64,000 bases of DNA from Ancylobacter sp. TS-1 (GTDB lineage Bacteria > Pseudomonadota > Alphaproteobacteria > Rhizobiales > Xanthobacteraceae): assembly GCF_009223885.1 (NCBI RefSeq), contig NZ_CP045144.1, forward strand, positions 682,001 through 746,000. Reading direction: 5' to 3'. This document shows, piece after piece, positions 1-64,000 of this stretch; positions within the stretch are counted from its first letter, which is position 1, and every line of letters begins with the position of its first letter. The position numbers were made by a program, and so were the translations under genes. The notes below the pieces were generated by a model that ran no database searches, was not told the origin of the DNA, and saw nothing but the letters and a program-made list of their open reading frames with translations.

Positions 1-566
1 TGATCTTCGACGAAATCCCGACCGGCCTCGGCAAGACCGGGCGCCTCTTCGCCAGCGAGCACGACGGGGTGACGCCGGACATGATCGTGCTCGGCAAGGC
101 GCTGGGCGGCGGCATCCTGCCGATCGCGGCGGTGATCGCCCGGCACGACCTCGACGTCGCCGGCGATTACGCCATCGGCCATTACACGCATGAGAAGAAC
201 CCGGTCACCGCCCGCGCGGCGCTGACCACGCTCGCCATCATCCGCGAGGAGGGCCTCTCCGAGCGCGCCGCCGAACTGGGCGCGCACGCGATGGGCCGGC
301 TGCGCGAGCTGATGGCGCGCTCGCCCCATGTCGGCGACGTGCGCGGGCGCGGACTGCTGCTGGGGGTCGAGATGGTGGTCGACAAGGCCGGGCGCCAACC
401 CGACCGGGCACTGGCCGAGACGGTCTATTATCGCTGCCTGGATGCGGGGCTCAGCTTCAAGATCAGCCAGGGCAACGTGCTCACCCTCTCGCCGCCTCTC
501 GTCATCTCCCGCGAGGATCTGGACCGGGCGCTCGACATCGTCGAAGCCGCCGTCCTCGCCGCCTGA
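1..566 (+). CDS. Class III PLP-dependent aminotransferase-fold enzyme, 3' part only (candidate PbfA-type phosphonate ammonia-lyase)
   Basis: The gene enters from the left edge; the frame is open from base 3, so the true start lies outside. The fold-type I class III signature is clear. [12 protein letters not shown] carries the Asp that contacts the PLP pyridine nitrogen, and VLGKALGGG carries the Schiff-base Lys (about residue 32 of the visible part). The C-terminal small domain follows, ending at TGA 566. Phosphonoacetaldehyde hydrolase starts 33 bp downstream. Class III enzymes next to phnX are known to include the (R)-1-hydroxy-2-aminoethylphosphonate ammonia-lyase PbfA, which makes phosphonoacetaldehyde. 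The GHYTHEKNP stretch fits my memory of that group, but this is inference. The alternative is a 2-aminoethylphosphonate- or omega-amino-acid:pyruvate transaminase. Confidence 0.85.
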
Positions 567-599
567 AGCCGCCTTCACCTCTCTGCCGACCTCAACCGG

Positions 600-1418
600 A
601 TGAATGCCATGTCGCTGTCTCACCTCAAGGCCGTCGTGTTCGACTGGGCCGGCACCGTCGTCGATTTCGGCTCGCTGGCGCCGATGGGAGCCTTCGTCGA
701 GGCCTTCGCGGCCTTCGATGTGGCGATCACCATCGACGAGGCCCGCGTGCCGATGGGCATGGCCAAGCGTCCCCATGTCGCCGCGCTGTTCGCCATGCCG
801 CGCATCGCCGCCGAATGGCAGCGCGTGCACGGCCACGCGCCGACCGAGGCCGACATCGACGCGGTGTATGACGTGTTCGTGCCGAAGAACATCGCCGTGG
901 CGGCGAGCTTCGCCGACCTCATTCCCGGCGCGGCGGAAACCGCTGCCGCCATCCGCGCGGCGGGTCTGAAGATCGGCAGCACCACCGGCTATACCCGCGA
1001 GATCATGGCGAAGATCACGCCGGTCGCGGCCGCGCAGGGTTTCACCGCCGACGCCATGGCCTGCACCGGCGACGTGCCGGACGGGCGCCCGACGCCCTTC
1101 CTCATGTGGAAGGTGCTGACCGAATTGCAGGTCCATCCGGCCTGGTCGGCGGTGAAGGTGGACGACACCGAGGTCGGCATCGGCGAGGGGCTGAACGGCG
1201 GCGCCTGGACGGTGGGCGTTGCCGTCACCGGCAATGTGTTCGGCCTGTCGCGCGCGGACACCGCCGCTCTGCCGGCGGAGGTCTTCGCCCAGCGCCGCCG
1301 TCGCGCGGCCGAGAAGCTGGCGGCGGCGGGCGCCCATTACGTGATCGACGGCGTTGCCGACCTGCTTCCGGTGCTCGCCGCCATCAACGGGCGCCTCGCG
1401 CGCGGCGAGCGCCCGTAA
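600..1418 (+). CDS. phnX: Phosphonoacetaldehyde hydrolase (phosphonatase)
   Basis: Cytosolic HAD-superfamily enzyme that cleaves phosphonoacetaldehyde to acetaldehyde and phosphate, the last step of 2-aminoethylphosphonate use. The 272-residue length fits the family. The HAD nucleophile motif is VFDWAGTVVDFGS (Asp15). PMGMAKRPHV holds the phosphonatase-specific cap-domain Lys (Lys56) that forms a Schiff base with the substrate. The C-terminal HAD acidic motif is near VKVDDTEVGI. ATG at 600 is taken as start; ATG at 609 is an alternative, and neither has a strong Shine-Dalgarno. It lies 33 bp after the class III PLP gene and is probably co-transcribed, giving a PLP enzyme plus phosphonatase unit. 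Confidence 0.93.
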   Translation: MNAMSLSHLKAVVFDWAGTVVDFGSLAPMGAFVEAFAAFDVAITIDEARVPMGMAKRPHVAALFAMPRIAAEWQRVHGHAPTEADIDAVYDVFVPKNIAVAASFADLIPGAAETAAAIRAAGLKIGSTTGYTREIMAKITPVAAAQGFTADAMACTGDVPDGRPTPFLMWKVLTELQVHPAWSAVKVDDTEVGIGEGLNGGAWTVGVAVTGNVFGLSRADTAALPAEVFAQRRRRAAEKLAAAGAHYVIDGVADLLPVLAAINGRLARGERP

Positions 1419-1442
1419 CGGCGGACAGGTGGAGGGCGGTAG

Positions 1443-3032
1443 CTAGAAGCCGGCCGCGCATCCGTCCGAGCGCGGATCGCCGGCGCCCTCCAGCCGTCCG
1501 TCGGCGTGGCGGACGATGGCGCCGGCATGGCCCATCATGGCGTCGAACGGCGCCACCGTCTCGACATCGTGACCGGCCGCCCGCAGCGCCGCGACGAGCG
1601 CCGGCGGGAAACGGTCCTCCAGCTTCAGTGTCACCGTGTCGGCGCCCCAGGTGCGCCCGAGCAGCCAGCGTGGGGCGGTGACGGCGGCCTGCAACTCCTG
1701 CCCGAACAGGGCGTAGCGCGAGAAGAGAGCGGCCTGCGTCTGCGGCTGGCCCTCGCCGCCCATGGTGCCGTAGACCATGTGGCGGCCGTCGTCGAAGGTG
1801 GCCATGGCGGGGTTGAGCGTGTGGAAGGGCTTGCGGCCGGGCGCCAGCAGGCGCGGGCCGTCGCCGCGAAGATGGAAGCTGGAGCCCCGGTTCTGCCAGA
1901 CGATGCCGGTCTGCGGCAGCACCACACCGGAACCGAACTCGAAATAGATGCTCTGGATGAAGCTGGCGGCCAGCCCGTTGCCGTCGATCGCGCCCAGCCA
2001 GACCGTATCGCCCGCCGAAGGCGGCGCCGGCCAGGCGAGCGCCCGCGCCGGGTCGATGCGGCTGGCGAGGCGGTCGAGCGCAGCTTCGGTCAGCCAGTCG
2101 CGGGGATCGTCGGTCATGGCGTCGGGGTCGCCGATAATGCGGTCGCGCACCAGAAACGCCTGCTTGGTCGCTTCGATCAGCCCGTGGAGATGGTCGAATC
2201 CTTCCGCTTCGCGCACGCCGAGGCGGCTGAACAAGGCAAGGATCATCAGCGAGGACAGCCCCTGCGTCGGCGGGGGGAAGTTGAACAGGCGCGACCCCGG
2301 CAGCCTCACCGTCAGTGGGGCGACACGCTGCGCCCGGCAGGCGGCGAGGTCGTCGAGCGTCACCGGCGCGCCGGCGGCGGCCAGATCGTGCGCGATCTCG
2401 CGGGCGAGCGCGCCGCGATAGAAGCTCTCGGTGCCCTCGATGCCAAGCCGGTGCAGCGTCTCGCCGAGCGCCGGCAGCGCCATGGACGCCCCCGTGGCCG
2501 GCGGCCTGCCGCCATAGAGGAAGGTCTCGGCGAAGCCGGAGACGTGCGCCAGTTCGGGCAGCTTCTGCGTCGTCAGCTCATGCTGGCTCGCCGTGACGGC
2601 GAAGCCGTTGCGCGCGTGCCAGACCGCGTCCTCGAGCAGCCGCGCGAGGGGCAGCCTGCCGCCCCGCTCCGCGCTCACCGCCAGCGCCTCGCCCCAGCCG
2701 GCGACGGTGGCGGCGGTGGTGTTGGCAGCCAGCGGCCCGCGCTGGGGCACCGCGTCGAGGCCGGCGCGGAAATACAGCTCCGGCGTCGCCGCGGCGGCAG
2801 CCCGGCTGCAGGCGTCGATGGCGACGGGTTCCTTGCCCGGCCCGCCGATGAGCCAGAAGCCGTCGCCGCCGATGGCGGTCATGTGCGGGTAGACGACGGC
2901 GAGCGTCGCGGCCATCGCCACTGTCGCCTCGACGGCGTTGCCGCCCTCGCGCAGCACCCGCAGGCCCGCCTCGGTGGCGAGGTGGTGCGGCGAGGTCGCC
3001 ATGCCCCGGCGGGCACGAACCGTGTTCAGCAT
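1443..3032 (-). CDS. Gamma-glutamyltransferase family Ntn-hydrolase
   Basis: A 529-residue protein of the gamma-glutamyltranspeptidase family. The N-terminal part has the family features TEAGLRVLREGGNAVEA and AIGGDGFWL. The predicted autoprocessing nucleophile is Thr343 in SAGDTVWLGAID, which would become the N-terminus of the small subunit. FGSGVVLPQTGIVWQNR follows, as in family members. There is no signal peptide (it starts MLNTVRARRG), unlike periplasmic Ggt, so a cytoplasmic hydrolase of an imported compound is more likely. It is the last gene of the TRAP operon, 15 bp after dctM. The substrate cannot be read from sequence; family members also include acylases and other amide hydrolases. 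Confidence 0.85.
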   Translation of the reverse strand: MLNTVRARRGMATSPHHLATEAGLRVLREGGNAVEATVAMAATLAVVYPHMTAIGGDGFWLIGGPGKEPVAIDACSRAAAAATPELYFRAGLDAVPQRGPLAANTTAATVAGWGEALAVSAERGGRLPLARLLEDAVWHARNGFAVTASQHELTTQKLPELAHVSGFAETFLYGGRPPATGASMALPALGETLHRLGIEGTESFYRGALAREIAHDLAAAGAPVTLDDLAACRAQRVAPLTVRLPGSRLFNFPPPTQGLSSLMILALFSRLGVREAEGFDHLHGLIEATKQAFLVRDRIIGDPDAMTDDPRDWLTEAALDRLASRIDPARALAWPAPPSAGDTVWLGAIDGNGLAASFIQSIYFEFGSGVVLPQTGIVWQNRGSSFHLRGDGPRLLAPGRKPFHTLNPAMATFDDGRHMVYGTMGGEGQPQTQAALFSRYALFGQELQAAVTAPRWLLGRTWGADTVTLKLEDRFPPALVAALRAAGHDVETVAPFDAMMGHAGAIVRHADGRLEGAGDPRSDGCAAGF

Positions 3033-3047
3033 GTCAGGGTACTCCGG

Positions 3048-4373
3048 CTACCAGCCGATCGCCTTCGGCAGCCAGGTCGCCACCGAGGGGAAACTGAAGA
3101 CCACGGCGACAGCGGCGAGCTGAAGCGCGATGAAGGGAAGGACGCCGCGGTAGATGTCGGCGGTCCGGACCTCGGGAGGCGCGACGCCGCGCAGGTAGAA
3201 CAGCGCCCAGCCGAAGGGCGGCGTCAGGAAGGAGGTCTGCAGCACCGTGGCGATCAGCGCCGCCGCCCAGACCAGGTCGACATTGGCGTTGATCATCAGC
3301 GGCAGGAACATCGGCACCACGATGTAGCTGATCTCGATCCATTCGATGAAGAAGCCGAGCACGAAGATGATCAGCAGCATGAAGATGAGGATGCCGTCGG
3401 TGCCGCCCGGGACGAGCGCGAAGGCGTCGTGCACCAGCCGCTCGCCGCCCAGCCCGCGGAAGGCGAGGGCGAAGACCTGCGAGCAGATCAGCACGAAGAA
3501 CATCATGGCGGTGATGCGCGCGGTGGACTGCACCGTGTCGACGAGGGTCTTCAGGGTGAAGCGCCCGGCGATGGCGGCGACGAGGATGGAGCCGAGCGCG
3601 CCCATGCTGGCGGCCTCGGTCGGCGCGGCGATGCCGCCGATGATCGAGCCGAGCACGGCGAGCACCAGCCCGATCGGCGGCAGCCCGACCTTGAGCGCCT
3701 TGAGCCACAGCTCCCGGCGCGGCATCGCCTGACGCTCGGCGAGCGGGATGGCCGGCACCTTCTCCGGCCAGATGACGCCGACGAGGAGCATGTAGATGCA
3801 GAAGATGGCGGTCAGCAGCAGGCCCGGCATCAGCGCCGCCGCGAAGAGCGTGCCCACCGACTCGCCGAGAATGTCGGCCAGCAGGATGAGGATCGTCGAG
3901 GGCGGAATGAGCTGGCCGAGCGTGCCCGAGGCGCAGATGGCGCCGCAGGACAGGCTCCGGTCATAGCCGCGCCGCAGCAGGGTCGGCAGGGTGAGCAGGC
4001 CGAGCGTGACGATGGTGGCGCCGACGATGCCCGTCGTCGCGCCCATGAGCATGCCGACAAGGATGATGCCGAGCCCCATGCCGCCCTTCAGGCTGCCCGA
4101 CAGATGGCCGATCACCTCCATCAGCTCGTCGGCGAGGCGCGACTTCTCCAGCATCACGCCCATGAACACGAAGAGCGGGATGGCGATCAGCGTATAGTTC
4201 GCGGTGACGCCGTAGATGCGCGCCGGCAGCAGGCCGAACAGCGTCGTGCCGAAGCCGAGCCAGCCGAAGAAGAACCCGCTGATCGCCAGCGTGAGCGCCA
4301 CCGGCACGCCGATGAACAGCATGACGAAGAAGGAGGCGATGCAGGCGATCGCCAGTATTTCATTGAGGGGCAT
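3048..4373 (-). CDS. dctM: TRAP transporter large permease, DctM type
   Basis: Inner-membrane subunit (441 residues) of a tripartite ATP-independent periplasmic transporter that drives solute uptake with a sodium or proton gradient. It is almost wholly hydrophobic, with about 12 transmembrane segments. Typical DctM features are IGVPVALTLAISG near the N-terminus, GATTGIVGATIVTLG, and LIPPSTILILLADI. Its start overlaps the end of dctQ by 14 bp, indicating translational coupling. The order is dctP-dctQ-dctM followed by the gamma-glutamyltransferase-like gene. Confidence 0.94.
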   Translation of the reverse strand: MPLNEILAIACIASFFVMLFIGVPVALTLAISGFFFGWLGFGTTLFGLLPARIYGVTANYTLIAIPLFVFMGVMLEKSRLADELMEVIGHLSGSLKGGMGLGIILVGMLMGATTGIVGATIVTLGLLTLPTLLRRGYDRSLSCGAICASGTLGQLIPPSTILILLADILGESVGTLFAAALMPGLLLTAIFCIYMLLVGVIWPEKVPAIPLAERQAMPRRELWLKALKVGLPPIGLVLAVLGSIIGGIAAPTEAASMGALGSILVAAIAGRFTLKTLVDTVQSTARITAMMFFVLICSQVFALAFRGLGGERLVHDAFALVPGGTDGILIFMLLIIFVLGFFIEWIEISYIVVPMFLPLMINANVDLVWAAALIATVLQTSFLTPPFGWALFYLRGVAPPEVRTADIYRGVLPFIALQLAAVAVVFSFPSVATWLPKAIGW

Positions 4374-4908
4374 CGGCGCTCACTCGGGCGGACGGTTCGG
4401 CCGCGCCGCCAAGGAAGGGGATCAGCGCGCGCAGCGTCGCGGAAAGGCTCTGGAGGAGCAGCAGGACGAAGCCGGCGGGGATCATGGCCTTGAGGATGAA
4501 GCGGTAGGGCAGGCCGCCGGGATCGGGCGAGCCTTCGCTGATCCGGTAGGACTGCATCACATAGGGCCAGGACAGCACGATCACGATCACCGCGAGGGCG
4601 ACCACGCTCAGCGCCGAGAACAGGTCGATGGCCTGCCGCAGCCGGGGCGGCAGGTGCGCGTAGAGAATGTCCACCCGCACATGGCCTTCATGCTTGATCG
4701 TGTAGGCGATGCACAGCAGCGTCAGCGGGCTCATCAGGTGCCATTCAAGCTCCTGCATGGCCACCGAGCCGGTGTGGAACAGGTAGCGCAGCAGCACGTT
4801 GCCGGCCATGACGAGGACGAGCGCAAGGCCCGTCCACGCCGCCACCCAGCCGCAGGCCTCGACGATTGCGTCGAGGCCGCGGGCCCATTTCTCGAACAGG
4901 ACGGTCAT
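4360..4908 (-). CDS. dctQ: TRAP transporter small permease, DctQ type
   Basis: A 182-residue protein with four hydrophobic segments, the usual DctQ layout that packs against DctM. ATG at 4908 (MTVLFEKWARG) is chosen because it overlaps the dctP stop in an ATGA arrangement. The longer upstream extension in frame has no support. The conserved DctQ features are VLVMAGNVLLRYLF in the first segment region and the EWHL element just before the second (MQELEWHLMS). The substrate is determined by dctP, not by this subunit. Confidence 0.9.
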   Translation of the reverse strand: MTVLFEKWARGLDAIVEACGWVAAWTGLALVLVMAGNVLLRYLFHTGSVAMQELEWHLMSPLTLLCIAYTIKHEGHVRVDILYAHLPPRLRQAIDLFSALSVVALAVIVIVLSWPYVMQSYRISEGSPDPGGLPYRFILKAMIPAGFVLLLLQSLSATLRALIPFLGGAAEPSARVSADAPQ

Positions 4909-5999
4909 GATCCCCTGCGGATCTGGGTCTGGTACACCGCCTCGGACAGGCCGGCCCATTCGCTGTGCTTGGCCGCGAAGGCGGTGAAGCTGTCATAGAC
5001 CTTCTTGATCTTCGGGTCGGAGTCGGCGAGCTGCTGCAACGTGGTGCCGGTGACCTCGCGCAGCTTGTCCACCACGGCCGTCGGATAGGGGCCGGCGATG
5101 ACGCCCTGGTTCTTCACGAGGTCGACCATGGCCTCACCATTGGTCGCCTCGCACCAGGTGTGGCTGAGCACGTTGCAGGCCATGGCGGCGGTGCGGACGA
5201 TCTCCTTGAGGTCGTCGGGGAGCGAGTTCCACGCGGTCTTGTTGACGATCAGCTCGGTCACGTTGTTGGGCTCGTGCCAGCCGGTGGTGTAATAATACTT
5301 GGCCGCCTTCTGCAGGCCGAGGCGGCGGTCCTGATAGGGGCCGACGAACTCGGCCGCGTCGATCACGCCGCGCTCCAGCGCCGGGAAGATCTCGCCGCCG
5401 GGCAGCAGCTTCACGTCGACGCCAAGCTGCGCGTAGACCTTTCCGGCAAGGCCGGGGATGCGCATCTTGAGGCCCTTGAAGTCCTCGACCTTCTCGATCG
5501 GCTTGCGGAACCAGCCGGACATCTGCACGCCGGTATTGCCCAGCGGCATCGGCACGAGGTTGAAGGGGTCGTACAGCTCTTCCCACAGCTGGAGGCCGCC
5601 GCCGTGGTAGATCCAGGCGTTCTGGCCCTGGAAGTTGAGGCCGAACGGCACGCAGGTGAAGAACTGCGCCGCCGGCACCTTGCCGGCCCAGAAATAGGAG
5701 TTGGCGGCGTTCATCTCGACCGTGCCGGACGAGACGGCGTCGAAGCCCTCCAGCGCCGGGATCAGCTCGCCGGCCGCGAAATGCTGGATCTTGAGGCGGC
5801 CGCCCGACATCTTGCCGACCAGCTCGCAGAAATAGGTCGGGCTGCCCGGACCGGCGACATAGAAGGGCGCACCGGGACCATAGGCATTGGTCATCTTCCA
5901 GCTGAAAGTCTGCTGGGCGCGCGCGACACTCGGCGCGGCCAGCGTGGCGGCAGCGGCGGTACCGGCGAGGCCGGCTCCCAGAAATCCACGGCGGTCCAT
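4905..5999 (-). CDS. dctP: TRAP transporter periplasmic solute-binding protein, DctP type (TakP-like)
   Basis: A 364-residue exported binding protein. The N-terminus MDRRGFLGAGL followed by an Ala-rich core and an ARAQQ cleavage region looks like a Tat signal peptide (twin Arg at 3-4). The mature part has the DctP fold: the Arg-containing KGLKMRIPGLAG segment that contacts the substrate carboxylate, then AEFVGPYQDRRLG and YYTTGWHEP. The last two resemble the 2-oxoacid-binding TakP subgroup more than the succinate-binding DctP group. A 2-oxo or hydroxy monocarboxylate is therefore a reasonable guess, not a demonstrated ligand. It is the first gene of the minus-strand operon and is divergent from the AraC-amidase fusion. 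Confidence 0.92.
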   Translation of the reverse strand: MDRRGFLGAGLAGTAAAATLAAPSVARAQQTFSWKMTNAYGPGAPFYVAGPGSPTYFCELVGKMSGGRLKIQHFAAGELIPALEGFDAVSSGTVEMNAANSYFWAGKVPAAQFFTCVPFGLNFQGQNAWIYHGGGLQLWEELYDPFNLVPMPLGNTGVQMSGWFRKPIEKVEDFKGLKMRIPGLAGKVYAQLGVDVKLLPGGEIFPALERGVIDAAEFVGPYQDRRLGLQKAAKYYYTTGWHEPNNVTELIVNKTAWNSLPDDLKEIVRTAAMACNVLSHTWCEATNGEAMVDLVKNQGVIAGPYPTAVVDKLREVTGTTLQQLADSDPKIKKVYDSFTAFAAKHSEWAGLSEAVYQTQIRRGS

Positions 6000-6295
6000 G
6001 CTGTTCCCCTTGCTTCAAAATGGGCCGCGAACTGGCTTCGGCGCGCCCGGATCGAGGCTAGGTATCCCGCCGCGCTACGCGAACGGCAATGCCCCATAGG
6101 AGGCAGGGAGGGCGATGCGGCCCCGCCGGCACAGTCAAAAAAACGAATAAAATAATCATGATATCAATATATTGAGTGGCTTTGACGCGAAATTGTGCGG
6201 TACCGGCCGGGGCGGCCGCGACAAGTTTTTGTGCGCCGTTCGTCAAAGTGCTTCACTGGCGTTCCTCGCTTCCCCCGCGCAAAAGCGACGCCATC
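6000..6295. promoter_or_regulatory. Divergent promoter region between the TRAP operon and the AraC-amidase gene
   Basis: This 296-bp gap separates dctP (minus) from the AraC-FmdA fusion (plus). Bases about 6135-6180 form a conspicuous AT-rich patch in GC-rich surroundings, with runs of A and the short palindromes ATCATGAT and GATATC. This is where promoters and an AraC-type binding site would be expected. No exact -35/-10 pair is assigned. An in-frame extension of the plus gene back to 6176 crosses this patch and looks non-coding. Confidence 0.45.
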
Positions 6296-8635
6296 ATGAA
6301 CCGAGCCGTTCCCATCTCGATCAACGCCTTCCCCGCGAGCCAGCAGGAAGCGGCCTGGCGCGAGACGCTGGCTAGCCTCGCTTTGGCCGGCCGGTTGCCG
6401 AAGGACGCGGCGTTCCATTTCGGCGAGGTGTCGATCAAGCGCTCGCCGACGCTGGCGACCTTCGCCCTGCTGCGCTCCAGCGCGCAGGACCTGACGGCGC
6501 TGCCGAAGGGCGAGCCCCAGATCCTGATCGGCTTCGTGAATTACGGGCGCGGGCACCTCACCGATTCCGGCCGGCGGGCCGCCGAATTCGCCGATGGCGA
6601 CCTGTGGGTCTGCGATCCGGCGGCGCCGTTCTCGATCCAGTTCCGCAACGACTTCGAACTGCTGCTCCTGCGCCTGCCGCGCGAACGGCTGGTGGGGCGC
6701 TTCGGGCGGGCGCCGACGGTGCCGACGCTGGTGCTGGGGGAATCGGTCTCCGCCTCCGCCGCCCGCCCGATGATGCGGGCGCTGGCGGCCAGTTTCGCGA
6801 TGATGGAGGACGGCGACGTGATGGCCGCCGAGCCGGCCGTGACCGGCCTCGTGCTGTCGGCCCTGCTGGCCGAGGCGCGGCCGGAGGAGGACAGCGCCAC
6901 GCAGGTGCAGTCGGCCCATTTCGCCCGTGTCTGCGCACAGATCGAGGCGCGGCTGCGCGAGCCGGACCTGTCGGTGGCCGACATCGCGCAGGCGGAAGGG
7001 CTCTCCGCCCGCTACATCCAGCGCCTGTTCGAAGGGCAGGACCGCTCCTTCTCCGACTATGTGCGCCATCGCCGGCTGGAGCAGTGCCGGCTCGAACTCG
7101 TCAATCCGCAGCACGCCGACCGCTCCATCGCCGAGATCGGCTTCCGCTGGGGCTTTTCCGACCAGGCGCATTTCAGCCGGGTGTTCAGCGCCGCCTATGC
7201 CATTTCGCCGCGCGACTACCGCAAATCGGCCGGAACGACCGAGGAGACCCGCTGGACGCGCGGGAGGCCGATGCATTCCGGCGCCCGGGCGGCGCGGCCG
7301 GCGCCGGTCGCGGCGCCGGCCTCCACTCCTGAGGAAGCCTCGCCCGCCGCCCCGCCGGCCGAGGTGGGCGAGCCCGGCCATCACCATCTGTCGGTATCGC
7401 GCGATAGCGTTCACTGGGGCTATCTCTCGCGCACCATCCCGCCCGTGCTGCGGGTCCGCTCCGGGGCGCGCGTCACCATCGAGACGCTGACCCAGCACGC
7501 CTATGACGACCATGAGCGGATGATTTCCGGCGATGCCGGTGCGGAGAACGTGTTCCGCTGGACGCGCGACTACAAGGCGGTGGACCGGCGCGGCGCCGGG
7601 CCGGTGAACGCCTCCATTTTCGGGCGCGGGGCGGGCGAGGGGTTCGGCGTGCATATCTGCACCGGGCCGATCTTCGTCCATGGCGCCGAGCCGGGCGACG
7701 TGCTCGAGGTCGAGATTCTCGACCTGAAGCCGCGCCCCTGCGCCAACCCGGCCCATGCCGGCTTCGCCTTCGGCTCCAACGCGGCCGCCGCGTGGGGCTT
7801 CCACCATGACGACATTCTCGACGAACCGCGCAAGCGCGAGGTCATCACCATCTACCGCACCGATGCGGCCGGAGAGAGCGGCTTTGCCGAGGCGGTCTAT
7901 TCCTATCGCTGGGCGCCGCAGACCGACCCGTTCGGCGTGATGCATGAAACCATCGACTATCCCGGCGTTCCGGTCGACCACGCGCGGATCGAGAAGCGCG
8001 AAGGCGTGCTGACGGGCGCGCGCATTCCTGTGCGGCCGCATTTCGGCTTCATCGCGGTCGCCCCGCGCGAGACCGACATGGTGGATTCGGTGCCGCCGGG
8101 CTATTTCGGCGGCAATATCGACAATTGGCGCGCCGGCAAGGGCGCGGCGGTTTATCTGCCGGTCGCGGTGCCCGGCGCGCTGCTGTCCATCGGCGACCCG
8201 CATCTGGCGCAGGGCGACGGCGAGATCAGCGGCACGGCGCTGGAATGCTCGTTGACCGGAGATATCCGCCTCGTGCTGCACAAGCGCGGCGAGACGAACA
8301 AGGCGTTCCTGAACGGGCTCGGGGCGCCGCTGATCGAGACGCCCGACGCCTGGCTGCTGCACGGCTTCAGCTACACCAACTATCTGCGCGAACTCGGCCG
8401 CAACGCGCAGTCCGAGGTGTTCAAGCGTTCCTCGCTGAGCCGGGCGCTGCGCAGCGCCTTCCGCGCGACCCGCAAATTCCTGATGGAACGCTACGGGCTC
8501 GACGAGGACGAGGCGATCTCGCTGATGTCGGTGGCGGTCGATTTCGGCGTGACGCAGGTGGCGGACGGCAACTGGGGCGTCCATGCCCGGATCGCGAAGG
8601 CGATCTTCGAGAGACCGGCCGAGGGGCGGGGATAG
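6296..8635 (+). CDS. AraC-family regulator fused to an acetamidase/formamidase
   Basis: A single frame of 779 residues joins two families normally found as separate proteins. Residues about 30-180 match an AraC N-terminal sensor region. Residues about 200-310 form the double helix-turn-helix, with LSVADIAQAEGLSARYIQR and IAEIGFRWGFSDQAHFSRVF. A Pro/Ala-rich linker covers about 320-355. Residues about 358-779 form the acetamidase/formamidase domain (HWGYLSRTIPPVLRVRSG, GHICTGPI-like and GDPHLAQGDGEISGTA elements). ATG at 6296 is preferred: the frame is open to 6176, but that stretch is AT-rich promoter DNA. The protein could couple amide hydrolysis to control of the divergent TRAP/Ggt operon. 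Whether it works as both enzyme and regulator is unknown. No stop codon or frameshift separates the halves. Confidence 0.88.
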   Translation: MNRAVPISINAFPASQQEAAWRETLASLALAGRLPKDAAFHFGEVSIKRSPTLATFALLRSSAQDLTALPKGEPQILIGFVNYGRGHLTDSGRRAAEFADGDLWVCDPAAPFSIQFRNDFELLLLRLPRERLVGRFGRAPTVPTLVLGESVSASAARPMMRALAASFAMMEDGDVMAAEPAVTGLVLSALLAEARPEEDSATQVQSAHFARVCAQIEARLREPDLSVADIAQAEGLSARYIQRLFEGQDRSFSDYVRHRRLEQCRLELVNPQHADRSIAEIGFRWGFSDQAHFSRVFSAAYAISPRDYRKSAGTTEETRWTRGRPMHSGARAARPAPVAAPASTPEEASPAAPPAEVGEPGHHHLSVSRDSVHWGYLSRTIPPVLRVRSGARVTIETLTQHAYDDHERMISGDAGAENVFRWTRDYKAVDRRGAGPVNASIFGRGAGEGFGVHICTGPIFVHGAEPGDVLEVEILDLKPRPCANPAHAGFAFGSNAAAAWGFHHDDILDEPRKREVITIYRTDAAGESGFAEAVYSYRWAPQTDPFGVMHETIDYPGVPVDHARIEKREGVLTGARIPVRPHFGFIAVAPRETDMVDSVPPGYFGGNIDNWRAGKGAAVYLPVAVPGALLSIGDPHLAQGDGEISGTALECSLTGDIRLVLHKRGETNKAFLNGLGAPLIETPDAWLLHGFSYTNYLRELGRNAQSEVFKRSSLSRALRSAFRATRKFLMERYGLDEDEAISLMSVAVDFGVTQVADGNWGVHARIAKAIFERPAEGRG

Positions 8636-8801
8636 CCCGGCCTCGTCCGCGCGCCAGCCGCCGCGCCCTCGCCGCCGCGCGGAGGCCGGCTGATCGTTCC
8701 GGCGTCTTTATGGCCCCCTTATGTGCGGCGCCGGCATTCCGGATCGAACCCTTATCGGCCCGGCCCTACATCCTCGCCATGCAGGAAACAGGAGCCGGAT
8801 C

Positions 8802-8885
8802 ATGCTCGATTTTCTCTACCTCGCCATCGCCATCGGCTTCTTCGTGCTGATGGCCTTCTATGCCCGCGCCGTGTCGAAGGGGTGA
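8802..8885 (+). CDS. Small single-pass membrane protein preceding kdpF (27 residues)
   Basis: A short ORF (starts MLDFLYLAIAIGFF, ends ARAVSKG) with one hydrophobic segment. AGGAG lies 7 bp before the ATG. It sits 5 bp upstream of kdpF and is evidently the first cistron of the kdp operon. I recall similar short membrane ORFs ahead of kdpF/kdpA in other bacteria, but no function is known to me. It may be a second small subunit or a leader peptide for the operon. Confidence 0.65.
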   Translation: MLDFLYLAIAIGFFVLMAFYARAVSKG

Positions 8886-8890
8886 GGGAC

Positions 8891-8977
8891 ATGTTCGACC
8901 TCGTCCTCGGCAGCGCCGTCGCGCTGGCCCTCGCCGTCTATCTCGTGACCGCCCTGCTGCGGCCCGAGAAGTTCTGA
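8891..8977 (+). CDS. kdpF: Kdp K+-transporting ATPase small stabilising subunit KdpF
   Basis: A 28-residue single-span membrane peptide (MFDLVLGSAVALALAVYLV, ending LLRPEKF), a typical KdpF. KdpF stabilises the KdpABC complex in the inner membrane. A GAGGG Shine-Dalgarno sits just before the ATG. It lies between the 27-residue ORF and kdpA. Confidence 0.93.
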   Translation: MFDLVLGSAVALALAVYLVTALLRPEKF

Positions 8978-9013
8978 CGCGCCGTTCCCCTCGCTCGTGA
9001 AAGTCCTTTCGCC

Positions 9014-10723
9014 ATGACCGTCATCGGCTGGCTCCAGATAGCCATCATCCTCGCGCTCGTCGTCGCCGCGGCCGTGCCCCTCGGCGCGTATATGGCGCGC
9101 GTCTATTCCGGCGAGCGCACCGTGCTCTCGGCCCTTCTCGGGCCGGTGGAGCGGGGCCTCTACCGCGTGGCCGGCATCGACCCGGCGCGCGAGCAGGGCG
9201 CGCTCGCCTACACGCTCGGCATGCTCGCCTTCAATCTCGCCGGCGTCGTGCTGCTCTATGCGATCCTGCGGCTGCAGGGGCTGCTGCCCTACAACCCGCT
9301 GGGCTTCGCCGGCCTCAGTCCGGACCTCGCCTTCAACACGGCGGTGAGCTTCGTCTCCAACACCAACTGGCAGTCCTATGGCGGCGAGACCACCATGAGC
9401 CTGTTCAGCCAGATGGCCGGGCTCACGGTGCAGAACTTCCTCTCCGCCGCGACCGGCCTCGCCCTCGCCGTGGCGCTGGTGCGGGCCTTCGCCCGCTCGA
9501 ACGCAGTCACGGTCGGCAATTTCTTCGTCGATATGACGCGCTCGGTTCTCTACGTGCTGCTGCCGCTCGCCATTCTCACCGCGCTGGTGCAGGTGTGGAT
9601 GGGCGTGCCGCAGACGCTGGACGCCACCGTTTCCGCGACCACGCTGGAAGGTGCGTCCCAGACCATCGCTATGGGTCCGGTGGCGACGCAGATGGCGATC
9701 AAGCAGCTCGGCACCAATGGCGGCGGCTTCTTCAACGTCAATGCCGCCCACCCGTTCGAGAACCCCAGCCCGCTCTCCAACGCGCTGGAAATCTGGCAGA
9801 TGCTGGTCATCTCGACCGCGCTGGTCTTCGCCTTCGGCCGGCTGATCGGCGACCGCCGGCAGGCCCGCGCGCTGCTGGCCGCCATCGCCGTCATCCTGGT
9901 GGCCGGTATCGCCATCACCTACTGGGCCGAGGCGGCGGGCACGCCCTCGCTGCTGGCCGCCGGCATCGACCCGGCGGGCGGCAACATGGAGGGTAAGGAA
10001 GTCCGCTTCGGCCTCGCCGCCTCCTCCATGTTCGCGGCGGTGACGACCGGCCTGTCGGATGGCGGTGTGAACGCCATGCACGGCTCCTTCACGCCGCTGG
10101 GCGGGCTGGCGCCGATGTTCCTCATCCAGCTCGGCGAAATCCTGCCGGGCGGCAACGGCTCCGGCCTCTACGGCCTGCTGGTGATGGCGATCATCGCCGT
10201 CTTCGTCGCCGGCCTGATGGTCGGACGCACGCCGGAATATCTCGGCAAGAAGATCGAGGTCGCGGAGGTGAAGATGGCGATCCTCGCCGTGCTGATCCTG
10301 CCGACGGCGATCCTCGGCTTCTCGGCGGTGGCGGCGGTGCTGCCGGACGCGCTGGCCGGGCTCGGCAATGCCGGCCCGCACGGTCTGTCCGAGATCCTCT
10401 ACGCCTATTCGTCGGCGGCAGGGAATAACGGCTCGGCCTTTGGCGGCCTCTCGGCCAACTCGCCCTGGTGGAACACCACGCTTGGCCTCGCCATGCTGTG
10501 TGGGCGCTTCGCCTACATCGTTCCGATGATGGCGATCGCCGGCTCGCTCGCCGGAAAGACGCGGCTCACCGCCTCCTCCGGCACCTTCCCGACCCATGGG
10601 CTGCTCTTCGTCGGCCTGCTGGTCGGCGTCATCCTCATCCTCGGCGGTCTGCAGTTCTTCCCCGCTCTCGCCCTCGGCCCCATCGCCGAGCAGGTGCAGA
10701 TGCTGGCCGGCAAGACCTTCTGA
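9014..10723 (+). CDS. kdpA: K+-transporting ATPase potassium-binding subunit KdpA
   Basis: A 569-residue polytopic inner-membrane protein that forms the K+ selectivity filter and channel of the Kdp pump. The four pore-loop signatures are visible as [48 protein letters not shown] and [18 protein letters not shown]. The length is normal for the family. It is followed 20 bp later by kdpB. Confidence 0.98.
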
Positions 10724-10743
10724 TCGCGCACGGGAGACCCGAA

Positions 10744-12810
<2,067 letters not shown>

Positions 12811-12822
12811 TGATCCCGTGAC

Positions 12823-12913
12823 CGTCATCCCGGCCGCAGGCGCAGCCGGAGAGCCGGGATCGCTTTCCGATCCCGCGCGATCCCGGATCGACCTGCGGCC
12901 GTCCGGGATGACG
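12823..12913. repeat. Dispersed intergenic palindrome, copy 1 (between kdpB and kdpC)
   Basis: The element opens with CGTCATCCCGG and closes with its reverse complement CCGGGATGACG. Further nested inverted repeats (GAGCCGGGATCG and GATCCCG segments) lie inside, so the RNA would fold into a long stem. Related elements lie at 20602-20693 and 63725-63813. It sits inside the kdp operon, where it could stabilise or attenuate the mRNA between kdpB and kdpC. Confidence 0.85.
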
Positions 12914-12936
12914 AGATGAACTCAAGGAACCGACCC

Positions 12937-13539
12937 ATGCTCACCTTTCTTCGCCCGGCGCTGACGTTGCTCATCGCCTTCACCCTGATCACCGGCATCG
13001 CCTATCCGCTGGCCATGACCGAGCTGGCGCAGGCGGTGTTTCCCGCGCAGGCGCGCGGCTCGCTCGTCGAGCGCGGCGGGCAGGTCATCGGCTCGGCGCT
13101 CATCGGCCAGAACTTCACCGCCGCGCGCTATTTCCATCCGCGCCCGTCGGCGGCCGGCGCCGGCTACGACGCTGCCGCTTCCTCCGGCACCAATCTCGGC
13201 CCCACCAGCGCCAAGCTGGCGGATCGGCTGAAGACCGACGCGGCGGCGTTGCGCTCGGCGGGCGTCGCGGGGCCGATCCCGGTCGACGCGATCACCACCT
13301 CGGGAAGCGGCCTCGACCCGGATATTTCGCCGGCGAACGCTCTCGCGCAGGTGGTGCGCGTGGCCCGCGCCCGGGGCGTGGACGAGGCTCTTGTACGCGA
13401 CCTCGTCGGGGCGCACATAAAGCGGGCCCAACTCGGCGTTTTCGGCGATCCGCGTGTCAATGTCCTGGCCCTCAATCTCGCCCTCGACGCGGCCGCCCCG
13501 GTGGCCGCTCCCGCCGTCGCGCCGGCGCCCGGTTCCTGA
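12937..13539 (+). CDS. kdpC: K+-transporting ATPase subunit KdpC
   Basis: A 200-residue protein with one N-terminal membrane span ([19 protein letters not shown]) and a periplasmic domain. Family features are [35 protein letters not shown] and [14 protein letters not shown] at 12937 is chosen because AAGGAAC lies 6 bp before it. An in-frame ATG at 12916 overlaps the end of the palindromic repeat and lacks a site. KdpC is needed for assembly and for K+ affinity of the KdpFABC pump. Confidence 0.97.
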
Positions 13540-13551
13540 CGGGATGGCGCG

Positions 13552-16245
13552 ATGAGCGTGGAAGACCCCTCGCGCGCCGACCCCGAGGCGCTGCTGGCCG
13601 CAGCGGAACGGGAGACGCGCGGCAAGCTGCGGATCTATCTCGGCGCCGCCCCCGGGGTCGGCAAGACCTATGCGATGCTCTCCGCCGCCCGCGCCGCAAA
13701 GGCTGCGGGCGGCGACGTCGTTGCCGGCATCGTCGAGACGCACGGACGCGCCGAGACCGAGGCGCTGGTCGCGGACATCGAGGTGCTGCCGCGCAAGGGC
13801 GTGCCCTATCGCGGCCGGCTGGTGCCGGAATTCGACCTCGAGGCGGCGCTCGTCCGGCGCCCCGGGCTGCTGCTGGTCGACGAATACGCCCATTCCAATG
13901 TCGACGGCAGCCGGCACCCCAAGCGGTGGCAGGACGTTCAGGAACTGCTCGCCGCCGGCATCGACGTGTGGACCACGCTCAACATCCAGCATGTGGAAAG
14001 CCTCAACGACGTCGTGCAGCGCATCACCGGCGTGCGGGTGCGCGAGACGGTGCCCGACACGGCGTTGCAGAAGGCCGACGAGATGATCCTCGTCGACCTG
14101 CCCTCCGACGAGCTGATCAAGCGGCTGGCCGACGGCAAGGTCTATATCGAGGACACCGCGACGCGGGCGGTGCAGAGCTTCTTCAAGCCCTCCAACCTCA
14201 CCGCGCTGCGCGAGCTGGCGCTGCGGCGGGTGGCGGCCCGCGTCGACAGCGATCTCGTCGAGCGCATGCAGGGCTCCGCCATCAAGGGGCCGTGGGCGGC
14301 GGGCGAGCGGCTGCTGGTGTGCGTCGGCCCCGATATCGCCGCCGAACGCGTGGTGCGGGAAGCCAAGCGGCTCGCCGACCTGATGGGCGCGACCTGGTTC
14401 GCGGTGACGGTCGAGCGACCCGGTCATGTCATGTCGGGGCCGGACCGCAAGCGGCTGGAGGCCGGCATGCGGCTCGCCGAGACGCTGGGCGCCGAGACCC
14501 GTTCGCTGGTCGCGCCCGATGTCGTCGCCGAGCTGCTGCGCTTCTCGCGTTTCGAGAACGTCACCCAGATCATCATCGGCAAGGCGCGCCGGCGCCGTCC
14601 CGCCGCCTGGCTGCGCGGCTCGCTCGCCGACGCGCTGGTAAAGGCGGCGGACGGTGTGGCGGTGCATGTCGTCACTGCCGAGGCCGAGGGCGTGGCGCGC
14701 CGGCGCTTCCAGCTTCCGCCGCTGGGGCCGCTGCCCGGCTACGTGGCGGCGACGTTCGCGGTCGCGGTGGCGACGAGCGTCGGCCTGTTCCTGTCGCGCT
14801 TCGTGGCGCTGCCCAATGTCTCGATGCTCTATCTGCTCGCCGTGCTGCTGCCGGCGCTGCTGTATGGCGTCTGGCCGGCGATCCTGGCCTCGGGCCTGTC
14901 CTTCCTCGCCTACAACTTCTTCTTCATCGATCCGGTCGAGACCTTCACCATCGCCCGCCCGCACGAATTGCTGGCGCTGCTGGTGTTCCTGATCGTCGCG
15001 GTCATCATCTCGGCGCTGGCGGGGAGGGCGCGCGAGCAGACCCGCATCGCCGCGCAGCGCATGCGGGCGACGCGCCGGCTTTACGAGTTCTCCCGCAAGC
15101 TCTCCTCGCTCGCCGACCGGGCTTCGGTGGCGGAAGCCGCCGTCGTCGAGCTGCACGCCACGCTGGGGCGCCCGAGCGTGATCCTGCTGGCAGAGCAGGG
15201 GACGCTTTCCATCGGCGCCGCGTGGCCGCCGGAGGACCGGCTCGACACCGCCTCGATGACGGCGGCCGCCTGGGCGTTCGATCATGGCGAGGCGGCCGGG
15301 GCGGGCACCGGCACCCTGCCGAGCGTCGCCTGGCTGTTCCGCCCGCTGGGCGGCACCGACGGCGGCGCGCGCATCGGCGTGGTCGGCGTCGAGCGCAGCC
15401 CGGACAGCCCGCTGCTCGACGCGGAAAGCGAGCGCATCGTCGGATCGCTCTGCGAGCAGACGGGGGCGGCGCTGGTGCGCACCATGCTCTCGGCCGAGGT
15501 GACGCGGGCCCGCACCGCCGCCGAGACCGAGCGCGTGCGCAACATATTGCTCGCCTCGATCAGCCATGATTTCCGCACGCCGCTGGCCTCCATCCTCGGC
15601 GCCGCGACCAGCCTGATCGACTATGGGCCGGACATTCCGGCGGAGACCCGCCGCGACCTGCTCTCGCAGATGCGCGAGGAGGCCGAGAATCTCGACCAGA
15701 TGGTGCGCAACCTGCTCTCCATGACGCGGCTGGAGGCCGGCGCGCTCGAACTCCACCGGGACTGGATGGACGCGGTGGAGCTGATGAACCGAGCGGTCTC
15801 GGCTGTGCGCCGGCGCGGGGCGACGCAACGTTTCGTGGTGACGGCGGCGCCCGATCTTCCGCTGGTGAAGGCCGACCAGAGCCTGATGGATCAGGCGCTC
15901 GGCAATGTCGTCGCCAATGCCGTGCGCTATGCCGGCCGCGATGCCCGCATCGGCCTGTCCGCCACCGTCATCGACGGACAGCTTGTGATCGCCGTCACCG
16001 ATGACGGCCCCGGTATCCCCGCCGAGGCGCTGCCGCACGTGTTCGAGAAGTTCGTGCGCGCCTCGCGGGGGAGTGGGGATGGCGGCGACGGTTCCGGCCT
16101 CGGCCTTGCCATCACCCGCGGAATCGTCGAGGCCCATGGCGGCAGCGTCTCGGCACGCAGCCCCGCGCCCGGCCAGCGCAACGGCGCGCGGATCGCGCTG
16201 CGGCTGCCGCTGGCGCCGCTGCCGAAGGCGGAGGGGGAGGCATGA
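13552..16245 (+). CDS. kdpD: Osmosensitive K+ channel sensor histidine kinase KdpD
   Basis: An 897-residue inner-membrane kinase that senses K+ limitation and turgor and phosphorylates KdpE. The N-terminal KdpD domain has Walker A GAAPGVGKT and LLVDEYAHSN. A universal-stress-protein-like segment follows. Four closely spaced membrane spans lie at about residues 395-500. A GAF-like region comes next, then the HisKA box ASISHDFRTPLAS (His672) and the HATPase boxes NAVRYA, DDGPGIP and GSGLGLAI. It starts 12 bp after kdpC and overlaps kdpE by 4 bp. Confidence 0.98.
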   Translation: MSVEDPSRADPEALLAAAERETRGKLRIYLGAAPGVGKTYAMLSAARAAKAAGGDVVAGIVETHGRAETEALVADIEVLPRKGVPYRGRLVPEFDLEAALVRRPGLLLVDEYAHSNVDGSRHPKRWQDVQELLAAGIDVWTTLNIQHVESLNDVVQRITGVRVRETVPDTALQKADEMILVDLPSDELIKRLADGKVYIEDTATRAVQSFFKPSNLTALRELALRRVAARVDSDLVERMQGSAIKGPWAAGERLLVCVGPDIAAERVVREAKRLADLMGATWFAVTVERPGHVMSGPDRKRLEAGMRLAETLGAETRSLVAPDVVAELLRFSRFENVTQIIIGKARRRRPAAWLRGSLADALVKAADGVAVHVVTAEAEGVARRRFQLPPLGPLPGYVAATFAVAVATSVGLFLSRFVALPNVSMLYLLAVLLPALLYGVWPAILASGLSFLAYNFFFIDPVETFTIARPHELLALLVFLIVAVIISALAGRAREQTRIAAQRMRATRRLYEFSRKLSSLADRASVAEAAVVELHATLGRPSVILLAEQGTLSIGAAWPPEDRLDTASMTAAAWAFDHGEAAGAGTGTLPSVAWLFRPLGGTDGGARIGVVGVERSPDSPLLDAESERIVGSLCEQTGAALVRTMLSAEVTRARTAAETERVRNILLASISHDFRTPLASILGAATSLIDYGPDIPAETRRDLLSQMREEAENLDQMVRNLLSMTRLEAGALELHRDWMDAVELMNRAVSAVRRRGATQRFVVTAAPDLPLVKADQSLMDQALGNVVANAVRYAGRDARIGLSATVIDGQLVIAVTDDGPGIPAEALPHVFEKFVRASRGSGDGGDGSGLGLAITRGIVEAHGGSVSARSPAPGQRNGARIALRLPLAPLPKAEGEA

Positions 16246-16925
16246 CCGGCATCAGCGTTCTCGTCGTCGACGACGAACCGGCCATCCACCGCTTCATGGC
16301 GCCGGCGCTTGCCGCCAACGGCTATACGGCCCTGCGGGCCGATACCGGCACGGAGGCGCTCGCGCTGGCGGTGAACCGGCGGCCGGACATCATCGTGCTG
16401 GACCTCGGCCTGCCCGACATGGACGGCAAGGAGGTGCTCCGGCGCCTGCGCGAATGGTCGGAGATTCCGGTCGTGGTGCTCTCGGCGCGCGACCGCGAGA
16501 TCGAGAAGATCGAGGCGCTCGACCTCGGCGCCGACGATTTCGTCAACAAGCCCTTCGGTATCGGCGAGCTGATGGCGCGGCTGCGCGCGGCGCTGCGCCA
16601 CCGCATGCAGGAGAAGGGCGAGACGCCGGTGCTGCGTCTCGGCGCCATCGAGATCGACATTCCCCGCCACCGCGTGCTGCGCGAGGGGGCCGAGATCAAG
16701 CTGACGCCGAAGGAATTCGACCTGCTGGCCTTTCTCGCCCGCCATGCCGGCAAGGTGCTGACCCACCGCCAGATTCTGCGCGATGTCTGGGGCCCGGCGC
16801 ATGAGCACGACACGCAGTATCTGCGCGTCTATGTCGGCCAGTTGCGCACCAAGCTCGAGGCGGACCCAGCCAATCCCGCGCTCATCGTCACCGAGCCGGG
16901 CATCGGCTACCGGGCCGGAGTCTAG
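16242..16925 (+). CDS. kdpE: KDP operon response regulator KdpE
   Basis: A 227-residue OmpR/PhoB-type regulator. The receiver domain has VVDDEP near the N-terminus, the phosphoacceptor Asp54 in IIVLDLGLPDMDG, and the conserved Lys in FVNKPFG. The C-terminal winged helix has LTPKEFDLLAFLARHAGKV and HDTQYLRVYVGQLRTKLE. The start ATG overlaps the kdpD stop (ATGA). In this cluster the sensor and regulator are transcribed with the pump genes. Confidence 0.98.
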   Translation: MTGISVLVVDDEPAIHRFMAPALAANGYTALRADTGTEALALAVNRRPDIIVLDLGLPDMDGKEVLRRLREWSEIPVVVLSARDREIEKIEALDLGADDFVNKPFGIGELMARLRAALRHRMQEKGETPVLRLGAIEIDIPRHRVLREGAEIKLTPKEFDLLAFLARHAGKVLTHRQILRDVWGPAHEHDTQYLRVYVGQLRTKLEADPANPALIVTEPGIGYRAGV

Positions 16926-16926
16926 C

Positions 16927-16948
16927 GGGCCGGAGTTTCATCCGGCCC
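16927..16948. terminator. Hairpin between convergent kdpE and the MFS gene
   Basis: GGGCCGGA and TCCGGCCC form a perfect 8-bp stem with a 6-base loop, just after the kdpE stop and before the convergent MFS gene ends. No long T run follows on either strand, so it would be a weak or factor-assisted terminator. The 13-base direct repeat TCGTTCACGCGTC occurs just beyond it, at 16970 and 16986. Confidence 0.45.
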
Positions 16949-16989
16949 GGCGTGCGGTTGCGCGTGCGTTCGTTCACGCGTCCGCTCGT

Positions 16990-18339
16990 TCACGCGTCGA
17001 TGTCGACGTCGCGGGTCTCGTGGCCCAGCAGAAGGGCGATCAGCGTCAGCACCGCCATGGATGACAGGTACACGCCGACCCAGAACGGGCTGCCGGCGCC
17101 GTAGCTCCACAGTGCCACGGCGATGAACGGGGCGACGGCGGCGCCGAGGATCGAGGAGACGTTGTAGGCGATGCCCGAGCCGGTGTAGCGCACATTGGCC
17201 GGGAACAGTTCCGGCAGCAGCGCGCCCATCGGCCCGAAGGTCATGCCCATCAGGCTGAATCCGAGGATCAGCCACGCCATCACGCCGACCGGGCCGGCGG
17301 CGAGCATCGGCACCCAGACGAGGCCGAAGGCAATGATGGCGAGCGTCACTGAGATCAGCGTGCGCCGGCGGCCCCAGCGGTCCGCCCACGGTCCCGAGAG
17401 CATGGTGAAGATGCCGAAGAACACCACGCCGATGATCATCATCAGCACGAAGGTCGTGTAGTCGTAGCCCAGCCCCGGCAGCTTCGCGGCCACGGCGGCG
17501 CGGCCGTAGCTGAGCGAGAAGGTGGTCATCAGGTAGAACAGCACATAGGTCGCCAGCATGTAGAACGTGCCAAGCACCAGTTCCCGACCATGGGTGTGGA
17601 ACACTGCGGCCAGCGGCAGCTTGCGCACCTTGCCGGCCTTCACGGTCTTCTCGAAAGCCGCGCTCTCGACGAGGTTGAGCCGCACCCACAGGCCGATGGC
17701 GACCATCACGATCGAGAACAGGAAGGGGATGCGCCAGCCCCAGTTCAGGAAGGCGTCCGACGGCCGGCTCGGATCCTCCGACGGCATCAGAGCGGCAATG
17801 ACGAGGAACAGACCGTTGGCGAGGATGAAGCCGAGCGGGGCGCCGAGCTGCGGGAAGGTGCCGAACACGGCGCGCTTGCCGGGTGGGGCGTTCTCGGTCG
17901 CCACCAGCGCGGCGCCGCTCCACTCGCCGCCGAGCGCGAAGCCCTGCGCGAGCCGCATCACCACCAGCAGCGCCGGCGCCAGCCAGCCCACCTGATGGAA
18001 GGTCGGCAATGCGCCGATGAGGAAGGTCGCGATGCCCATGGTGAGCAGCGCGCCGACCAGCGTCACCTTGCGCCCGCTGCGGTCGCCGAGATGGCCGAAG
18101 AAGATCGCCCCCAGCGGGCGCGCCACCATGGCGGCGCCGAAAATGGCGAAGGAGGCGAGCAGCGCCGCCGTGTCGTTGCCGGCCGGGAAGAACAGGTGCG
18201 GGAACACCAGCACCGCAGCGGTGGCGTAAACGTAGAAATCGTAGAATTCGATGGTGGTGCCGATCAGGCTCGCGAGGATGACGCGGGAGCGGGGATTGGC
18301 AACGGCGCCGGCAGGTGCGGCAGCGAGAGTGGAGGTCAT
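16990..18339 (-). CDS. MFS transporter of the metabolite:H+ symporter (MHS) family
   Basis: A 449-residue inner-membrane protein with 12 predicted spans. The MHS subgroup signature is strong: LIGTTIEFYDFYVYATAAVL in the first span and RPLGAIFFGHLGDRSGRK in the 2-3 loop, with ALGGEWSGAAL in span 4. Known members carry proline/betaine, shikimate, citrate or alpha-ketoglutarate. ATG at 18339 (MTSTLAAAP) is preferred over upstream in-frame codons because GGAG precedes it and the extension is Pro/Arg-rich. It is convergent with kdpE. The substrate cannot be read. Confidence 0.92.
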   Translation of the reverse strand: MTSTLAAAPAGAVANPRSRVILASLIGTTIEFYDFYVYATAAVLVFPHLFFPAGNDTAALLASFAIFGAAMVARPLGAIFFGHLGDRSGRKVTLVGALLTMGIATFLIGALPTFHQVGWLAPALLVVMRLAQGFALGGEWSGAALVATENAPPGKRAVFGTFPQLGAPLGFILANGLFLVIAALMPSEDPSRPSDAFLNWGWRIPFLFSIVMVAIGLWVRLNLVESAAFEKTVKAGKVRKLPLAAVFHTHGRELVLGTFYMLATYVLFYLMTTFSLSYGRAAVAAKLPGLGYDYTTFVLMMIIGVVFFGIFTMLSGPWADRWGRRRTLISVTLAIIAFGLVWVPMLAAGPVGVMAWLILGFSLMGMTFGPMGALLPELFPANVRYTGSGIAYNVSSILGAAVAPFIAVALWSYGAGSPFWVGVYLSSMAVLTLIALLLGHETRDVDIDA

Positions 18340-18490
18340 CGGGGGCTCCGGGACGGTCGGCCGGCCGGGCGCAGCGGCGCGGGGCGGCGGAAGTGGAGGC
18401 CCTTTTAGACCGCGAGGCCGGCAAAAGCAGCCCGCCGGCCTCATACTTTCGAACAGAAGGGCGCGAACGCGCCCGGTAGCGGGCGCCGGG

Positions 18491-18634
18491 TCAGCCCGGC
18501 GGATCGACCTTCACGCCCTGCGGGCCGACCTCGATCTGCAGCGAGTTCCTGTCGCGCTCATAGGCCTGATAGGCGAAGACGGCGGCGACGCCGGCCAGCA
18601 CCAGCACGGCGACGGCGAGCATTGTGCGACTCAT
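18491..18634 (-). CDS. Small membrane protein, 47 residues, function unknown
   Basis: The ORF begins MSRTMLAVAVLVLAGVAAVF, one hydrophobic segment or uncleaved signal anchor. A short charged tail ends GPQGVKVDPPG. AGGAG lies 8 bp upstream of the ATG. Nothing is recognised. The gene stands alone, on the same strand as the upstream MFS gene's antisense side. Confidence 0.55.
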   Translation of the reverse strand: MSRTMLAVAVLVLAGVAAVFAYQAYERDRNSLQIEVGPQGVKVDPPG

Positions 18635-19270
18635 GAAGCTTTCTCCTGCATTCGGTTCTCCCCCGGCCGCGACACCCGGAGCGGGCCGGCGCGACCGCGA
18701 GCGGTAGCATAACGCCGGGGAGGCCCGCCGGTTCCCTGCCGCGCCGCCCGGCCGCCGCGACTTACCTTGCGGCTGACGCAGGGAACAGGGCACGCATCGG
18801 CGCGCCCTGCCTTTCGTCGCACCGGGATATTCCGGCTTTGCACGGGCTTCAACCCGGCCCGCCGCTGCGGCAGCCGGCGGTGACCGTTGCGTCGGTCCTG
18901 TCCGGTCGAATGCGAAAGAATTGAGGAAGGCGCGGGCCTACTGTCAGGCTGGTGACTTCATCAGTTTAAAATACCTCCCATGTTGAACGTGAATCATATC
19001 TTTCGCTGCGTAAGCATCCATTGGTATATTTCATATTGAATCGTTCGATGAAGCTGTTATCTGTCATATCAAAGTCGATGTTGTGTATTTGCGGAAGCGC
19101 GTAACTTACCGAACGGCAGTTGATGACGTTCGGTAATTTGAAGATCTGGGTTTTTGCCTCGTTCTTCGTGATTCCGCGGAAGCCATTTCTGCCGCGCCCC
19201 GGTGCGGAACGTGATGTCCGAAGCGGCCGGCAAGAGCCTGCGCGGAACCCAACAGGTCGAGGAAACGTCA
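18635..19270. promoter_or_regulatory. Long leader region upstream of the OxlT-like gene with a 9-bp inverted repeat
   Basis: This 636-bp interval has no convincing gene. Bases about 18955-19150 are distinctly AT-rich. At 19106-19136 TTACCGAAC and its exact reverse complement GTTCGGTAA are separated by 13 bases, so the half-site centres are 22 bp (two helical turns) apart, as expected of a dimeric regulator site. It lies 135 bp before the start codon at 19271. The gap from 18640 to 18950 shows only GC-rich DNA with no feature I can name. Confidence 0.5.
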
Positions 19271-20581
19271 ATGGAAACGAGCACAACGAGCACCCGCGCC
19301 TGGGAACCCTGGTTCCAGCTCGGCTGCGGCATTCTCTGCATGGCGATGATCGCCAATCTTCAATATGGCTGGACGCTGTTCGTCGATCCGATCGATCAGG
19401 CGCATGGCTGGGGCCGCGCGGCGATCCAGACCGCCTTCACCATCTTCGTGCTGACCGAGACCTGGCTCGTGCCGGTCGAGGCGTGGTTCGTCGACCGCTA
19501 CGGCCCGCGCGTCGTGCTGTCCTTCGGCGCGGTGATGATCGCGCTGTCCTGGATCATCAATTCCTATGCCGGCTCGCTGCCCATGCTCTATGCCGGCGCG
19601 GTGTTCGGCGGCATCGGCGCCGGTTCGGTCTACGGAACCTGCGTCGGCAACGCGCTGAAATGGTTCCCCTACCGTCGCGGCCTCGCGGCGGGCGCCACCG
19701 CCGCCGGCTTCGGCGCCGGCGCGGCGCTCACCGTGGTGCCGATCGCCAACACCATCGCGGCGCATGGCTACCAGACCGCGTTTTTCTGGTTCGGCATCGG
19801 CCAGGGCGTCATCGTCCTGATCGCGGCGCAGTTCCTCTACCCGCCGAAGTTCAAGATCGCCCCACCGAAGAAGGCGCTGGGCCTGCCGCAGAGCAAGGTC
19901 GACTACCAGCCCTCGCAGACCCTGACCAAGCCGGTGTTCTGGCTGCTCTATCTGATGTTCGTCATGGTCGCCTCCGGCGGCCTGATGGCGGCGGCGCAGA
20001 TCGGCCCGATCGCCCACGACCTCGGCGTCGCCGACACGCCGGTCAGCATCTTCGGCATCTCCGCCGCCGCGCTGACCCTCGCCATCTCGCTCGACCGCAT
20101 CTTCGACGGCTTCGGCCGCCCGATCTTCGGCTATGTCTCCGACCGGATCGGCCGCGAGAACACCATGTTCATCGCCTTCGGCACGGCGGCGGTGATGCTG
20201 CTGGTGATGGTGTTCCACGGCTCGAACCCGCTGGTGTTCGTGCTGGCGACGGCCGGCTTCTTCGGCGTGTTCGGCGAGATCTACTCGCTGTTCCCGGCCA
20301 CCTGCGGCGACACATTCGGCTCCAAGTTCGCCGCGACCAATGCCGGCATGCTCTACACCGCCAAGGGCACGGCGGCGCTGCTGGTGCCGATCGCGAGCGT
20401 CGTGGCGGCGATCTATGGCTGGTACGCGGTGTTCGCCATCGCGGTCGGCCTGAACGCCACGGCGGCGCTGCTCGCCCTGTTCGTGCTCAAGCCGCTGCGC
20501 GCCCGCTTCATCGCGCGCACGGCGGCGGAGGCGGACGGCATGGTGGCGGCGCCCACGGGCCGCGAGTCGCCCGCGCACTGA
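19271..20581 (+). CDS. oxlT: Oxalate/formate antiporter family MFS protein
   Basis: A 436-residue, 12-span major facilitator. It resembles OxlT in WTLFVDPIDQAHGWGRAAIQ near the first loop, YGTCVGNALKWFPYRRG, and the C-terminal half with DRIFDGFGRPIFGYVSDRIG and TAKGTAALLVPIAS. OxlT exchanges oxalate for formate across the inner membrane and so supports oxalate decarboxylation. No oxalyl-CoA genes are in the window. ATG at 19271 follows GAGGAAAC; an in-frame GTG/ATG extension to 19202 is possible. The inverted repeat at 19106-19136 may be its operator. Confidence 0.85.
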   Translation: METSTTSTRAWEPWFQLGCGILCMAMIANLQYGWTLFVDPIDQAHGWGRAAIQTAFTIFVLTETWLVPVEAWFVDRYGPRVVLSFGAVMIALSWIINSYAGSLPMLYAGAVFGGIGAGSVYGTCVGNALKWFPYRRGLAAGATAAGFGAGAALTVVPIANTIAAHGYQTAFFWFGIGQGVIVLIAAQFLYPPKFKIAPPKKALGLPQSKVDYQPSQTLTKPVFWLLYLMFVMVASGGLMAAAQIGPIAHDLGVADTPVSIFGISAAALTLAISLDRIFDGFGRPIFGYVSDRIGRENTMFIAFGTAAVMLLVMVFHGSNPLVFVLATAGFFGVFGEIYSLFPATCGDTFGSKFAATNAGMLYTAKGTAALLVPIASVVAAIYGWYAVFAIAVGLNATAALLALFVLKPLRARFIARTAAEADGMVAAPTGRESPAH

Positions 20582-20601
20582 AGACGACAGACAGTGACGG
20601 A

Positions 20602-20693
20602 CGTCATCCCGGACGGCCGAAAGGCCGATCCGGGATCGTTGCGTGAATGGAGAGCGATCCCGGCTCTACGGCTTCGCCGTCGGCCGGGATGAC
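20602..20693. repeat. Dispersed intergenic palindrome, copy 2
   Basis: It opens with CGTCATCCCGG and closes with CCGGGATGAC, with internal GATCCGGGATCG and CGATCCCGGCTC segments that also pair. It fills the gap between oxlT and the convergent nitrilase gene, ending 3 bp from the nitrilase stop. It may serve as a bidirectional terminator. It belongs to the same family as 12823-12913 and is related to 63725-63813. Confidence 0.85.
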
Positions 20694-20695
20694 AC

Positions 20696-21496
20696 CTAGA
20701 GGCTCAGCCGGGCATACACTTCCGGCCGGCGGTCGGGGACATGGGTGTTGATCGCCCGCGCCGCCTCCAACCGCTCGGGCAGAAGATCGGCGAACAGCAG
20801 TTCCTCGCCTTCGCCGGCCAGCACCAGATTGCCGCCATTGGGATCGCCGACGCAGCTCAGCCCCATATAGTCCAACTCGCCCTCCTGCCCGCAGCGATTG
20901 GCGTAGGCGACGAACAGCTCGTTCTCGAAGGCGCGCGACGGCACCACGAAGTGGGACACCGCGTCATAGGGCTTCATGTTGGCGGTCGGCACCAGCACGA
21001 GGTCGGCTCCGGCCAAAGCGAGCGCACGTACCGCCTCGGGGAATTCGACGTCGTAGCAGATCAGCATGCCGACCTTGAAACCCTCCACCTCGGCCAGCGC
21101 CGCCGAGCCCTCGCCGGGCGCGAACATGGCGCGGTCGAGCGCGGCGAACAGATGGGTCTTGCGGAAGTTGAGCAGGGTCGTGCCGTCGCGGCCGATCAGC
21201 AGGCAGGAATTATAGAGCGTGCCGCCCTCGCCAAGCTCGGGATAGCCGTAGCACAGGCCGATATTGTGGGCGCGCGCGATGGCGCCGGCGCGCTGCGCGG
21301 CGGGGCCATCCGTCGGCTCGGCGACGGCGAGCGCCGCCTCGCGGCCGATATTGTAGCCGGACAGGAACATCTCCGGCGCCAGCAGCAGGTCGGCGCCACC
21401 CGCCGCCGCGCGGGCGGCGGCCGCCTCCAGCCGGTCGAGATTGGCGGCGGGGTCATTGGCGGGGTCGCCCGCCGTCTGGAGCAAAGCGAGGCGCAT
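20696..21496 (-). CDS. Carbon-nitrogen hydrolase (nitrilase superfamily amidase)
   Basis: A 266-residue cytosolic amidase of the nitrilase fold. The catalytic triad is visible: Glu42 in LLLAPEMFLSGYN, Lys113 in NFRKTHLF and Cys147 in MLICYDVEFPE. ATG at 21496 overlaps the stop of the preceding ureohydrolase (TGATG), so the two are translationally coupled. Pairing with a ureohydrolase suggests arginine, agmatine or guanidino-compound breakdown. A 4-guanidinobutyramide amidase or N-carbamoylputrescine-type amidase would fit. This is inference from context. Confidence 0.9.
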   Translation of the reverse strand: MRLALLQTAGDPANDPAANLDRLEAAAARAAAGGADLLLAPEMFLSGYNIGREAALAVAEPTDGPAAQRAGAIARAHNIGLCYGYPELGEGGTLYNSCLLIGRDGTTLLNFRKTHLFAALDRAMFAPGEGSAALAEVEGFKVGMLICYDVEFPEAVRALALAGADLVLVPTANMKPYDAVSHFVVPSRAFENELFVAYANRCGQEGELDYMGLSCVGDPNGGNLVLAGEGEELLFADLLPERLEAARAINTHVPDRRPEVYARLSL

Positions 21497-22551
21497 CACA
21501 GGCCCCGCCGCGCCTTGAGCGCCGTCACCGAGAGGCAGAAGATCTCGAACAGAACCTGCGCCGCCGCATGGGCGGTGTTGGACGTCGCGTCGTACTGGGG
21601 CGCGATCTCCACCACGTCGCCGCCGATCACGTCGATGCCGTTCAGGCCGCGGATGATCTCCAGAACCTCGCGCGAGGTCAGCCCGCCGATCTCCGGCGTG
21701 CCGGTGCCCGGGGCGAAGGCGGGATCGAGACTGTCGACGTCGAAGGAGACATAGACCGGGCCGTCGCCGAGCACCTGCCTCGCCCTGTCGATGATGGCGG
21801 GGATGCCGAGGCCGGTCACTTCCTCGGCGTGAATCACCGTCATGCCGCTCTCATAGGAGAATTCCCACAGGAACTCGGCGCCGCCGCGAATGCCGATCTG
21901 GATGGTGCGTTCGGGGTCGAGCACGCCGTCGAGCACCGCGTTGCGGAACGGGCCGCCATGGTGGAACTTGGCGCCCTCATAGGTGCCCGACGTGTCGCAA
22001 TGGGCGTCGATGTGCAGCATGCCGACGGGCCGCTTCTCGCCGACCGCGCGCAGGATCGAGCCGGTGATCGAATGATCGCCGCCGACCGATAGCGGGATGA
22101 CGCCGGCCGCGACGATCTTCTTGTAGAAGGCCTCGATGTCCTCGTGGCAGCTATCGAGGCTGAATCGCGAGCGGAACGGCACGTCGCCGATGTCGGCCGC
22201 CTTCACCTCGGCGGCGGGCACCATGCCCAGCACGTGCTCGTAGGGTCCGATCCGCTCGATGGCGCGCACCGCGCGCGGGCCGAGGCGGGCGCCGGCGCGG
22301 TTGGTGACGCCGAGGTCCATCGGCACGCCGACCAGCACCATGTCGAGGCCGCCGAAATCGGCCAGTTCCTGCACGTCGGGACGGTAGGGCGCATCGAGCA
22401 GCGTGGCGGCGCCGGCCCACGGCCAGACGCGCTTCTCGCCATCCTTGAACTGAAGTTCGGCGACGCGCTTAAAGGTGGGGTCGTACACCACCCCGCCGCC
22501 GACGCCGGCATATTTGGCCCGCAGCCTGTCGAGCTTCTCGTGATCGGACAT
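21496..22551 (-). CDS. speB: Ureohydrolase (agmatinase/guanidinobutyrase family)
   Basis: A 351-residue member of the arginase superfamily with a binuclear Mn2+ site: His160 in SVGGDHSITG, Asp182/His184/Asp186 in HIDAHCDT, and Asp271/Asp273 in SFDVDSLDPAF. It hydrolyses a guanidino group to urea and an amine; agmatine and 4-guanidinobutyrate are the likely substrates. The symbol is given for the family only. It is longer than E. coli SpeB (about 306), with an N-terminal extension common in proteobacterial guanidinobutyrase-like members. It is the first gene of a two-gene unit with the nitrilase. Confidence 0.88.
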   Translation of the reverse strand: MSDHEKLDRLRAKYAGVGGGVVYDPTFKRVAELQFKDGEKRVWPWAGAATLLDAPYRPDVQELADFGGLDMVLVGVPMDLGVTNRAGARLGPRAVRAIERIGPYEHVLGMVPAAEVKAADIGDVPFRSRFSLDSCHEDIEAFYKKIVAAGVIPLSVGGDHSITGSILRAVGEKRPVGMLHIDAHCDTSGTYEGAKFHHGGPFRNAVLDGVLDPERTIQIGIRGGAEFLWEFSYESGMTVIHAEEVTGLGIPAIIDRARQVLGDGPVYVSFDVDSLDPAFAPGTGTPEIGGLTSREVLEIIRGLNGIDVIGGDVVEIAPQYDATSNTAHAAAQVLFEIFCLSVTALKARRGL

Positions 22552-22672
22552 TCGTGCCTCGTGCTGGCCTGATGGCTCTGGATGTGCGCTCAGGCTAGCC
22601 GGTGCCGGCGCGGCCGGGGAGGGGGCACACGCCCTCCCTTCGTCGGATGCGGCAAGGTGTGGCGCCGCGGGC

Positions 22673-23416
22673 TCAGCGGATGTTCAACAGGATCTCCGCC
22701 ACCGCTTCCGGCGCGCTGAGGAAAGGCGAATGGCCGGTGTCGAGCTGGTGCAGATGCGCCCCCGGTACCGCCGCCTGCATCTCGCGCTGCACGGCGAGCG
22801 GCAGGCCGCGATCCTGCAAGCATTCGACATAGTGCCGGCGCAGCCGGCCGAAGCGATGCGGCGTGATGGCCGAGACGGCGGCGAAGGGCGCGTGCGGGGT
22901 GACGCGCACGAGGTTCGGCAAAGCGCGCTCGATGTCGTGCTCGGTGCAGTCGGAATAGAGCGAGCGGGCGATCAGGTCGCGCCGCGACAGGTCGAGGCCC
23001 AGCCCCTCCTTGCCGAGCCGCAGCATGCCCTGCGTCTCCACGATGGCGGGGTCCTTGAGATAGGTCGGCGTCATGACGAAATCGCGCGCCGAGCGGCCGG
23101 CCGGGGCCATGAAGCCGGTGAGGTAGACCAGCGCCTCGATGCGCTCCGGCATCTCCTCGCCGAGCCAGGTGCAGGTCGCCCCGCCGACCGAATGCCCGAC
23201 CAGGATCGCCTTGCCGTCGACCCCTTCCAGCGCCGCGCGCACAGGGGCGGCATAGATGGAGATGTCGGTGACGGCGGCGGTCGGCGTGGTGTCGAAGCCG
23301 TGGCTGGCGAGGTCCGGCGCGATCACCGCATGGCCGGCGGCGCCGAGGATGTTCGCCACCTTCTGGAAGCAGCCGCCCCAGTGCCAGGAGCCGTGAATGA
23401 GGATGTAGGTGGCCAT
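22673..23416 (-). CDS. Alpha/beta hydrolase (esterase/hydroxynitrile-lyase-like)
   Basis: A 247-residue alpha/beta hydrolase with the oxyanion region ILIHGSWHWGGCF, nucleophile elbow VGHSVGGAT (Ser76), and the C-terminal catalytic His in LDTGHSPFLS (about residue 229). This arrangement and size resemble the methylesterase/hydroxynitrile lyase group (EstC-like). There is no signal peptide, so it is cytosolic. It stands alone between the ureohydrolase and eutB, with about 120-170 bp on either side. The substrate is not evident. Confidence 0.88.
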   Translation of the reverse strand: MATYILIHGSWHWGGCFQKVANILGAAGHAVIAPDLASHGFDTTPTAAVTDISIYAAPVRAALEGVDGKAILVGHSVGGATCTWLGEEMPERIEALVYLTGFMAPAGRSARDFVMTPTYLKDPAIVETQGMLRLGKEGLGLDLSRRDLIARSLYSDCTEHDIERALPNLVRVTPHAPFAAVSAITPHRFGRLRRHYVECLQDRGLPLAVQREMQAAVPGAHLHQLDTGHSPFLSAPEAVAEILLNIR

Positions 23417-23585
23417 GGCGCATCTCCCCTGCGATTTGAGCGCGTCCTAGCCGCTGGCGCGCCGTCCGTCCAGCGCTGGCATGGGGTCGACCACCTCACG
23501 TCGCGCTTCCCGCCGCCCATCGGCCGGGATACATTTTGGCCATGACGCCGAAACAAGCAGAACACGGCGCGAGAGGGTGTCCATC

Positions 23586-24974
23586 ATGTCGTATCGCCAC
23601 GTCGTCGGGCCGCAGACTTACGCCTTCGCCGATCTGAAGGACCTGATGGCCAAGGCGACGCCGCTCCGCTCCGGCGACATGCTGGCGGGCGTCGCGGCGG
23701 CTTCGGCGGAAGAGAACGTCGCTGCCCGCATGTGCCTCGCCGAGGTGCCGCTGTCGGTCTTCCTCAGCGACGTGCTGGTGCCCTACGAGACCGACGAGGT
23801 GACGCGGCTGATCATCGACACGCACGACGCCGCCGCCTTCCGGCCGATTGCGCATATGACGGTCGGCGATTTTCGCGACTTCCTGCTCTCCGCCTTCGCC
23901 ACCTCCGAGGTGCTGGCGGCGCTGGCCCCGGGCGTGACGCCGGAAATGGCAGCGGCGGTGTCGAAGCTGATGCGCAATCAGGACCTGATCGCGGTCGCCC
24001 GCAAGTGCCGGGTGGTGACGAAGTTCCGCAACACGATCGGCCTGCCGGGCACGATGGCGGTGCGCCTGCAGCCGAACCATCCGACCGACGACGCGGCCGG
24101 CATCACCGCCTCCATCCTCGACGGGCTGCTCTATGGCTGCGGCGACGCGGTGATCGGCATCAACCCGGCTTCCGACAGCATTCCCGCGCTGAGCGAACTG
24201 CTGAAGCTGACCGACGACATCATCCAGCGCTTCGACATCCCGACGCAGGCCTGCGTCCTGACCCATGTCACCACCTCGACGGAGGTTATCAACCGGGGCG
24301 TTCCGGTCGATCTCGTGTTCCAGTCGGTGGCGGGCACGCAGGCGGCCAATACCTCCTTCGGCATCGACCTCGCGATCCTCAAGGAGGGGCGCGAGGCGGC
24401 GCTGTCGCTCAAGCGCGGCACGCTCGGCGACAATGTGATGTATTTCGAGACCGGGCAGGGCTCGGCACTCTCCGCCAACGCCCATCACGGCGTCGACCAG
24501 CAGACGCTGGAAGCGCGCGCCTATGCGGTGTGCCGGCCGTTCGAGCCGCTGCTGGTCAACACCGTGGTTGGCTTCATCGGGCCGGAATATCTCTATGACG
24601 GCAAGCAGATCATCCGCGCCGGGCTGGAAGACCATTTCTGCGGCAAGCTGATGGGCGTGCCGCTCGGCTGCGACGTCTGCTACACCAACCACGCCGAGGC
24701 CGACCAGGACGACATGGACACGCTGATGACGCTGCTGGGGGCGGCCGGCGTGACCTACATCATGGGCATTCCCGGCTCCGACGACGTGATGCTGAACTAC
24801 CAGTCCACCTCGTTCCACGACCAGCTCTATCTGCGCGAGGTGCTCGGCCTGAAGCGCGCGCCGGAGTTCGAGGCGTGGCTCCAGCGCATGGGCATCACCG
24901 GGCCGGACGGGCGCCTGAAGGCGCATCGCGGCAATCATCCGCTGCTGGCGGTCGCGCCGGAGCGGGCGACATGA
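23586..24974 (+). CDS. eutB: Ethanolamine ammonia-lyase large subunit
   Basis: A 462-residue adenosylcobalamin-dependent catalytic subunit that converts ethanolamine to acetaldehyde and ammonia. The family is clear from [67 protein letters not shown] and [17 protein letters not shown] at 23586 gives the usual N-terminus. It overlaps eutC by 4 bp. No microcompartment, eutA reactivase or permease gene is nearby, so this is the simple two-gene form. Confidence 0.97.
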
Positions 24975-25804
24975 GCAACGAACAGAAGCCGGCTAATAAA
25001 AGAGCAGACGACGGCGCTGTGCCGGTCGATTACGTGATCCACGATGTGTGGGAAAAGCTGGCCGCCATCACCCCGGCGCGCATCGCGCTCGGGCGCGCGG
25101 GTACCGGCCTGCCGACCCGCGAGGTGCTGCGTTTCGCGCTCGCCCATGCGCAGGCGCGCGACGCGGTGCACACCCCCTTCGATTCCGCCCGCACCGCCGC
25201 CGACATCGCCGCGCTCGGCTTCGAGACCGTCGAGGTCGCCTCGGCCGCGCCGGCGCGCGACGCCTATCTGCGCCGTCCCGATCTCGGCCGGCGGCTGTCG
25301 GACGAAAGCCGCGCCCTGCTGCGCGCGCGGGCGGGCGATGCGGTCGACATCGCCATCGTGGTCGCGGACGGGCTGTCCTCGACCGCGATCCACGCGCAGG
25401 CGGTGCCGTTCCTGACCGCGTTCCGGGAGCGTGTGGCGGAGGAGGGCTGGAGCCTCGCCCCCGTCGTCGTCGCCAGCCAGGCGCGGGTGGCGATGGGCGA
25501 CGAGGTGGGCGAACGGCTCCGGGCGCAGGCCGTGGTGGTGCTGATCGGCGAGCGGCCGGGCCTGTCCTCGCCGGACAGCCTCGGCCTCTACCTCACCTTC
25601 GCGCCCCGCGTCGGCCGCTCGGATGCCGAGCGCAACTGCATCTCGAATGTGCGCGGCGAGGGCCTCTCCCACGCCCATGCCGCCTTCAAGCTGGCCTGGC
25701 TGCTCAAGGAGGCGCTGGCGCGCCGGCTGACGGGTGTGAACCTGAAGGACGAGAGCGACCTGCTCCTCGTCGCCGGCCAGCCGCCCGTGCCGCGCATCGG
25801 CTGA
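24971..25804 (+). CDS. eutC: Ethanolamine ammonia-lyase small subunit
   Basis: A 277-residue partner of EutB that completes the B12-binding site. Family features are the [18 protein letters not shown] segment, [37 protein letters not shown]-like core, and [21 protein letters not shown] at 24971 overlaps the eutB stop (ATGA). The N-terminal 18 residues are hydrophilic, as in homologues where this tail is variable. Confidence 0.96.
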
Positions 25805-25818
25805 GGGGGGGTAACCCC

Positions 25819-26205
25819 TCAGTGCTTCCGGCCGTATTCCTCGTCGAGCCAGCGGTCGGTGACCGCGAGGCGCTGGAACACGAAGGCCACGGCGCGCAGG
25901 CGGTTGACCGTGGGGCCCTTCTCCCAGATCTCGCCGTGCTCGAAACCCATATAGATCGTGTAGCGCGGCAGCACGATGCCGAAGGGAAGGCGCAGGCGCA
26001 CCGACTTCACCACCGCGAATTCCATGTGCAGCTTGGGCGCGGCGAGATAGCAGAAGCCGTCATCCGGCTCGAACTTGGCCGAGAGCTTCGGCGCCACGAT
26101 CGGCGTCGCCTGCCGGATGACGCCGAGTTCCTCGGCGGTGAAGGGCAGCCGCTGCAGGCGGGCGACTTCCGCCTGCATCTCTCTCAGACTTACGCGTGGG
26201 GCCAT
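25819..26205 (-). CDS. Conserved-looking hypothetical protein, 128 residues
   Basis: Starts MAPRVSLREMQAEVARLQRL with GGGAG 7 bp upstream of ATG 26205; a longer frame to 26247 has no support. There is no signal peptide, membrane span or recognised domain. The sequence is mixed alpha/beta with aromatic residues near the end. Its stop is 14 bp from that of the convergent eutC. Codon use is like its neighbours, so it is probably a real backbone gene. Function unknown. Confidence 0.65.
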   Translation of the reverse strand: MAPRVSLREMQAEVARLQRLPFTAEELGVIRQATPIVAPKLSAKFEPDDGFCYLAAPKLHMEFAVVKSVRLRLPFGIVLPRYTIYMGFEHGEIWEKGPTVNRLRAVAFVFQRLAVTDRWLDEEYGRKH

Positions 26206-26286
26206 CGTCTCCCGCCTCTCGTTTCCTCGCGGGCCTATGTGCCGCATGCGGCTTCCGGGGAAAAGCCCCCCGCAGCGGGAAACCGG

Positions 26287-27306
26287 CTACTGGATATCGG
26301 TCTCCGGCGGCTCGTCGCCCTTGTAGGGGTCGGCGAGCGCGGCCTCCGGTGTGCTGACCGGCACCTTGTCGGCGGAGGTCATCGCCGCCAGCTTCTGCGG
26401 GCCGGCGCGGCGCAGGATCTCGCGGAAGCTCGGGTGCATGCCGCCGTCGACATAGGTCCAGGTCGCCGGTCCGCGCGAGGCGGAAATCAGGGCGATGGTC
26501 TGCTCGTCATGCGCCTGCTTGCTGGCCACCGCCTCGACGGCGGGATCGGGCGCCGCCATCGGGCAGGGCGCCAGCGGATCGCCGGCGGGCGGCGCCGCCT
26601 CGTTGCCGGGCGTGAAGCGGTAGCGCCCGCCGCAGGCCGAGACGTTGGGCGGCACCCTCGTCACCGCGAACAGGTCGGTGCCTTCCTTCAGGTTGCGCCA
26701 GAACGGCATGTTCGGATCGGCGCGGTGCTCGGCGAAATTGGCGGGAGTCATGCGGAAGGGCAGGGACTGCACCTGGAAGCCCGGCTGGCCGGCGGCGAGT
26801 GCCTCGCGCGCCACCGCATAGACCTCGCCCACGCCGTCATTAGTCATGGCGTAGCAGCCGGCCGAGGTGCAGGCGCCGTGCACCATCAGCGCGCTGCCGC
26901 CATAGCCCAGCGCGCGCTCGAGCTGGTTCGGATAGCCGAGATTGAAGGAGAGGTAGAATTGCGAGCGCGGATTCATCAGCCCGCGCGACACGGTGTAGAA
27001 GCCCTCCGGCGCCTGCCGGTCGCCCTCGCGGGTCTTGGGGCCGAGCTTGCCGGACCAGCGGCAGAGCGGATAGGTCTTCAGTAGCGCGTAGCGGCCCGAA
27101 CTGGTGCGCTTCCACACTTCCAGCTCGCTCTCCTTCTTGTAGATGCGCACCATGATGGGGTCGTCGGGGCTCATGCCCTTGGCCGCCATCTCCTGCATCA
27201 GCTTGGGCGGAATCGGCAGCGAGCCGCGGTCGTCATAGTCCCCCCCGGCGCAGCCGGCGAGCAGGGCGGCAAGGCAGACAAGGATGGCGGTACGCAACAG
27301 CTTCAT
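26287..27306 (-). CDS. YkuD-family (L,D-transpeptidase-like) lipoprotein
   Basis: A 339-residue exported protein. The lipobox LLAGC places Cys19 as the lipidated residue. A YkuD catalytic motif is present as MVHGACTSAGCYAMTN (His143, Cys151), with EGFYTV and SFNLGYPN upstream. This matches the murein L,D-transpeptidase family (YafK-like group). In that group some members cut or form cross-links between peptidoglycan and bound proteins. A Pro-rich C-terminal region is unassigned. ATG 27306 is preferred over the frame's earlier Met. Confidence 0.88.
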   Translation of the reverse strand: MKLLRTAILVCLAALLAGCAGGDYDDRGSLPIPPKLMQEMAAKGMSPDDPIMVRIYKKESELEVWKRTSSGRYALLKTYPLCRWSGKLGPKTREGDRQAPEGFYTVSRGLMNPRSQFYLSFNLGYPNQLERALGYGGSALMVHGACTSAGCYAMTNDGVGEVYAVAREALAAGQPGFQVQSLPFRMTPANFAEHRADPNMPFWRNLKEGTDLFAVTRVPPNVSACGGRYRFTPGNEAAPPAGDPLAPCPMAAPDPAVEAVASKQAHDEQTIALISASRGPATWTYVDGGMHPSFREILRRAGPQKLAAMTSADKVPVSTPEAALADPYKGDEPPETDIQ

Positions 27307-27516
27307 CGAAGGCGCCCTGGGTCTCACAACCGGGGTGGACGATCACGGCGAACCGACCGATCATCCCGAACACCCCGCCGCTTCTTCCGTGACGAGGAAA
27401 GTGGGCGTGGAGGTGGCGCCGCCGGAGCCGGAGCGGCATTTGCCGACAGGTAGCGCGATTATGGTATCCAAAGCGTTACCCGCCGGCCGCGCGCCGTAAC
27501 CTATCGGGAGACCGCA

Positions 27517-27990
27517 TTGTCGAAGGCGACGCGCGCCACCAAGGCACTGGAACAGGAGGGAATCGCCTTCACCGTGCACGCCTACGACTACGACCCGGAC
27601 GCCGACCATATCGGCCTGCAGGCCGCCGCCGCGCTCGGCGAGCCGCCGGCGCGCGTGCTCAAGACGCTGATGACGCTGGTCGACGGCAGGCCGGCCTGCG
27701 TGATCGTGCCGTCCGACCGGGAAGTGTCGATGAAGAAGCTGGCGGCCGCGCTGGGGGGCAAGTCAGCGCAGATGATGAAGCCGGCCGAGGCCGAGCGCGC
27801 GACCGGCTACAAGGTCGGCGGCATCAGCCCTTTCGGCCAGATGCGCAAGGTCCCCGCCGTCATCGAGGCGGCGGCGCTGGAGCACGATCAGGTCTACATG
27901 AATGGCGGGCAGCGCGGCCTGCAACTGCGCCTCAACCCGCGCGACGCGCAGGCTGCGCTGGGCGCCGTGGCCGCGCCGATCGTGGCGTAG
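27517..27990 (+). CDS. ybaK: Cys-tRNA(Pro)/Cys-tRNA(Cys) deacylase, YbaK family
   Basis: A 157-residue editing enzyme that clears mischarged Cys-tRNA(Pro). Family motifs are THE-equivalent HAYDYDPDADHIGLQAA, the Lys in RVLKTLM, KAGGISPFGQ-like VGGISPFGQMRK and VYMNGGQRGLQL. The start is TTG at 27517, supported by GGGAG 7 bp upstream and by alignment to the family start. It is the last backbone gene before the island. Confidence 0.92.
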   Translation: MSKATRATKALEQEGIAFTVHAYDYDPDADHIGLQAAAALGEPPARVLKTLMTLVDGRPACVIVPSDREVSMKKLAAALGGKSAQMMKPAEAERATGYKVGGISPFGQMRKVPAVIEAAALEHDQVYMNGGQRGLQLRLNPRDAQAALGAVAAPIVA

Positions 27991-28047
27991 GGGCGCGGAT
28001 GCGCGGGCTAGGCCGGTCCGAAAGAGAGCAGCGCGCCGCGGAACTGC

Positions 28048-28170
28048 TTAGGCGCTGCGATCGAGGCCTGACGGCGGGAAGTGGTTCTCCCCTATCCGCG
28101 CCGTCGCGGTGATCTCCACGCCGCTCACGCCGCCCCCGGTTCCGGCCGGGGGTGTCCATCGGACGCGTAA
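28048..28170 (-). pseudogene. C-terminal remnant of a truncated gene at the island edge
   Basis: A 40-codon open stretch on the minus strand reads as normal protein (SGVEITATARIGENHF, then PPSGLDRSA and TAA). It has no start codon and is cut at about 28170, right where GC-rich DNA gives way to the lower-GC gene ending at 28179. This is best explained as the tail of a backbone gene beheaded by insertion or deletion. I do not recognise the family. Confidence 0.4.
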
Positions 28171-28178
28171 TTAGCAGC

Positions 28179-28865
28179 TCAGAGCCCAATCTCTTCCAGA
28201 TTTGGTCGAGAGGCTCCGCGCCATCGTTTGAAAATCTTTAAGCTATCTATGTCTACTGGCCCATGCTCATTGCGGTCGGTATAAGCGTATTTAACTAGAA
28301 GAGGTATTGCTTCTGCTATTTCAGCGAACGCTTCTTCGTCTTTCGAATTCGATATGTGTTCGACAGCACGTCCGTAAACATTTCTTATTGCGAATGCGTG
28401 TTGTCTCATGACCGGAGTATCAATGGCTGCATTTCGTGAAGGAAGTGGTGAGATAAGTATTGAATCAATTATTTCAATGATCTTATCTATCTCCGAAATA
28501 GCGTCGCCAGCTAAGAAAAGTTTTGGGCTGCCGAGTTTTATGTTTCGAGCAAATAGGAAAAGGACTTCCACACATCGACGATGCATGTCTTCTGCGATCT
28601 GATAATTGATTAATTTCTGGCGATCTGCGGCCTTTGTGGCCTGCGCCTTCTCCCGTTCACGCTCTAAGCCGTCTTGGCTTGCTCGGTTCCACGCAAACCA
28701 GATGGCACCCATGGCGCCCAAGAATTGAAGCCATGCGGCAACATCGCCTGATTTTGTCGCCGAGAAATCGAAGATTGGACCGTTAAGCGCTGTGGTGACG
28801 ATCACGGCTGCAGCAAGCAGCATCACGGCGAGGCAAGAAAGGTGATGTCCGTGTTGGTCTCGCAT
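28179..28865 (-). CDS. Hypothetical membrane protein with two N-terminal spans and a helical cytoplasmic tail
   Basis: About 228 residues from ATG 28865 (MRDQHGHH), which follows GGAAG; the frame extends to 28934 with another ATG. Two hydrophobic segments (LSCLAVMLLAAAVIVTTAL and VAAWLQFLGAMGAIWFAW) are followed by a charged, probably coiled-coil stretch (LEREREKAQATKAADRQ). The remainder is a helical domain with no recognised motif. Its low GC differs sharply from the left-hand neighbours. It may be an effector or accessory of the adjacent defence genes, but nothing shows this. Confidence 0.6.
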   Translation of the reverse strand: MRDQHGHHLSCLAVMLLAAAVIVTTALNGPIFDFSATKSGDVAAWLQFLGAMGAIWFAWNRASQDGLEREREKAQATKAADRQKLINYQIAEDMHRRCVEVLFLFARNIKLGSPKLFLAGDAISEIDKIIEIIDSILISPLPSRNAAIDTPVMRQHAFAIRNVYGRAVEHISNSKDEEAFAEIAEAIPLLVKYAYTDRNEHGPVDIDSLKIFKRWRGASRPNLEEIGL

Positions 28866-29665
28866 CGCTTCCGCGCTCGAATTGCAGCTTGTCAAACAAG
28901 TACGCGATTCGTCGGGCTGCTGTGCATCCGCCAATGTTCACCGCCGTTTATGCGGAGCCGCCGAGTTTTATTCGACGAATATTAGACGGTTTTGACCAAT
29001 GGGGTTGCGACCCATTGAAAAGCCTGGCGCGCCGACCAAAGTGAAACTGCGAACACCTATGTCGTTGAAATTGCATTAGTTTAGAAGGCGCCGTTGAATG
29101 GGCTTAAGCGACGTGTCGAGTTAGGGTGCCGGCATGCACGTCAATAAACAAATCCGCGCGGCACGTGCGTATCACCCGAGATCGAATCCCGCATGCTCCA
29201 CCTCGGAGCTTGCCAGACATAGACTAGGTGGACCGCGAGTGGCAAAGATGCGAACTGGCCCACTCCGTGGGATGACGCAGCCTTATAACTAGGCGTTGAT
29301 CGGGACTTCGGTCGGCGTCGAAGAGGGCGCCCTAGCAGCGTTGAGCCGATGTCGATGATGGTTGCACTCCTTCGCGGTCCGCTTGCGGCATCGCTCGCTA
29401 AAATGGGAGGCATCCTGACCAGTCAATTGCGCATCGACGCGGAACGCGCGGAACGCGAGAATCCACCAACCCCGCTGTCCAAATTTCTCGAGCCAGCTCT
29501 TAAAGTGCCGCGCAGATCGGGCGCTGAAGGCTCATCTCGCGACTTCAGCATTAGGCGCGCCTAATTGCCCACTGCCGCCGCAGCACAGCTGCACCTGTGG
29601 TCGATCTCGTGAGTGACACGGATCATGTCCGCCTCCATGCTAAGCATGAAAGAATCGGAGACGTC
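28866..29665. other. 800-bp gap without a convincing gene
   Basis: Mixed composition. A hairpin CAATGGG/CCCATTG sits at 28997-29017, and two tandem GCGGAACGC units occur near 29440. A 71-codon frame at 29349-29564 lacks a Shine-Dalgarno and family features and is not called. The last 60 bp before 29666 should hold the mcrB promoter, but no clear -35/-10 pair is seen. Confidence 0.5.
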
Positions 29666-31018
29666 ATGGCCGTTATGAAGGTGTTTACCGGGCCGCCCGG
29701 TACCGGGAAGACCTGGCGCGCGGCGCGCGCGGCGGTCGACATTCTTCGCCCGGGGACTGCATCAGACAACGTGCAGGCTGTCCATCAGCAACTGGTGGAG
29801 GAAGGAAGGATCGTGTGGGTTACGTTCCATCCGAGCTATTCCTACGAAGATTTTGTCGAGGGTTTTCGTCCAGAGGAAACACCGACAGGCAATGTGATCT
29901 ATTCAATTGCGCAGGGGCCATTCCTGCTGGCGTGCAGAACAGCGAGTGCGGCTGTCAGCGCTAATCGGTTCGCCGTGGGACAGCTTCTCGGACCGAACGA
30001 CAGATATCGAGTGACACATGTCGAGGCCGGCGGCTTGGTGCTAGCCACGGTCGCTAACACCCGTGGCGACGCAGTGGCGGGGGAGGAGGACGAGCCTGCC
30101 CAAGGTTTCGTGGATTTTTGGACGCTTAAGAAGTTTGCTGACCAGGGGCGCCCCGTTAAGGACTTCCGAATCCCAGGCAAGGAGAACGACCGAAAGAAGC
30201 AAGTGGCCCGGGAGCTCGGCGTACCCAGTACCTTTTTCAACAATGCAGGCCGTCATGCGGCTGTCTATGAGGCGCTCCAGAGGGACGGAACCGTAATCGA
30301 GCCCACCCCCGTCGTGTTGGTGATCGACGAGATTAATCGGGCAGACTTAAGTCGGGTGTTCGGCGAACTCATCACGTTGCTGGAGTTCGACAAGCGGCAG
30401 GGTGCTAGCGAGGAGCGCCGCGTAACCTTGACCTATTCTGGCAAACCGTTGGGTGTGCCGGCGAGCCTATCGGTCATAGGAACAATGAATACGGCGGACA
30501 AGTCATTGTCGACGGTGGACCTGGCGCTGCGCCGACGCTTCGATTTCGTGGCGGTGCCGCCCGAGCCCTTGCTTACGCCCGACCAATGGGCTGGGTTGGA
30601 CCTGCGATCGCTATTTTCCGACCTAAATCGACGCATCACCGCGGTTAATGGACCTGAAAACCTTGTGGGTCATGCGGATTATATGTCGAATAAACTCGAA
30701 GAACTTCGCATCCGAGAGGGTTATGGCGATGATGAAGACGGCAGGTTGCGGGCTGTGGCTCATGTTTTGCGCATGAAGACCATTCCCTTCCTTGTAGATC
30801 TGTTCCGCGGCGACGGGCGTTTGGTCCGTTTTGTTGCCGGGAACGATCTATTTGTGGAAGAGCCAATGGACGATCTCGCCGAAGCGCTACAGGCGCTGGG
30901 ACGGTTTGATCCTGACCCAGTAACCAGGCCTGCAGCATGGTGGCATCCGCGCGAACCCGATTGGGATGGTGCGCGTTTCGCGGCGCGATTCCCTTCCGTA
31001 CCGGCTAGCGGAGTATGA
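29666..31018 (+). CDS. mcrB: McrB-like AAA+ GTPase/ATPase of a restriction system
   Basis: A 450-residue AAA+ motor of the McrB family. Walker A is FTGPPGTGKTW (Lys15), Walker B VLVIDEINRADLSRVFGE, and the McrB signature GTMNTADKSL is present. A sensor/Arg-finger region VDLALRRRFDF follows. ATG at 29666 has GGAG 5 bp upstream. The P-loop starts only about 9 residues in, so the N-terminal DNA-recognition domain of E. coli McrB is absent; target choice must come from another protein. It is coupled to mcrC. Similar AAA+ subunits serve McrBC and multi-subunit systems such as LlaJI and BsuMI. Confidence 0.9.
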   Translation: MAVMKVFTGPPGTGKTWRAARAAVDILRPGTASDNVQAVHQQLVEEGRIVWVTFHPSYSYEDFVEGFRPEETPTGNVIYSIAQGPFLLACRTASAAVSANRFAVGQLLGPNDRYRVTHVEAGGLVLATVANTRGDAVAGEEDEPAQGFVDFWTLKKFADQGRPVKDFRIPGKENDRKKQVARELGVPSTFFNNAGRHAAVYEALQRDGTVIEPTPVVLVIDEINRADLSRVFGELITLLEFDKRQGASEERRVTLTYSGKPLGVPASLSVIGTMNTADKSLSTVDLALRRRFDFVAVPPEPLLTPDQWAGLDLRSLFSDLNRRITAVNGPENLVGHADYMSNKLEELRIREGYGDDEDGRLRAVAHVLRMKTIPFLVDLFRGDGRLVRFVAGNDLFVEEPMDDLAEALQALGRFDPDPVTRPAAWWHPREPDWDGARFAARFPSVPASGV

Positions 31019-31019
31019 C

Positions 31020-32303
31020 TTGCGACGGCCAATCCCCGTTGTCACCGCGCGCGAGTTCGCTCCGGTGCCTTTACCTCAGAACTTAGATACGCCCCGCATC
31101 CGCGAGCGGCTGACAGCAGCGGCTCTGCGCGTAGGCGTATCGGGGTTCGAGACGCGTGGGCGTCGCCTGCATGCGCTCGGGGTAGTCGGAGTGGTTGATA
31201 TCGGCGAGGTTGTCGTTGAGATTCTGCCCAAGACCAATGACGGTGCGGCCCGCGGCGACGATGTTGCCTTCCTCGGCGCGCTGTTCCGCTATGTCGGCGC
31301 GCCCAACGATCTCGGCCTGTCCGAGGCCGGCGTAGCGAAGGAAGGTGGCGATCTGCTTGAGATAGTCTTCACGTGGGCCAGCCGTCTGGCAGCAAAGTTG
31401 CTGGAGGAGGGACCGCCGCGCCGCTACACAGTGCAAGAGGAGTCTTCCTCGGCCGTGCGCGGCCGCGTGGAGTTGCGCCATCTCGTGCGGCAGCGGCCAG
31501 GACGTGCCTTCGAACTCACTGTCCGGCACGCACCATTGTCCCGCAACAACCCGGTTAGTCGGATCATCCGTTGGCTCATCGCGACCCTCAGTGAACGCAC
31601 CGGTAGCATGGCGACTCGCGGACGCTGCCTCCAGCTCTTGGACCGATTGGGCGGAGTGGAGGCGGTCATGCCCAATCTACGTGACTTAGACGGTCTGGTT
31701 CCGACACCCTCCGAAGTAGCCTGGGCGCCTCTGCTAGCGCTGGCCCGACTTTTCCTCTTACAGGGGCATCCCGATCCCACGCGCGGCGGGGCCGTGGCGG
31801 CTATCGCGGTCCTCGTGCCTTTGCACGGTCTTTTTGAAGCTGCGGTACGGCGGGTCCTGCGGGACGGTCTGGCGCTACATGGCCTGAGACTAACGCGCGC
31901 GGGCGGTGCACTACTGCGCAGCGATGCGTCGGGAGGACTAGTCGATCTGCGACCAGACTTCCTTCTCAATCGGGATCACACTCCTGTTGTGGTCGGAGAC
32001 GCGAAATGGAAAAGAATATTCAACGGCGATGGCGCACCGCAGCCGACGGAACGCGACGTCTATCAGCTGACGGCATATGTTGCGGCATTCGAGGCAAAGG
32101 CCGGCTTTATTGTGGCCCCTCTATCTGAGGGGCCAGGTCCGGCACTGCGCCAAGCCACCTATAGGCTGCGCGGATTGGAGCGGCAGGTGGACATTCTTGG
32201 CGTGCGGCTGCCGGTTCTAATCGGCACGAACACGGCAGCTTTGACCCTGCGCACCGCGCTCTGCCGGACGCTGTGCGATCTCTCTTGGCCAGCGGTGGGC
32301 TAA
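31020..32303 (+). CDS. mcrC: McrC-like nuclease subunit
   Basis: About 428 residues from TTG 31020, which lies 2 bp after the mcrB stop with CGGAG 6 bp before it. ATG 30966, overlapping mcrB by 53 bp, is the alternative. The McrC family N-terminal barrel appears as VVDIGEVVVEILPKTN. The C-terminal PD-(D/E)XK site is DLRPDFLLNRDH followed by VVVGDAKWK. The nuclease would act with the McrB motor. It ends base-to-base with the convergent methyltransferase gene (no spacer). Confidence 0.9.
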   Translation: MRRPIPVVTAREFAPVPLPQNLDTPRIRERLTAAALRVGVSGFETRGRRLHALGVVGVVDIGEVVVEILPKTNDGAARGDDVAFLGALFRYVGAPNDLGLSEAGVAKEGGDLLEIVFTWASRLAAKLLEEGPPRRYTVQEESSSAVRGRVELRHLVRQRPGRAFELTVRHAPLSRNNPVSRIIRWLIATLSERTGSMATRGRCLQLLDRLGGVEAVMPNLRDLDGLVPTPSEVAWAPLLALARLFLLQGHPDPTRGGAVAAIAVLVPLHGLFEAAVRRVLRDGLALHGLRLTRAGGALLRSDASGGLVDLRPDFLLNRDHTPVVVGDAKWKRIFNGDGAPQPTERDVYQLTAYVAAFEAKAGFIVAPLSEGPGPALRQATYRLRGLERQVDILGVRLPVLIGTNTAALTLRTALCRTLCDLSWPAVG

Positions 32304-34697
32304 TTACCCCAGGCGGCGGCGTTCACCGCGCGCCTTTGTGGCCCCTTCACGGGCCGATAGGATACGAGCAAGTCGTTCGGCGATGTTATGGCTCAGCAAG
32401 GGCGGCACGGCGTTACCGACCATCTTGAAAGCGTCCGTCAGCGATGCGCTATCGAAGGTGAACCAATCGGGAAAGCTCTGAACGCGAGCTGCCTCCCGAA
32501 CCGAAATTGTGCGCGCTTCATAGGGATGGACATAGGCGTAGGTGTCCTTTCCCATATGACTGACTATCGTCTTAGATGGTCGCGTCGCATCCATGCGGGC
32601 GACCCAGTCGCCATGATTGCCTTCTCTTTTGGACAAATAGCTTTCAGTCAGCAAGTGATGTTGCGCGCCCAGTTTCTCGCCGGCTTGTTCAAGGAGAAGG
32701 CGTAGCGGGAGCGAGCCGTCGATCCGCGCTCGGAGGTCTGCTAGCGCCTCACGATGTGGTAGTTCCTGACCAGCTTTCCAGGCCGCTCGGGTAGTGGCGT
32801 CCAGTACGGAGGCGGGTATCGCCAGCAGGGCGTCAAGCACGCACGCCAGAGCATCTACCGTCTCCGCATCGTCGGCGCGATAGTCCATCCAACGACGGCC
32901 TGGCCCCATCAAGGCGAAAAATGCCGCGTCGTCGGCCCGCGGCGCACGCACTGCATGGCTGTCGACAGTCTCCGGGGCGATAGCGGTTCCGGGACGGGGT
33001 TGGCGAATCCAAGTGGTGAAAGGATCGGCGCCCGCCGTCGCTGCCGTAGCCGGCTTGGACATGGCGTCTGCTGAAGATTCTCCACCGACCGCCACAGGCG
33101 AGCCGAGTCCCGCCAAGGCCTGCCCCAGCCGCGCCTCCGGCAAACGGCGGAGGTCCAGACATGTTCGGGCGTCCACTTCGGCGGTTGGCCGATCCGTTCG
33201 GACGCCCGACATGAAGTAGCGTTGGCGCGCCTGTGGCACGCCGTGACGGGAGGCGTCGAGCACACGAGATGACACGGCGTAGGTCACTTCGCCCTCGGAC
33301 ATGGCCGCAATTGCCTCGGCCAGAACTTCTGTAGCTTGAAACTCTACGCCGTCAGCTTTCACCGTCGACTGAAAATGCTGTACGTTCTCGAAAAGAAAGG
33401 TGTCCGGGCGCAGGGCGCCGAGAACCATCACATACCTCTGGAACAATAGGTTGCGCGCATCTCCTGCTTCGGCACTGCCATGAACTTGGACCCGCGCGTC
33501 GCGTAAGCTCCGAATCTTGCCCCGACCTATGCGACTGAAGCCCTGGCACGGCGGTCCACCGACCAGAACCGACACCGGGCAGCTTTCAGCGTAGAGTCGC
33601 CCCAACGCTTCGGCGAAACCAGCATCTTCGAACAGGCCGGCGCGTAAAGTTAGGCGCTCAGCCCTCCAACGGACCCACGCGTCTCGAACTTTCGCCATAG
33701 CTGGAGTCCCCAGGAAGGCTACAAAAGCCCCGACTCGTCGCGCAGAGGCTGTCAATTGGCCTCGGCCGGTCGCCGCCTGTTTCTCAGATATTACCGCGAC
33801 TTCTCGGTCCCATTCCGCACGGGCCGCGTTAATCTCGTCCGCTACAGGGCGGACACGGGAGCCGCGCACCGGGAGACGTTCAGCACCCGCCCATAGTACA
33901 AGTGATAGTGATGCGTCTCGGCTTGAGGTGCGCGGCAGCTTTAGTTTCTCATGAAAACCGATCACTGAAGTTTGGCTTAGCGCCTGGCGATCGAGGCCGT
34001 CGCTGGCCTCACGCCAAGCTGCTCCGATACGGATCTCATTGAGCGATTCGAGAAAAGCGTGATCCGCCGCAGCAATCCGGGCCAGAAATGTTGGAAAGGC
34101 GCCATTTGATAGGGCCGCAAGAGCGGCGGCCAGAGCGGCGTCGCCCAACACGTCGGAGGCATGCTGGACGTAAAAAGCGAGGAACTCCGCTTCGTTCAAG
34201 AACTCTGTCAAATCCATCTGTCGACCGACGTCGCGGTTGCCGCGTCCCATGGTGCGAACGTTGCTGTTCAAAACAGCTACGGGCGCCGCCTGGTTATCGA
34301 TGGCCAGCACGGTTCGGAACTGCCGGCCACCGTCATAAAGGTCGAAGCCGAGACTTAGCCCACCGCAGCCCGAAAAGATGTCCACTACATAACGCGGCCG
34401 CGCGGGCGGCACCGGCGCCGGAACCAGTGCGTCCACTATGTGTTCTTCCGTCCGCTCGGGCAGAACGAAGACATTGGTCCCATCTTGGCGGCCGGCCAGC
34501 CAGTTTTCGTATTTTCGAGCGGAGTCACTGCGGACGTGCTCGCCGGCGAGGTGGTTCTGTAACGTTCCCATACCGACGCCAATGGCCCGGGCGGCGGCTG
34601 AAAGGGTAAAACCCCGCGTCTCGATGGCAGTTCGCACCCTGGACATAAGGGAGCCGGAGGCAGGAGGCGTCGGATTATGATTCGTCATGGCGGTCAT
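32304..34697 (-). CDS. Large DNA (cytosine-5-)-methyltransferase with N-terminal HTH
   Basis: A 797-residue m5C methyltransferase. Motif I is VDIFSGCGGLSLGFD (about 105-119), motif IV VGGPPCQGFSRIG (catalytic Cys384), motif VI FLFENVQHF and motif VIII PQARQRYFMSG. Motif IX is in ISVREAARVQSFPDWF and motif X in MVGNAVPPLLSHNIAE. Residues about 28-55 resemble a helix-turn-helix (LSAAARAIGVGMGTLQNHLAG). About 260 residues are inserted between motifs I and IV, which makes it unusually long. It is divergent from the XRE gene across a palindromic operator and presumably protects host DNA from the neighbouring nucleases. Confidence 0.95.
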   Translation of the reverse strand: MTAMTNHNPTPPASGSLMSRVRTAIETRGFTLSAAARAIGVGMGTLQNHLAGEHVRSDSARKYENWLAGRQDGTNVFVLPERTEEHIVDALVPAPVPPARPRYVVDIFSGCGGLSLGFDLYDGGRQFRTVLAIDNQAAPVAVLNSNVRTMGRGNRDVGRQMDLTEFLNEAEFLAFYVQHASDVLGDAALAAALAALSNGAFPTFLARIAAADHAFLESLNEIRIGAAWREASDGLDRQALSQTSVIGFHEKLKLPRTSSRDASLSLVLWAGAERLPVRGSRVRPVADEINAARAEWDREVAVISEKQAATGRGQLTASARRVGAFVAFLGTPAMAKVRDAWVRWRAERLTLRAGLFEDAGFAEALGRLYAESCPVSVLVGGPPCQGFSRIGRGKIRSLRDARVQVHGSAEAGDARNLLFQRYVMVLGALRPDTFLFENVQHFQSTVKADGVEFQATEVLAEAIAAMSEGEVTYAVSSRVLDASRHGVPQARQRYFMSGVRTDRPTAEVDARTCLDLRRLPEARLGQALAGLGSPVAVGGESSADAMSKPATAATAGADPFTTWIRQPRPGTAIAPETVDSHAVRAPRADDAAFFALMGPGRRWMDYRADDAETVDALACVLDALLAIPASVLDATTRAAWKAGQELPHREALADLRARIDGSLPLRLLLEQAGEKLGAQHHLLTESYLSKREGNHGDWVARMDATRPSKTIVSHMGKDTYAYVHPYEARTISVREAARVQSFPDWFTFDSASLTDAFKMVGNAVPPLLSHNIAERLARILSAREGATKARGERRRLG

Positions 34698-34791
34698 CAG
34701 AAGGATAATACTCAGGTCGGGCAGTTTCGCCTTGGGGTTTGTCGACTTCAGGTCCGGTCGCGGAATGAAGGTACCACGATCATGTCAAATG

Positions 34792-34806
34792 CACACTGTC
34801 AGTGTG
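34792..34806. promoter_or_regulatory. Perfect inverted repeat (C-box-like operator) between methyltransferase and controller genes
   Basis: CACACTG-T-CAGTGTG is a perfect 7-bp inverted repeat with a one-base centre. It lies 34 bp before the XRE controller start and 94 bp before the divergent methyltransferase start. It has the position and shape expected for the binding site of a restriction-modification controller protein. AT-richer DNA around it is consistent with promoters in both directions. Confidence 0.6.
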
Positions 34807-34840
34807 TAGAAGAAATGTCGCATTTTAGCAAGATCAATCC

Positions 34841-35086
34841 GTGACCCAACATACTGATCTCCTCGAGGCCGGGCAGGCGATTCGTCGCCGACGTATGGTG
34901 CTCGGTCTAAGTCAGGAGCAACTCGCCGAACGGGCCGGGCTCCACCGCAACTATGTCGGGTTCCTTGAGCGCGGCGAACGCAATGCCAGCTTGACAACGC
35001 TCTTCAGCCTCGCCCGGGCGCTCGAACTTACTATCGGCGAGCTGTTTGCCGGGGTCGGGGCCGGGCCCTGCGCCGAGGGCTCTTAA
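34841..35086 (+). CDS. XRE-family restriction-modification controller-like protein (C protein)
   Basis: An 81-residue protein, almost all one XRE helix-turn-helix (AIRRRRMVLGLSQEQLAERAG then LHRNYVGFLERGERNASL). The size and position match C proteins, which delay nuclease expression until the methyltransferase has acted. GTG at 34841 is the start; the stop lies 1 bp before the ATG of the next gene, a PD-(D/E)XK nuclease, so the two are co-transcribed. The inverted repeat at 34792-34806 is the likely operator. Confidence 0.85.
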   Translation: MTQHTDLLEAGQAIRRRRMVLGLSQEQLAERAGLHRNYVGFLERGERNASLTTLFSLARALELTIGELFAGVGAGPCAEGS

Positions 35087-35087
35087 C

Positions 35088-36317
35088 ATGGCGCTGCTAG
35101 CTTTCTGGAACGCCCGCCCTGAGGAGGTTCGCACACTCTCCTTGGAGCAGGTCGTCTCTGCTGCTGGAGACGGGCGGCTGAGAGACGGCTCCGAATGCGC
35201 CCGGGAATTTCGGGCCTTCCTGGCCGACGCAGACGCCGACATGCTTGCTCGTTACGTAGCCGAATGTATTGAGGAAGCTGGCGGTCGACGGTCACGCAAC
35301 GGCTTCGACGGCAGCGGTCTAGCCCTCCAAGACGTAGTCAACGAGATCGGCCGGCGCCTCGACTTCAATGTGGAGGATGGCCTCTACCAGGGCAGGCGCG
35401 ACGCGATCGGCTATGATGGCATATGGCGAGATGGGCAGGGCGGGGATTTGGTGGTCGAAGTCAAGACCACTGAGGCCTACAGCATAGATCTGAACGTGAT
35501 TGAGGCTTACCGCCAAAGGCTGATCGATGCCGGACGCGTGTCCGAACAGGCCTCCATACTCTTCGTCGTGGGACGCAAGGAAACTGGGGCACTCGAGGCT
35601 CAGATCCGCGGCTCGCGCCACGCTTGGACCATGCGTATGATCGGCATTGCGGCTTTGGTGCGACTCTTGGAAGTCAAAGTGAACGCCGAGGCTGCTGCTG
35701 TCGCCGCCCAGATCCGCGCGCTGCTCAGACCTGTAGAGTACACCCGTTTGGACGGTATAGTCGATCTTGTATTCCGCGTCCGACAGGACGTGGAGGAAGC
35801 GACCTCAGAGGCTGAGCTGCTTGAAGACGCCACCTCCTCCGGGCGACGTGAGTCACGACGGCAGGCTTCCGGGCTTCCGGCGCCGTCGACCGAATCATTT
35901 CGCGAGGCCGCCGCCGAGCGGATCTCCCGTCGCCTCGGAGTGCGCCTTGTGCGCCGCCGTCGTTCTCTGTTCGAGACTGCCGACGGCTCTGCGCGGGTGG
36001 TCGTGGCCGTCTCCAAGCGCTACGCGCGCAGCTATCAAGCCTACTGGTACGCCTATTATGACACTCAGAAGGCGTGGCTGGAGGAGGCGCAGAACGCTTG
36101 GATCGCCCTCTGCGCCGCAGACTGCGGCGACCTCTATCTTGTACCAGCTGCCGAGATTGCTCGGCATCTGGACCGGATGAACGTGACAAACCGGGAGGCG
36201 GATCGGACCTACTGGCATCTTCTCGTCCGACTGGTGGACGACCGCTTTGTCCTAGTGACGGGCGACACCGAAATCTCACTGGCCAAGTGGAAGTTGGATG
36301 AGTCACCCACCGCGTGA
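35088..36317 (+). CDS. PD-(D/E)XK nuclease, probable restriction endonuclease subunit
   Basis: A 409-residue protein. A PD-(D/E)XK-type site is visible as GGDLVVEVKTTEAYSI (Asp120, Glu124, Lys126), with a preceding helix DVVNEIGRRLDFNVEDG and a following ILFVVGRKETGALEAQIRG block. The middle is Ser/Arg-rich. A C-terminal domain of about 120 residues has aromatic-rich AYWYAYYDTQKAWLEEA. I recall homologues of unknown specificity near methyltransferases. It starts 1 bp after the controller gene and overlaps vsr by 20 bp. It is either the main type II nuclease or a third component working with McrBC. Confidence 0.75.
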   Translation: MALLAFWNARPEEVRTLSLEQVVSAAGDGRLRDGSECAREFRAFLADADADMLARYVAECIEEAGGRRSRNGFDGSGLALQDVVNEIGRRLDFNVEDGLYQGRRDAIGYDGIWRDGQGGDLVVEVKTTEAYSIDLNVIEAYRQRLIDAGRVSEQASILFVVGRKETGALEAQIRGSRHAWTMRMIGIAALVRLLEVKVNAEAAAVAAQIRALLRPVEYTRLDGIVDLVFRVRQDVEEATSEAELLEDATSSGRRESRRQASGLPAPSTESFREAAAERISRRLGVRLVRRRRSLFETADGSARVVVAVSKRYARSYQAYWYAYYDTQKAWLEEAQNAWIALCAADCGDLYLVPAAEIARHLDRMNVTNREADRTYWHLLVRLVDDRFVLVTGDTEISLAKWKLDESPTA

Positions 36318-36808
36318 GAGTCGCGTTGCGACGCGACCTGATCCGCTTACGCTGGCGCAGCGGTCACACAATATGTCGATGATTCGCGGCCGAGATACAG
36401 GGCCCGAAATGGTCCTGCGTCGTGCGCTACACGCGCGCGGACTTCAGGTATCGGCTTCATGAACGACGCCTACCCGGCACACCTGATTTAGTTTTACCGC
36501 GATATCACGCCGCCGTCTTCTTCCATGGGTGCTTTTGGCACGGCCACGACTGTCGCTACGGAGTGACACCAGCCACGAATACCGCCTTCTGGTTAGAAAA
36601 GATCGAACGAAATCAAGCCCGAGACCGCAACACCAAGAACCAGCTTCTCGAACTTGGATGGCGAGTCCTTACGGTATGGGAGTGCTCGTTCCGGGGTGTG
36701 GGCAGGCGACGGCCGGAGGAGGTGGCCGGAGCAGTGGCCGACTTCCTCTGCTTCGGGGGAAGTACAGCGACGATTTGCAGTCAGAGAGTTCCGGAAATCA
36801 CGGAGTAG
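36298..36808 (+). pseudogene. vsr: Very-short-patch-repair (Vsr) endonuclease gene with a +1 frameshift
   Basis: Vsr nicks beside T:G mismatches created by deamination of 5-methylcytosine, so it fits beside an m5C methyltransferase. From ATG 36298 the frame reads PLTLAQRSHNM, IRGRDTGPEMVLRRALHARGL as in Vsr, then ends at TGA about 36462. The rest (YRLHERRLPGTPDLV, FFHGCFWHGHDC) is in the next frame, from about 36446. Skipping one base near C36445 restores a 169-residue Vsr with its Asp and His catalytic residues. It is therefore a frameshift mutation, a sequencing error, or, less likely, programmed frameshifting. A GTG at 36422 would give only a truncated protein. Confidence 0.85.
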
Positions 36809-36880
36809 GTTCCGCGATCGTGGTGCTTTGAGACCAGCGGCAGCGGCCGCGAGCTGGAGTCGGTGACCAGACCCCAGATA

Positions 36881-37675
36881 TCAGTCGGTGTCCGGTTGCA
36901 GACGGGAGTTTTCGGACGAACTTTCAGATGGGTATGGGTACGCGCACGAATTGTCGTATTGCTCCACCGAGCAACCTTGCGTTTCCCTCATAGGTAATTC
37001 GGCCATTGTTCTGGGCAGGCCGTCACCGGACTTCATTCGCGGAAGGCGCGCAAGTCGCGCAACATCCCTACGAATGCGCCGCAGCTCCGGCCACGGGAAA
37101 TGCCGCCGCTCGGCGCCATCAGCGCCGAGGGCAATCAGCGAGTCGAGCTTTGCGGAGAGACCGCGCAGAGACGTGGCGTCTGCCGCAAAGAGCCTCGCGA
37201 TCAGTCGCTCTTCATCGACGGATGCCGCCGCCTCTTGCTGTCTGGTGGCGGTGTAGCCAATGGCGCGGTCCGCGTCGTCCCAGAGCCGTTGATGCGTGCG
37301 CAGCGCGGCGACCACTTCGTCACGGCGCGCGCAAAGCGATGGCAGATCGGCCGCAAGCTCATCGAACTGCCGCAGGGAGGCGATCCGCATTGGTAACGGC
37401 AATTCGTCTGCAGCAAGAACCGCCTGCGGAAACCCAACCGTCCGCGCCAGTTCGGATTCCAATCGCTGCTGTTTCTGGCAAAGAGCGAGCGTGCGCCGAT
37501 GCGCGGCGCGCCACGCTTTCCATGCAAGGACAGCCGCATCCGTTGCGCGATGATCCTGCGGTTCGGCCGCAGCCGAACTGTTGAAGGAAGTGCCGCCGAT
37601 CGTCATCAGGGCGGCAGAGAGAACGTCCCTCCGGGATGGCCGGGACAGACTCGTGCTAGTCTCAGAATCAGCCAT
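36881..37675 (-). CDS. Hypothetical Tat-exported protein, 264 residues
   Basis: ATG 37675 has GGAG 8 bp upstream. The N-terminus holds a twin-arginine signal (PSRRDVLSAALMTIGGTS) ending in an Ala-rich stretch. The mature part is highly charged and helical (TLALCQKQQRLESELART) with no cofactor motif. A Ser-rich tail ends QPDTD. It is divergent from the small XRE gene. Function is not recognised. The ORF could extend to 37786, but those codons lack support. Confidence 0.65.
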   Translation of the reverse strand: MADSETSTSLSRPSRRDVLSAALMTIGGTSFNSSAAAEPQDHRATDAAVLAWKAWRAAHRRTLALCQKQQRLESELARTVGFPQAVLAADELPLPMRIASLRQFDELAADLPSLCARRDEVVAALRTHQRLWDDADRAIGYTATRQQEAAASVDEERLIARLFAADATSLRGLSAKLDSLIALGADGAERRHFPWPELRRIRRDVARLARLPRMKSGDGLPRTMAELPMRETQGCSVEQYDNSCAYPYPSESSSENSRLQPDTD

Positions 37676-37788
37676 GATCCGAGCTCCACGCAGCTTGGTT
37701 GTGGTCAGGCCGGATACGTGGGGCAAACACGTGTCCGGCCGCCTAGGCGCAGAAGGATAGCGACGACATGAAGCAACGGCAATCAAAA

Positions 37789-37807
37789 ATCACTACAGTG
37801 TCGTGAT
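37789..37807. promoter_or_regulatory. Nested inverted repeat before the small XRE gene
   Basis: ATCAC and GTGAT pair across 9 bases, and inside this CACT-AC-AGTG forms a second inverted repeat. It lies immediately upstream of, and partly overlaps, a possible GTG start of the XRE gene, and is in the divergent promoter region. An autoregulatory operator is plausible. Confidence 0.35.
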
Positions 37808-37811
37808 TCAT

Positions 37812-38048
37812 ATGAGTGCTGCGCAATGCAAAATGGCCCGCGCCGCTCTCGGTTTGGGCGTGCGCGATTTGGCGAACCAGGCTGCCGTTTCCACACAAAC
37901 CGTGACCCGTTTCGAGCGCGGTGAGACATTAAAAGCGGCAACGGTTGAGCGTATTCAAGCGGCTCTCGAAGCCGCCGGCATCGAGTTTATTCCAGAGAAT
38001 GGCGGCGGCGCCGGTGTGCGCTTCCGCAAGCCGTCAGCGCCGGCCTAG
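37812..38048 (+). CDS. Small XRE-family transcriptional regulator
   Basis: 78 residues from ATG 37812 (GTG 37803 is an in-frame alternative). One helix-turn-helix (KMARAALGLGVRDLANQAA then STQTVTRFERGET) is followed by AALEAAGIEFIPENGGGAG and a basic end. This form (HTH plus 'GIEFIPENGGGAGVRF') is a familiar small regulator in alphaproteobacterial accessory DNA. It probably controls itself and the divergent Tat-signal gene. Confidence 0.85.
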   Translation: MSAAQCKMARAALGLGVRDLANQAAVSTQTVTRFERGETLKAATVERIQAALEAAGIEFIPENGGGAGVRFRKPSAPA

Positions 38049-38668
38049 GCCTCAGCGACCGCGGCTCCTGCGCAAGATCGCTGCGACTTCAGTGCGGTTC
38101 GGCGGCAGTTCCTTTGCAGCTTTTCCGCACCGCGACTGCCAGTCTTGAGCGGGGCACCGATAGCCGCTTCGCTTCAGGCAAGGCGCTGAATGGCGACGTC
38201 GCTGCCCACGTGGCGGCGCCTGCACCAGTTTGGCATCGCATTTCCGGCGGGTCTGACGAACAGCCGGTAGCGCTCGGCGCCCACGGCGCGTTTTCTGCCG
38301 CTCTGTCATAGTATATCAGCGATGTGGCGTGATCTCATTTGGGCCCGGGGAAGCGAGACAGCTTGAGGGCAGGATAAAAGCGCGCACATTGCGCGGCGGT
38401 CGGATGGTTGTTTTTGCAGGATATTTTCTAAACCTAGACACATTGCGCCGCTCAAGAGAAATGTGTGTGCCTTTCGGAAAGATTGTTGGCTGAACGCTCA
38501 GCCGCACATTGTCATCGTCTGATGACCACGTGAAGGCCATCACCCCTCGGTTTCGGATCGCGGTGCCTGCCACTTCTGGATCGTGGCGGAGAGAAGGGCT
38601 TCTCGGCAGAAACGCCGCCCCTGACCGAGGCGAGTCGCCTCTCCACAACGTGCCTGCACTGACCGCCG
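38049..38668. other. 620-bp gap with no supported gene
   Basis: A minus-strand frame of 85 codons (38052-38309) is extremely Arg-rich and is not called with confidence. The central part (38320-38500) is lower in GC, with three CACATTG occurrences near 38378, 38437 and 38503. No terminal repeats, tRNA or recognised gene remnant was seen. It probably holds the promoter of the tyrosine recombinase gene. Confidence 0.4.
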
Positions 38669-40954
38669 ATGCCCCGTACGAGCTTCGCGCGCATGTTGGT
38701 GAAGTTCTGCCAGCAGCGCGCCACGACCGTCCTGTCGCCTCGCGACGCCGATCTGTTCCAGAACTGGCTTCTCGATCTCCTAGCTGCGCGCGTGCCACCG
38801 CCTCTAACCGAGCGCGACTATGACTGGCATGCGATCGCTCACGCCTGTGATGTCGATCACGCCGATCTGAAGCGTGCCGGCTCCATACTTGCACCCAGCC
38901 TTGATGCGCTGCGCCGTGAACTGGCGCGCCGCGGCCACGTCACGGTGGAGCGGGGCGCGGCGCGCCGCACACCGCCGAGATCGGAGCGGGGCACACCCCA
39001 TCGTGGCGCGGACGAGCCGGAAGCTATGCCGCGCCGACGCGGCCCTCGGGCGAAGCCCATCATAGAGTTCCCCGAAAGCGACGGGCGGCCCTGGACCGAC
39101 CCGCCCTCATTCGCCGATGCGCTCGATCTTCACATGCGCCGCCATGGCGACACCGCGAAGCATCTCGCCCGTGTCCTTGAGGCGAGCGCGACCCAGGTCG
39201 ATGCCACGGCACTCAATCTGTGGCGCCGCGGCGTGAAGGTGCCGCGCGCCTCGCGAAGCCTCGCGGCGCTGGAGCTCATCGAGCGGCGCTACCGTCTCCC
39301 GCCGGGCTATTTCCGCTCGAAGCTGCCGAACGGAGACCGCTGCACCTCGGCGGGGACCATTGCCGGCATCAGTCGAGCCGAGCGACGACGCCTCGCCTGG
39401 CACCTGCCGCATGATTTTGATCGGCGCCCATTGAGGGAGAGGGAGGAGATCCTTGAGTGGGTGCAGCGCGTGGTGATCACGGGGACGACCGACTATCGCC
39501 GCTTCCAGGCTGCCGCCATGAAGCAGCGCTATTCGATCCGCTTTCCCGGCCTGCTCGACCAATCCTCCCGGCCGCGCGGGCTGTACCGGTTTTGCCGGGA
39601 GGAGGATGGATCGCTGCCGGATCCGGATCTCGCAAGTGCGGCGCTTGATGCGCCGCCCCAGCTGGCCGAGGAGATGGCCGATCTCGTCCGATTCAAGACG
39701 GCGACGCTGACGGCCTTCGGCTATCAGCGCAACGGTGTCTGGGGCGAGGAGACGGCATCCCAGAAGGTCGAACATCTCGGTCTGATGTTCGGTGCGCTGG
39801 CGGCCTCACCCAGCGGCGCGGTCCATGGCTTCGGCGTGCCGCTAGAGAATCTGAGCTTCAGTCTGCTGGTCTTCCCGATCGTGTGGGACTGGTACATTCA
39901 ATGGCGGGAGCGTCGGCGCGGCTTCTACACCGCGTGGGAAGTCGACATGCTGCGGATCGCCGCCGCGCTCACCCGCGCCGAGACAGGCTGGCTGCGGCAG
40001 AACCCGCAGTTGGCCGAACGCATCCGCCCCATTCCCAATCTGATCACCGAGCGCGACGTTGCCGCTGCCCGCGCGGACTGGGACGCAGCTTGCGAGCAGA
40101 TGCATCGCCACGGCCTCGCCCGCGCACGGGAGGTGCAGCGCGTAGCCCGCATCCATCGTGATCCCTTCGAGCCGATCATCGCGGTGCTGGAAGCGGAGAG
40201 GCCGGTCGCCGAGTATCGCAAGATCACCGAGGAGATCCTGCGGCTGATGCCGGACGAGAAGCGCTATCCGCGCGCGGCCGCCGAGGCGGTACGGGCCTTC
40301 CTCATGCTGCGGCTCGGTCTGCATCTCGGGCTACGCCAGAAGAACCTGCGTCAACTCCTCGTCTGTCCGCGCGGCCGGCTACCCACCTCGGAGCGCCGCC
40401 TCGCGGAGATGAAGCGTGGCGAGTTGCGCTGGAGCGAGCGCGACCAGGGATGGGAGGTGCTCATCCCCTCCGTCGCCTTCAAGAACGCGAACTCGTCTTT
40501 CTTCGGCAGCAAGCCGTTCCGGCTGATCCTACCGGACCTCGGCGGGCTCTATCACTATCTCGAGGCCTATATCGACCGCCACCGCCGGGTGCTGCTGAAG
40601 CACGCGGCTGATCCCGGCACGCTGTTCGTGAAGACGGTGAAGCTCACCAGCAAGGATGCCGGGTACTGCCAGAACACCTTCTATGAGGCCTGGCGTCTGG
40701 CGATCCAGCGCTATGGCATCCACAACCCCTACACCGGCCGTGGAGCCATCAAGGGCCTGCTGCCGCACGGGCCGCACAATGTCCGGGACGTGCTCGCGAC
40801 CCACATCCTGAAGAAGACCGGCTCCTATGAGCAGGCGAGCTACGCCATCCAGGACACTCCCGAGATGGTCGCCAAGCACTACGGGCGCTTCCTGCCCCAG
40901 GACAAGGCCGCTCTGGCAGCGCAAATTCTCAACAAGGTGTGGGAGGCGGCGTGA
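38669..40954 (+). CDS. Large tyrosine recombinase/integrase (761 residues)
   Basis: The C-terminal third carries the tyrosine recombinase catalytic core: Arg box in LGLHLGLRQKNLRQLL, the His-x-x-Arg box PHNVRDVLATHILKKTG (His703, Arg706) and the nucleophile in AKHYGRF (Tyr738). The N-terminal two thirds is a long helical region with many basic residues and is not a standard phage arm-binding domain. At 761 residues it is roughly twice a typical integrase. ATG 38669 is the first in frame but lacks a clear Shine-Dalgarno; ATG 38693 is possible. It probably mobilises this part of the island. Confidence 0.85.
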   Translation: MPRTSFARMLVKFCQQRATTVLSPRDADLFQNWLLDLLAARVPPPLTERDYDWHAIAHACDVDHADLKRAGSILAPSLDALRRELARRGHVTVERGAARRTPPRSERGTPHRGADEPEAMPRRRGPRAKPIIEFPESDGRPWTDPPSFADALDLHMRRHGDTAKHLARVLEASATQVDATALNLWRRGVKVPRASRSLAALELIERRYRLPPGYFRSKLPNGDRCTSAGTIAGISRAERRRLAWHLPHDFDRRPLREREEILEWVQRVVITGTTDYRRFQAAAMKQRYSIRFPGLLDQSSRPRGLYRFCREEDGSLPDPDLASAALDAPPQLAEEMADLVRFKTATLTAFGYQRNGVWGEETASQKVEHLGLMFGALAASPSGAVHGFGVPLENLSFSLLVFPIVWDWYIQWRERRRGFYTAWEVDMLRIAAALTRAETGWLRQNPQLAERIRPIPNLITERDVAAARADWDAACEQMHRHGLARAREVQRVARIHRDPFEPIIAVLEAERPVAEYRKITEEILRLMPDEKRYPRAAAEAVRAFLMLRLGLHLGLRQKNLRQLLVCPRGRLPTSERRLAEMKRGELRWSERDQGWEVLIPSVAFKNANSSFFGSKPFRLILPDLGGLYHYLEAYIDRHRRVLLKHAADPGTLFVKTVKLTSKDAGYCQNTFYEAWRLAIQRYGIHNPYTGRGAIKGLLPHGPHNVRDVLATHILKKTGSYEQASYAIQDTPEMVAKHYGRFLPQDKAALAAQILNKVWEAA

Positions 40955-41343
40955 GGGGAGAGGGTGCACGTGCGGCTCTCTCGCCGCCCGCTCTGCGCGA
41001 TGGTGCGTTCCCGCATGGGCAATCCGCTTCCGCAGCAGGGCAGAGCGGACAGCGCCCAGATGGGCAGACTGAAAAGCCGCTCATTCGGGAGAGGAACGGT
41101 GCGATCAGGGCCAGGAACGGACTGGCCGGTTTTGGCTGCCGTTCTGCAGCCGACCCCATTGAGGGCCGTTCAACTCGTCGTAGCCAATGCCCAAACCTGC
41201 CGTCCATTCTTGGACCGATTATCGGCGTGATAGGGCTGGAGCGGACTGGCCGCGTTCAGCTGTTCTATCCAAAGACTAGACGTTTCGTCTTGCCTTTACT
41301 AATCCCTGCCATCAATTATCTTGGCTGCGACAACGATTGAAAA
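40955..41343. other. Gap containing two copies of a degenerate repeat
   Basis: No supported gene; a 133-codon frame here overlaps non-coding repeats and has no family features. Two related units, GGAACGGACTGGCCGG (41114-41145) and GGAGCGGACTGGCCGC (41238-41266), both run on to GCTG and TTCT. A small AGACG/CGTCT inverted repeat sits at about 41277-41290, just before the next gene. Confidence 0.5.
41114..41145 (+). repeat. Degenerate repeat unit 1 (three copies flank the DpnII-like gene)
   Basis: The unit GGAACGGACTGGCCGG, continuing to TTCT, recurs at 41238-41266 and more weakly at 42332-42364. Two copies lie upstream and one downstream of the lower-GC gene at 41344-42189. No transposase is adjacent. 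They could be remnants of a non-autonomous element or recombination scars. Confidence 0.5.
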
Positions 41344-42189
41344 ATGGTGAAAGTGATGGCGAAGGAAGAACAGCTGTTGGCGAACTCGATTCGAGATAGT
41401 TTTTATGAAGCAAATAAGATTGTCGACAAAATAACATACATCATCGAAGGCAATACCGTGGAGTGTATCAACACGGTTAATCCTGAAATGGATGAGGCCG
41501 ACGAGCTTTTGGAGTGGTACATCACCAAGCTTTATCGCGATGTCGGAGTGCTGGCGGAACGGATGCAAGTGCCACGTATGGCAGAGCGCATCGCCGCCGA
41601 ATTCGATGCCATCAAGAGCATTAACGATGTAAGGCCGAGCAACTTCGATGTTGGCCTAGTGAGCCCACACCTAAACCGTATCAGGGGCCACTTTGAGACC
41701 CTGGCAACAATGATCCACGGCACCGAGGTCACTGGGCTGGACGTGTTCCGCACCATTTTGGAGAACACCCCCGCTATCGTCGAGTTGACTGAGACCGATC
41801 CCAAAAAGGAGTCCGATGTCCAGAAGGCGGTGATGAAAGTACTTAGGATCGCCTTTCCAGATGTCGAACGAGAACCGTCGATCAGTCATGTGTTTAAACA
41901 CTACAAACCTGACTTCGGGATTCGATCTCTCATGGCTGCTGCAGAGTACAAGTTTGCAGACGGACTTGCTGAGGTGCGGAAGTCGCTCGACGAAATATAC
42001 ACCGACATGAAAGGATATAGTGGTCACTACGATTGGCGCACGTTTTATGCGGTCATTTATACGACAGACACCATTGTAAATCCAAAAGAAATCGAAGCCG
42101 AATTCACCAGTGTCGGCGCTGATCTGAATTGGTCCCCGATCGTGGTGGTTGGCAAAGGCCAGCGCAAACCCAAGGTGCCGAAGAGCTAA
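41344..42189 (+). CDS. DpnII/MboI-type PD-(D/E)XK nuclease-like protein, orphan
   Basis: A 281-residue cytosolic protein with visibly lower GC than its neighbours. The C-terminal half has the layout of DpnII/MboI-like nuclease domains: HYKPDFGIRSLMAAAEYKF (Asp190, Glu201, Lys203), followed by a helix and YDWRTFYAVIYTTD. The N-terminal 150 residues are helical (EWYITKLYRDVGVLAERM) and unassigned. No methyltransferase is adjacent, so it is not a simple restriction enzyme. A stand-alone abortive or nucleic-acid-targeting effector is possible. ATG 41344 or 41356 may be the start. Confidence 0.7.
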   Translation: MVKVMAKEEQLLANSIRDSFYEANKIVDKITYIIEGNTVECINTVNPEMDEADELLEWYITKLYRDVGVLAERMQVPRMAERIAAEFDAIKSINDVRPSNFDVGLVSPHLNRIRGHFETLATMIHGTEVTGLDVFRTILENTPAIVELTETDPKKESDVQKAVMKVLRIAFPDVEREPSISHVFKHYKPDFGIRSLMAAAEYKFADGLAEVRKSLDEIYTDMKGYSGHYDWRTFYAVIYTTDTIVNPKEIEAEFTSVGADLNWSPIVVVGKGQRKPKVPKS

Positions 42190-42747
42190 TCATCTTCCAA
42201 ACCCACCGGAGCCTGAGGGTAAATTTCCACTTACCCTGTGACGGCTGCCAATCGAACTGTCAGCATTCCAACCCAGCCGGTCATGGCCCCGGGAGATCCT
42301 CATCGCCAACACAACAGCGCAATCAGGGCCGGGAGCGGAATGGCAGGTTATGGACAGCCGATCTCAGCAGAGGGACACTTGCTCATCGAGCAGTTGAAAG
42401 GCCAGAACCCTAAGCCGTACATCCGGCCGCCCTTTTCGGGCCGTCGGAATATTCCATTCGTTACTAGAAAAATGATAGGCTACTCAACCTTCACAAAGTT
42501 CGCTAACAGCTTTCCTCGCGTTCATTGCTTTGATAAGTCGACTCCGAGGTCCTAACCTCCCAACAGGCTCGGCAATGCGCGCGAGAGCTAATCTCTTCTC
42601 CGCTTGACATACGTTCTTCCGAATACGTCCGATCCGATTAAATTGATAGATAAATGGGCGTCGCCCAGAACGTTTCGTGGCCGTCTCACTTTTGGGTGCC
42701 AGTCGAGACAATGTCTTCGAGGTGGATTTCCTACGGTGGTCAGATCG
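42190..42747. other. 558-bp gap with one repeat copy, otherwise nothing seen
   Basis: Contains the third, weaker copy of the GGAGCGGA-type repeat at 42332-42364. It separates two convergent genes (DpnII-like on plus, helicase on minus). Short frames here have no Shine-Dalgarno or motif support. GC is mixed to low. Confidence 0.45.
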
Positions 42748-44859
42748 CTATACGGCTAGTAGTTTTTCGTCGGCGGCGCTCGCTAATACAAGCGGGACAT
42801 ACCTAGCGCAATAAATGTTGAGCGATTCCGTGGCCCTGCTGCACGAAAGATATACGGAAACCATCTCGCGGAGATGACCGAACTGTGAAGTGGGAGCGGA
42901 GATCCTCAAGGCCAAGACCACGACGTGCGAGAACTGCGTCCCGCCCACGAACTGCCAAGGAGACACGACGACGGATCGCTTGCTATAAGCCAATCGCTCG
43001 ATGTCGTCAAAGCTCTCAAGCCTGATCGTGTTGAGGCCCAGCTCGGCCATCCGCCCAGAAATCTCCGCGTCGATGTCGCCCAGAGTCACGACGCATATCC
43101 GATCGGAAGGTCCAGCACTGGCGTTGATGTCGGCGACCAACTCGGATGCCGCCACCATAGCCTCCTCCTCACTCGCAAAGGAGAACATCGACGGACGGTG
43201 CGTGCCGGCACCGCGGGTATCGTGAATGCGAAGCGGAAGGGCATTGAGGGGAAATTGCTGATATATGAAGCTGATGAACGCGAATATCTGCTCGTTGAAG
43301 CGATGGACGACCTCCAAGTATACCGGGACGTTTTCGACTGTGGCGCGCCGTGCATTAAGCGACGAGAACACTCCTTGCGCCGGATCTTCAGCGGTGACGA
43401 AGGGAACACCCCGCCGGGACCGCCCGAGCAGCTGCAGCGCGGTCCGCTCTTGCGGGTCGAAAACCTGCAGCTCATCCACAAGTATATAGTCGTAGCCTTC
43501 AGTTTCCTTCCTCATCCTCCAAGTAAACGTTTCCAGAACCCTAATTGCATCGAGTATGAACTGATCGGTGGTGATCGCGGACCGGTCGACCAACTCCTGC
43601 ATAAAGGAGCGATACACCGCAATCACGAACCCCCTGTCGGCGATTGTCACGAACGGTGGCATCCAGTCTTCGCGGGATGACCCTAGGTATTCTTGAATCG
43701 ATTCCGGGTCGTCGGGCGAGACTCCAGACGCGGTCAGTACGCCCGAAATCTCGTCGTAGAGATCCAGCGTGAGGTCGAGCCGCTGCCGGCTGTCCTTGGC
43801 GGCCGACACCGCGTCGCCTATCCAGTCCGCGACGCCAGGGTGGTTCGTGAGTTCGAGCTTTGATATCGTCTCGCCGATGATTTCGATCGACTTGAGGCGA
43901 CCTTCGGAGGAATCATCGCCTATTACGTTTGTACGCTGCTGACCGATATGCCCCGCATGGAGCTCCAGCAGCGAAAGTAGAGGAAAGACGGTGATTGCAT
44001 CGGGGGAGATTCCCCCGTTCAGGGTGTTGAGCACGCCGTCGATCCGCTCGGACATGGCCCAGCTATGCGTGGCAACGAGTAGCCGTCTACCCTGGGCCCG
44101 GACATCTTTGTCACGCGAAATTTGTATCGCTCGCATACACAACGCCAGCGTCTTTCCCGAACCGGCGGGACCGAGGATCCGTACCGACGCATTGATGTGT
44201 TGCTGGAGTATGTTCTTCTGGGAGTCAGAGAGCAAGTTCAGCCACTCCTCGTAGGATCGTCCCTCGACCACCGAGCGGCTTCCGATGGTCTCAAGGTCGA
44301 ACTCCTGCGCGATCGCGGCGAAAGAGGACGTTTCCTGTTCCGTGATCTCTTTGGCGGCGAACTGGGCAACGACGCCCACCATGTCGTCTGGCCAGGCTCT
44401 CGGTGCAAAGTTCGCGATGTCCACTTCCGACCCTTGGGAAGACAGATAGTCGAACTTCACGCACCTGATTTCGCTGTTGATTTCGACCACCCACCGACGG
44501 CTTGAGACCTCACGCGGCAACGCGAAGAAGGCCAGCAGGTTCTTGTGGTGGTATTCCAACCAATGTCGCGGCAGATGGACCGGCGGCGACTTCATGCCTT
44601 TGACGACCCGAGCCACCCTGCGAAAAACTTCACTGGGGGCACCGCCGTCGTCTTTCAGGAATGCGAGCCATTTCGTCCCAACCAGGGCCAGAAATTGCCC
44701 GGGTGGCTCATTGGCGAGCCGATATGCGACAGTAGAGTGGCCGATGAAGAATCGATGTATGCCGTTCTCCTCCTTCGGAAACATCGATCCTGGGTCGAAC
44801 GCACCGGTGGCCAGCGCTGCGTCGAGGGCGGACTCACTAATTAAGATCTGCTCAGGCAT
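42748..44859 (-). CDS. UvrD/Rep-like superfamily 1 helicase, second gene of a two-gene unit
   Basis: A 703-residue protein. The first about 200 residues are a distinct domain, not found in housekeeping UvrD. Then come a Gln motif (LSDSQKNILQQ), Walker A ILGPAGSGKTLAL (Lys236), Walker B YDYILVDELQVFDPQE with DELQ in place of the usual DEAQ/DExQ, a GRSRRGVPFVTAEDPAQGVF block, and a C-terminal motif VI-like YLSCSRATESL. ATG 44859 has GGAGG 9 bp upstream and overlaps the preceding gene by 8 bp. Accessory location and coupling to an unknown gene suggest a defence helicase; compare GajB of Gabija, though no GajA-like gene is present. Confidence 0.82.
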   Translation of the reverse strand: MPEQILISESALDAALATGAFDPGSMFPKEENGIHRFFIGHSTVAYRLANEPPGQFLALVGTKWLAFLKDDGGAPSEVFRRVARVVKGMKSPPVHLPRHWLEYHHKNLLAFFALPREVSSRRWVVEINSEIRCVKFDYLSSQGSEVDIANFAPRAWPDDMVGVVAQFAAKEITEQETSSFAAIAQEFDLETIGSRSVVEGRSYEEWLNLLSDSQKNILQQHINASVRILGPAGSGKTLALCMRAIQISRDKDVRAQGRRLLVATHSWAMSERIDGVLNTLNGGISPDAITVFPLLSLLELHAGHIGQQRTNVIGDDSSEGRLKSIEIIGETISKLELTNHPGVADWIGDAVSAAKDSRQRLDLTLDLYDEISGVLTASGVSPDDPESIQEYLGSSREDWMPPFVTIADRGFVIAVYRSFMQELVDRSAITTDQFILDAIRVLETFTWRMRKETEGYDYILVDELQVFDPQERTALQLLGRSRRGVPFVTAEDPAQGVFSSLNARRATVENVPVYLEVVHRFNEQIFAFISFIYQQFPLNALPLRIHDTRGAGTHRPSMFSFASEEEAMVAASELVADINASAGPSDRICVVTLGDIDAEISGRMAELGLNTIRLESFDDIERLAYSKRSVVVSPWQFVGGTQFSHVVVLALRISAPTSQFGHLREMVSVYLSCSRATESLNIYCARYVPLVLASAADEKLLAV

Positions 44860-45634
44860 CGCCGAATGCCTCCTCTATGGCCTCATCAATCCCGTCTGGA
44901 ATGTTTGGTAAGCCGATGTCCGAGAACACCTGCGCCATCAGCTGCGTCAACCGGTATCGGAACGGCGAATCCAAGCGTCCGAGTCGCTCGCCTGGGCGAG
45001 CGCCAACCTCTGAGGTCCGAAGTGCGATGTCATCCAGACCAACCTGCCAGATGTGCCTCAACCACGCTATGTGGCCAGCGATCCCCAATTTTTGAGTACT
45101 GGGGAGCATTAGCAGATCGCCGCGGCCGCGGATCTGGTCTCGGAGCGCGTTCTTCCCTTTGGGTCCGCTGCCGATGTCCCTCATCAGCTTAACGTAGCCT
45201 TCGACTGGGATGGAATCCGAGGCGCCGAAGACAAAGTCCGCCGCCACTTTCCGCGAATCATTCCCGTCTAGATCGGACAGTGCGCAGGTTTGCCGCAAAA
45301 TGGTGAGCTTTGTTGCGCGCTCTTGGCTCACGTTGATCGAATATGCTTTGAACAGATATGTCTCGATTATGTCGCGCTTCCGCTCGCAGTCCTCGAACAA
45401 CAGATACCGCTCGAGAACGGTTCGCGCATCGACGACCGGGACGAGCGTAACGAGGCGGGCATGCTTTCTCAGCTCGAGATCGCAATCGGCGGTGACGATT
45501 ATTCCTACCTTGCGGAGGGGACTTTCGGACCGTTCGAAGACAATCAGATCGCCTTGGCGCAGTTTAGCGTCGGGGCCGACAGTGTCGTCCAGTAGCCACC
45601 CTGGGACATCATCCTGCAGGTCTGAACTCGCCAA
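44852..45634 (-). CDS. Unrecognised 260-residue protein coupled to the UvrD-like helicase
   Basis: The start is TTG 45634 with an excellent GGAGG 6 bp upstream. The N-terminal part has a compact beta-rich look (LRQGDLIVFERSES, then GIIVTADCDLELRKHARLV), where TADCDL is a conserved-looking acidic/Cys motif. The middle is helical (KKRDIIETYLF-like, then SQERATKLTILRQT). The C-terminus is acidic (GIDEAIEEAFGDA). There is no signal, membrane span, nuclease or TIR motif. The 8-bp overlap with the helicase gene implies equal expression and joint function. It could be a sensor, adaptor or unfamiliar effector. Confidence 0.75.
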   Translation of the reverse strand: MASSDLQDDVPGWLLDDTVGPDAKLRQGDLIVFERSESPLRKVGIIVTADCDLELRKHARLVTLVPVVDARTVLERYLLFEDCERKRDIIETYLFKAYSINVSQERATKLTILRQTCALSDLDGNDSRKVAADFVFGASDSIPVEGYVKLMRDIGSGPKGKNALRDQIRGRGDLLMLPSTQKLGIAGHIAWLRHIWQVGLDDIALRTSEVGARPGERLGRLDSPFRYRLTQLMAQVFSDIGLPNIPDGIDEAIEEAFGDA

Positions 45635-46292
45635 CGTCCCCCTCCACGACTATGCCGCAGTGAGGCACAATCTAACCTCGACCGATTCGATTCGAAAATC
45701 TAACCGTAATTCGCGGGGTTGGTCGAGCCGGCGTTGTGGTGGCCATTCACATTGAGACGACCGGCGGACGGTGTGCGTTCACGAAGATCTTAAAGGACAC
45801 GCTTAGGTTCCACACCCCGCAGCTTGCAGCTTCAATTGAAGTTTCTCAAATATTTGGACGCGGTCCGCACCATCAGCCGTTCCGACACCAATAGAGGTTC
45901 TCTACACGTCAAAAGTAGAGCAGGCGCGACCCTGAGAGCAGCCGAAGCGGCGCCCTGGTGGCGGGAATGATATTTGGCTAAAGGTACTTGGATGCGTGAA
46001 GGTGACCGTTCCATTTTCATCAATCAGTTTTTGAAGCCATTTGAACGAAGGACCGCCTAGGCGCGGTCAACGTAAGAGGGAATGACCGAAATGGCGGCGC
46101 GAAACAGACGTCGCTACACGGGCAGTCGAACGCCAGGTATGGGTCGTTGCCGCCAGACTGCTCCACCAAACGTATCCCGGGAAAGACTCGCGCGCCGCAT
46201 CTGACAAGTATTTTTGCGCTGCTGCACGTGGTTGTTCTGCGGCGTAGAAACGGCCCCTTGGCCAGTGGGGGGATGCCCTTGATCCTCCGCGC
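45635..46292. other. 658-bp gap without supported genes
   Basis: Upstream of the TTG-start gene (minus) and of the recombinase operon (plus). It includes the 12-base palindrome CTTCAATTGAAG at 45830-45841. A low-GC stretch at about 45990-46060 looks like promoter DNA. Several short frames read through it but none has ribosome-binding or family support. Confidence 0.4.
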
Positions 46293-46580
46293 ATGCGCCA
46301 CTCGCGTCCGTTTCTTCCGAAGAAAATATCCAGTGCGGGCAGCGATGCTCCATCGCCAGCTTCGAGCTTGGCTGGCGCACCACTCTCAAAGATCCCGCAC
46401 CGTGATGCGCGCATCATTCGAGATGCTGAGCAAAACCTTGCGCCCGCTGACTCCGTCGAGCATGATTCCAAGGTCGTGCATGTCACCGACGACTGGCCGT
46501 CGAACGTTCCGATCACACCTGACGAGGTCGATGTTGTCGAAGCCTTCCTCAGGCGGGAGATTGATGCGCTGCTGAGGTGA
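46293..46580 (+). CDS. Small accessory ORF preceding the serine recombinase, 95 residues
   Basis: The C-terminal half (DWPSNVPITPDEVDVVEAFL, then REIDALLR) reads like a real small helical protein. I recall similar short ORFs directly before serine recombinase genes in alphaproteobacterial islands. It ends 38 bp before the recombinase ATG, and the frames nearly touch. The N-terminal half is Ser/Pro-rich and the start is uncertain. It may be a recombination directionality or accessory factor; this is inference from position. Confidence 0.5.
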   Translation: MRHSRPFLPKKISSAGSDAPSPASSLAGAPLSKIPHRDARIIRDAEQNLAPADSVEHDSKVVHVTDDWPSNVPITPDEVDVVEAFLRREIDALLR

Positions 46581-46618
46581 CGGTGCTGCCGAATGAACCT
46601 GACGGAGGCGATTGGGCT

Positions 46619-48283
46619 ATGAATGTAACCTTGCCGATCACCAGCCGGGCCGCCCTCTATCTCCGCGTCTCGACCACGCGGCAGGCCGACGTTGACCTGT
46701 CCATCCCAGACCAGCGCCTCCAGACCGCCGCCTATTGCGAGCGGCAGGGCTGGTCCGTTGTGGCGGAGTATGTGGAGCCGGGTGCGTCGGCGATGGACGA
46801 CAGCCGGCACGAGTTCCAGCGGATGATCGAACGGGCATCCGATGACGATCGCCCATTCGATGTCATCGTCGTCCATAGCTTCAGCCGGTTCTTCCGCGAT
46901 GCCTTCGGGTTGGAGATGTACATCCGACGCCTCGCGAAGCACGGCGTGCGGCTCGTCTCCATCACCCAGGAGCTCGGGGATGATCCAGCTCAGGTCATGA
47001 TGCGGCAGGTCATCGCCTTGTTCGACGAGTACCAGTCCCGCGAGAACGCCAAGTATGTGCTGCGGGCCATGAAGGAGAATGCCCGGCAGGGCTTCTATAA
47101 CGGCTCCCGCCTGCCGCTCGGCTTCGCCCTCGAAGAGGTGGAGAAGCGCGGCCATCGCACGAAGAAGCGAATCGTCGTTGATCCGGTTGAGGCCGAGCTG
47201 GTGCGGCTGATGTTCGATCTCTACCTGCAGGGAGATGGCACATCGGGTCCCATGGGCATCAAGGAGATAACCAAGCATCTCAACGCCAAGGGCTACCGCA
47301 CCCGTCTTGGAGCCCGCTACGGTGTCGGCACCATCCACGGGATCCTGACCAATCCCGTTTATGTCGGGGAATGGAGCTTCAACAAGCGAAGCTCGAAGAC
47401 CGGCCAGGTGAAGCCGCAGCACGAGGTTATCCCGATCTCGGAGCCGGCCATCCTCGAGCGCCGCACTTTCGACAAGGTGCAGAAGGCGCTCAGGGCGAAG
47501 AGCCCGCACAACAGCCCGCCACGGGTCATCTCAGGTCCGATCCTGCTGACTGGGCTTGCCTATTGCGCCTGCTGCGGCAGCTCCATGACGCTGCGCACCG
47601 GCACATCGAAGAGCGGCAGGGTCTATCGCTATTACAGCTGCTCCACCTCTGGCCGGGTCGGCAAATCCGCCTGCAAAGGGCGAACGGTGCCGATGGAGAA
47701 GCTCGACCATCTGGTCACACGCCATGTGGCCGAACGGGTCCTGATGCCCGAACGGCTGGAGGCGCTGCTGCAGTCCGTCGTCGACCGGCGGGTGAAAGCA
47801 GATGCCGAGGTTCAGGCGCGGATCGATGAACTCGCTCGCGAAAGGACGACAGCGGAAGACAAGCTCCGGCGGCTCTACCAGCTTGTCGCCGACGGCATCG
47901 CGGAACCCGACAATATGCTCAAGGAGCAGATTGCGAAGCTCAAGGTAGACCGGGATCGGGCGCATTCGGCCCTGAAGCGGATCGAGAATCAGGGAGCAGC
48001 CGCCAGCCGGCTTGATCCGGACAAGCTTGCCCGCTTCGGGCAACTCATGCGGTCAAACATCACAGAGGGTGAGGTGCCGTTCCGCAAAGCCTATCTGCGG
48101 TCGCTTATCGACGCGATCGAAGTCGACCAACACGTCGTGCGCATCCACGGGTCAAGGTCGGTGCTGGAAAGGGCCGTACTCGCCGACCGCGCCACCCAGC
48201 CGGGTGTTCGCGGTTTTGTACGGAAATGGCGCGCCCTAGGGGAGTCGAACCCCTCTCTCCACCGTGAAAGGGTGGCGTCCTAA
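46619..48283 (+). CDS. Large serine recombinase (site-specific integrase)
   Basis: About 554 residues. The resolvase-type catalytic domain starts with AALYLRVSTTRQ (nucleophile Ser18), followed by VVHSFSRFFRDAFG and the recombinase domain with LNAKGYRTRLGARYGVGTIH and ILTNPVYVGEW. A zinc ribbon (CACCGSS ... CSTSGRVGKSACKG) and a coiled coil (LARERTTAEDKLRRLYQLV) complete it, as in large serine integrases. ATG 46619 follows GGAGG; GTG 46577 is an alternative. The last about 18 codons (from about 48227) lie inside tRNA-Glu read on the opposite strand, so the natural C-terminus was set by insertion next to the tRNA. Confidence 0.9.
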   Translation: MNVTLPITSRAALYLRVSTTRQADVDLSIPDQRLQTAAYCERQGWSVVAEYVEPGASAMDDSRHEFQRMIERASDDDRPFDVIVVHSFSRFFRDAFGLEMYIRRLAKHGVRLVSITQELGDDPAQVMMRQVIALFDEYQSRENAKYVLRAMKENARQGFYNGSRLPLGFALEEVEKRGHRTKKRIVVDPVEAELVRLMFDLYLQGDGTSGPMGIKEITKHLNAKGYRTRLGARYGVGTIHGILTNPVYVGEWSFNKRSSKTGQVKPQHEVIPISEPAILERRTFDKVQKALRAKSPHNSPPRVISGPILLTGLAYCACCGSSMTLRTGTSKSGRVYRYYSCSTSGRVGKSACKGRTVPMEKLDHLVTRHVAERVLMPERLEALLQSVVDRRVKADAEVQARIDELARERTTAEDKLRRLYQLVADGIAEPDNMLKEQIAKLKVDRDRAHSALKRIENQGAAASRLDPDKLARFGQLMRSNITEGEVPFRKAYLRSLIDAIEVDQHVVRIHGSRSVLERAVLADRATQPGVRGFVRKWRALGESNPSLHRERVAS

Positions 48284-48301
48284 CCGATAGACGAAGGGCG
48301 C
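48227..48301 (-). tRNA. tRNA-Glu (anticodon TTC)
   Basis: On the minus strand the acceptor stem GCGCCCT pairs with AGGGCGC, the anticodon stem-loop is CCACC-CTTTCAC-GGTGG (anticodon TTC), and the T-arm has GGTTCGACTCC. A discriminator G and an encoded CCA follow. It forms the right boundary of the island; the recombinase coding frame overlaps its 3' half on the other strand. Confidence 0.96.
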
Positions 48302-48313
48302 GCAGGCGGGGCC

Positions 48314-48342
48314 CTTATAGGGGCGAGCGAAGCCGCGCACAA
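48314..48342 (-). promoter_or_regulatory. Promoter of tRNA-Glu
   Basis: Read on the minus strand, TTGTGC (48342-48337) and TATAAG (48319-48314) are spaced by 17 bp. The -10 box lies about 13 bp before the mature tRNA 5' end. This is a typical strong stable-RNA promoter layout with a GC-rich discriminator (GGCCCCGCC). Confidence 0.6.
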
Positions 48343-48536
48343 GACGTCGCGGGACATGTCGTCCACAGCTCCGTCGAGAGCGGGTGCGTCGCCCGGCAGG
48401 GCCGCCGCGCGGGCGGGGCGGCCCCTCCGGCCGAGCGTCGGTCGCTCGCTTCTCGGGGAACCTTACTCCGGGTGCCTCATGTGGAGTTCACCCTTTGGAG
48501 TTCACGCCCCCGGGTTTACGATTCGGGGTTCACCAC

Positions 48537-48959
48537 TCACCACTTGCCGATATTGGGCGCCGAGGCCCAGGGCTCCTGCGCCGGCAGGGCGGCGCCCTTC
48601 TGCAACAGCTCGATGGAGATGTTGTCGGGCGAGCGGACGAAGGCCATGCGCCCGTCGCGGGGCGGGCGGTTTATGGTGACGCCGCCGGCCTGCAGCTTCT
48701 CGCAGGTGGCGTAGATGTCGTCGACCTCGAAGGCGAGGTGGCCGAAATTGCGGCCCTCGCCATAGGCTTCCGGGTCCCAATTGTGGGTCAGCTCGATCTC
48801 GGCGACGCCTTCCTGCCCCGGCGCGGCGAGGAAGATGAGCGTGAAGCGCCCCTGTGGCACCTCCTTGCGGCGAACTTCCACCAGGCCCAGCTTGGTGCAG
48901 TAGAAGTCGAGCGAGGCCTTGATGTCGGTGACGCGCACCATGGTGTGAAGAAACTTCAT
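48537..48959 (-). CDS. gloA: Lactoylglutathione lyase (glyoxalase I)
   Basis: A 140-residue VOC-fold metalloenzyme that converts the methylglyoxal-glutathione hemithioacetal to S-lactoylglutathione. The four metal ligands align with the E. coli enzyme: His5 ([10 protein letters not shown]), Glu56 (AEIELTHN), His74 ([11 protein letters not shown]) and Glu117 (NISIELLQ). ATG 48959 is chosen by alignment; the frame runs open much further upstream but as antisense of the sirtuin gene. It has a short extra C-terminal tail. Confidence 0.93.
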
Positions 48960-49013
48960 GGGGTTCTCTTTCTGGCGTCGGCGGCGTGGCCGCATGTCGG
49001 GTGAGCGCAACAT

Positions 49014-49781
49014 ATGACGATGGACGACGACATCAAGGCTGCCTGCGACGCGCTCGGTGCCCTGCTGGCGACCATGACGCGCGGTGTGGCGTTCACCGGG
49101 GCGGGCATCTCCACCGAATGCGGCATTCCCGATTTCCGCTCGCCCGGCGGCCTGTGGACCCGCAACCGGCCGATCGACTACGAGGCGTTCCGGACCCGGC
49201 CCGACATGCGCGCGGAAGCCTGGCGGCGCCGCTTCGCGATGGAGGCGGCATTCGGCGCGGCGCGGCCGGGGCGCGGCCATCGCGCGCTGGCCCGGCTCAT
49301 GGGGCAGGGGCGGCTCGCCGGCATCGTCACGCAGAACATAGACGGGCTGCACCAGGCTTCCGGCGTACCGCCGGAGCGGATTGTCGAACTGCACGGCAAC
49401 ACCACCTACGCGACCTGCCTCGATTGCGGCGAGCGCTACGAACTCGGCTGGGTGCGCGCCCGCTTCGAGGCGGCCGGCGAGGCGGCGCCGGACTGTCCCG
49501 GTTGCGACGGCCCCATCAAGTCGGCCACCATCTCCTTCGGCCAGCCCATGCCGGCGCCGGCCATGGCGCGGGCGGCCGAACTGACCGCCGCCTGCGACGT
49601 GTTCCTGGCCATCGGCTCCTCGCTCGTGGTGTGGCCGGCCGCCGGGTTTCCGGTGCAGGCCCGCCGCCACGGAGCGCGCCTCGTCATCATCAACCGCGAG
49701 CCGACCGAACTGGACGAACTCGCCGAACTGGTGATCCGCGCCGATATCGGCGACGTGCTGGAGGCGGCGACAGGCGGGTGA
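49014..49781 (+). CDS. cobB: NAD-dependent protein deacylase, sirtuin (Sir2/CobB)
   Basis: A 255-residue sirtuin. NAD-binding [20 protein letters not shown] and TQNIDGLH, catalytic His127 in VELHGN, and four zinc Cys (CLDC at 135/138, CPGC at 161/164) are all present. [13 protein letters not shown] and [11 protein letters not shown] complete the Rossmann fold. Divergent from gloA. It removes acyl groups from lysines of cytosolic proteins; in bacteria acetyl-CoA synthetase is the classic target. Confidence 0.94.
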
Positions 49782-49927
49782 GGGCGCCGGGCGCGATAGC
49801 GGTCAATCGCGCACCACGAATCAATTTGGGTGTTTTCGTGGCGCGCCCGGGTGCTATGCTTCAAAATCAGAATCAAACGGCCCGGCCAATCCTCCCGGGT
49901 CATAGCGTTCCTGGAGGTAGGCAGCCG

Positions 49928-50530
49928 ATGGTATCCGACGGTTCTCTGCCACGGCCGGGTCCGGATGCGCGCGATGCGCTGGACCGGGACGCCGATGCGG
50001 CCGAACGCGCGGACGGCGACGTCGTCCAGATCGCCGGGACCATCAAATGGTTCGATGTTTCCAAGGGTTACGGCTTCGTCGTTCCCGACGGTGGCGGCCG
50101 CGATGTTCTGCTGCACGTGACCTGCCTGCGCCGTGGCGGCTTCAATACCGCGCAGGAAGGCGCGCGCGTCGTGTGCGAGGCGATCGCCCGCGAGCGCGGC
50201 TATCAGGCGCTGCGCGTCATCTCGATGGACGCCTCGACGGCCCTGCACCATTCGCAGCTTCCGCAGGCCCGCACCCATGTGACGGTGCAGCCGGTCGGCG
50301 GTTTCGAGCGCGCCTGGGTGAAATGGTTCAACCGCCTGCGCGGTTTCGGCTTCCTCTCGCGCGGCGATGGCACCGAGGACATCTTCGTCCATATGGAGAC
50401 TCTGCGCCGCCACGGCTTGACCGAGCTGCGGCCCGGACAGATGGTGCTGGTGCGCTTCGGGCCGGGCCCCAAGGGGCTGATGGCCGCCGAAGTGCGCCCC
50501 GATGGTGCGGAGACGCCGTCCTCGCATTAG
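49928..50530 (+). CDS. Cold-shock protein with two CSD domains
   Basis: About 200 residues with two OB-fold cold-shock domains: one from IAGTIKWFDVSKGYGFVVPD (about 37-100) and a second from RAWVKWFNRLRGFGFLSRG with DIFVHMETLRRHG (about 130-190). RNP-like KGYGFV and RGFGFL motifs are visible. GGAGG lies 10 bp before ATG 49928. Two-domain CSD proteins are common in Alphaproteobacteria. It would bind single-stranded RNA or DNA. An open frame far upstream belongs to antisense DNA and is ignored. Confidence 0.92.
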   Translation: MVSDGSLPRPGPDARDALDRDADAAERADGDVVQIAGTIKWFDVSKGYGFVVPDGGGRDVLLHVTCLRRGGFNTAQEGARVVCEAIARERGYQALRVISMDASTALHHSQLPQARTHVTVQPVGGFERAWVKWFNRLRGFGFLSRGDGTEDIFVHMETLRRHGLTELRPGQMVLVRFGPGPKGLMAAEVRPDGAETPSSH

Positions 50531-50554
50531 GGCACGCCGTCTTGTCACCAGGGA

Positions 50555-50572
50555 GGGCGCCCGCGGGCGCCC
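50555..50572. promoter_or_regulatory. 18-bp perfect palindrome between the cold-shock and DUF192 genes
   Basis: GGGCGCCCGCGGGCGCCC is self-complementary over all 18 bases and lies 7 bp before the DUF192 ATG. The GGGAGGG purine run directly before it may be a ribosome-binding site at unusual distance. It may act as a terminator stem for the upstream gene or as a structure controlling translation of the next. Confidence 0.45.
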
Positions 50573-50579
50573 GTGCAGC

Positions 50580-51065
50580 ATGATCCTCGTTTCCACCGCG
50601 CCACGCCCGGGCGCGCGCACCGTGCGGCTGATCGCCGGAATCCTCCTTTTCGTGCTTCTCGCCGCCGTGTCGGCACAGGCGGCGAGTTTCGAGAAGCTCA
50701 CCATCCTCACCCGCTCGGGCCCGGTCCCGGTGCAGATCGAGCTGGCCGTGACGCCGGCGGAACGGGCGAAGGGGCTGATGTACCGTACCGAGCTGGCGGC
50801 CGGTTCCGGCATGCTGTTCGATTTCGGCGTCGAGCAGCCGGTCTATATGTGGATGAAGAACACCTACATCTCGCTCGACATGGTGTTCATCCGCGCGGAT
50901 GGCCGGGTGGCGAGCATCGCCACCGACACGGTGCCGCTGTCGACGGCGACGATCTCGTCGGGTGTGCCGGTCAAGGCGGTGCTGGAGCTGCCGGCGGGCA
51001 CCGCAAAGGCGCTCGGCATCGCGGTCGGCGACCGGGTCGAGCACCGGCTGTTCGGCGTCCGCTAG
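50580..51065 (+). CDS. DUF192-family exported protein
   Basis: 161 residues from ATG 50580. The N-terminus has a basic stretch and hydrophobic core (LIAGILLFVLLAAVSAQAAS), a probable signal peptide or anchor. The DUF192 domain follows: ERAKGLMYRTEL, GMLFDFGVEQPVYMWMKNTY, LDMVFI and VLELPAGTAKALGI. DUF192 proteins are small, single-domain and of unknown biochemical role, often located next to cold-shock genes in this lineage (inference from memory). Confidence 0.9.
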   Translation: MILVSTAPRPGARTVRLIAGILLFVLLAAVSAQAASFEKLTILTRSGPVPVQIELAVTPAERAKGLMYRTELAAGSGMLFDFGVEQPVYMWMKNTYISLDMVFIRADGRVASIATDTVPLSTATISSGVPVKAVLELPAGTAKALGIAVGDRVEHRLFGVR

Positions 51066-51084
51066 CCGTCGCGGCGCCCGGCGC

Positions 51085-51471
51085 TCAGTAGAAGGGCGGG
51101 CCCCAGGGGCCGAGGTCGAACGAGGCCTGCTCGTTCATCATGGCCGTCATCTCCTGCTCCTTTACCAGCTTCTGCTGGAAGACCATCTGCTGGTAGGCGG
51201 AGAAGGCATCCTGGTTGCCGACATACAGGCACCCGCACACGGTCGGGTCGGCATAGATGAACACCGGCTGGCCGTTCTGGCTCTTCACCGTGAATTCGTT
51301 GGGCGGCAGGCTCTTGAGCGAGGCGATTCGCGCCGGGCTGTCGGCCATCCGCATCTTGAAGCCGGCGGCGGAGAGCATGTTGCCCTTATCCGGCGGCGGG
51401 TTCTGCGTGGTGGCGCAGGCGGAGGCGGCGATGCTGACGACAACCAGCGCGGCGATGGCGGAGGGCTTCAC
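51085..51471 (-). CDS. Hypothetical lipoprotein, 128 residues
   Basis: GTG 51471 is supported by AGGAG 9 bp upstream. The N-terminus ([18 protein letters not shown]) is a lipoprotein signal with lipobox SAC. The mature part contains [20 protein letters not shown] with two close Cys, and ends in a Met/Gln-rich helix and LGPWGPPFY. No domain is recognised. It is convergent with the DUF192 gene. Confidence 0.7.
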
Positions 51472-51671
51472 TCCCGATACTCCTGCGGCACGGACCCGAA
51501 TGTGCGGAAGGTAACAGGCGATCCCCGGGTGTCGAGTCCGTCGCCTTCCGCCGAACTTTGGGGCCGGGCGTCGCCACGAGCCTTGCCATGCGCGGGCGCT
51601 CTGTGCCATTCCAGAGCGCCCACAGCCGACAGGCTCGGGCAAGCCGTGCATTCGCAACGGTTTCGATGGAT

Positions 51672-51748
51672 CGGGGCATAGCGCAGCCCGGTAGCGCGGA
51701 AGTTTTGGGAACTTCAGGTCGCAGGTTCGAATCCTGCTGCCCCGACCA
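51672..51748 (+). tRNA. tRNA-Pro (anticodon TGG)
   Basis: Acceptor stem CGGGGCA pairs with TGCCCCG, D-arm GCGCAGCCCGGTAGCGC, anticodon stem-loop GAAGT-TTTGGGA-ACTTC giving TGG, T-arm GGTTCGAATCC, discriminator A and encoded CCA. Confidence 0.97.
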
Positions 51749-51794
51749 TTCGGACGTGCGAGGCTGGGGAGCCAGGGTTAAGGGAGCGAAGGAC

Positions 51795-52100
51795 ATGGTG
51801 GCACGCATCTACAAGCCGACCCGCAACGCGATGCAGTCCGGCTCCGCGAAGACCAAGCTCTGGGTGCTCGACTATGAGCCCGAGCAGCCGCGCCAGGTCG
51901 AGCCGCTGATGGGCTATACCAGCTCCGGCGACATGAACAGCCAGCTGCGCCTGCGCTTCGACAGCAAGGAAGAGGCGGTCGCCTATGCCGAGCGGCACGG
52001 CATCGCCTATCAGGTGCAGGAGCCCAAGGAACCGTCGCGGCGCAAGATCGCCTATGCCGACAATTTCAGCTTCCGCCGCATCGGCCAGTGGACCCACTGA
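51795..52100 (+). CDS. NDUFS4-like accessory subunit of respiratory complex I
   Basis: A 101-residue protein of the 'ETC complex I subunit conserved region' family, homologous to mitochondrial NDUFS4 (18 kDa). The family features are [49 protein letters not shown] and [15 protein letters not shown]. Such supernumerary subunits occur only in Alphaproteobacteria among bacteria. It is flanked by tRNA-Pro (47 bp before) and tRNA-Arg (27 bp after), far from the nuo genes. Confidence 0.93.
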
Positions 52101-52127
52101 CCGCGCCGGCGGTGCCGACCGGGCACG

Positions 52128-52204
52128 GACCGCGTAGCTCAGCTGGATAGAGCAGCCGCCTTCTAAGCGGCAGGTCGCTGGTTCGAGCCCAGCCGCGGTC
52201 GCCA
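52128..52204 (+). tRNA. tRNA-Arg (anticodon TCT)
   Basis: Acceptor stem GACCGCG pairs with CGCGGTC, D-arm GCTCAGCTGGATAGAGC, anticodon stem-loop GCCGC-CTTCTAA-GCGGC giving TCT, T-arm GGTTCGAGCCC, discriminator G and encoded CCA. Confidence 0.97.
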
Positions 52205-52313
52205 GTTTCCTCCCCTCTGATTTCCCGATCTGCGCCACTCGGGCGCGCGGTTGTATTTGATCGCCAGCGCGACCCTGTCGTGCAATCATGCCGTTCTCAT
52301 TGGGGGATGGGGC

Positions 52314-53054
52314 ATGCTTTGGCGATCCGGCGTGGTGCTTCTGGCTCTGGTGCTGGCAGGGTGCGCCGACCATCGGATGGCCACTCCGCAACCCATTGCG
52401 GCGCGGGACATCGCCGATGTTCTGGTCGAGATCAAGCGCCAGCTCCAAGTCTATGCGATTCGCGTCGCGACGCTGGCGCCCGGCCGGCTGAGCAGCGAGA
52501 CCGACCCTTCGGCGCCACCGCGCGCCTTCAATTGCGGCAATGGCGACATTCGCTTCGATGTCAGAAAGATCCGGCTTGCGCTGCTGACCAAGACATCGGC
52601 GTCCGCCAAGCTGTCGGCGGCGGGAACGCTCGGTGTCTCGCCCGTCTCGGTGGGCGTGGGAGCCGGCTACGGCGCCGAAGGCTCGCAGGAACTTGTGGTG
52701 TTTCTCTTCCCGCAGAAGACCAAGCCGCGCCTGTCGGAGGTCGACACGGCGGCGGCTGCGCCCATCGCCGCGCAACTGCTCGCGCTGCGTGACGCGATGA
52801 TCGTCGCGGCGCAGGCGCCGGGCCCGTGCTGGCACACGAACACCCCCCAGCGGCCGGCGTCGGAGGCGGGAACTTACAAGCTCGGGCTTCAGGTCACCGT
52901 CTCGGTCGACGGAAAGATCGGCGTTACGCTCGCGCCAGTCACTCTGGGTGCCAGCGGCGAGGTCAAGAGTACCACCGGCAACGAGATGACCGTGACCTTC
53001 GAGCAGCCCGTGTCCGGCCCGGGCGATTCGGAAAGCTCCTACATCGTCCGCTAA
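52314..53054 (+). CDS. Hypothetical lipoprotein with two similar C-terminal beta segments
   Basis: 246 residues from ATG 52314, preceded by a GGGGATGG purine run. The signal LLALVLAGC gives lipidated Cys17. Two segments look alike: FDVRKIRLALLTKTSASAKL...GVSPVSVGVGAG (about 82-118) and KLGLQVTVSVDGKIGVTLAP...LGASGEV (about 200-230). Both are amphipathic strands ending in a Gly/Ser turn. This recalls domains found beside trypsin-like proteases ('trypco2'), but the match is tentative. There is no protease nearby. Confidence 0.7.
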   Translation: MLWRSGVVLLALVLAGCADHRMATPQPIAARDIADVLVEIKRQLQVYAIRVATLAPGRLSSETDPSAPPRAFNCGNGDIRFDVRKIRLALLTKTSASAKLSAAGTLGVSPVSVGVGAGYGAEGSQELVVFLFPQKTKPRLSEVDTAAAAPIAAQLLALRDAMIVAAQAPGPCWHTNTPQRPASEAGTYKLGLQVTVSVDGKIGVTLAPVTLGASGEVKSTTGNEMTVTFEQPVSGPGDSESSYIVR

Positions 53055-53168
53055 GGCGCCCAGCCCTGCGCGGCACGCATAGCGACATGCCAGGGTCACG
53101 AAAGTCGAATCGCGACGCCGGCACGTCCGCGTTATCGGAGCCGGCCTTCCTCCGTTTCGGGTCTCGCC

Positions 53169-54662
53169 ATGCATCGTGAACGTATCCGCCAGCCCTCGCT
53201 GTGGGAGAAGATCGTCAGCGCGGAGGAGGCGGCCGCTTATATTCGCGACGGCATGACGGTCGGCATGAGCGGCTTCACCCGGGCCGGCGAGGCCAAAGCG
53301 GTGCCGATGGCGCTGGCCGCGCGGGCGAAGACCGAGCCGCTGAAGATCACCCTCATTACCGGCGCCTCGCTCGGCAACGACCTCGACAAGCAGCTCGCCG
53401 AGGCCCACGTGCTCTCGCGGCGCATCCCGTTCCAGTCCGACCCGGCGCTGCGCAAGGCGATCAATGCCGGCGAGGTGATGTTCGTCGACCAGCATTTGTC
53501 GGAGACGGTGGAGCTTCTGCGCACGCGCCAGCTCGGGCCGATCGACGTCGCGGTGATCGAGGCGGTGGCGATCACCGAGCAGGGCGGCATCATCCCGACC
53601 ACCTCGGTCGGCAATTCGGCCAGCTTCGCCATCCTCGCCGACAAGGTGATCGTCGAGATCAACCTTTCGCAGCCGACGCTGCTGGAAGGTCTGCACGACA
53701 TCTACATCCCGACGCGCCGGCCGGTGCGCCACCCCATTCCCATCGTGGCGCCGGAGAACCGCGTCGGCCTGCCCTTCATCCCGATCGACCCGGAGAAGAT
53801 CGCCGCCATCGTCGTCACCTCCAAGCTGGACTCGTCCTCCACCGTGCTGCCGCCGGACGCCGAGACGCGGGCCATTGCCGGGCATCTGACCGAGCTGTTC
53901 CGCCACGAGGTGGCGATGGGGCGCCTGACCAACACGCTGCAGCCGTTGCAGGCGGGCATCGGCACCATCGCCAATGCGGTGATGCACGGGCTGATCGACA
54001 GCCCGTTCCACAACCTCACCATGTATTCCGAGGTGCTTCAGGACTCCACCTTCGACCTGTTCGACGCCGACAAGCTCGACTTCGCCTCCGGCTCCTCGAT
54101 CACCCTGTCGAAGGCCAAGTACGAGGCGGTGCTGCCGGAGCTGGCGCGCTACAAGCCGAAGCTGGTGCTGCGCCCGCAGGAGATCAGCAACCACCCGGAA
54201 GTGATCCGCCGGCTCGGCGTCATCGCCATCAACACGGCGCTGGAGTTCGACATCTACGGCAACATCAACTCCACCCATGTCGGCGGCACCCATATGATGA
54301 ACGGCATTGGCGGCTCCGGGGACTTTGCCCGCAATGCCTATCTCTCCGTCTTCGTCACTAAGTCGACCGCCAAGAACGGCGCCATTTCGAGCCTGGTGCC
54401 GATGGTCGGCCATGTCGACCACACCGAGCACGACGTCGATATCGTCGTCACCGAGCAGGGGCTGGCGGACCTGCGCAATCTCGCCCCGCGCGAGAGGGCG
54501 CCGCTCATCATCGCCAATTGCGCCCACCCGTCCTACCGCGAAGCGCTGGCCGATTATCACCGGCGCGCGCTCGCCCGGGGCGGGCACACCCCGCATCTCA
54601 TCGAGGAGGCGCTGTCCTGGCACGCGGCGCTGCGCGAGCGCGGGACCATGCTTCCGGGTTAG
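53169..54662 (+). CDS. Acetyl-CoA hydrolase/transferase family, probable succinyl-CoA:acetate CoA-transferase
   Basis: A 497-residue class I CoA-transferase. Catalytic Glu288 is in LTMYSEVLQDS. Other family blocks are GMSGFTRAGEAKAVP, VAVIEAVAITEQGGIIPT, EFDIYGNINSTHVGGTHMMN and IVVTEQGLADLRNLAPRERA. The length matches AarC/SucC-type enzymes that swap CoA between succinyl-CoA and acetate, letting the TCA cycle run without succinyl-CoA synthetase or activating acetate. Propionyl-CoA:succinate transferase (ScpC) is the other option. Confidence 0.92.
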   Translation: MHRERIRQPSLWEKIVSAEEAAAYIRDGMTVGMSGFTRAGEAKAVPMALAARAKTEPLKITLITGASLGNDLDKQLAEAHVLSRRIPFQSDPALRKAINAGEVMFVDQHLSETVELLRTRQLGPIDVAVIEAVAITEQGGIIPTTSVGNSASFAILADKVIVEINLSQPTLLEGLHDIYIPTRRPVRHPIPIVAPENRVGLPFIPIDPEKIAAIVVTSKLDSSSTVLPPDAETRAIAGHLTELFRHEVAMGRLTNTLQPLQAGIGTIANAVMHGLIDSPFHNLTMYSEVLQDSTFDLFDADKLDFASGSSITLSKAKYEAVLPELARYKPKLVLRPQEISNHPEVIRRLGVIAINTALEFDIYGNINSTHVGGTHMMNGIGGSGDFARNAYLSVFVTKSTAKNGAISSLVPMVGHVDHTEHDVDIVVTEQGLADLRNLAPRERAPLIIANCAHPSYREALADYHRRALARGGHTPHLIEEALSWHAALRERGTMLPG

Positions 54663-54744
54663 GCCGGGTTTCCTTGCGGGCGCAAAAGGCACTAAGCCTC
54701 GGGCGAGCCCAGCGTCCCGAGTCGCCAGCGCCCCCGAGCCGCCC

Positions 54745-55329
54745 ATGCCCCGACGTCTTCGCCTCTATCTCGCCGGACCCGAGGTGTTCCGTCCCGACGC
54801 CGCCGCCGAGGGCGCGCGACTGCGCGCGCTGTGCGAGGAGGCGGGCGCGGAGGGCCTGTTCCCGCTTCACGCGGAGGGCGTCGACATAAGGCAGGCCTGC
54901 ATCGACATGATCGACGACGCCGACGCCCTCGTCGCCAACATCACGCCGTTTCGCGGCGCGCATATGGACCCCGGCACGGCGTTCGAGATCGGCTATGCCG
55001 AGGCGCGCGGCAAGCCGGTGTTCCTGTGGTCGGACGACATGCGCACGCTAATCCAGCGCGTCCCTCCGGTGGCCGAGGGGCGCGATGCCGATGGGCACCT
55101 CGTCGAGGACTGGGGCAAGCCGGAGAACCTGATGATCGTGCCGGACGGGCGAACCGTGTGGCCGACAGCGCAGGAGGCGATCGCCGAGGCGACCGGCATG
55201 CTCGGCTTCTCGGTCAAGAATCGCGAGCTAAAGCGCCTGACGCGATTCCTCGTCACACTCGCCTTCCTGGCCAGCCTCGGCGTCGCGCTCGCTGCCGGCG
55301 CCATCGTCAACCGGATTGTCGGCTGGTAG
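54745..55329 (+). CDS. Nucleoside 2-deoxyribosyltransferase-like protein with C-terminal membrane anchor
   Basis: 194 residues from ATG 54745. Residues 1-150 fit the family: LYLAGPEVFRPDA, NITPFRGAHMDPGTAFEIGYA (catalytic Glu81) and GKPVFLW. The last about 30 residues form a hydrophobic helix (LVTLAFLASLGVALAAGAIV) with a short tail, which is unusual for this soluble family and would tether it to the inner membrane. The enzyme would break or transfer N-glycosidic bonds of deoxynucleosides. It stands alone after the CoA-transferase. Confidence 0.85.
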   Translation: MPRRLRLYLAGPEVFRPDAAAEGARLRALCEEAGAEGLFPLHAEGVDIRQACIDMIDDADALVANITPFRGAHMDPGTAFEIGYAEARGKPVFLWSDDMRTLIQRVPPVAEGRDADGHLVEDWGKPENLMIVPDGRTVWPTAQEAIAEATGMLGFSVKNRELKRLTRFLVTLAFLASLGVALAAGAIVNRIVGW

Positions 55330-55449
55330 CGCCGATACCCTGGTACCGAAGCAAGCGCGGAACAAAATCCGCCGTGCGCCGTTGTATCCGCAGTCGAGCC
55401 GGAGTTGCTCTACCGGCCGTTGTCCTGACTGCGAGATGGAGACATCATC

Positions 55450-55743
55450 ATGCGCACGCTCATTCTTGCCACCGCTGCTGCGGGTATTCTCGGTGCGACC
55501 GCCGGCGTGGCCAACGCGACCCCGGAATATCGCGGCCCCTATTATGGACCGGGTGTCTATGAAGGCCGCAACGTCTATGTCGAGCCGCGCGGCCCGGTGG
55601 TCTATTCCGACGGCTATGTCCGGACGGTGCGCCCCATGGGCCCCGCCTATGGCTACGAGCCGACCTATGGCGACTCGTGGTACCAGCCCGGCGATCAGGC
55701 GATCATCAACCAGGAGCGCGCCAACGACCGCAGCAGCCGCTGA
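55450..55743 (+). CDS. Small secreted Tyr/Pro/Gly-rich protein, 97 residues
   Basis: A clear signal peptide (MRTLILATAAAGILGATAG, cleaved after VANA) precedes a mature part rich in Tyr, Gly and Pro (YRGPYYGPGVYEGRN, GPAYGYEPTYGDSWYQ). There is no catalytic motif. It ends in a charged tail. It is followed by a strong terminator 24 bp later. Function unknown; surface or periplasmic. Confidence 0.75.
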   Translation: MRTLILATAAAGILGATAGVANATPEYRGPYYGPGVYEGRNVYVEPRGPVVYSDGYVRTVRPMGPAYGYEPTYGDSWYQPGDQAIINQERANDRSSR

Positions 55744-55766
55744 CGTCATTGGAACCAGCGCTTTGA

Positions 55767-55791
55767 GGGCGGGCCATCGGCCCGCCCTTTT
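55767..55791 (+). terminator. Rho-independent terminator after the small secreted protein gene
   Basis: GGGCGGGCC pairs perfectly with GGCCCGCCC across a 3-base loop, followed by TTTT. It lies 24 bp after the stop at 55743 and in front of the aminopeptidase gene. Confidence 0.9.
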
Positions 55792-55921
55792 CGTCTGTCA
55801 TCACGCGAACCCGGACCGCCGCGCTTGACGCCCGGCGCCGGGGGTCTCTTGAATGGGCGCTTCCGGCGACGCATCTGCGCCGGGAGCGGCGCCGCGCGGC
55901 GCCCCCATTTCGGAGACCGAC

Positions 55922-57181
55922 ATGACCAAGCACAGCGGCATTCCCACCGATACGCTTTCCCACGAGGAGCGGCTGGACCGGCTTGGGCAGGTGGCCGTGC
56001 ATGTCGGCCTCGGCCTGCGTCCCGGGCAGGAACTGGTGATGACCGCCTCGATCGACGCGCTGCCGCTGGTGCGGCGGATCACCGAGCATGCCTACAAGGC
56101 CGGGGCGAGCCTCGTCACCACCCTGTTCAGCGACGAGGAGGCGACGCTGGCGCGTTTCCGCCACGCGCCCGACGACAGCTTCGATTCGGCCAGCGCCTGG
56201 CTCTATGAGGGCATGGCCCACGCCTTCAAGGCCGGCGCCGCGCGCCTCGCCATCTCGGGCGAGAATCCCTCGCTGCTGGCCAATGAGGATCCCGAAAAGG
56301 TCTCGCGCGCCAACCGCGCCCGCTCGAAGGCCTATATGCCGGCGCTTTCGCTGATCGCCGGCTTCGACATCAACTGGACCATCGTGTCCCATGCCTCGCC
56401 GTCCTGGGCCAAGGCCATGTTCCCGGACGATCCGGAGGACATCGCGGTCGCCAAGCTCTGGCATGCCATCTTCGCTGCCTCGCGCGTGGACACGCCCGAT
56501 CCGGTCGCGGCGTGGGACGCCCACAATGCCGAGCTGCACGCCAGCACGGCGCGTCTCAACGGCAAGCGCTATTCGGCGCTGCGTTTCCGTGGCCCGGGCA
56601 CCGACCTGACCGTGGGTCTGGCGGACGAGCACGAATGGGCGGGTGGCGCTTCCATCGCCAAGAACGGCATCGTCTGCAACGCCAACATCCCCACCGAGGA
56701 AGTCTTCACCACGCCGCACAAGGACCGCGTGGACGGCTATGTCGCCAGCACCAAGCCGCTCTCCTATCAGGGCACCTTGATCCAGGACATCGCGGTCAGG
56801 TTCGAGGGCGGTCGCATCGTCGAGGCCACGGCCCGCACCGGCGCCGATGTGCTGGGCAAGGTGCTGGAGACCGACGAGGGCGCGCGCCGGCTCGGCGAGG
56901 TGGCGCTGGTGCCGCACTCCTCGCCGATCTCCAAGAGCGGCCTGCTGTTCTACAACACGCTCTATGACGAGAACGCCGCCAGCCATATCGCGCTCGGCCA
57001 GTCCTATTCCAAATGCTTCATCAACGGCGCCACGCTGACGCCGGACGAACTGGCCGCGCGCGGCGCCAATTCAAGCCTGATCCATATCGACTGGATGATC
57101 GGCTCGGGTGAGGTGGACGTCGACGGCATCACCGCCTCGGGCGAGGCGGAGCCGGTGATGCGCAAGGGCGAATGGGCCTGA
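55922..57181 (+). CDS. M29-family metallo-aminopeptidase
   Basis: A 419-residue enzyme of the thermophilic-type aminopeptidase family M29 (AmpS/PepS-like). Metal-binding and catalytic blocks are visible: NIPTEEVFTTPHKDRVDGYV (Glu ligands), LVPHSSPISKSG, SHIALGQSYSKCF and LIHIDWMIGSGEVDVDG. ATG 55922 is taken by alignment; the frame starts earlier at 55853. No signal peptide, so it is cytosolic. It removes N-terminal residues from peptides, with broad specificity in known members. Confidence 0.92.
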   Translation: MTKHSGIPTDTLSHEERLDRLGQVAVHVGLGLRPGQELVMTASIDALPLVRRITEHAYKAGASLVTTLFSDEEATLARFRHAPDDSFDSASAWLYEGMAHAFKAGAARLAISGENPSLLANEDPEKVSRANRARSKAYMPALSLIAGFDINWTIVSHASPSWAKAMFPDDPEDIAVAKLWHAIFAASRVDTPDPVAAWDAHNAELHASTARLNGKRYSALRFRGPGTDLTVGLADEHEWAGGASIAKNGIVCNANIPTEEVFTTPHKDRVDGYVASTKPLSYQGTLIQDIAVRFEGGRIVEATARTGADVLGKVLETDEGARRLGEVALVPHSSPISKSGLLFYNTLYDENAASHIALGQSYSKCFINGATLTPDELAARGANSSLIHIDWMIGSGEVDVDGITASGEAEPVMRKGEWA

Positions 57182-57287
57182 TGGCCATCGGGCGGGAACG
57201 GGCGGCTTCCTGATGCCGCCGATCTATGATGAAGTCCCCCCGCCTCGCGGCCGGTCGAATCCGGCTTCAGGACGGGAGACGGGATTG

Positions 57288-59393
57288 ATGTGTCGTTGGC
57301 GTGCCTGGTGGAAAGGTCTGCCGGCCCTTGCCGCGCTGGTCGGCCTCGCCGTGGTCTTCGCGCGCGGGCCCGTCGAGGAGCACCTCACCACCCGGGCCGA
57401 ATCCCTGCTGTCGGAGATCGGCGAATCCTGGGCGCATGCCCGCTTCGAGGGCCGCAGCGCGGTGCTCGAGGGCGAGGCGCTCTCCGAGGAAGCGCGCATC
57501 AAGGTCCGCAACGAACTCGGCCAGCTCTTCGGCGTGCGGCTGGTCGACGACCGCACGACGCTGCTGCCCGAGCGCCGGCCCTTCACCTTCTCGGCGATAC
57601 GTGACGGCAGCAAGTTGCATCTGGAGGGCTACGTGCCCTCCGCCTATGCACGCCGCCGCATCGCCGCCGCCGCGCAGGAGATGGCACCCGGTGTCGTGGT
57701 GACGGGCGAAAAGGAGCTGGTCCGGGCGCGCGGCGTGCCCGCCGGCGACTTCATCGGCGTGGTGGCCTTCGGCATCCAGCAACTGGCGAAGATGCCGGCG
57801 GGTCGCGTCACCATCTCGGACGATTCTTTCTCCATCGAGGGCCGCGCGCCCGATTTCGCCACCTATGACGCGCTGGAAGTGACGGTGCGCAGCGAACTGC
57901 CGGGCGACTTCAAGCTGGCCCGCTTCGCAGTCCTGCCGCCGGCCGTCTCGCCCTTCATCTGGTCGGCGACGCGCGAGCCGGACGGCGTGACGCTGTCGGG
58001 CTATATCCCGCTCGGCGATGCGCGCCGCTCGCTGCTCGACATGGTGCGCGCGGCGGTGCCGGGCGCCGCCATTTCCGACCGGCTGCGGCTGGCGGATGGC
58101 GCGCCGCCGACGGATGGCTGGCTCAAGGCGGTGTCCTTCGCGCTGAACCAGCTCGGGCGGCTGCCGAACGGCAAGGTCACGCTGTCGGGCACGACGATTG
58201 CCATCGAGGGCACGGCGCCGGACTTCGCCGCCTATGATTCGCTGGCAGGCGCGCGGCGCACGGTGCCCGAGGGCTACACGCTCACCCGCTTCGCGGTCGA
58301 GCCGCCGGCGGCAAATCCCTTCGTCTGGGGCGTGCAGCGCAACGCCGGAGGGCTGCGGCTCACCGGCTTCGCACCTTCGGAAGAGGCCAAGCGCCTGATC
58401 CTCGATGCCGTGCGCGGCGACTTTCCCGGCGTGCCGGTGAGCGACGAGATGCGGATCGCCTCGGGCGGACCCGGTGCCGAGGGATGGGTCGCGGCCACCA
58501 GCTTCGGCGTCGACCAGCTCTCGAAGCTGCTGGCCGGCGCGGTGCGCGGCAACGGCTCCACCCTGTCGATCTCCGGCGAGGCGCAGGACTCGGCGGCCTT
58601 CACCACCGTTCTGGCGGCTATCGACCAGTCGCCGCCGAAAGGCTTCATGCTGCGGGCCGATGTCCGCCCGCCGGTCGTCTCGCCCTATGTGTTCAGCCTG
58701 CGAAAGGATGTCGACGGGCTGACCGTTTCCGGCTTCTTCCCGTCGCCGACCGAGCATGAGCGGCTGATCGCCGCCGCGAAGACGCAGTTCCTCGGGGCGC
58801 CGGTCAACGACGTGTCGGCCGTGGCGCAGGGCGCCCCGCAGGGCTTCACCGCCGCTGCCATGGCGGCCATGCGCCAGCTCTCGCGGCTGGAGGCCGGCGA
58901 GGCCCGCTTCGACGACGCGAAGCTGAAGCTGACGGGTACCGCCCTCTATCCCGCCGCCATCGCCTCCATACGTTCCACGCTGGCCGAGGCGCTGCCCGAG
59001 GGCATTACCCTCGATATCGGTCTCGACGTCGCCCCGCCGCGTCCCCCACTCGACCGCGCTGCCTGCCAGAAGGTGATCGACGATCTGCTCGCCAAGGGCG
59101 CCATCGTCTTCGCCGGGGAGGGGGCCGCGATCGATCCGGCGAGCTTCGGCGTTCTCGACCAGGTGGCGGCCGTCGCGGCAAGCTGCCCCGACGCTTCCAT
59201 CGACATCCGGGTGCGCCAGCCGGAGGCCGGCAACGCCGTGTCGACCGCGCGGGCGCAGGCGCTGACGCAGTATCTCGCCGCCGCCGGCATCGCGCCCGAC
59301 CGTCTTCTCACCGGCGCCTCCGCTGACGTCGCGGCGCAGGGCCCGAGCACTGGCGGCGCCGACGCGGCCGGCATCCAGTTGATCGTGAGGTGA
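57288..59393 (+). CDS. Repeat protein with several BON-like units and an OmpA-like C-terminus
   Basis: 701 residues from ATG 57288, with GGGAG 13 bp upstream. One N-terminal span (LPALAALVGLAVVFA) is followed by about four tandem units of roughly 150 residues, each with F(T/I/V)(F/W)SA-type opening, GLTVSGFFPS-like strand and a helix. Recurring blocks include SPFIWSATREPDGVTLSGY, NPFVWGVQRNAGGLRLTG and SPYVFSLRKDVDGLTVSG. The last about 110 residues resemble an OmpA-like peptidoglycan-binding domain (IVFAGEGAAIDPASFGVLDQ) but degenerate. It is probably periplasmic and membrane-anchored. Two tiny genes follow directly. Confidence 0.85.
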   Translation: MCRWRAWWKGLPALAALVGLAVVFARGPVEEHLTTRAESLLSEIGESWAHARFEGRSAVLEGEALSEEARIKVRNELGQLFGVRLVDDRTTLLPERRPFTFSAIRDGSKLHLEGYVPSAYARRRIAAAAQEMAPGVVVTGEKELVRARGVPAGDFIGVVAFGIQQLAKMPAGRVTISDDSFSIEGRAPDFATYDALEVTVRSELPGDFKLARFAVLPPAVSPFIWSATREPDGVTLSGYIPLGDARRSLLDMVRAAVPGAAISDRLRLADGAPPTDGWLKAVSFALNQLGRLPNGKVTLSGTTIAIEGTAPDFAAYDSLAGARRTVPEGYTLTRFAVEPPAANPFVWGVQRNAGGLRLTGFAPSEEAKRLILDAVRGDFPGVPVSDEMRIASGGPGAEGWVAATSFGVDQLSKLLAGAVRGNGSTLSISGEAQDSAAFTTVLAAIDQSPPKGFMLRADVRPPVVSPYVFSLRKDVDGLTVSGFFPSPTEHERLIAAAKTQFLGAPVNDVSAVAQGAPQGFTAAAMAAMRQLSRLEAGEARFDDAKLKLTGTALYPAAIASIRSTLAEALPEGITLDIGLDVAPPRPPLDRAACQKVIDDLLAKGAIVFAGEGAAIDPASFGVLDQVAAVAASCPDASIDIRVRQPEAGNAVSTARAQALTQYLAAAGIAPDRLLTGASADVAAQGPSTGGADAAGIQLIVR

Positions 59394-59398
59394 CGGCG

Positions 59399-59539
59399 AT
59401 GTGGTTCCTGGCCCTCGAACTGTGGCCCTATCTTCTTGCCGCGCTCGGCATCGGGCTGGTCACCGGCTGGCTGAGCGGCTGCGGTCCGTCACGTCGCGCC
59501 GCCGACGCGTCTGGCGAGAACGGCGAGGCCACGTCATGA
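59399..59539 (+). CDS. Small membrane protein, 46 residues, coupled to the BON/OmpA-like gene
   Basis: ATG 59399 lies 5 bp after the upstream stop. One hydrophobic segment (YLLAALGIGLVTGWLSGCG) is followed by a short polar tail. The stop overlaps the next gene's ATG (ATGA). Codon use matches its neighbours. It presumably belongs to the same membrane complex as the preceding protein; function unknown. Confidence 0.65.
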   Translation: MWFLALELWPYLLAALGIGLVTGWLSGCGPSRRAADASGENGEATS

Positions 59540-59646
59540 CGCCCTTCGCCCTTGAGGTCGCGCTTCTGCTGCTGGCGGCCTATGTCGTCGGCTGTGTCGG
59601 CGGTTGCTGGTTGCGGCGGCTCTGCACGCGCCGCCGGGCGGGTTGA
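59536..59646 (+). CDS. Small membrane protein, 36 residues
   Basis: ATG 59536 overlaps the previous stop. One span (ALEVALLLLAAYVVGCVGG) with two close Cys and a basic tail (RRLCTRRRAG). It is the third gene of a tightly coupled unit and is convergent with the lytic transglycosylase gene. Confidence 0.6.
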   Translation: MTPFALEVALLLLAAYVVGCVGGCWLRRLCTRRRAG

Positions 59647-59698
59647 CGCAGCCTCACGCGGGCTCCGCCTGTCGCCGGTCAGACGCGGTGCGGCGTGG

Positions 59699-61951
59699 TC
59701 AGAGGCGCGAGCCGCGCAGATCCGCCTCGATTTGCAACGTGTCGCGCGAGCCGAAGCGGGACTTGTAGACCTGCGTGTTCTCCATCACGCGCTGCACATA
59801 GTTGCGCGTCTCGGAGAAGGGGATGCGCTCGACCCAGTCGATGGGATCGACCGAGGGGTCGCGCGGGTCGCCATACTGGGCGATCCACTTCGCCACATTG
59901 CCCCGGCCGGCATTGTAGCCGGCGAAGGTCAGGACATAGTTGTTCTGGTAGTTGTCGAGCAGGCTGCGCAGCTCGGCGGCGCCGAACTGCACGTTGACCG
60001 CCGGTTCGGCGAGGCGCCGGGGATCCAGCGTCACGCCGGTGCGCTTGGCGATGGTGCGGCCGGTCGCCGGCATCACCTGCATGAGCCCGGTGGCGCCGGC
60101 GCGCGAGATCGCCGAGGGATTGAACATGCTCTCCTGCCGGGCGATGGCGTAGACGAGCGCGCGGTCGACATCCTCGGTGATCGGCCGATAGCTCGGCATG
60201 CCGATGGTCGGGTAGGCCTCGGCCTCGAGCGGAATGCCGCGGTTCAGCGCGACCTTGCCGATGGTGGTCATGGTGCGCGCGTCGCCCTGCGACTTGGCGA
60301 GTTCGGCCAGCAGGCCAAGCTGCGCGGCGTCGGGCAGGCGCTCGGCGAGGTCGTAGGCGAGCGCGATCGACAGGGTCGACTTGTCGAGCCGTTCCAGCAC
60401 CTTGAAGATCATCACGCCCTCGTCGCGGGCGAAGGTGGCGCGCTGGCTGGCACTGGCGGCCGGCGCCGTCTTGATCTTCACGCGGTCGATGCCGAGCCGG
60501 GCGCTGGCAAGCTGGCCGTAATAGGCGGTGCCGTACTCGGCCGCCGCCTGATACTGGGTGCGGGCATTGCCGGTGGAGCCGAGCGCCTCATAGGCGCGCC
60601 CCTGCCAGTAATAGCCGCGCGAGACGGTGGCCGGGTGGGTCTGGTTCTCCGGCACCTTGGCGAAGTGCTGGAGGGCGGTCTTCGGATCGTTGAGGAAGCG
60701 CAGCGCGATCCAGCCCGAGGTGAACTGCTGCTCGGCGCGCATGTGCTCGTCGTCGGGCGTCGCCGCCTCGCGCGCCACCTTGTAGGCGGTGCGGCTGTCA
60801 CCCTTGTCGAGCAGGCCGCGCGCCACCAGCCGGCGCTCGATCCACCATTCGTCGGGATCGACCAGCAAGCCGGCATCCCTCGGCGCGCGGGCGAGGGTGG
60901 CCGCCGCCGCCGCGTGGTCGCCATTGCGGCGCTGCATCTTGGCGAGCGTGTAGATATAGGCCGGGTCCGACTTCATCGAGGCCGGCACGGCCGCCAGCAG
61001 CTTGCCGACATCGCCCTTGCCCGAGGACATGGCGATGCGGGCGCGGGCGAGGGCGGCGACATCGTCGCCGGCCCGCTGCGCGGCCCGCAGGCCACGGTCG
61101 GCGTCCTCGGCATAGAGCAGCTTGTCGGCCCGGTATTTGTGGTCCGTGCGGGTCAGCAGGCCGCCGAACTCGACCATCACGGTCGATTCCGCCTCCGAGG
61201 AGAGCGGGTCCTCCTGCCAGGCGTTGCGCAGCCAGGCGGCGCCGGCCTTTTGGTCGCCGGCGGCGAACAGGGCCCGGGCAAGGGCGACCTTGCCCTCGCC
61301 GGAGAGCGGCGCCTGTTCGGCGAAGAAATCGAGAATCGTCTGGGGATCGCGGTTCTCGGCATAGAGAAGGAATTCGAGCCGGCGCCGCAGCACGGTCGGG
61401 GTCGGCAAGGTCGGGTGCGCGCGCAGGATCGCCACGGCGCGGTCATAGCCGACATCCCGCGCGGTGACGCGCAGGGCGAGCCAGCGCACCAGCGCCTGCG
61501 AGCCGGGGTCGCGCATCGCGTCGGCCATGGCGAGCGCCTGCGCGCTGTTGCCGGCCTCGATGAGCTTCACCGCCTGCTGCAGATCGCTCATGGCGCCGGA
61601 CAGGACGGGCGCGGGAAGCGTCGCCGCCGCCGCTCCCGCAGCGGCCGCCGTCGCCTTGGCGGGCTTGCCCTTGGCCGGCTTTTCCTTGGTGGCGCTCTTG
61701 GTCGACGGCTTGGCAGACGGCTTGGCCGGAGGCTTCGGCGCCGTAGCGGACTTCTTGGCCGGCTTAGGGGGCGGCGTGGGGGTCGGCGTCGCGGCCTCGG
61801 CACGGGCGATCAGGCCGGGCGAGACGATGGCGGCCGAGCCGAGCAGCAGCGCCGCCGTGACCTGAAGGAACGCGGCAGGGCGCGCCGTGCGGCGGCCCGC
61901 GACGGCGAGAGAGGGACGGTCGACCCGAAATTCGTTCACCGACTCGCCCAT
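59699..61951 (-). CDS. slt: Soluble lytic murein transglycosylase (Slt-like)
   Basis: A 750-residue periplasmic enzyme that cleaves peptidoglycan with 1,6-anhydro ring formation. Signal region AAFLQVTAALLLGSAAIVSP, then a Pro/Lys/Ala-rich linker (about 50-110), a long alpha-superhelical U-domain, and the C-terminal SLT domain with catalytic Glu in YAIARQESMFNPSAISRAGA, GLMQVMPATG and LTFAGYNAGRGNV. ATG 61951 is chosen with GGGAG about 11 bp upstream. The gene faces away from dapA, giving a 350-bp divergent promoter gap. Confidence 0.92.
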   Translation of the reverse strand: MGESVNEFRVDRPSLAVAGRRTARPAAFLQVTAALLLGSAAIVSPGLIARAEAATPTPTPPPKPAKKSATAPKPPAKPSAKPSTKSATKEKPAKGKPAKATAAAAGAAAATLPAPVLSGAMSDLQQAVKLIEAGNSAQALAMADAMRDPGSQALVRWLALRVTARDVGYDRAVAILRAHPTLPTPTVLRRRLEFLLYAENRDPQTILDFFAEQAPLSGEGKVALARALFAAGDQKAGAAWLRNAWQEDPLSSEAESTVMVEFGGLLTRTDHKYRADKLLYAEDADRGLRAAQRAGDDVAALARARIAMSSGKGDVGKLLAAVPASMKSDPAYIYTLAKMQRRNGDHAAAAATLARAPRDAGLLVDPDEWWIERRLVARGLLDKGDSRTAYKVAREAATPDDEHMRAEQQFTSGWIALRFLNDPKTALQHFAKVPENQTHPATVSRGYYWQGRAYEALGSTGNARTQYQAAAEYGTAYYGQLASARLGIDRVKIKTAPAASASQRATFARDEGVMIFKVLERLDKSTLSIALAYDLAERLPDAAQLGLLAELAKSQGDARTMTTIGKVALNRGIPLEAEAYPTIGMPSYRPITEDVDRALVYAIARQESMFNPSAISRAGATGLMQVMPATGRTIAKRTGVTLDPRRLAEPAVNVQFGAAELRSLLDNYQNNYVLTFAGYNAGRGNVAKWIAQYGDPRDPSVDPIDWVERIPFSETRNYVQRVMENTQVYKSRFGSRDTLQIEADLRGSRL

Positions 61952-62303
61952 GGGCTTTGACACTCCCGTCCAACCGACGCTAACGGCACGGCGCCGGAAC
62001 GCCTCGTGCACGTCTGTTGTCCCGCGATCTTATTGACGAATTGCTAACCACATCCCCCGCGCCGGTGTCGTGGCGGGCCTAGCCCACCCCCGGCCGCGCC
62101 GCCAGATGTCTCGCCATAGCCGGTCAAGCGGGCGAAACCGGGGCAGGGTGCCGCAGCGGACCGGCTTTGCCAAGCGGCCGCAAACAATGCGCTTCCTTCG
62201 GCCGCGCCGACGCGATATCTCATGCCCCCCGACAATGAAGGCCTCTCGCGCCCGTGCCCGGCACGATGCGCGACAACGACGAGAAAGACCTCAGGAGCGC
62301 GCC
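61952..62303. promoter_or_regulatory. Divergent gap between slt and dapA
   Basis: 352 bp without a supported gene. A lower-GC patch at about 62030-62055 (TATTGACGAATTGC) probably contains promoter elements for slt or dapA. No operator or riboswitch is recognised. The dapA Shine-Dalgarno is AGGAG at about 62293. Confidence 0.45.
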
Positions 62304-63194
62304 ATGCCTCACTCGCTGCCCTTCCGTGGATCCTTTACGGCACTCGTGACGCCGTTCCGCGACGGCGCGCTGGACGAGAAAGCGTTCCGGGATCTCGTCG
62401 ACTGGCAGATCGAGGAAGGCATTCACGGCCTTGTGCCCGTCGGCACCACCGGCGAGAGCCCCACCGTCTCCCATGAGGAGCACAAGGCTGTCGTCGAGTG
62501 GACCGTGCAGCAGTCGCGCGGCCGCGTGCCTGTGATCGCCGGCGCGGGCTCGAACAACACGATCGAGGCGATCGACCTCGCGCGCCACGCGGAGAGCGCC
62601 GGTGCCGACGCCGTGCTGGTGGTGACGCCCTATTACAACAAGCCCGGTCCGGAAGGGCTGTACCAGCACTACAAGGCCATCAACGATGCGATCGGCATCC
62701 CGATCTACATCTACAACATCCCCGGCCGGTCGGTGATCGACATGTCGGTGGAGACGATGGCCCGGCTGTACGAACTGCCGAACATCGCCGGCGTGAAGGA
62801 CGCGACCGCCAACCTCGCGCGGGTGAGCCAGCAGCGCCAGGCGATGGGCCCGGCCTTCAACCAGCTTTCCGGCGAGGACGCGACGGCGCTGGCCTTCATG
62901 GCGCATGGTGGCGACGGCTGCATCTCGGTCGCCTCCAACGTGGCGCCGAAGCTCTGCGCCCAGCTCATCGACGCCTGCATCGCCGGCGACTATGTCAAGG
63001 CGCTGGAGTTTCAGGACCGGCTGTTCCCGCTGTTCCAGGCCCTGTTCGTTGAAACCAACCCGAGCCCCACCAAATATGCACTGAGCCTGCTCGGCAAGAT
63101 CGTCGACGAGGCGCGCCTGCCGATGGTGCCGGTGAGCGAGAAGACCAAGGGTATCGTCCGCGACGCCATGCGCCACGCCGGACTGATCAACTGA
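62304..63194 (+). CDS. dapA: 4-hydroxy-tetrahydrodipicolinate synthase
   Basis: A 296-residue class I aldolase that condenses pyruvate with aspartate semialdehyde, opening the lysine/meso-diaminopimelate branch. GTTGESPT, the Schiff-base Lys in GVKDATAN, catalytic Tyr in YNIPGRS and VTPYYNKP are all in place. AGGAGCGCGCC before ATG 62304 gives the start. Upstream open codons are promoter DNA. Confidence 0.97.
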
Positions 63195-63211
63195 AGATGT
63201 AGCGGGGCAAG

Positions 63212-63228
63212 CGCTCCGTTACGGAGCG
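63212..63228 (+). promoter_or_regulatory. Hairpin covering the smpB Shine-Dalgarno
   Basis: CGCTCCGT-T-ACGGAGCG is a perfect 8-bp inverted repeat with one central base. Its 3' arm contains GGAG (63223-63226), the evident ribosome-binding site 8 bp before the smpB ATG. In the transcript the site would be paired, limiting initiation unless opened. Confidence 0.55.
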
Positions 63229-63234
63229 AGAGCG

Positions 63235-63708
63235 ATGGCCGAAAAGAAAGTCCAGGCACGCAAGGTCGTCGCCGATAACCGGCGGGCGCGGTTCGACTTC
63301 GACATCGGCGAGGTGTTCGAAGCCGGAATCGCGCTTTCCGGAACCGAGGTGAAAAGCCTGCGGAACGGCCGGGCGACGGTGGCGGAGAGCTACGTCTCGG
63401 CGAAGACCGGCGAGGCGATCATCTACAACACCTTCATACCGGAATACCTGCAGGCGAACCGCTTCAACCACGAGCCGCGCCGCCCGCGCAAGCTGCTGCT
63501 GCACAAGCGCGAGATCGCCAAGATCTGGCAGGCGGTCGAGCGCGAGGGCATGACGGTGGTGCCGCTGCGCATCTTCTTCAACGAGCAGGGCCGGGCCAAG
63601 GTGGAGATCGCCATCGCCCGCGGGCGCAAGGCGCACGACAAGCGCGAGGCGCTGAAGGAAAAGGACTGGGCCCGCGACAAGCAGCGCCTGATGCGCGACC
63701 GGGGGTAG
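63235..63708 (+). CDS. smpB: SsrA-binding protein SmpB
   Basis: A 157-residue trans-translation factor that binds tmRNA and places it in the stalled ribosome. Family blocks are [47 protein letters not shown] and the basic C-terminal tail KRQR-like [14 protein letters not shown]. It lies 40 bp after dapA. Confidence 0.97.
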
Positions 63709-63724
63709 AGATCGTCTGTCCGGC

Positions 63725-63813
63725 CGTCATGGCCGGGCTTGGCCCGGCCATCCACGTCTTGATCCGCGCCGAGCATTAAGTCGTGGATCCCCGGGCCAAG
63801 CCCGGGGATGACG
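63725..63813. repeat. Dispersed intergenic palindrome, copy 3 (divergent form)
   Basis: Opens with CGTCATGGCCGGGCTTGG and closes with CCAAGCCCGGGGATGACG, with inner ATCCACG/CGTGGAT also pairing. Same outer ends as the copies at 12823 and 20602, but a different stem. It lies after smpB, in the gap before the efp terminator. Confidence 0.8.
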
Positions 63814-63870
63814 TCGCTCAGAGTGGAAGCCGCGCCGCAATCACGAACTCCGAGCTGAAACAAAAGAAAA

Positions 63871-63895
63871 GCCCGGCACTTGGCCGGGCTTTTTG
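63871..63895. terminator. Terminator between smpB and efp
   Basis: AGCCCGGC and GCCGGGCT pair across a 5-base loop, with TTTTT on the right and an A-rich run (AAAAGAAA) on the left, so it can work in both directions for the convergent smpB and efp genes. Confidence 0.88.
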
Positions 63896-63916
63896 ATTCG
63901 GTCTGTCAGCGCCGCT

Positions 63917-64000
63917 CAGTCCTTGGCGCGCTCGACATAGGAGCCGTCGGCGGTCATCACCACGATGCGGGTGCCGACGCCGATATGCGGCGGGACGGCC
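63917..64000 (-). CDS. efp: Elongation factor P, C-terminal end only
   Basis: The minus strand from the right edge reads VPPHIGVGTRIVVMTADGSY followed by VERAKD and stop. This matches the last strands of the third OB domain of alphaproteobacterial EF-P. Only 27 codons are in the window; the gene continues to the right. EF-P relieves stalling at polyproline. Confidence 0.85.

Follow-up and report, generated by a model that had tools for sequence, protein, structure and literature searches.

Gabija combines two genes, one encoding the OLD nuclease GajA and one encoding the SF1 UvrD-like helicase GajB, and Hachiman (HamA and HamB) joins a helicase to a small upstream partner. A small partner also accompanies the helicase of the Helicase + DUF2290 system, which occurs in phage or satellite hotspots (Rousset 2022, PMC9122126), and PrrC is an effector that is gated by an ATPase and has a link to type I restriction. 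A pair of genes (A and B; Table 1) from Ancylobacter sp. TS-1, lying in a window that is the whole stretch of 64,000 nucleotides analysed, resembles these systems in its general plan and is not a member of any system compared here. Unlike GajA, A is not an OLD nuclease: it has no PADLOC or Pfam match, and its structural model is MazF-like. B differs from GajB by an extra N-terminal domain, and its best PADLOC matches, to GajB-type models, are only partial (61 aligned residues for the best, E 7.1e-8). The HamA and HamB models match neither protein in the PADLOC scan. Nor is A a DUF2290 protein, since none of eight family members matches Pfam and the profile of A compared with three DUF2290 sequences, two of which are identical, gives a probability of about 0.1. 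On the basis of the Pfam, PADLOC and profile comparisons, assignment of the pair to Gabija, Hachiman or Helicase + DUF2290 was rejected. A parallel to PrrC is that two loci have the pair immediately behind hsdS; the pair differs from PrrC and RloC in lacking a sequence match, in having the putative effector (A) and the NTPase (B) as separate proteins, and in its occasional link to hsd genes. The earlier note had stated that the partners typical of Gabija and Hachiman are missing and that the pair does not match a system familiar to its author; this is supported in that neither gene corresponds as a whole to a named system, A having no NCBIfam match either at the cut-offs used and a single PHROG match at E 0.14. 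No description of the pair was found in the main texts of the open-access library searched; the words UvrD, MazF and helicase do not occur in the main text of DefensePredictor, and UvrD is not mentioned in the accessible part of PMC9519451.

The explanation favoured here, for which the chances are about even, is that A and B constitute an undescribed two-gene mobile defence module in which B acts as sensor or gate and A as effector. Both open reading frames, their 8-bp overlap and the TTG start of A behind GGAGG were found as the earlier note had described them. An overlap of the same length was also seen, by reading, in an Acidithiobacillus locus (L012), the closest relative (52-53% identity). 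There, A apparently starts at ATT behind AAGGAG (L012:7241), in-frame ATG, GTG and TTG being absent ahead of the A domain.

Table 1. Coordinates of the gene pair, of neighbouring features in the window and of receiver-fused A-like domains at other loci.
Feature	Position	Strand	Basis or remark
Gene A, 260 aa, TTG start, MazF fold (predicted)	44852-45634	minus	ORF, family alignment, model
Gene B, 703 aa, ATG start, UvrD-like SF1 helicase	42748-44859	minus	PF00580; sequence and fold matches to PcrA/UvrD in the PDB
8-nt overlap between the end of A and the start of B, ATGCCTGA	44852-44859	minus	
GGAGG, ribosome-binding-like site	45641-45645	minus	6 nt 5' of the TTG of A
A signature, G44-x4-A-D-C51-D52-x4-K57	45464-45505	minus	family alignment
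Walker A of B, GPAGSGKT, residues 230-237	44149-44172	minus	
Walker B of B, DELQ, residues 462-465	43465-43476	minus	D and E invariant in the B family
Large serine recombinase	46577-48283	plus	Ccr-like scores; beside the pair
tRNA-Glu	48227-48301	minus	overlapped by the 3' end of the serine recombinase
McrB/McrC-like pair facing a 797-aa cytosine methylase	29597-34697		
761-aa protein	38669-40954	plus	no Pfam match
DpnII/MboI-type nuclease domain	41344-42189	plus	
Receiver-fused A-like domain	L085:550-1842		
Receiver-fused A-like domain	L086:685-1773		
Receiver-fused A-like domain	L094:6004-7077		
Receiver-fused A-like domain	L095:4339-5496		
Receiver-fused A-like domain	L096:5980-6975		
Receiver-fused A-like domain	L097:about 6000-7062		

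The association of the two genes was examined from both sides. A scan of genome contigs with the helicase alone returned 27 loci, and an A-family ORF lies directly upstream in 23 of them (one of these, L032, has its match to A divided between two ORFs); the remaining four comprise two loci that start at a contig edge (L026, L031) and two with a partial helicase (L036, L038). Seven plasmid A rows match the A1 profile by construction, and the sub-group formed by L025, L027, L029, L030, L032 and L034 matches it at E 7e-14 to 2e-7. In plasmids, tblastn with A found one record, an Agrobacterium plasmid (27.8% identity) where the gene after A is a UvrD-like helicase overlapping it by 4 nt, and tblastn with B found 91 records. 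Inspection of ten of these placed an A-like gene directly upstream of the helicase in nine, the tenth being an E. coli copy whose helicase is truncated beside IS1. The gap between A and B ranges from -8 to +16 nt over 27 pairs with a true start codon, four of 31 pairs with a non-start-codon boundary having been left out. Moreover, the distances among A proteins and among B proteins correlate at r 0.934 over 29 pairs, a value reached in 0 of 20000 permutations (a mirror-tree/Mantel comparison that does not correct for the kinship of the organisms). The coupling of A and B is therefore confirmed to exceed chance, because 23 of the 27 helicase loci carry A upstream and the distances correlate.

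In the reverse direction, profile searches for A in 398, 345 and 346 genomes gave 13 distinct genomes with a match. The helicase adjoins A in nine of these, one of which (G489) has a decayed A, so that A is not mainly found alone in core genomes. The other four consist of two receiver fusions (G960 and G297), a broken A with no helicase in the available stretch next to it (G1285), and a chance match (G617, E 0.009) to what looks like a UreF-type protein. When the A sequence by itself was searched against 289 genomes, the sole match was the genome of the window. An apparent case of A without a helicase on a Rhizobium plasmid was rejected, the helicase there being truncated beside an IS21 element. 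The earlier note's proposal of a coupled two-gene system is supported, and the pair recurs in distant bacteria: judged by record titles, its hosts belong to Pseudomonadota, Actinomycetota, Spirochaetota, Bacillota, Fibrobacterota and Verrucomicrobiota, and one further pair is located on a contig titled Deltaproteobacteria. In the single pair of E. coli copies compared, dN/dS is 0.08 (A) and 0.06 (B). The A/B pair is an old, mobile unit.

B matches the UvrD-helicase family PF00580 (E 4.5e-10, above the cut-off), and its model matches UvrD/PcrA folds with a best E of 3e-15. Its helicase motifs are intact, with Walker A, Walker B, Q214, R520 and R675 invariant. The extra N-terminal domain of 200 residues reported previously is real, in that conserved helicase residues begin only near residue 206; a profile of the first approximately 200 residues found no sequence relative in the PDB (one hit, E 0.47). 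The DELQ form of Walker B had been called unusual, a description that is not supported: UvrD, Rep and PcrA helicases carry DE-x-Q and the consensus within the B family is DE-x-H-L-F, and therefore the copy in the window is the more canonical one.

Protein A is more difficult to place by sequence. None of eight members of its family matches Pfam, PF02452 (the MazF/PemK sequence family) included, or PADLOC, and a sequence search of the PDB found no credible relative, the best hit (E 0.032) being a designed protein. An AlphaFold2 model built from 25 sequences (mean pLDDT 88.4, pTM 0.81) was compared with the PDB by Foldseek, and the best 50 of 269 matches are all MazF-type toxins (some recognized by synonyms of MazF), with E values of 3.9e-3 to 5.4e-2 and probabilities of 0.99-1.00; none of the matches falls below E 0.001. 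For the same 50 of 269, target TM scores are 0.60-0.78 and query TM scores about 0.3, and the low query TM together with a high rmsd would be expected if helices at about residues 70-170 interrupt the barrel. The top match in BFVD carries the name PemK-like (E 9.7e-3). When profiles were compared, the similarity to ten PemK/MazF sequences was weak and in register, the GD-I start strand and the C-terminal helix being aligned: the N part scored a probability of 19.5 (E 0.0012), the C part 7.2 (E 0.0049) and the whole 3.4, in an alignment from which three of 13 loci were left out. A is thus predicted to have a MazF-like fold with a helical insertion of approximately 100 residues. The earlier statement that no domain can be recognized in A stands as far as Pfam, PADLOC and NCBIfam are concerned, but not with regard to the modelled fold.

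MazF catalysis uses an arginine and a threonine. In A, which differs from MazF/PemK also in its insertion and in having a helicase partner instead of an antitoxin, neither Arg nor Thr is conserved at the aligned positions 43 and 68, and RNase activity therefore cannot be transferred from MazF to A. Other residues are strictly kept. The GIIVTADCDLEL motif, which had looked conserved from the single sequence, proved to be so, as C51 and D52 do not vary among the 43 paired A proteins aligned and the Cys-Asp pair is present in six of six receiver-fused copies. K57 and G241 are likewise identical in all 43 paired proteins, K57 is kept in four of the six fusions, and G28 and R193 are found in 42 and 40 of the 43, respectively. 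The invariant Cys-Asp pair suggests a putative active site. Alternatively, A might be a MazF/SH3-like adaptor that has no catalytic role and serves to load B onto foreign DNA or to position it there, with unwinding by B itself blocking phage or plasmid replication. The loss of the MazF catalytic residues and the intact helicase motifs are consistent with this possibility, and MazF-like barrels bind nucleic acid; the Cys-Asp invariance and the occurrence of the A domain away from the helicase, on receiver proteins, argue against it, and it is considered unlikely.

A different architecture is represented by these receiver proteins. The A-like domain of G960 and G297 forms the C-terminal half of a protein of 363-431 residues whose N-terminus is receiver-like by eye and whose gene is preceded by that of a kinase-like ATPase. 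The A profile matches the C-terminal halves of the fusions with a probability of 97.4 (E 1.3e-11), compared with 0.1 for the N-terminal halves used as control. Relatives of one fusion occur in 22 plasmid records, and a histidine kinase gene precedes the fusion in all three annotated records inspected. A cytosine methyltransferase adjoins the fusion in L085 (by eye), L095 and L096, and is not in the L086 or L094 stretches. Identification of the fusions with Pfam PF19192 was considered and rejected, as the family matched in none of five genomes; this null is no proof of absence because no control genome matched either. Such reuse of the A domain suggests that A may be a swappable output domain and, because the domain is placed under another regulator, favours A as the output and B as the sensor. 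A broader proposal, offered tentatively, is that A represents an uncharacterised superfamily of MazF-fold effectors that has a Cys-Asp(-Lys) active site of its own and serves as an interchangeable output domain in at least two defence architectures, with helicase and kinase as alternative sensors, each of which would set free an effector of this kind when a phage infects. Equally tentatively, one of these architectures would be the pair with the UvrD helicase and the other a relay from histidine kinase to receiver that often lies beside cytosine methyltransferases.

The pair is mobile in several genetic contexts. None of the 20 relatives searched, among them 12 of the same genus, has helicase B, and the right flank of the pair is present in 20 of 21 genomes, its own included. 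The large serine recombinase beside the pair is probably the integrase of the window island, for which att repeats were looked for and none found. In one relative (G655), the recombinase DNA is shared at 92% up to the contig end, and in another (G663) only the last recombinase codons and the tRNA are shared. To our knowledge, serine recombinases seldom use tRNA sites, and one that ends over tRNA-Glu is an unusual arrangement. In E. coli, the pair has a match in 120 of 5,426 genomes (109 with at least 80% cover), and the matches occupy 121 plasmid places and no chromosomal one. A plasmid scan with the A protein of L030 gave no match.

Phages carry the pair as well. The P2-like Klebsiella phage ST16-OXA48phi5.4 encodes a helicase that is 74% identical, together with its A gene, and the pair has the portal gene on one side and the nicking/replication gene on the other. 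In P2-like phages, the cos-proximal site between gpA and gpQ is a hotspot of anti-phage systems, as described in PMC9122126. Two further contigs have the helicase near the portal gene: L079, which is almost the same as this phage, and L077, a more distant P2-like contig whose portal is 42% identical. Among viral contigs, A is upstream in four of seven loci found through the helicase, two others being at a contig edge and one lacking the helicase by profile; a scan of viral contigs with a single E. coli A protein found none. Copies of the pair that are decayed, or truncated beside IS elements, were observed (L008, L098:6843-7685, L040/L083 and L092/L093), and an IS1 lies inside a pair match in NZ_CP173483.1:96189-100020. 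Such decayed or IS-hit copies could mean that the pair is costly.

The genes around the pair, for which flank ORFs were called greedily and 20 plus 10 of 216 received an individual scan, include some of restriction and defence systems. In the window, these are the McrB/McrC-like pair, the cytosine methylase and the DpnII/MboI-type nuclease domain (Table 1). PglZ and BrxL of a BREX system are upstream in L017; hsdM and hsdS are upstream in L015 and L030, with 4 and 25 nt, respectively, between hsdS and the start of A; hsd genes lie downstream in L025 and hsdR is near the pair in L037. A mads-like match (L034) and a type IV-like match (L033) were also found, and multiubiquitin-ThiF-DUF6527 operons are near the pair in three plasmids. 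Together, the P2 hotspot, the BREX and type I loci, the ubiquitin-like operons and the plasmids make a defence role of the pair probable. PrrC is silenced by its linked type I enzyme according to PMC2610378, and the pair might by analogy guard restriction, remaining silent in type I and BREX loci and firing when restriction is inhibited, as the hsdS, hsd and BREX arrangements above would allow. Since type I or BREX genes do not adjoin the pair in most of the inspected loci, including the E. coli plasmids and the phage, the pair cannot need such genes everywhere, and a guard function is improbable.

Other neighbours point in a different direction. ImuA, Y-family and DnaE2-type genes are beside the pair in L004, a UmuC-like gene and an SOS peptidase are near it in L006, Ada, SOS peptidase and LigD genes in L002, and a DNA polymerase III alpha gene in L035; large neighbours of unrelated kinds include a subtilase (L016) and a ribonucleotide reductase (L029). 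The DNA-repair genes urge caution on the defence reading and, with plasmid carriage, would suit a mobile DNA-repair or plasmid-maintenance function in which A assists the helicase in the processing of DNA that is damaged or single-stranded. Such a function is nevertheless improbable in view of the location of the pair in the P2 hotspot and in BREX and hsd loci, the predicted MazF-like fold of A and the absence of the pair from related genomes.

If the pair is a helicase-gated defence module, B would be an ATP-driven UvrD-like translocase serving as both sensor and gate, which engages abnormal or foreign DNA from a phage or plasmid, or DNA that a failure of restriction leaves exposed. A would be the effector, held or released by B through physical contact and carrying the Cys-Asp-Lys signature in place of the catalytic Arg and Thr of MazF, and its action would most likely harm nucleic acids of the infected cell. 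This division of roles is slightly favoured; that A is specifically a nuclease is less likely than not. Counted against the module are the lack of a PADLOC model for the pair, the weak MazF profile and Foldseek scores, the missing MazF Arg and Thr, and the repair, SOS and unrelated neighbours. If correct, this explanation would imply that a helicase-gated system, absent from the scanned defence-model library, is carried by conjugative plasmids common in E. coli and occurs in the P2-like phage hotspot, and that different sensors have come to use one toxin-like fold, with one predicted active site, as their output domain.

Several minor features of the surrounding genes were also noted. In the window, the catalytic domain of the 797-aa cytosine methylase is matched in three separate stretches, the DpnII/MboI-type nuclease ORF has PADLOC matches to Argonaute-associated Helical-REase models (E 6.6e-9), and the C-terminus of the 761-aa protein appears tyrosine recombinase-like by eye (phrog integrase, E 0.14). 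At L025:12830-14332, an HsdS-type protein carries an N-terminal polymerase-beta-type nucleotidyltransferase domain.
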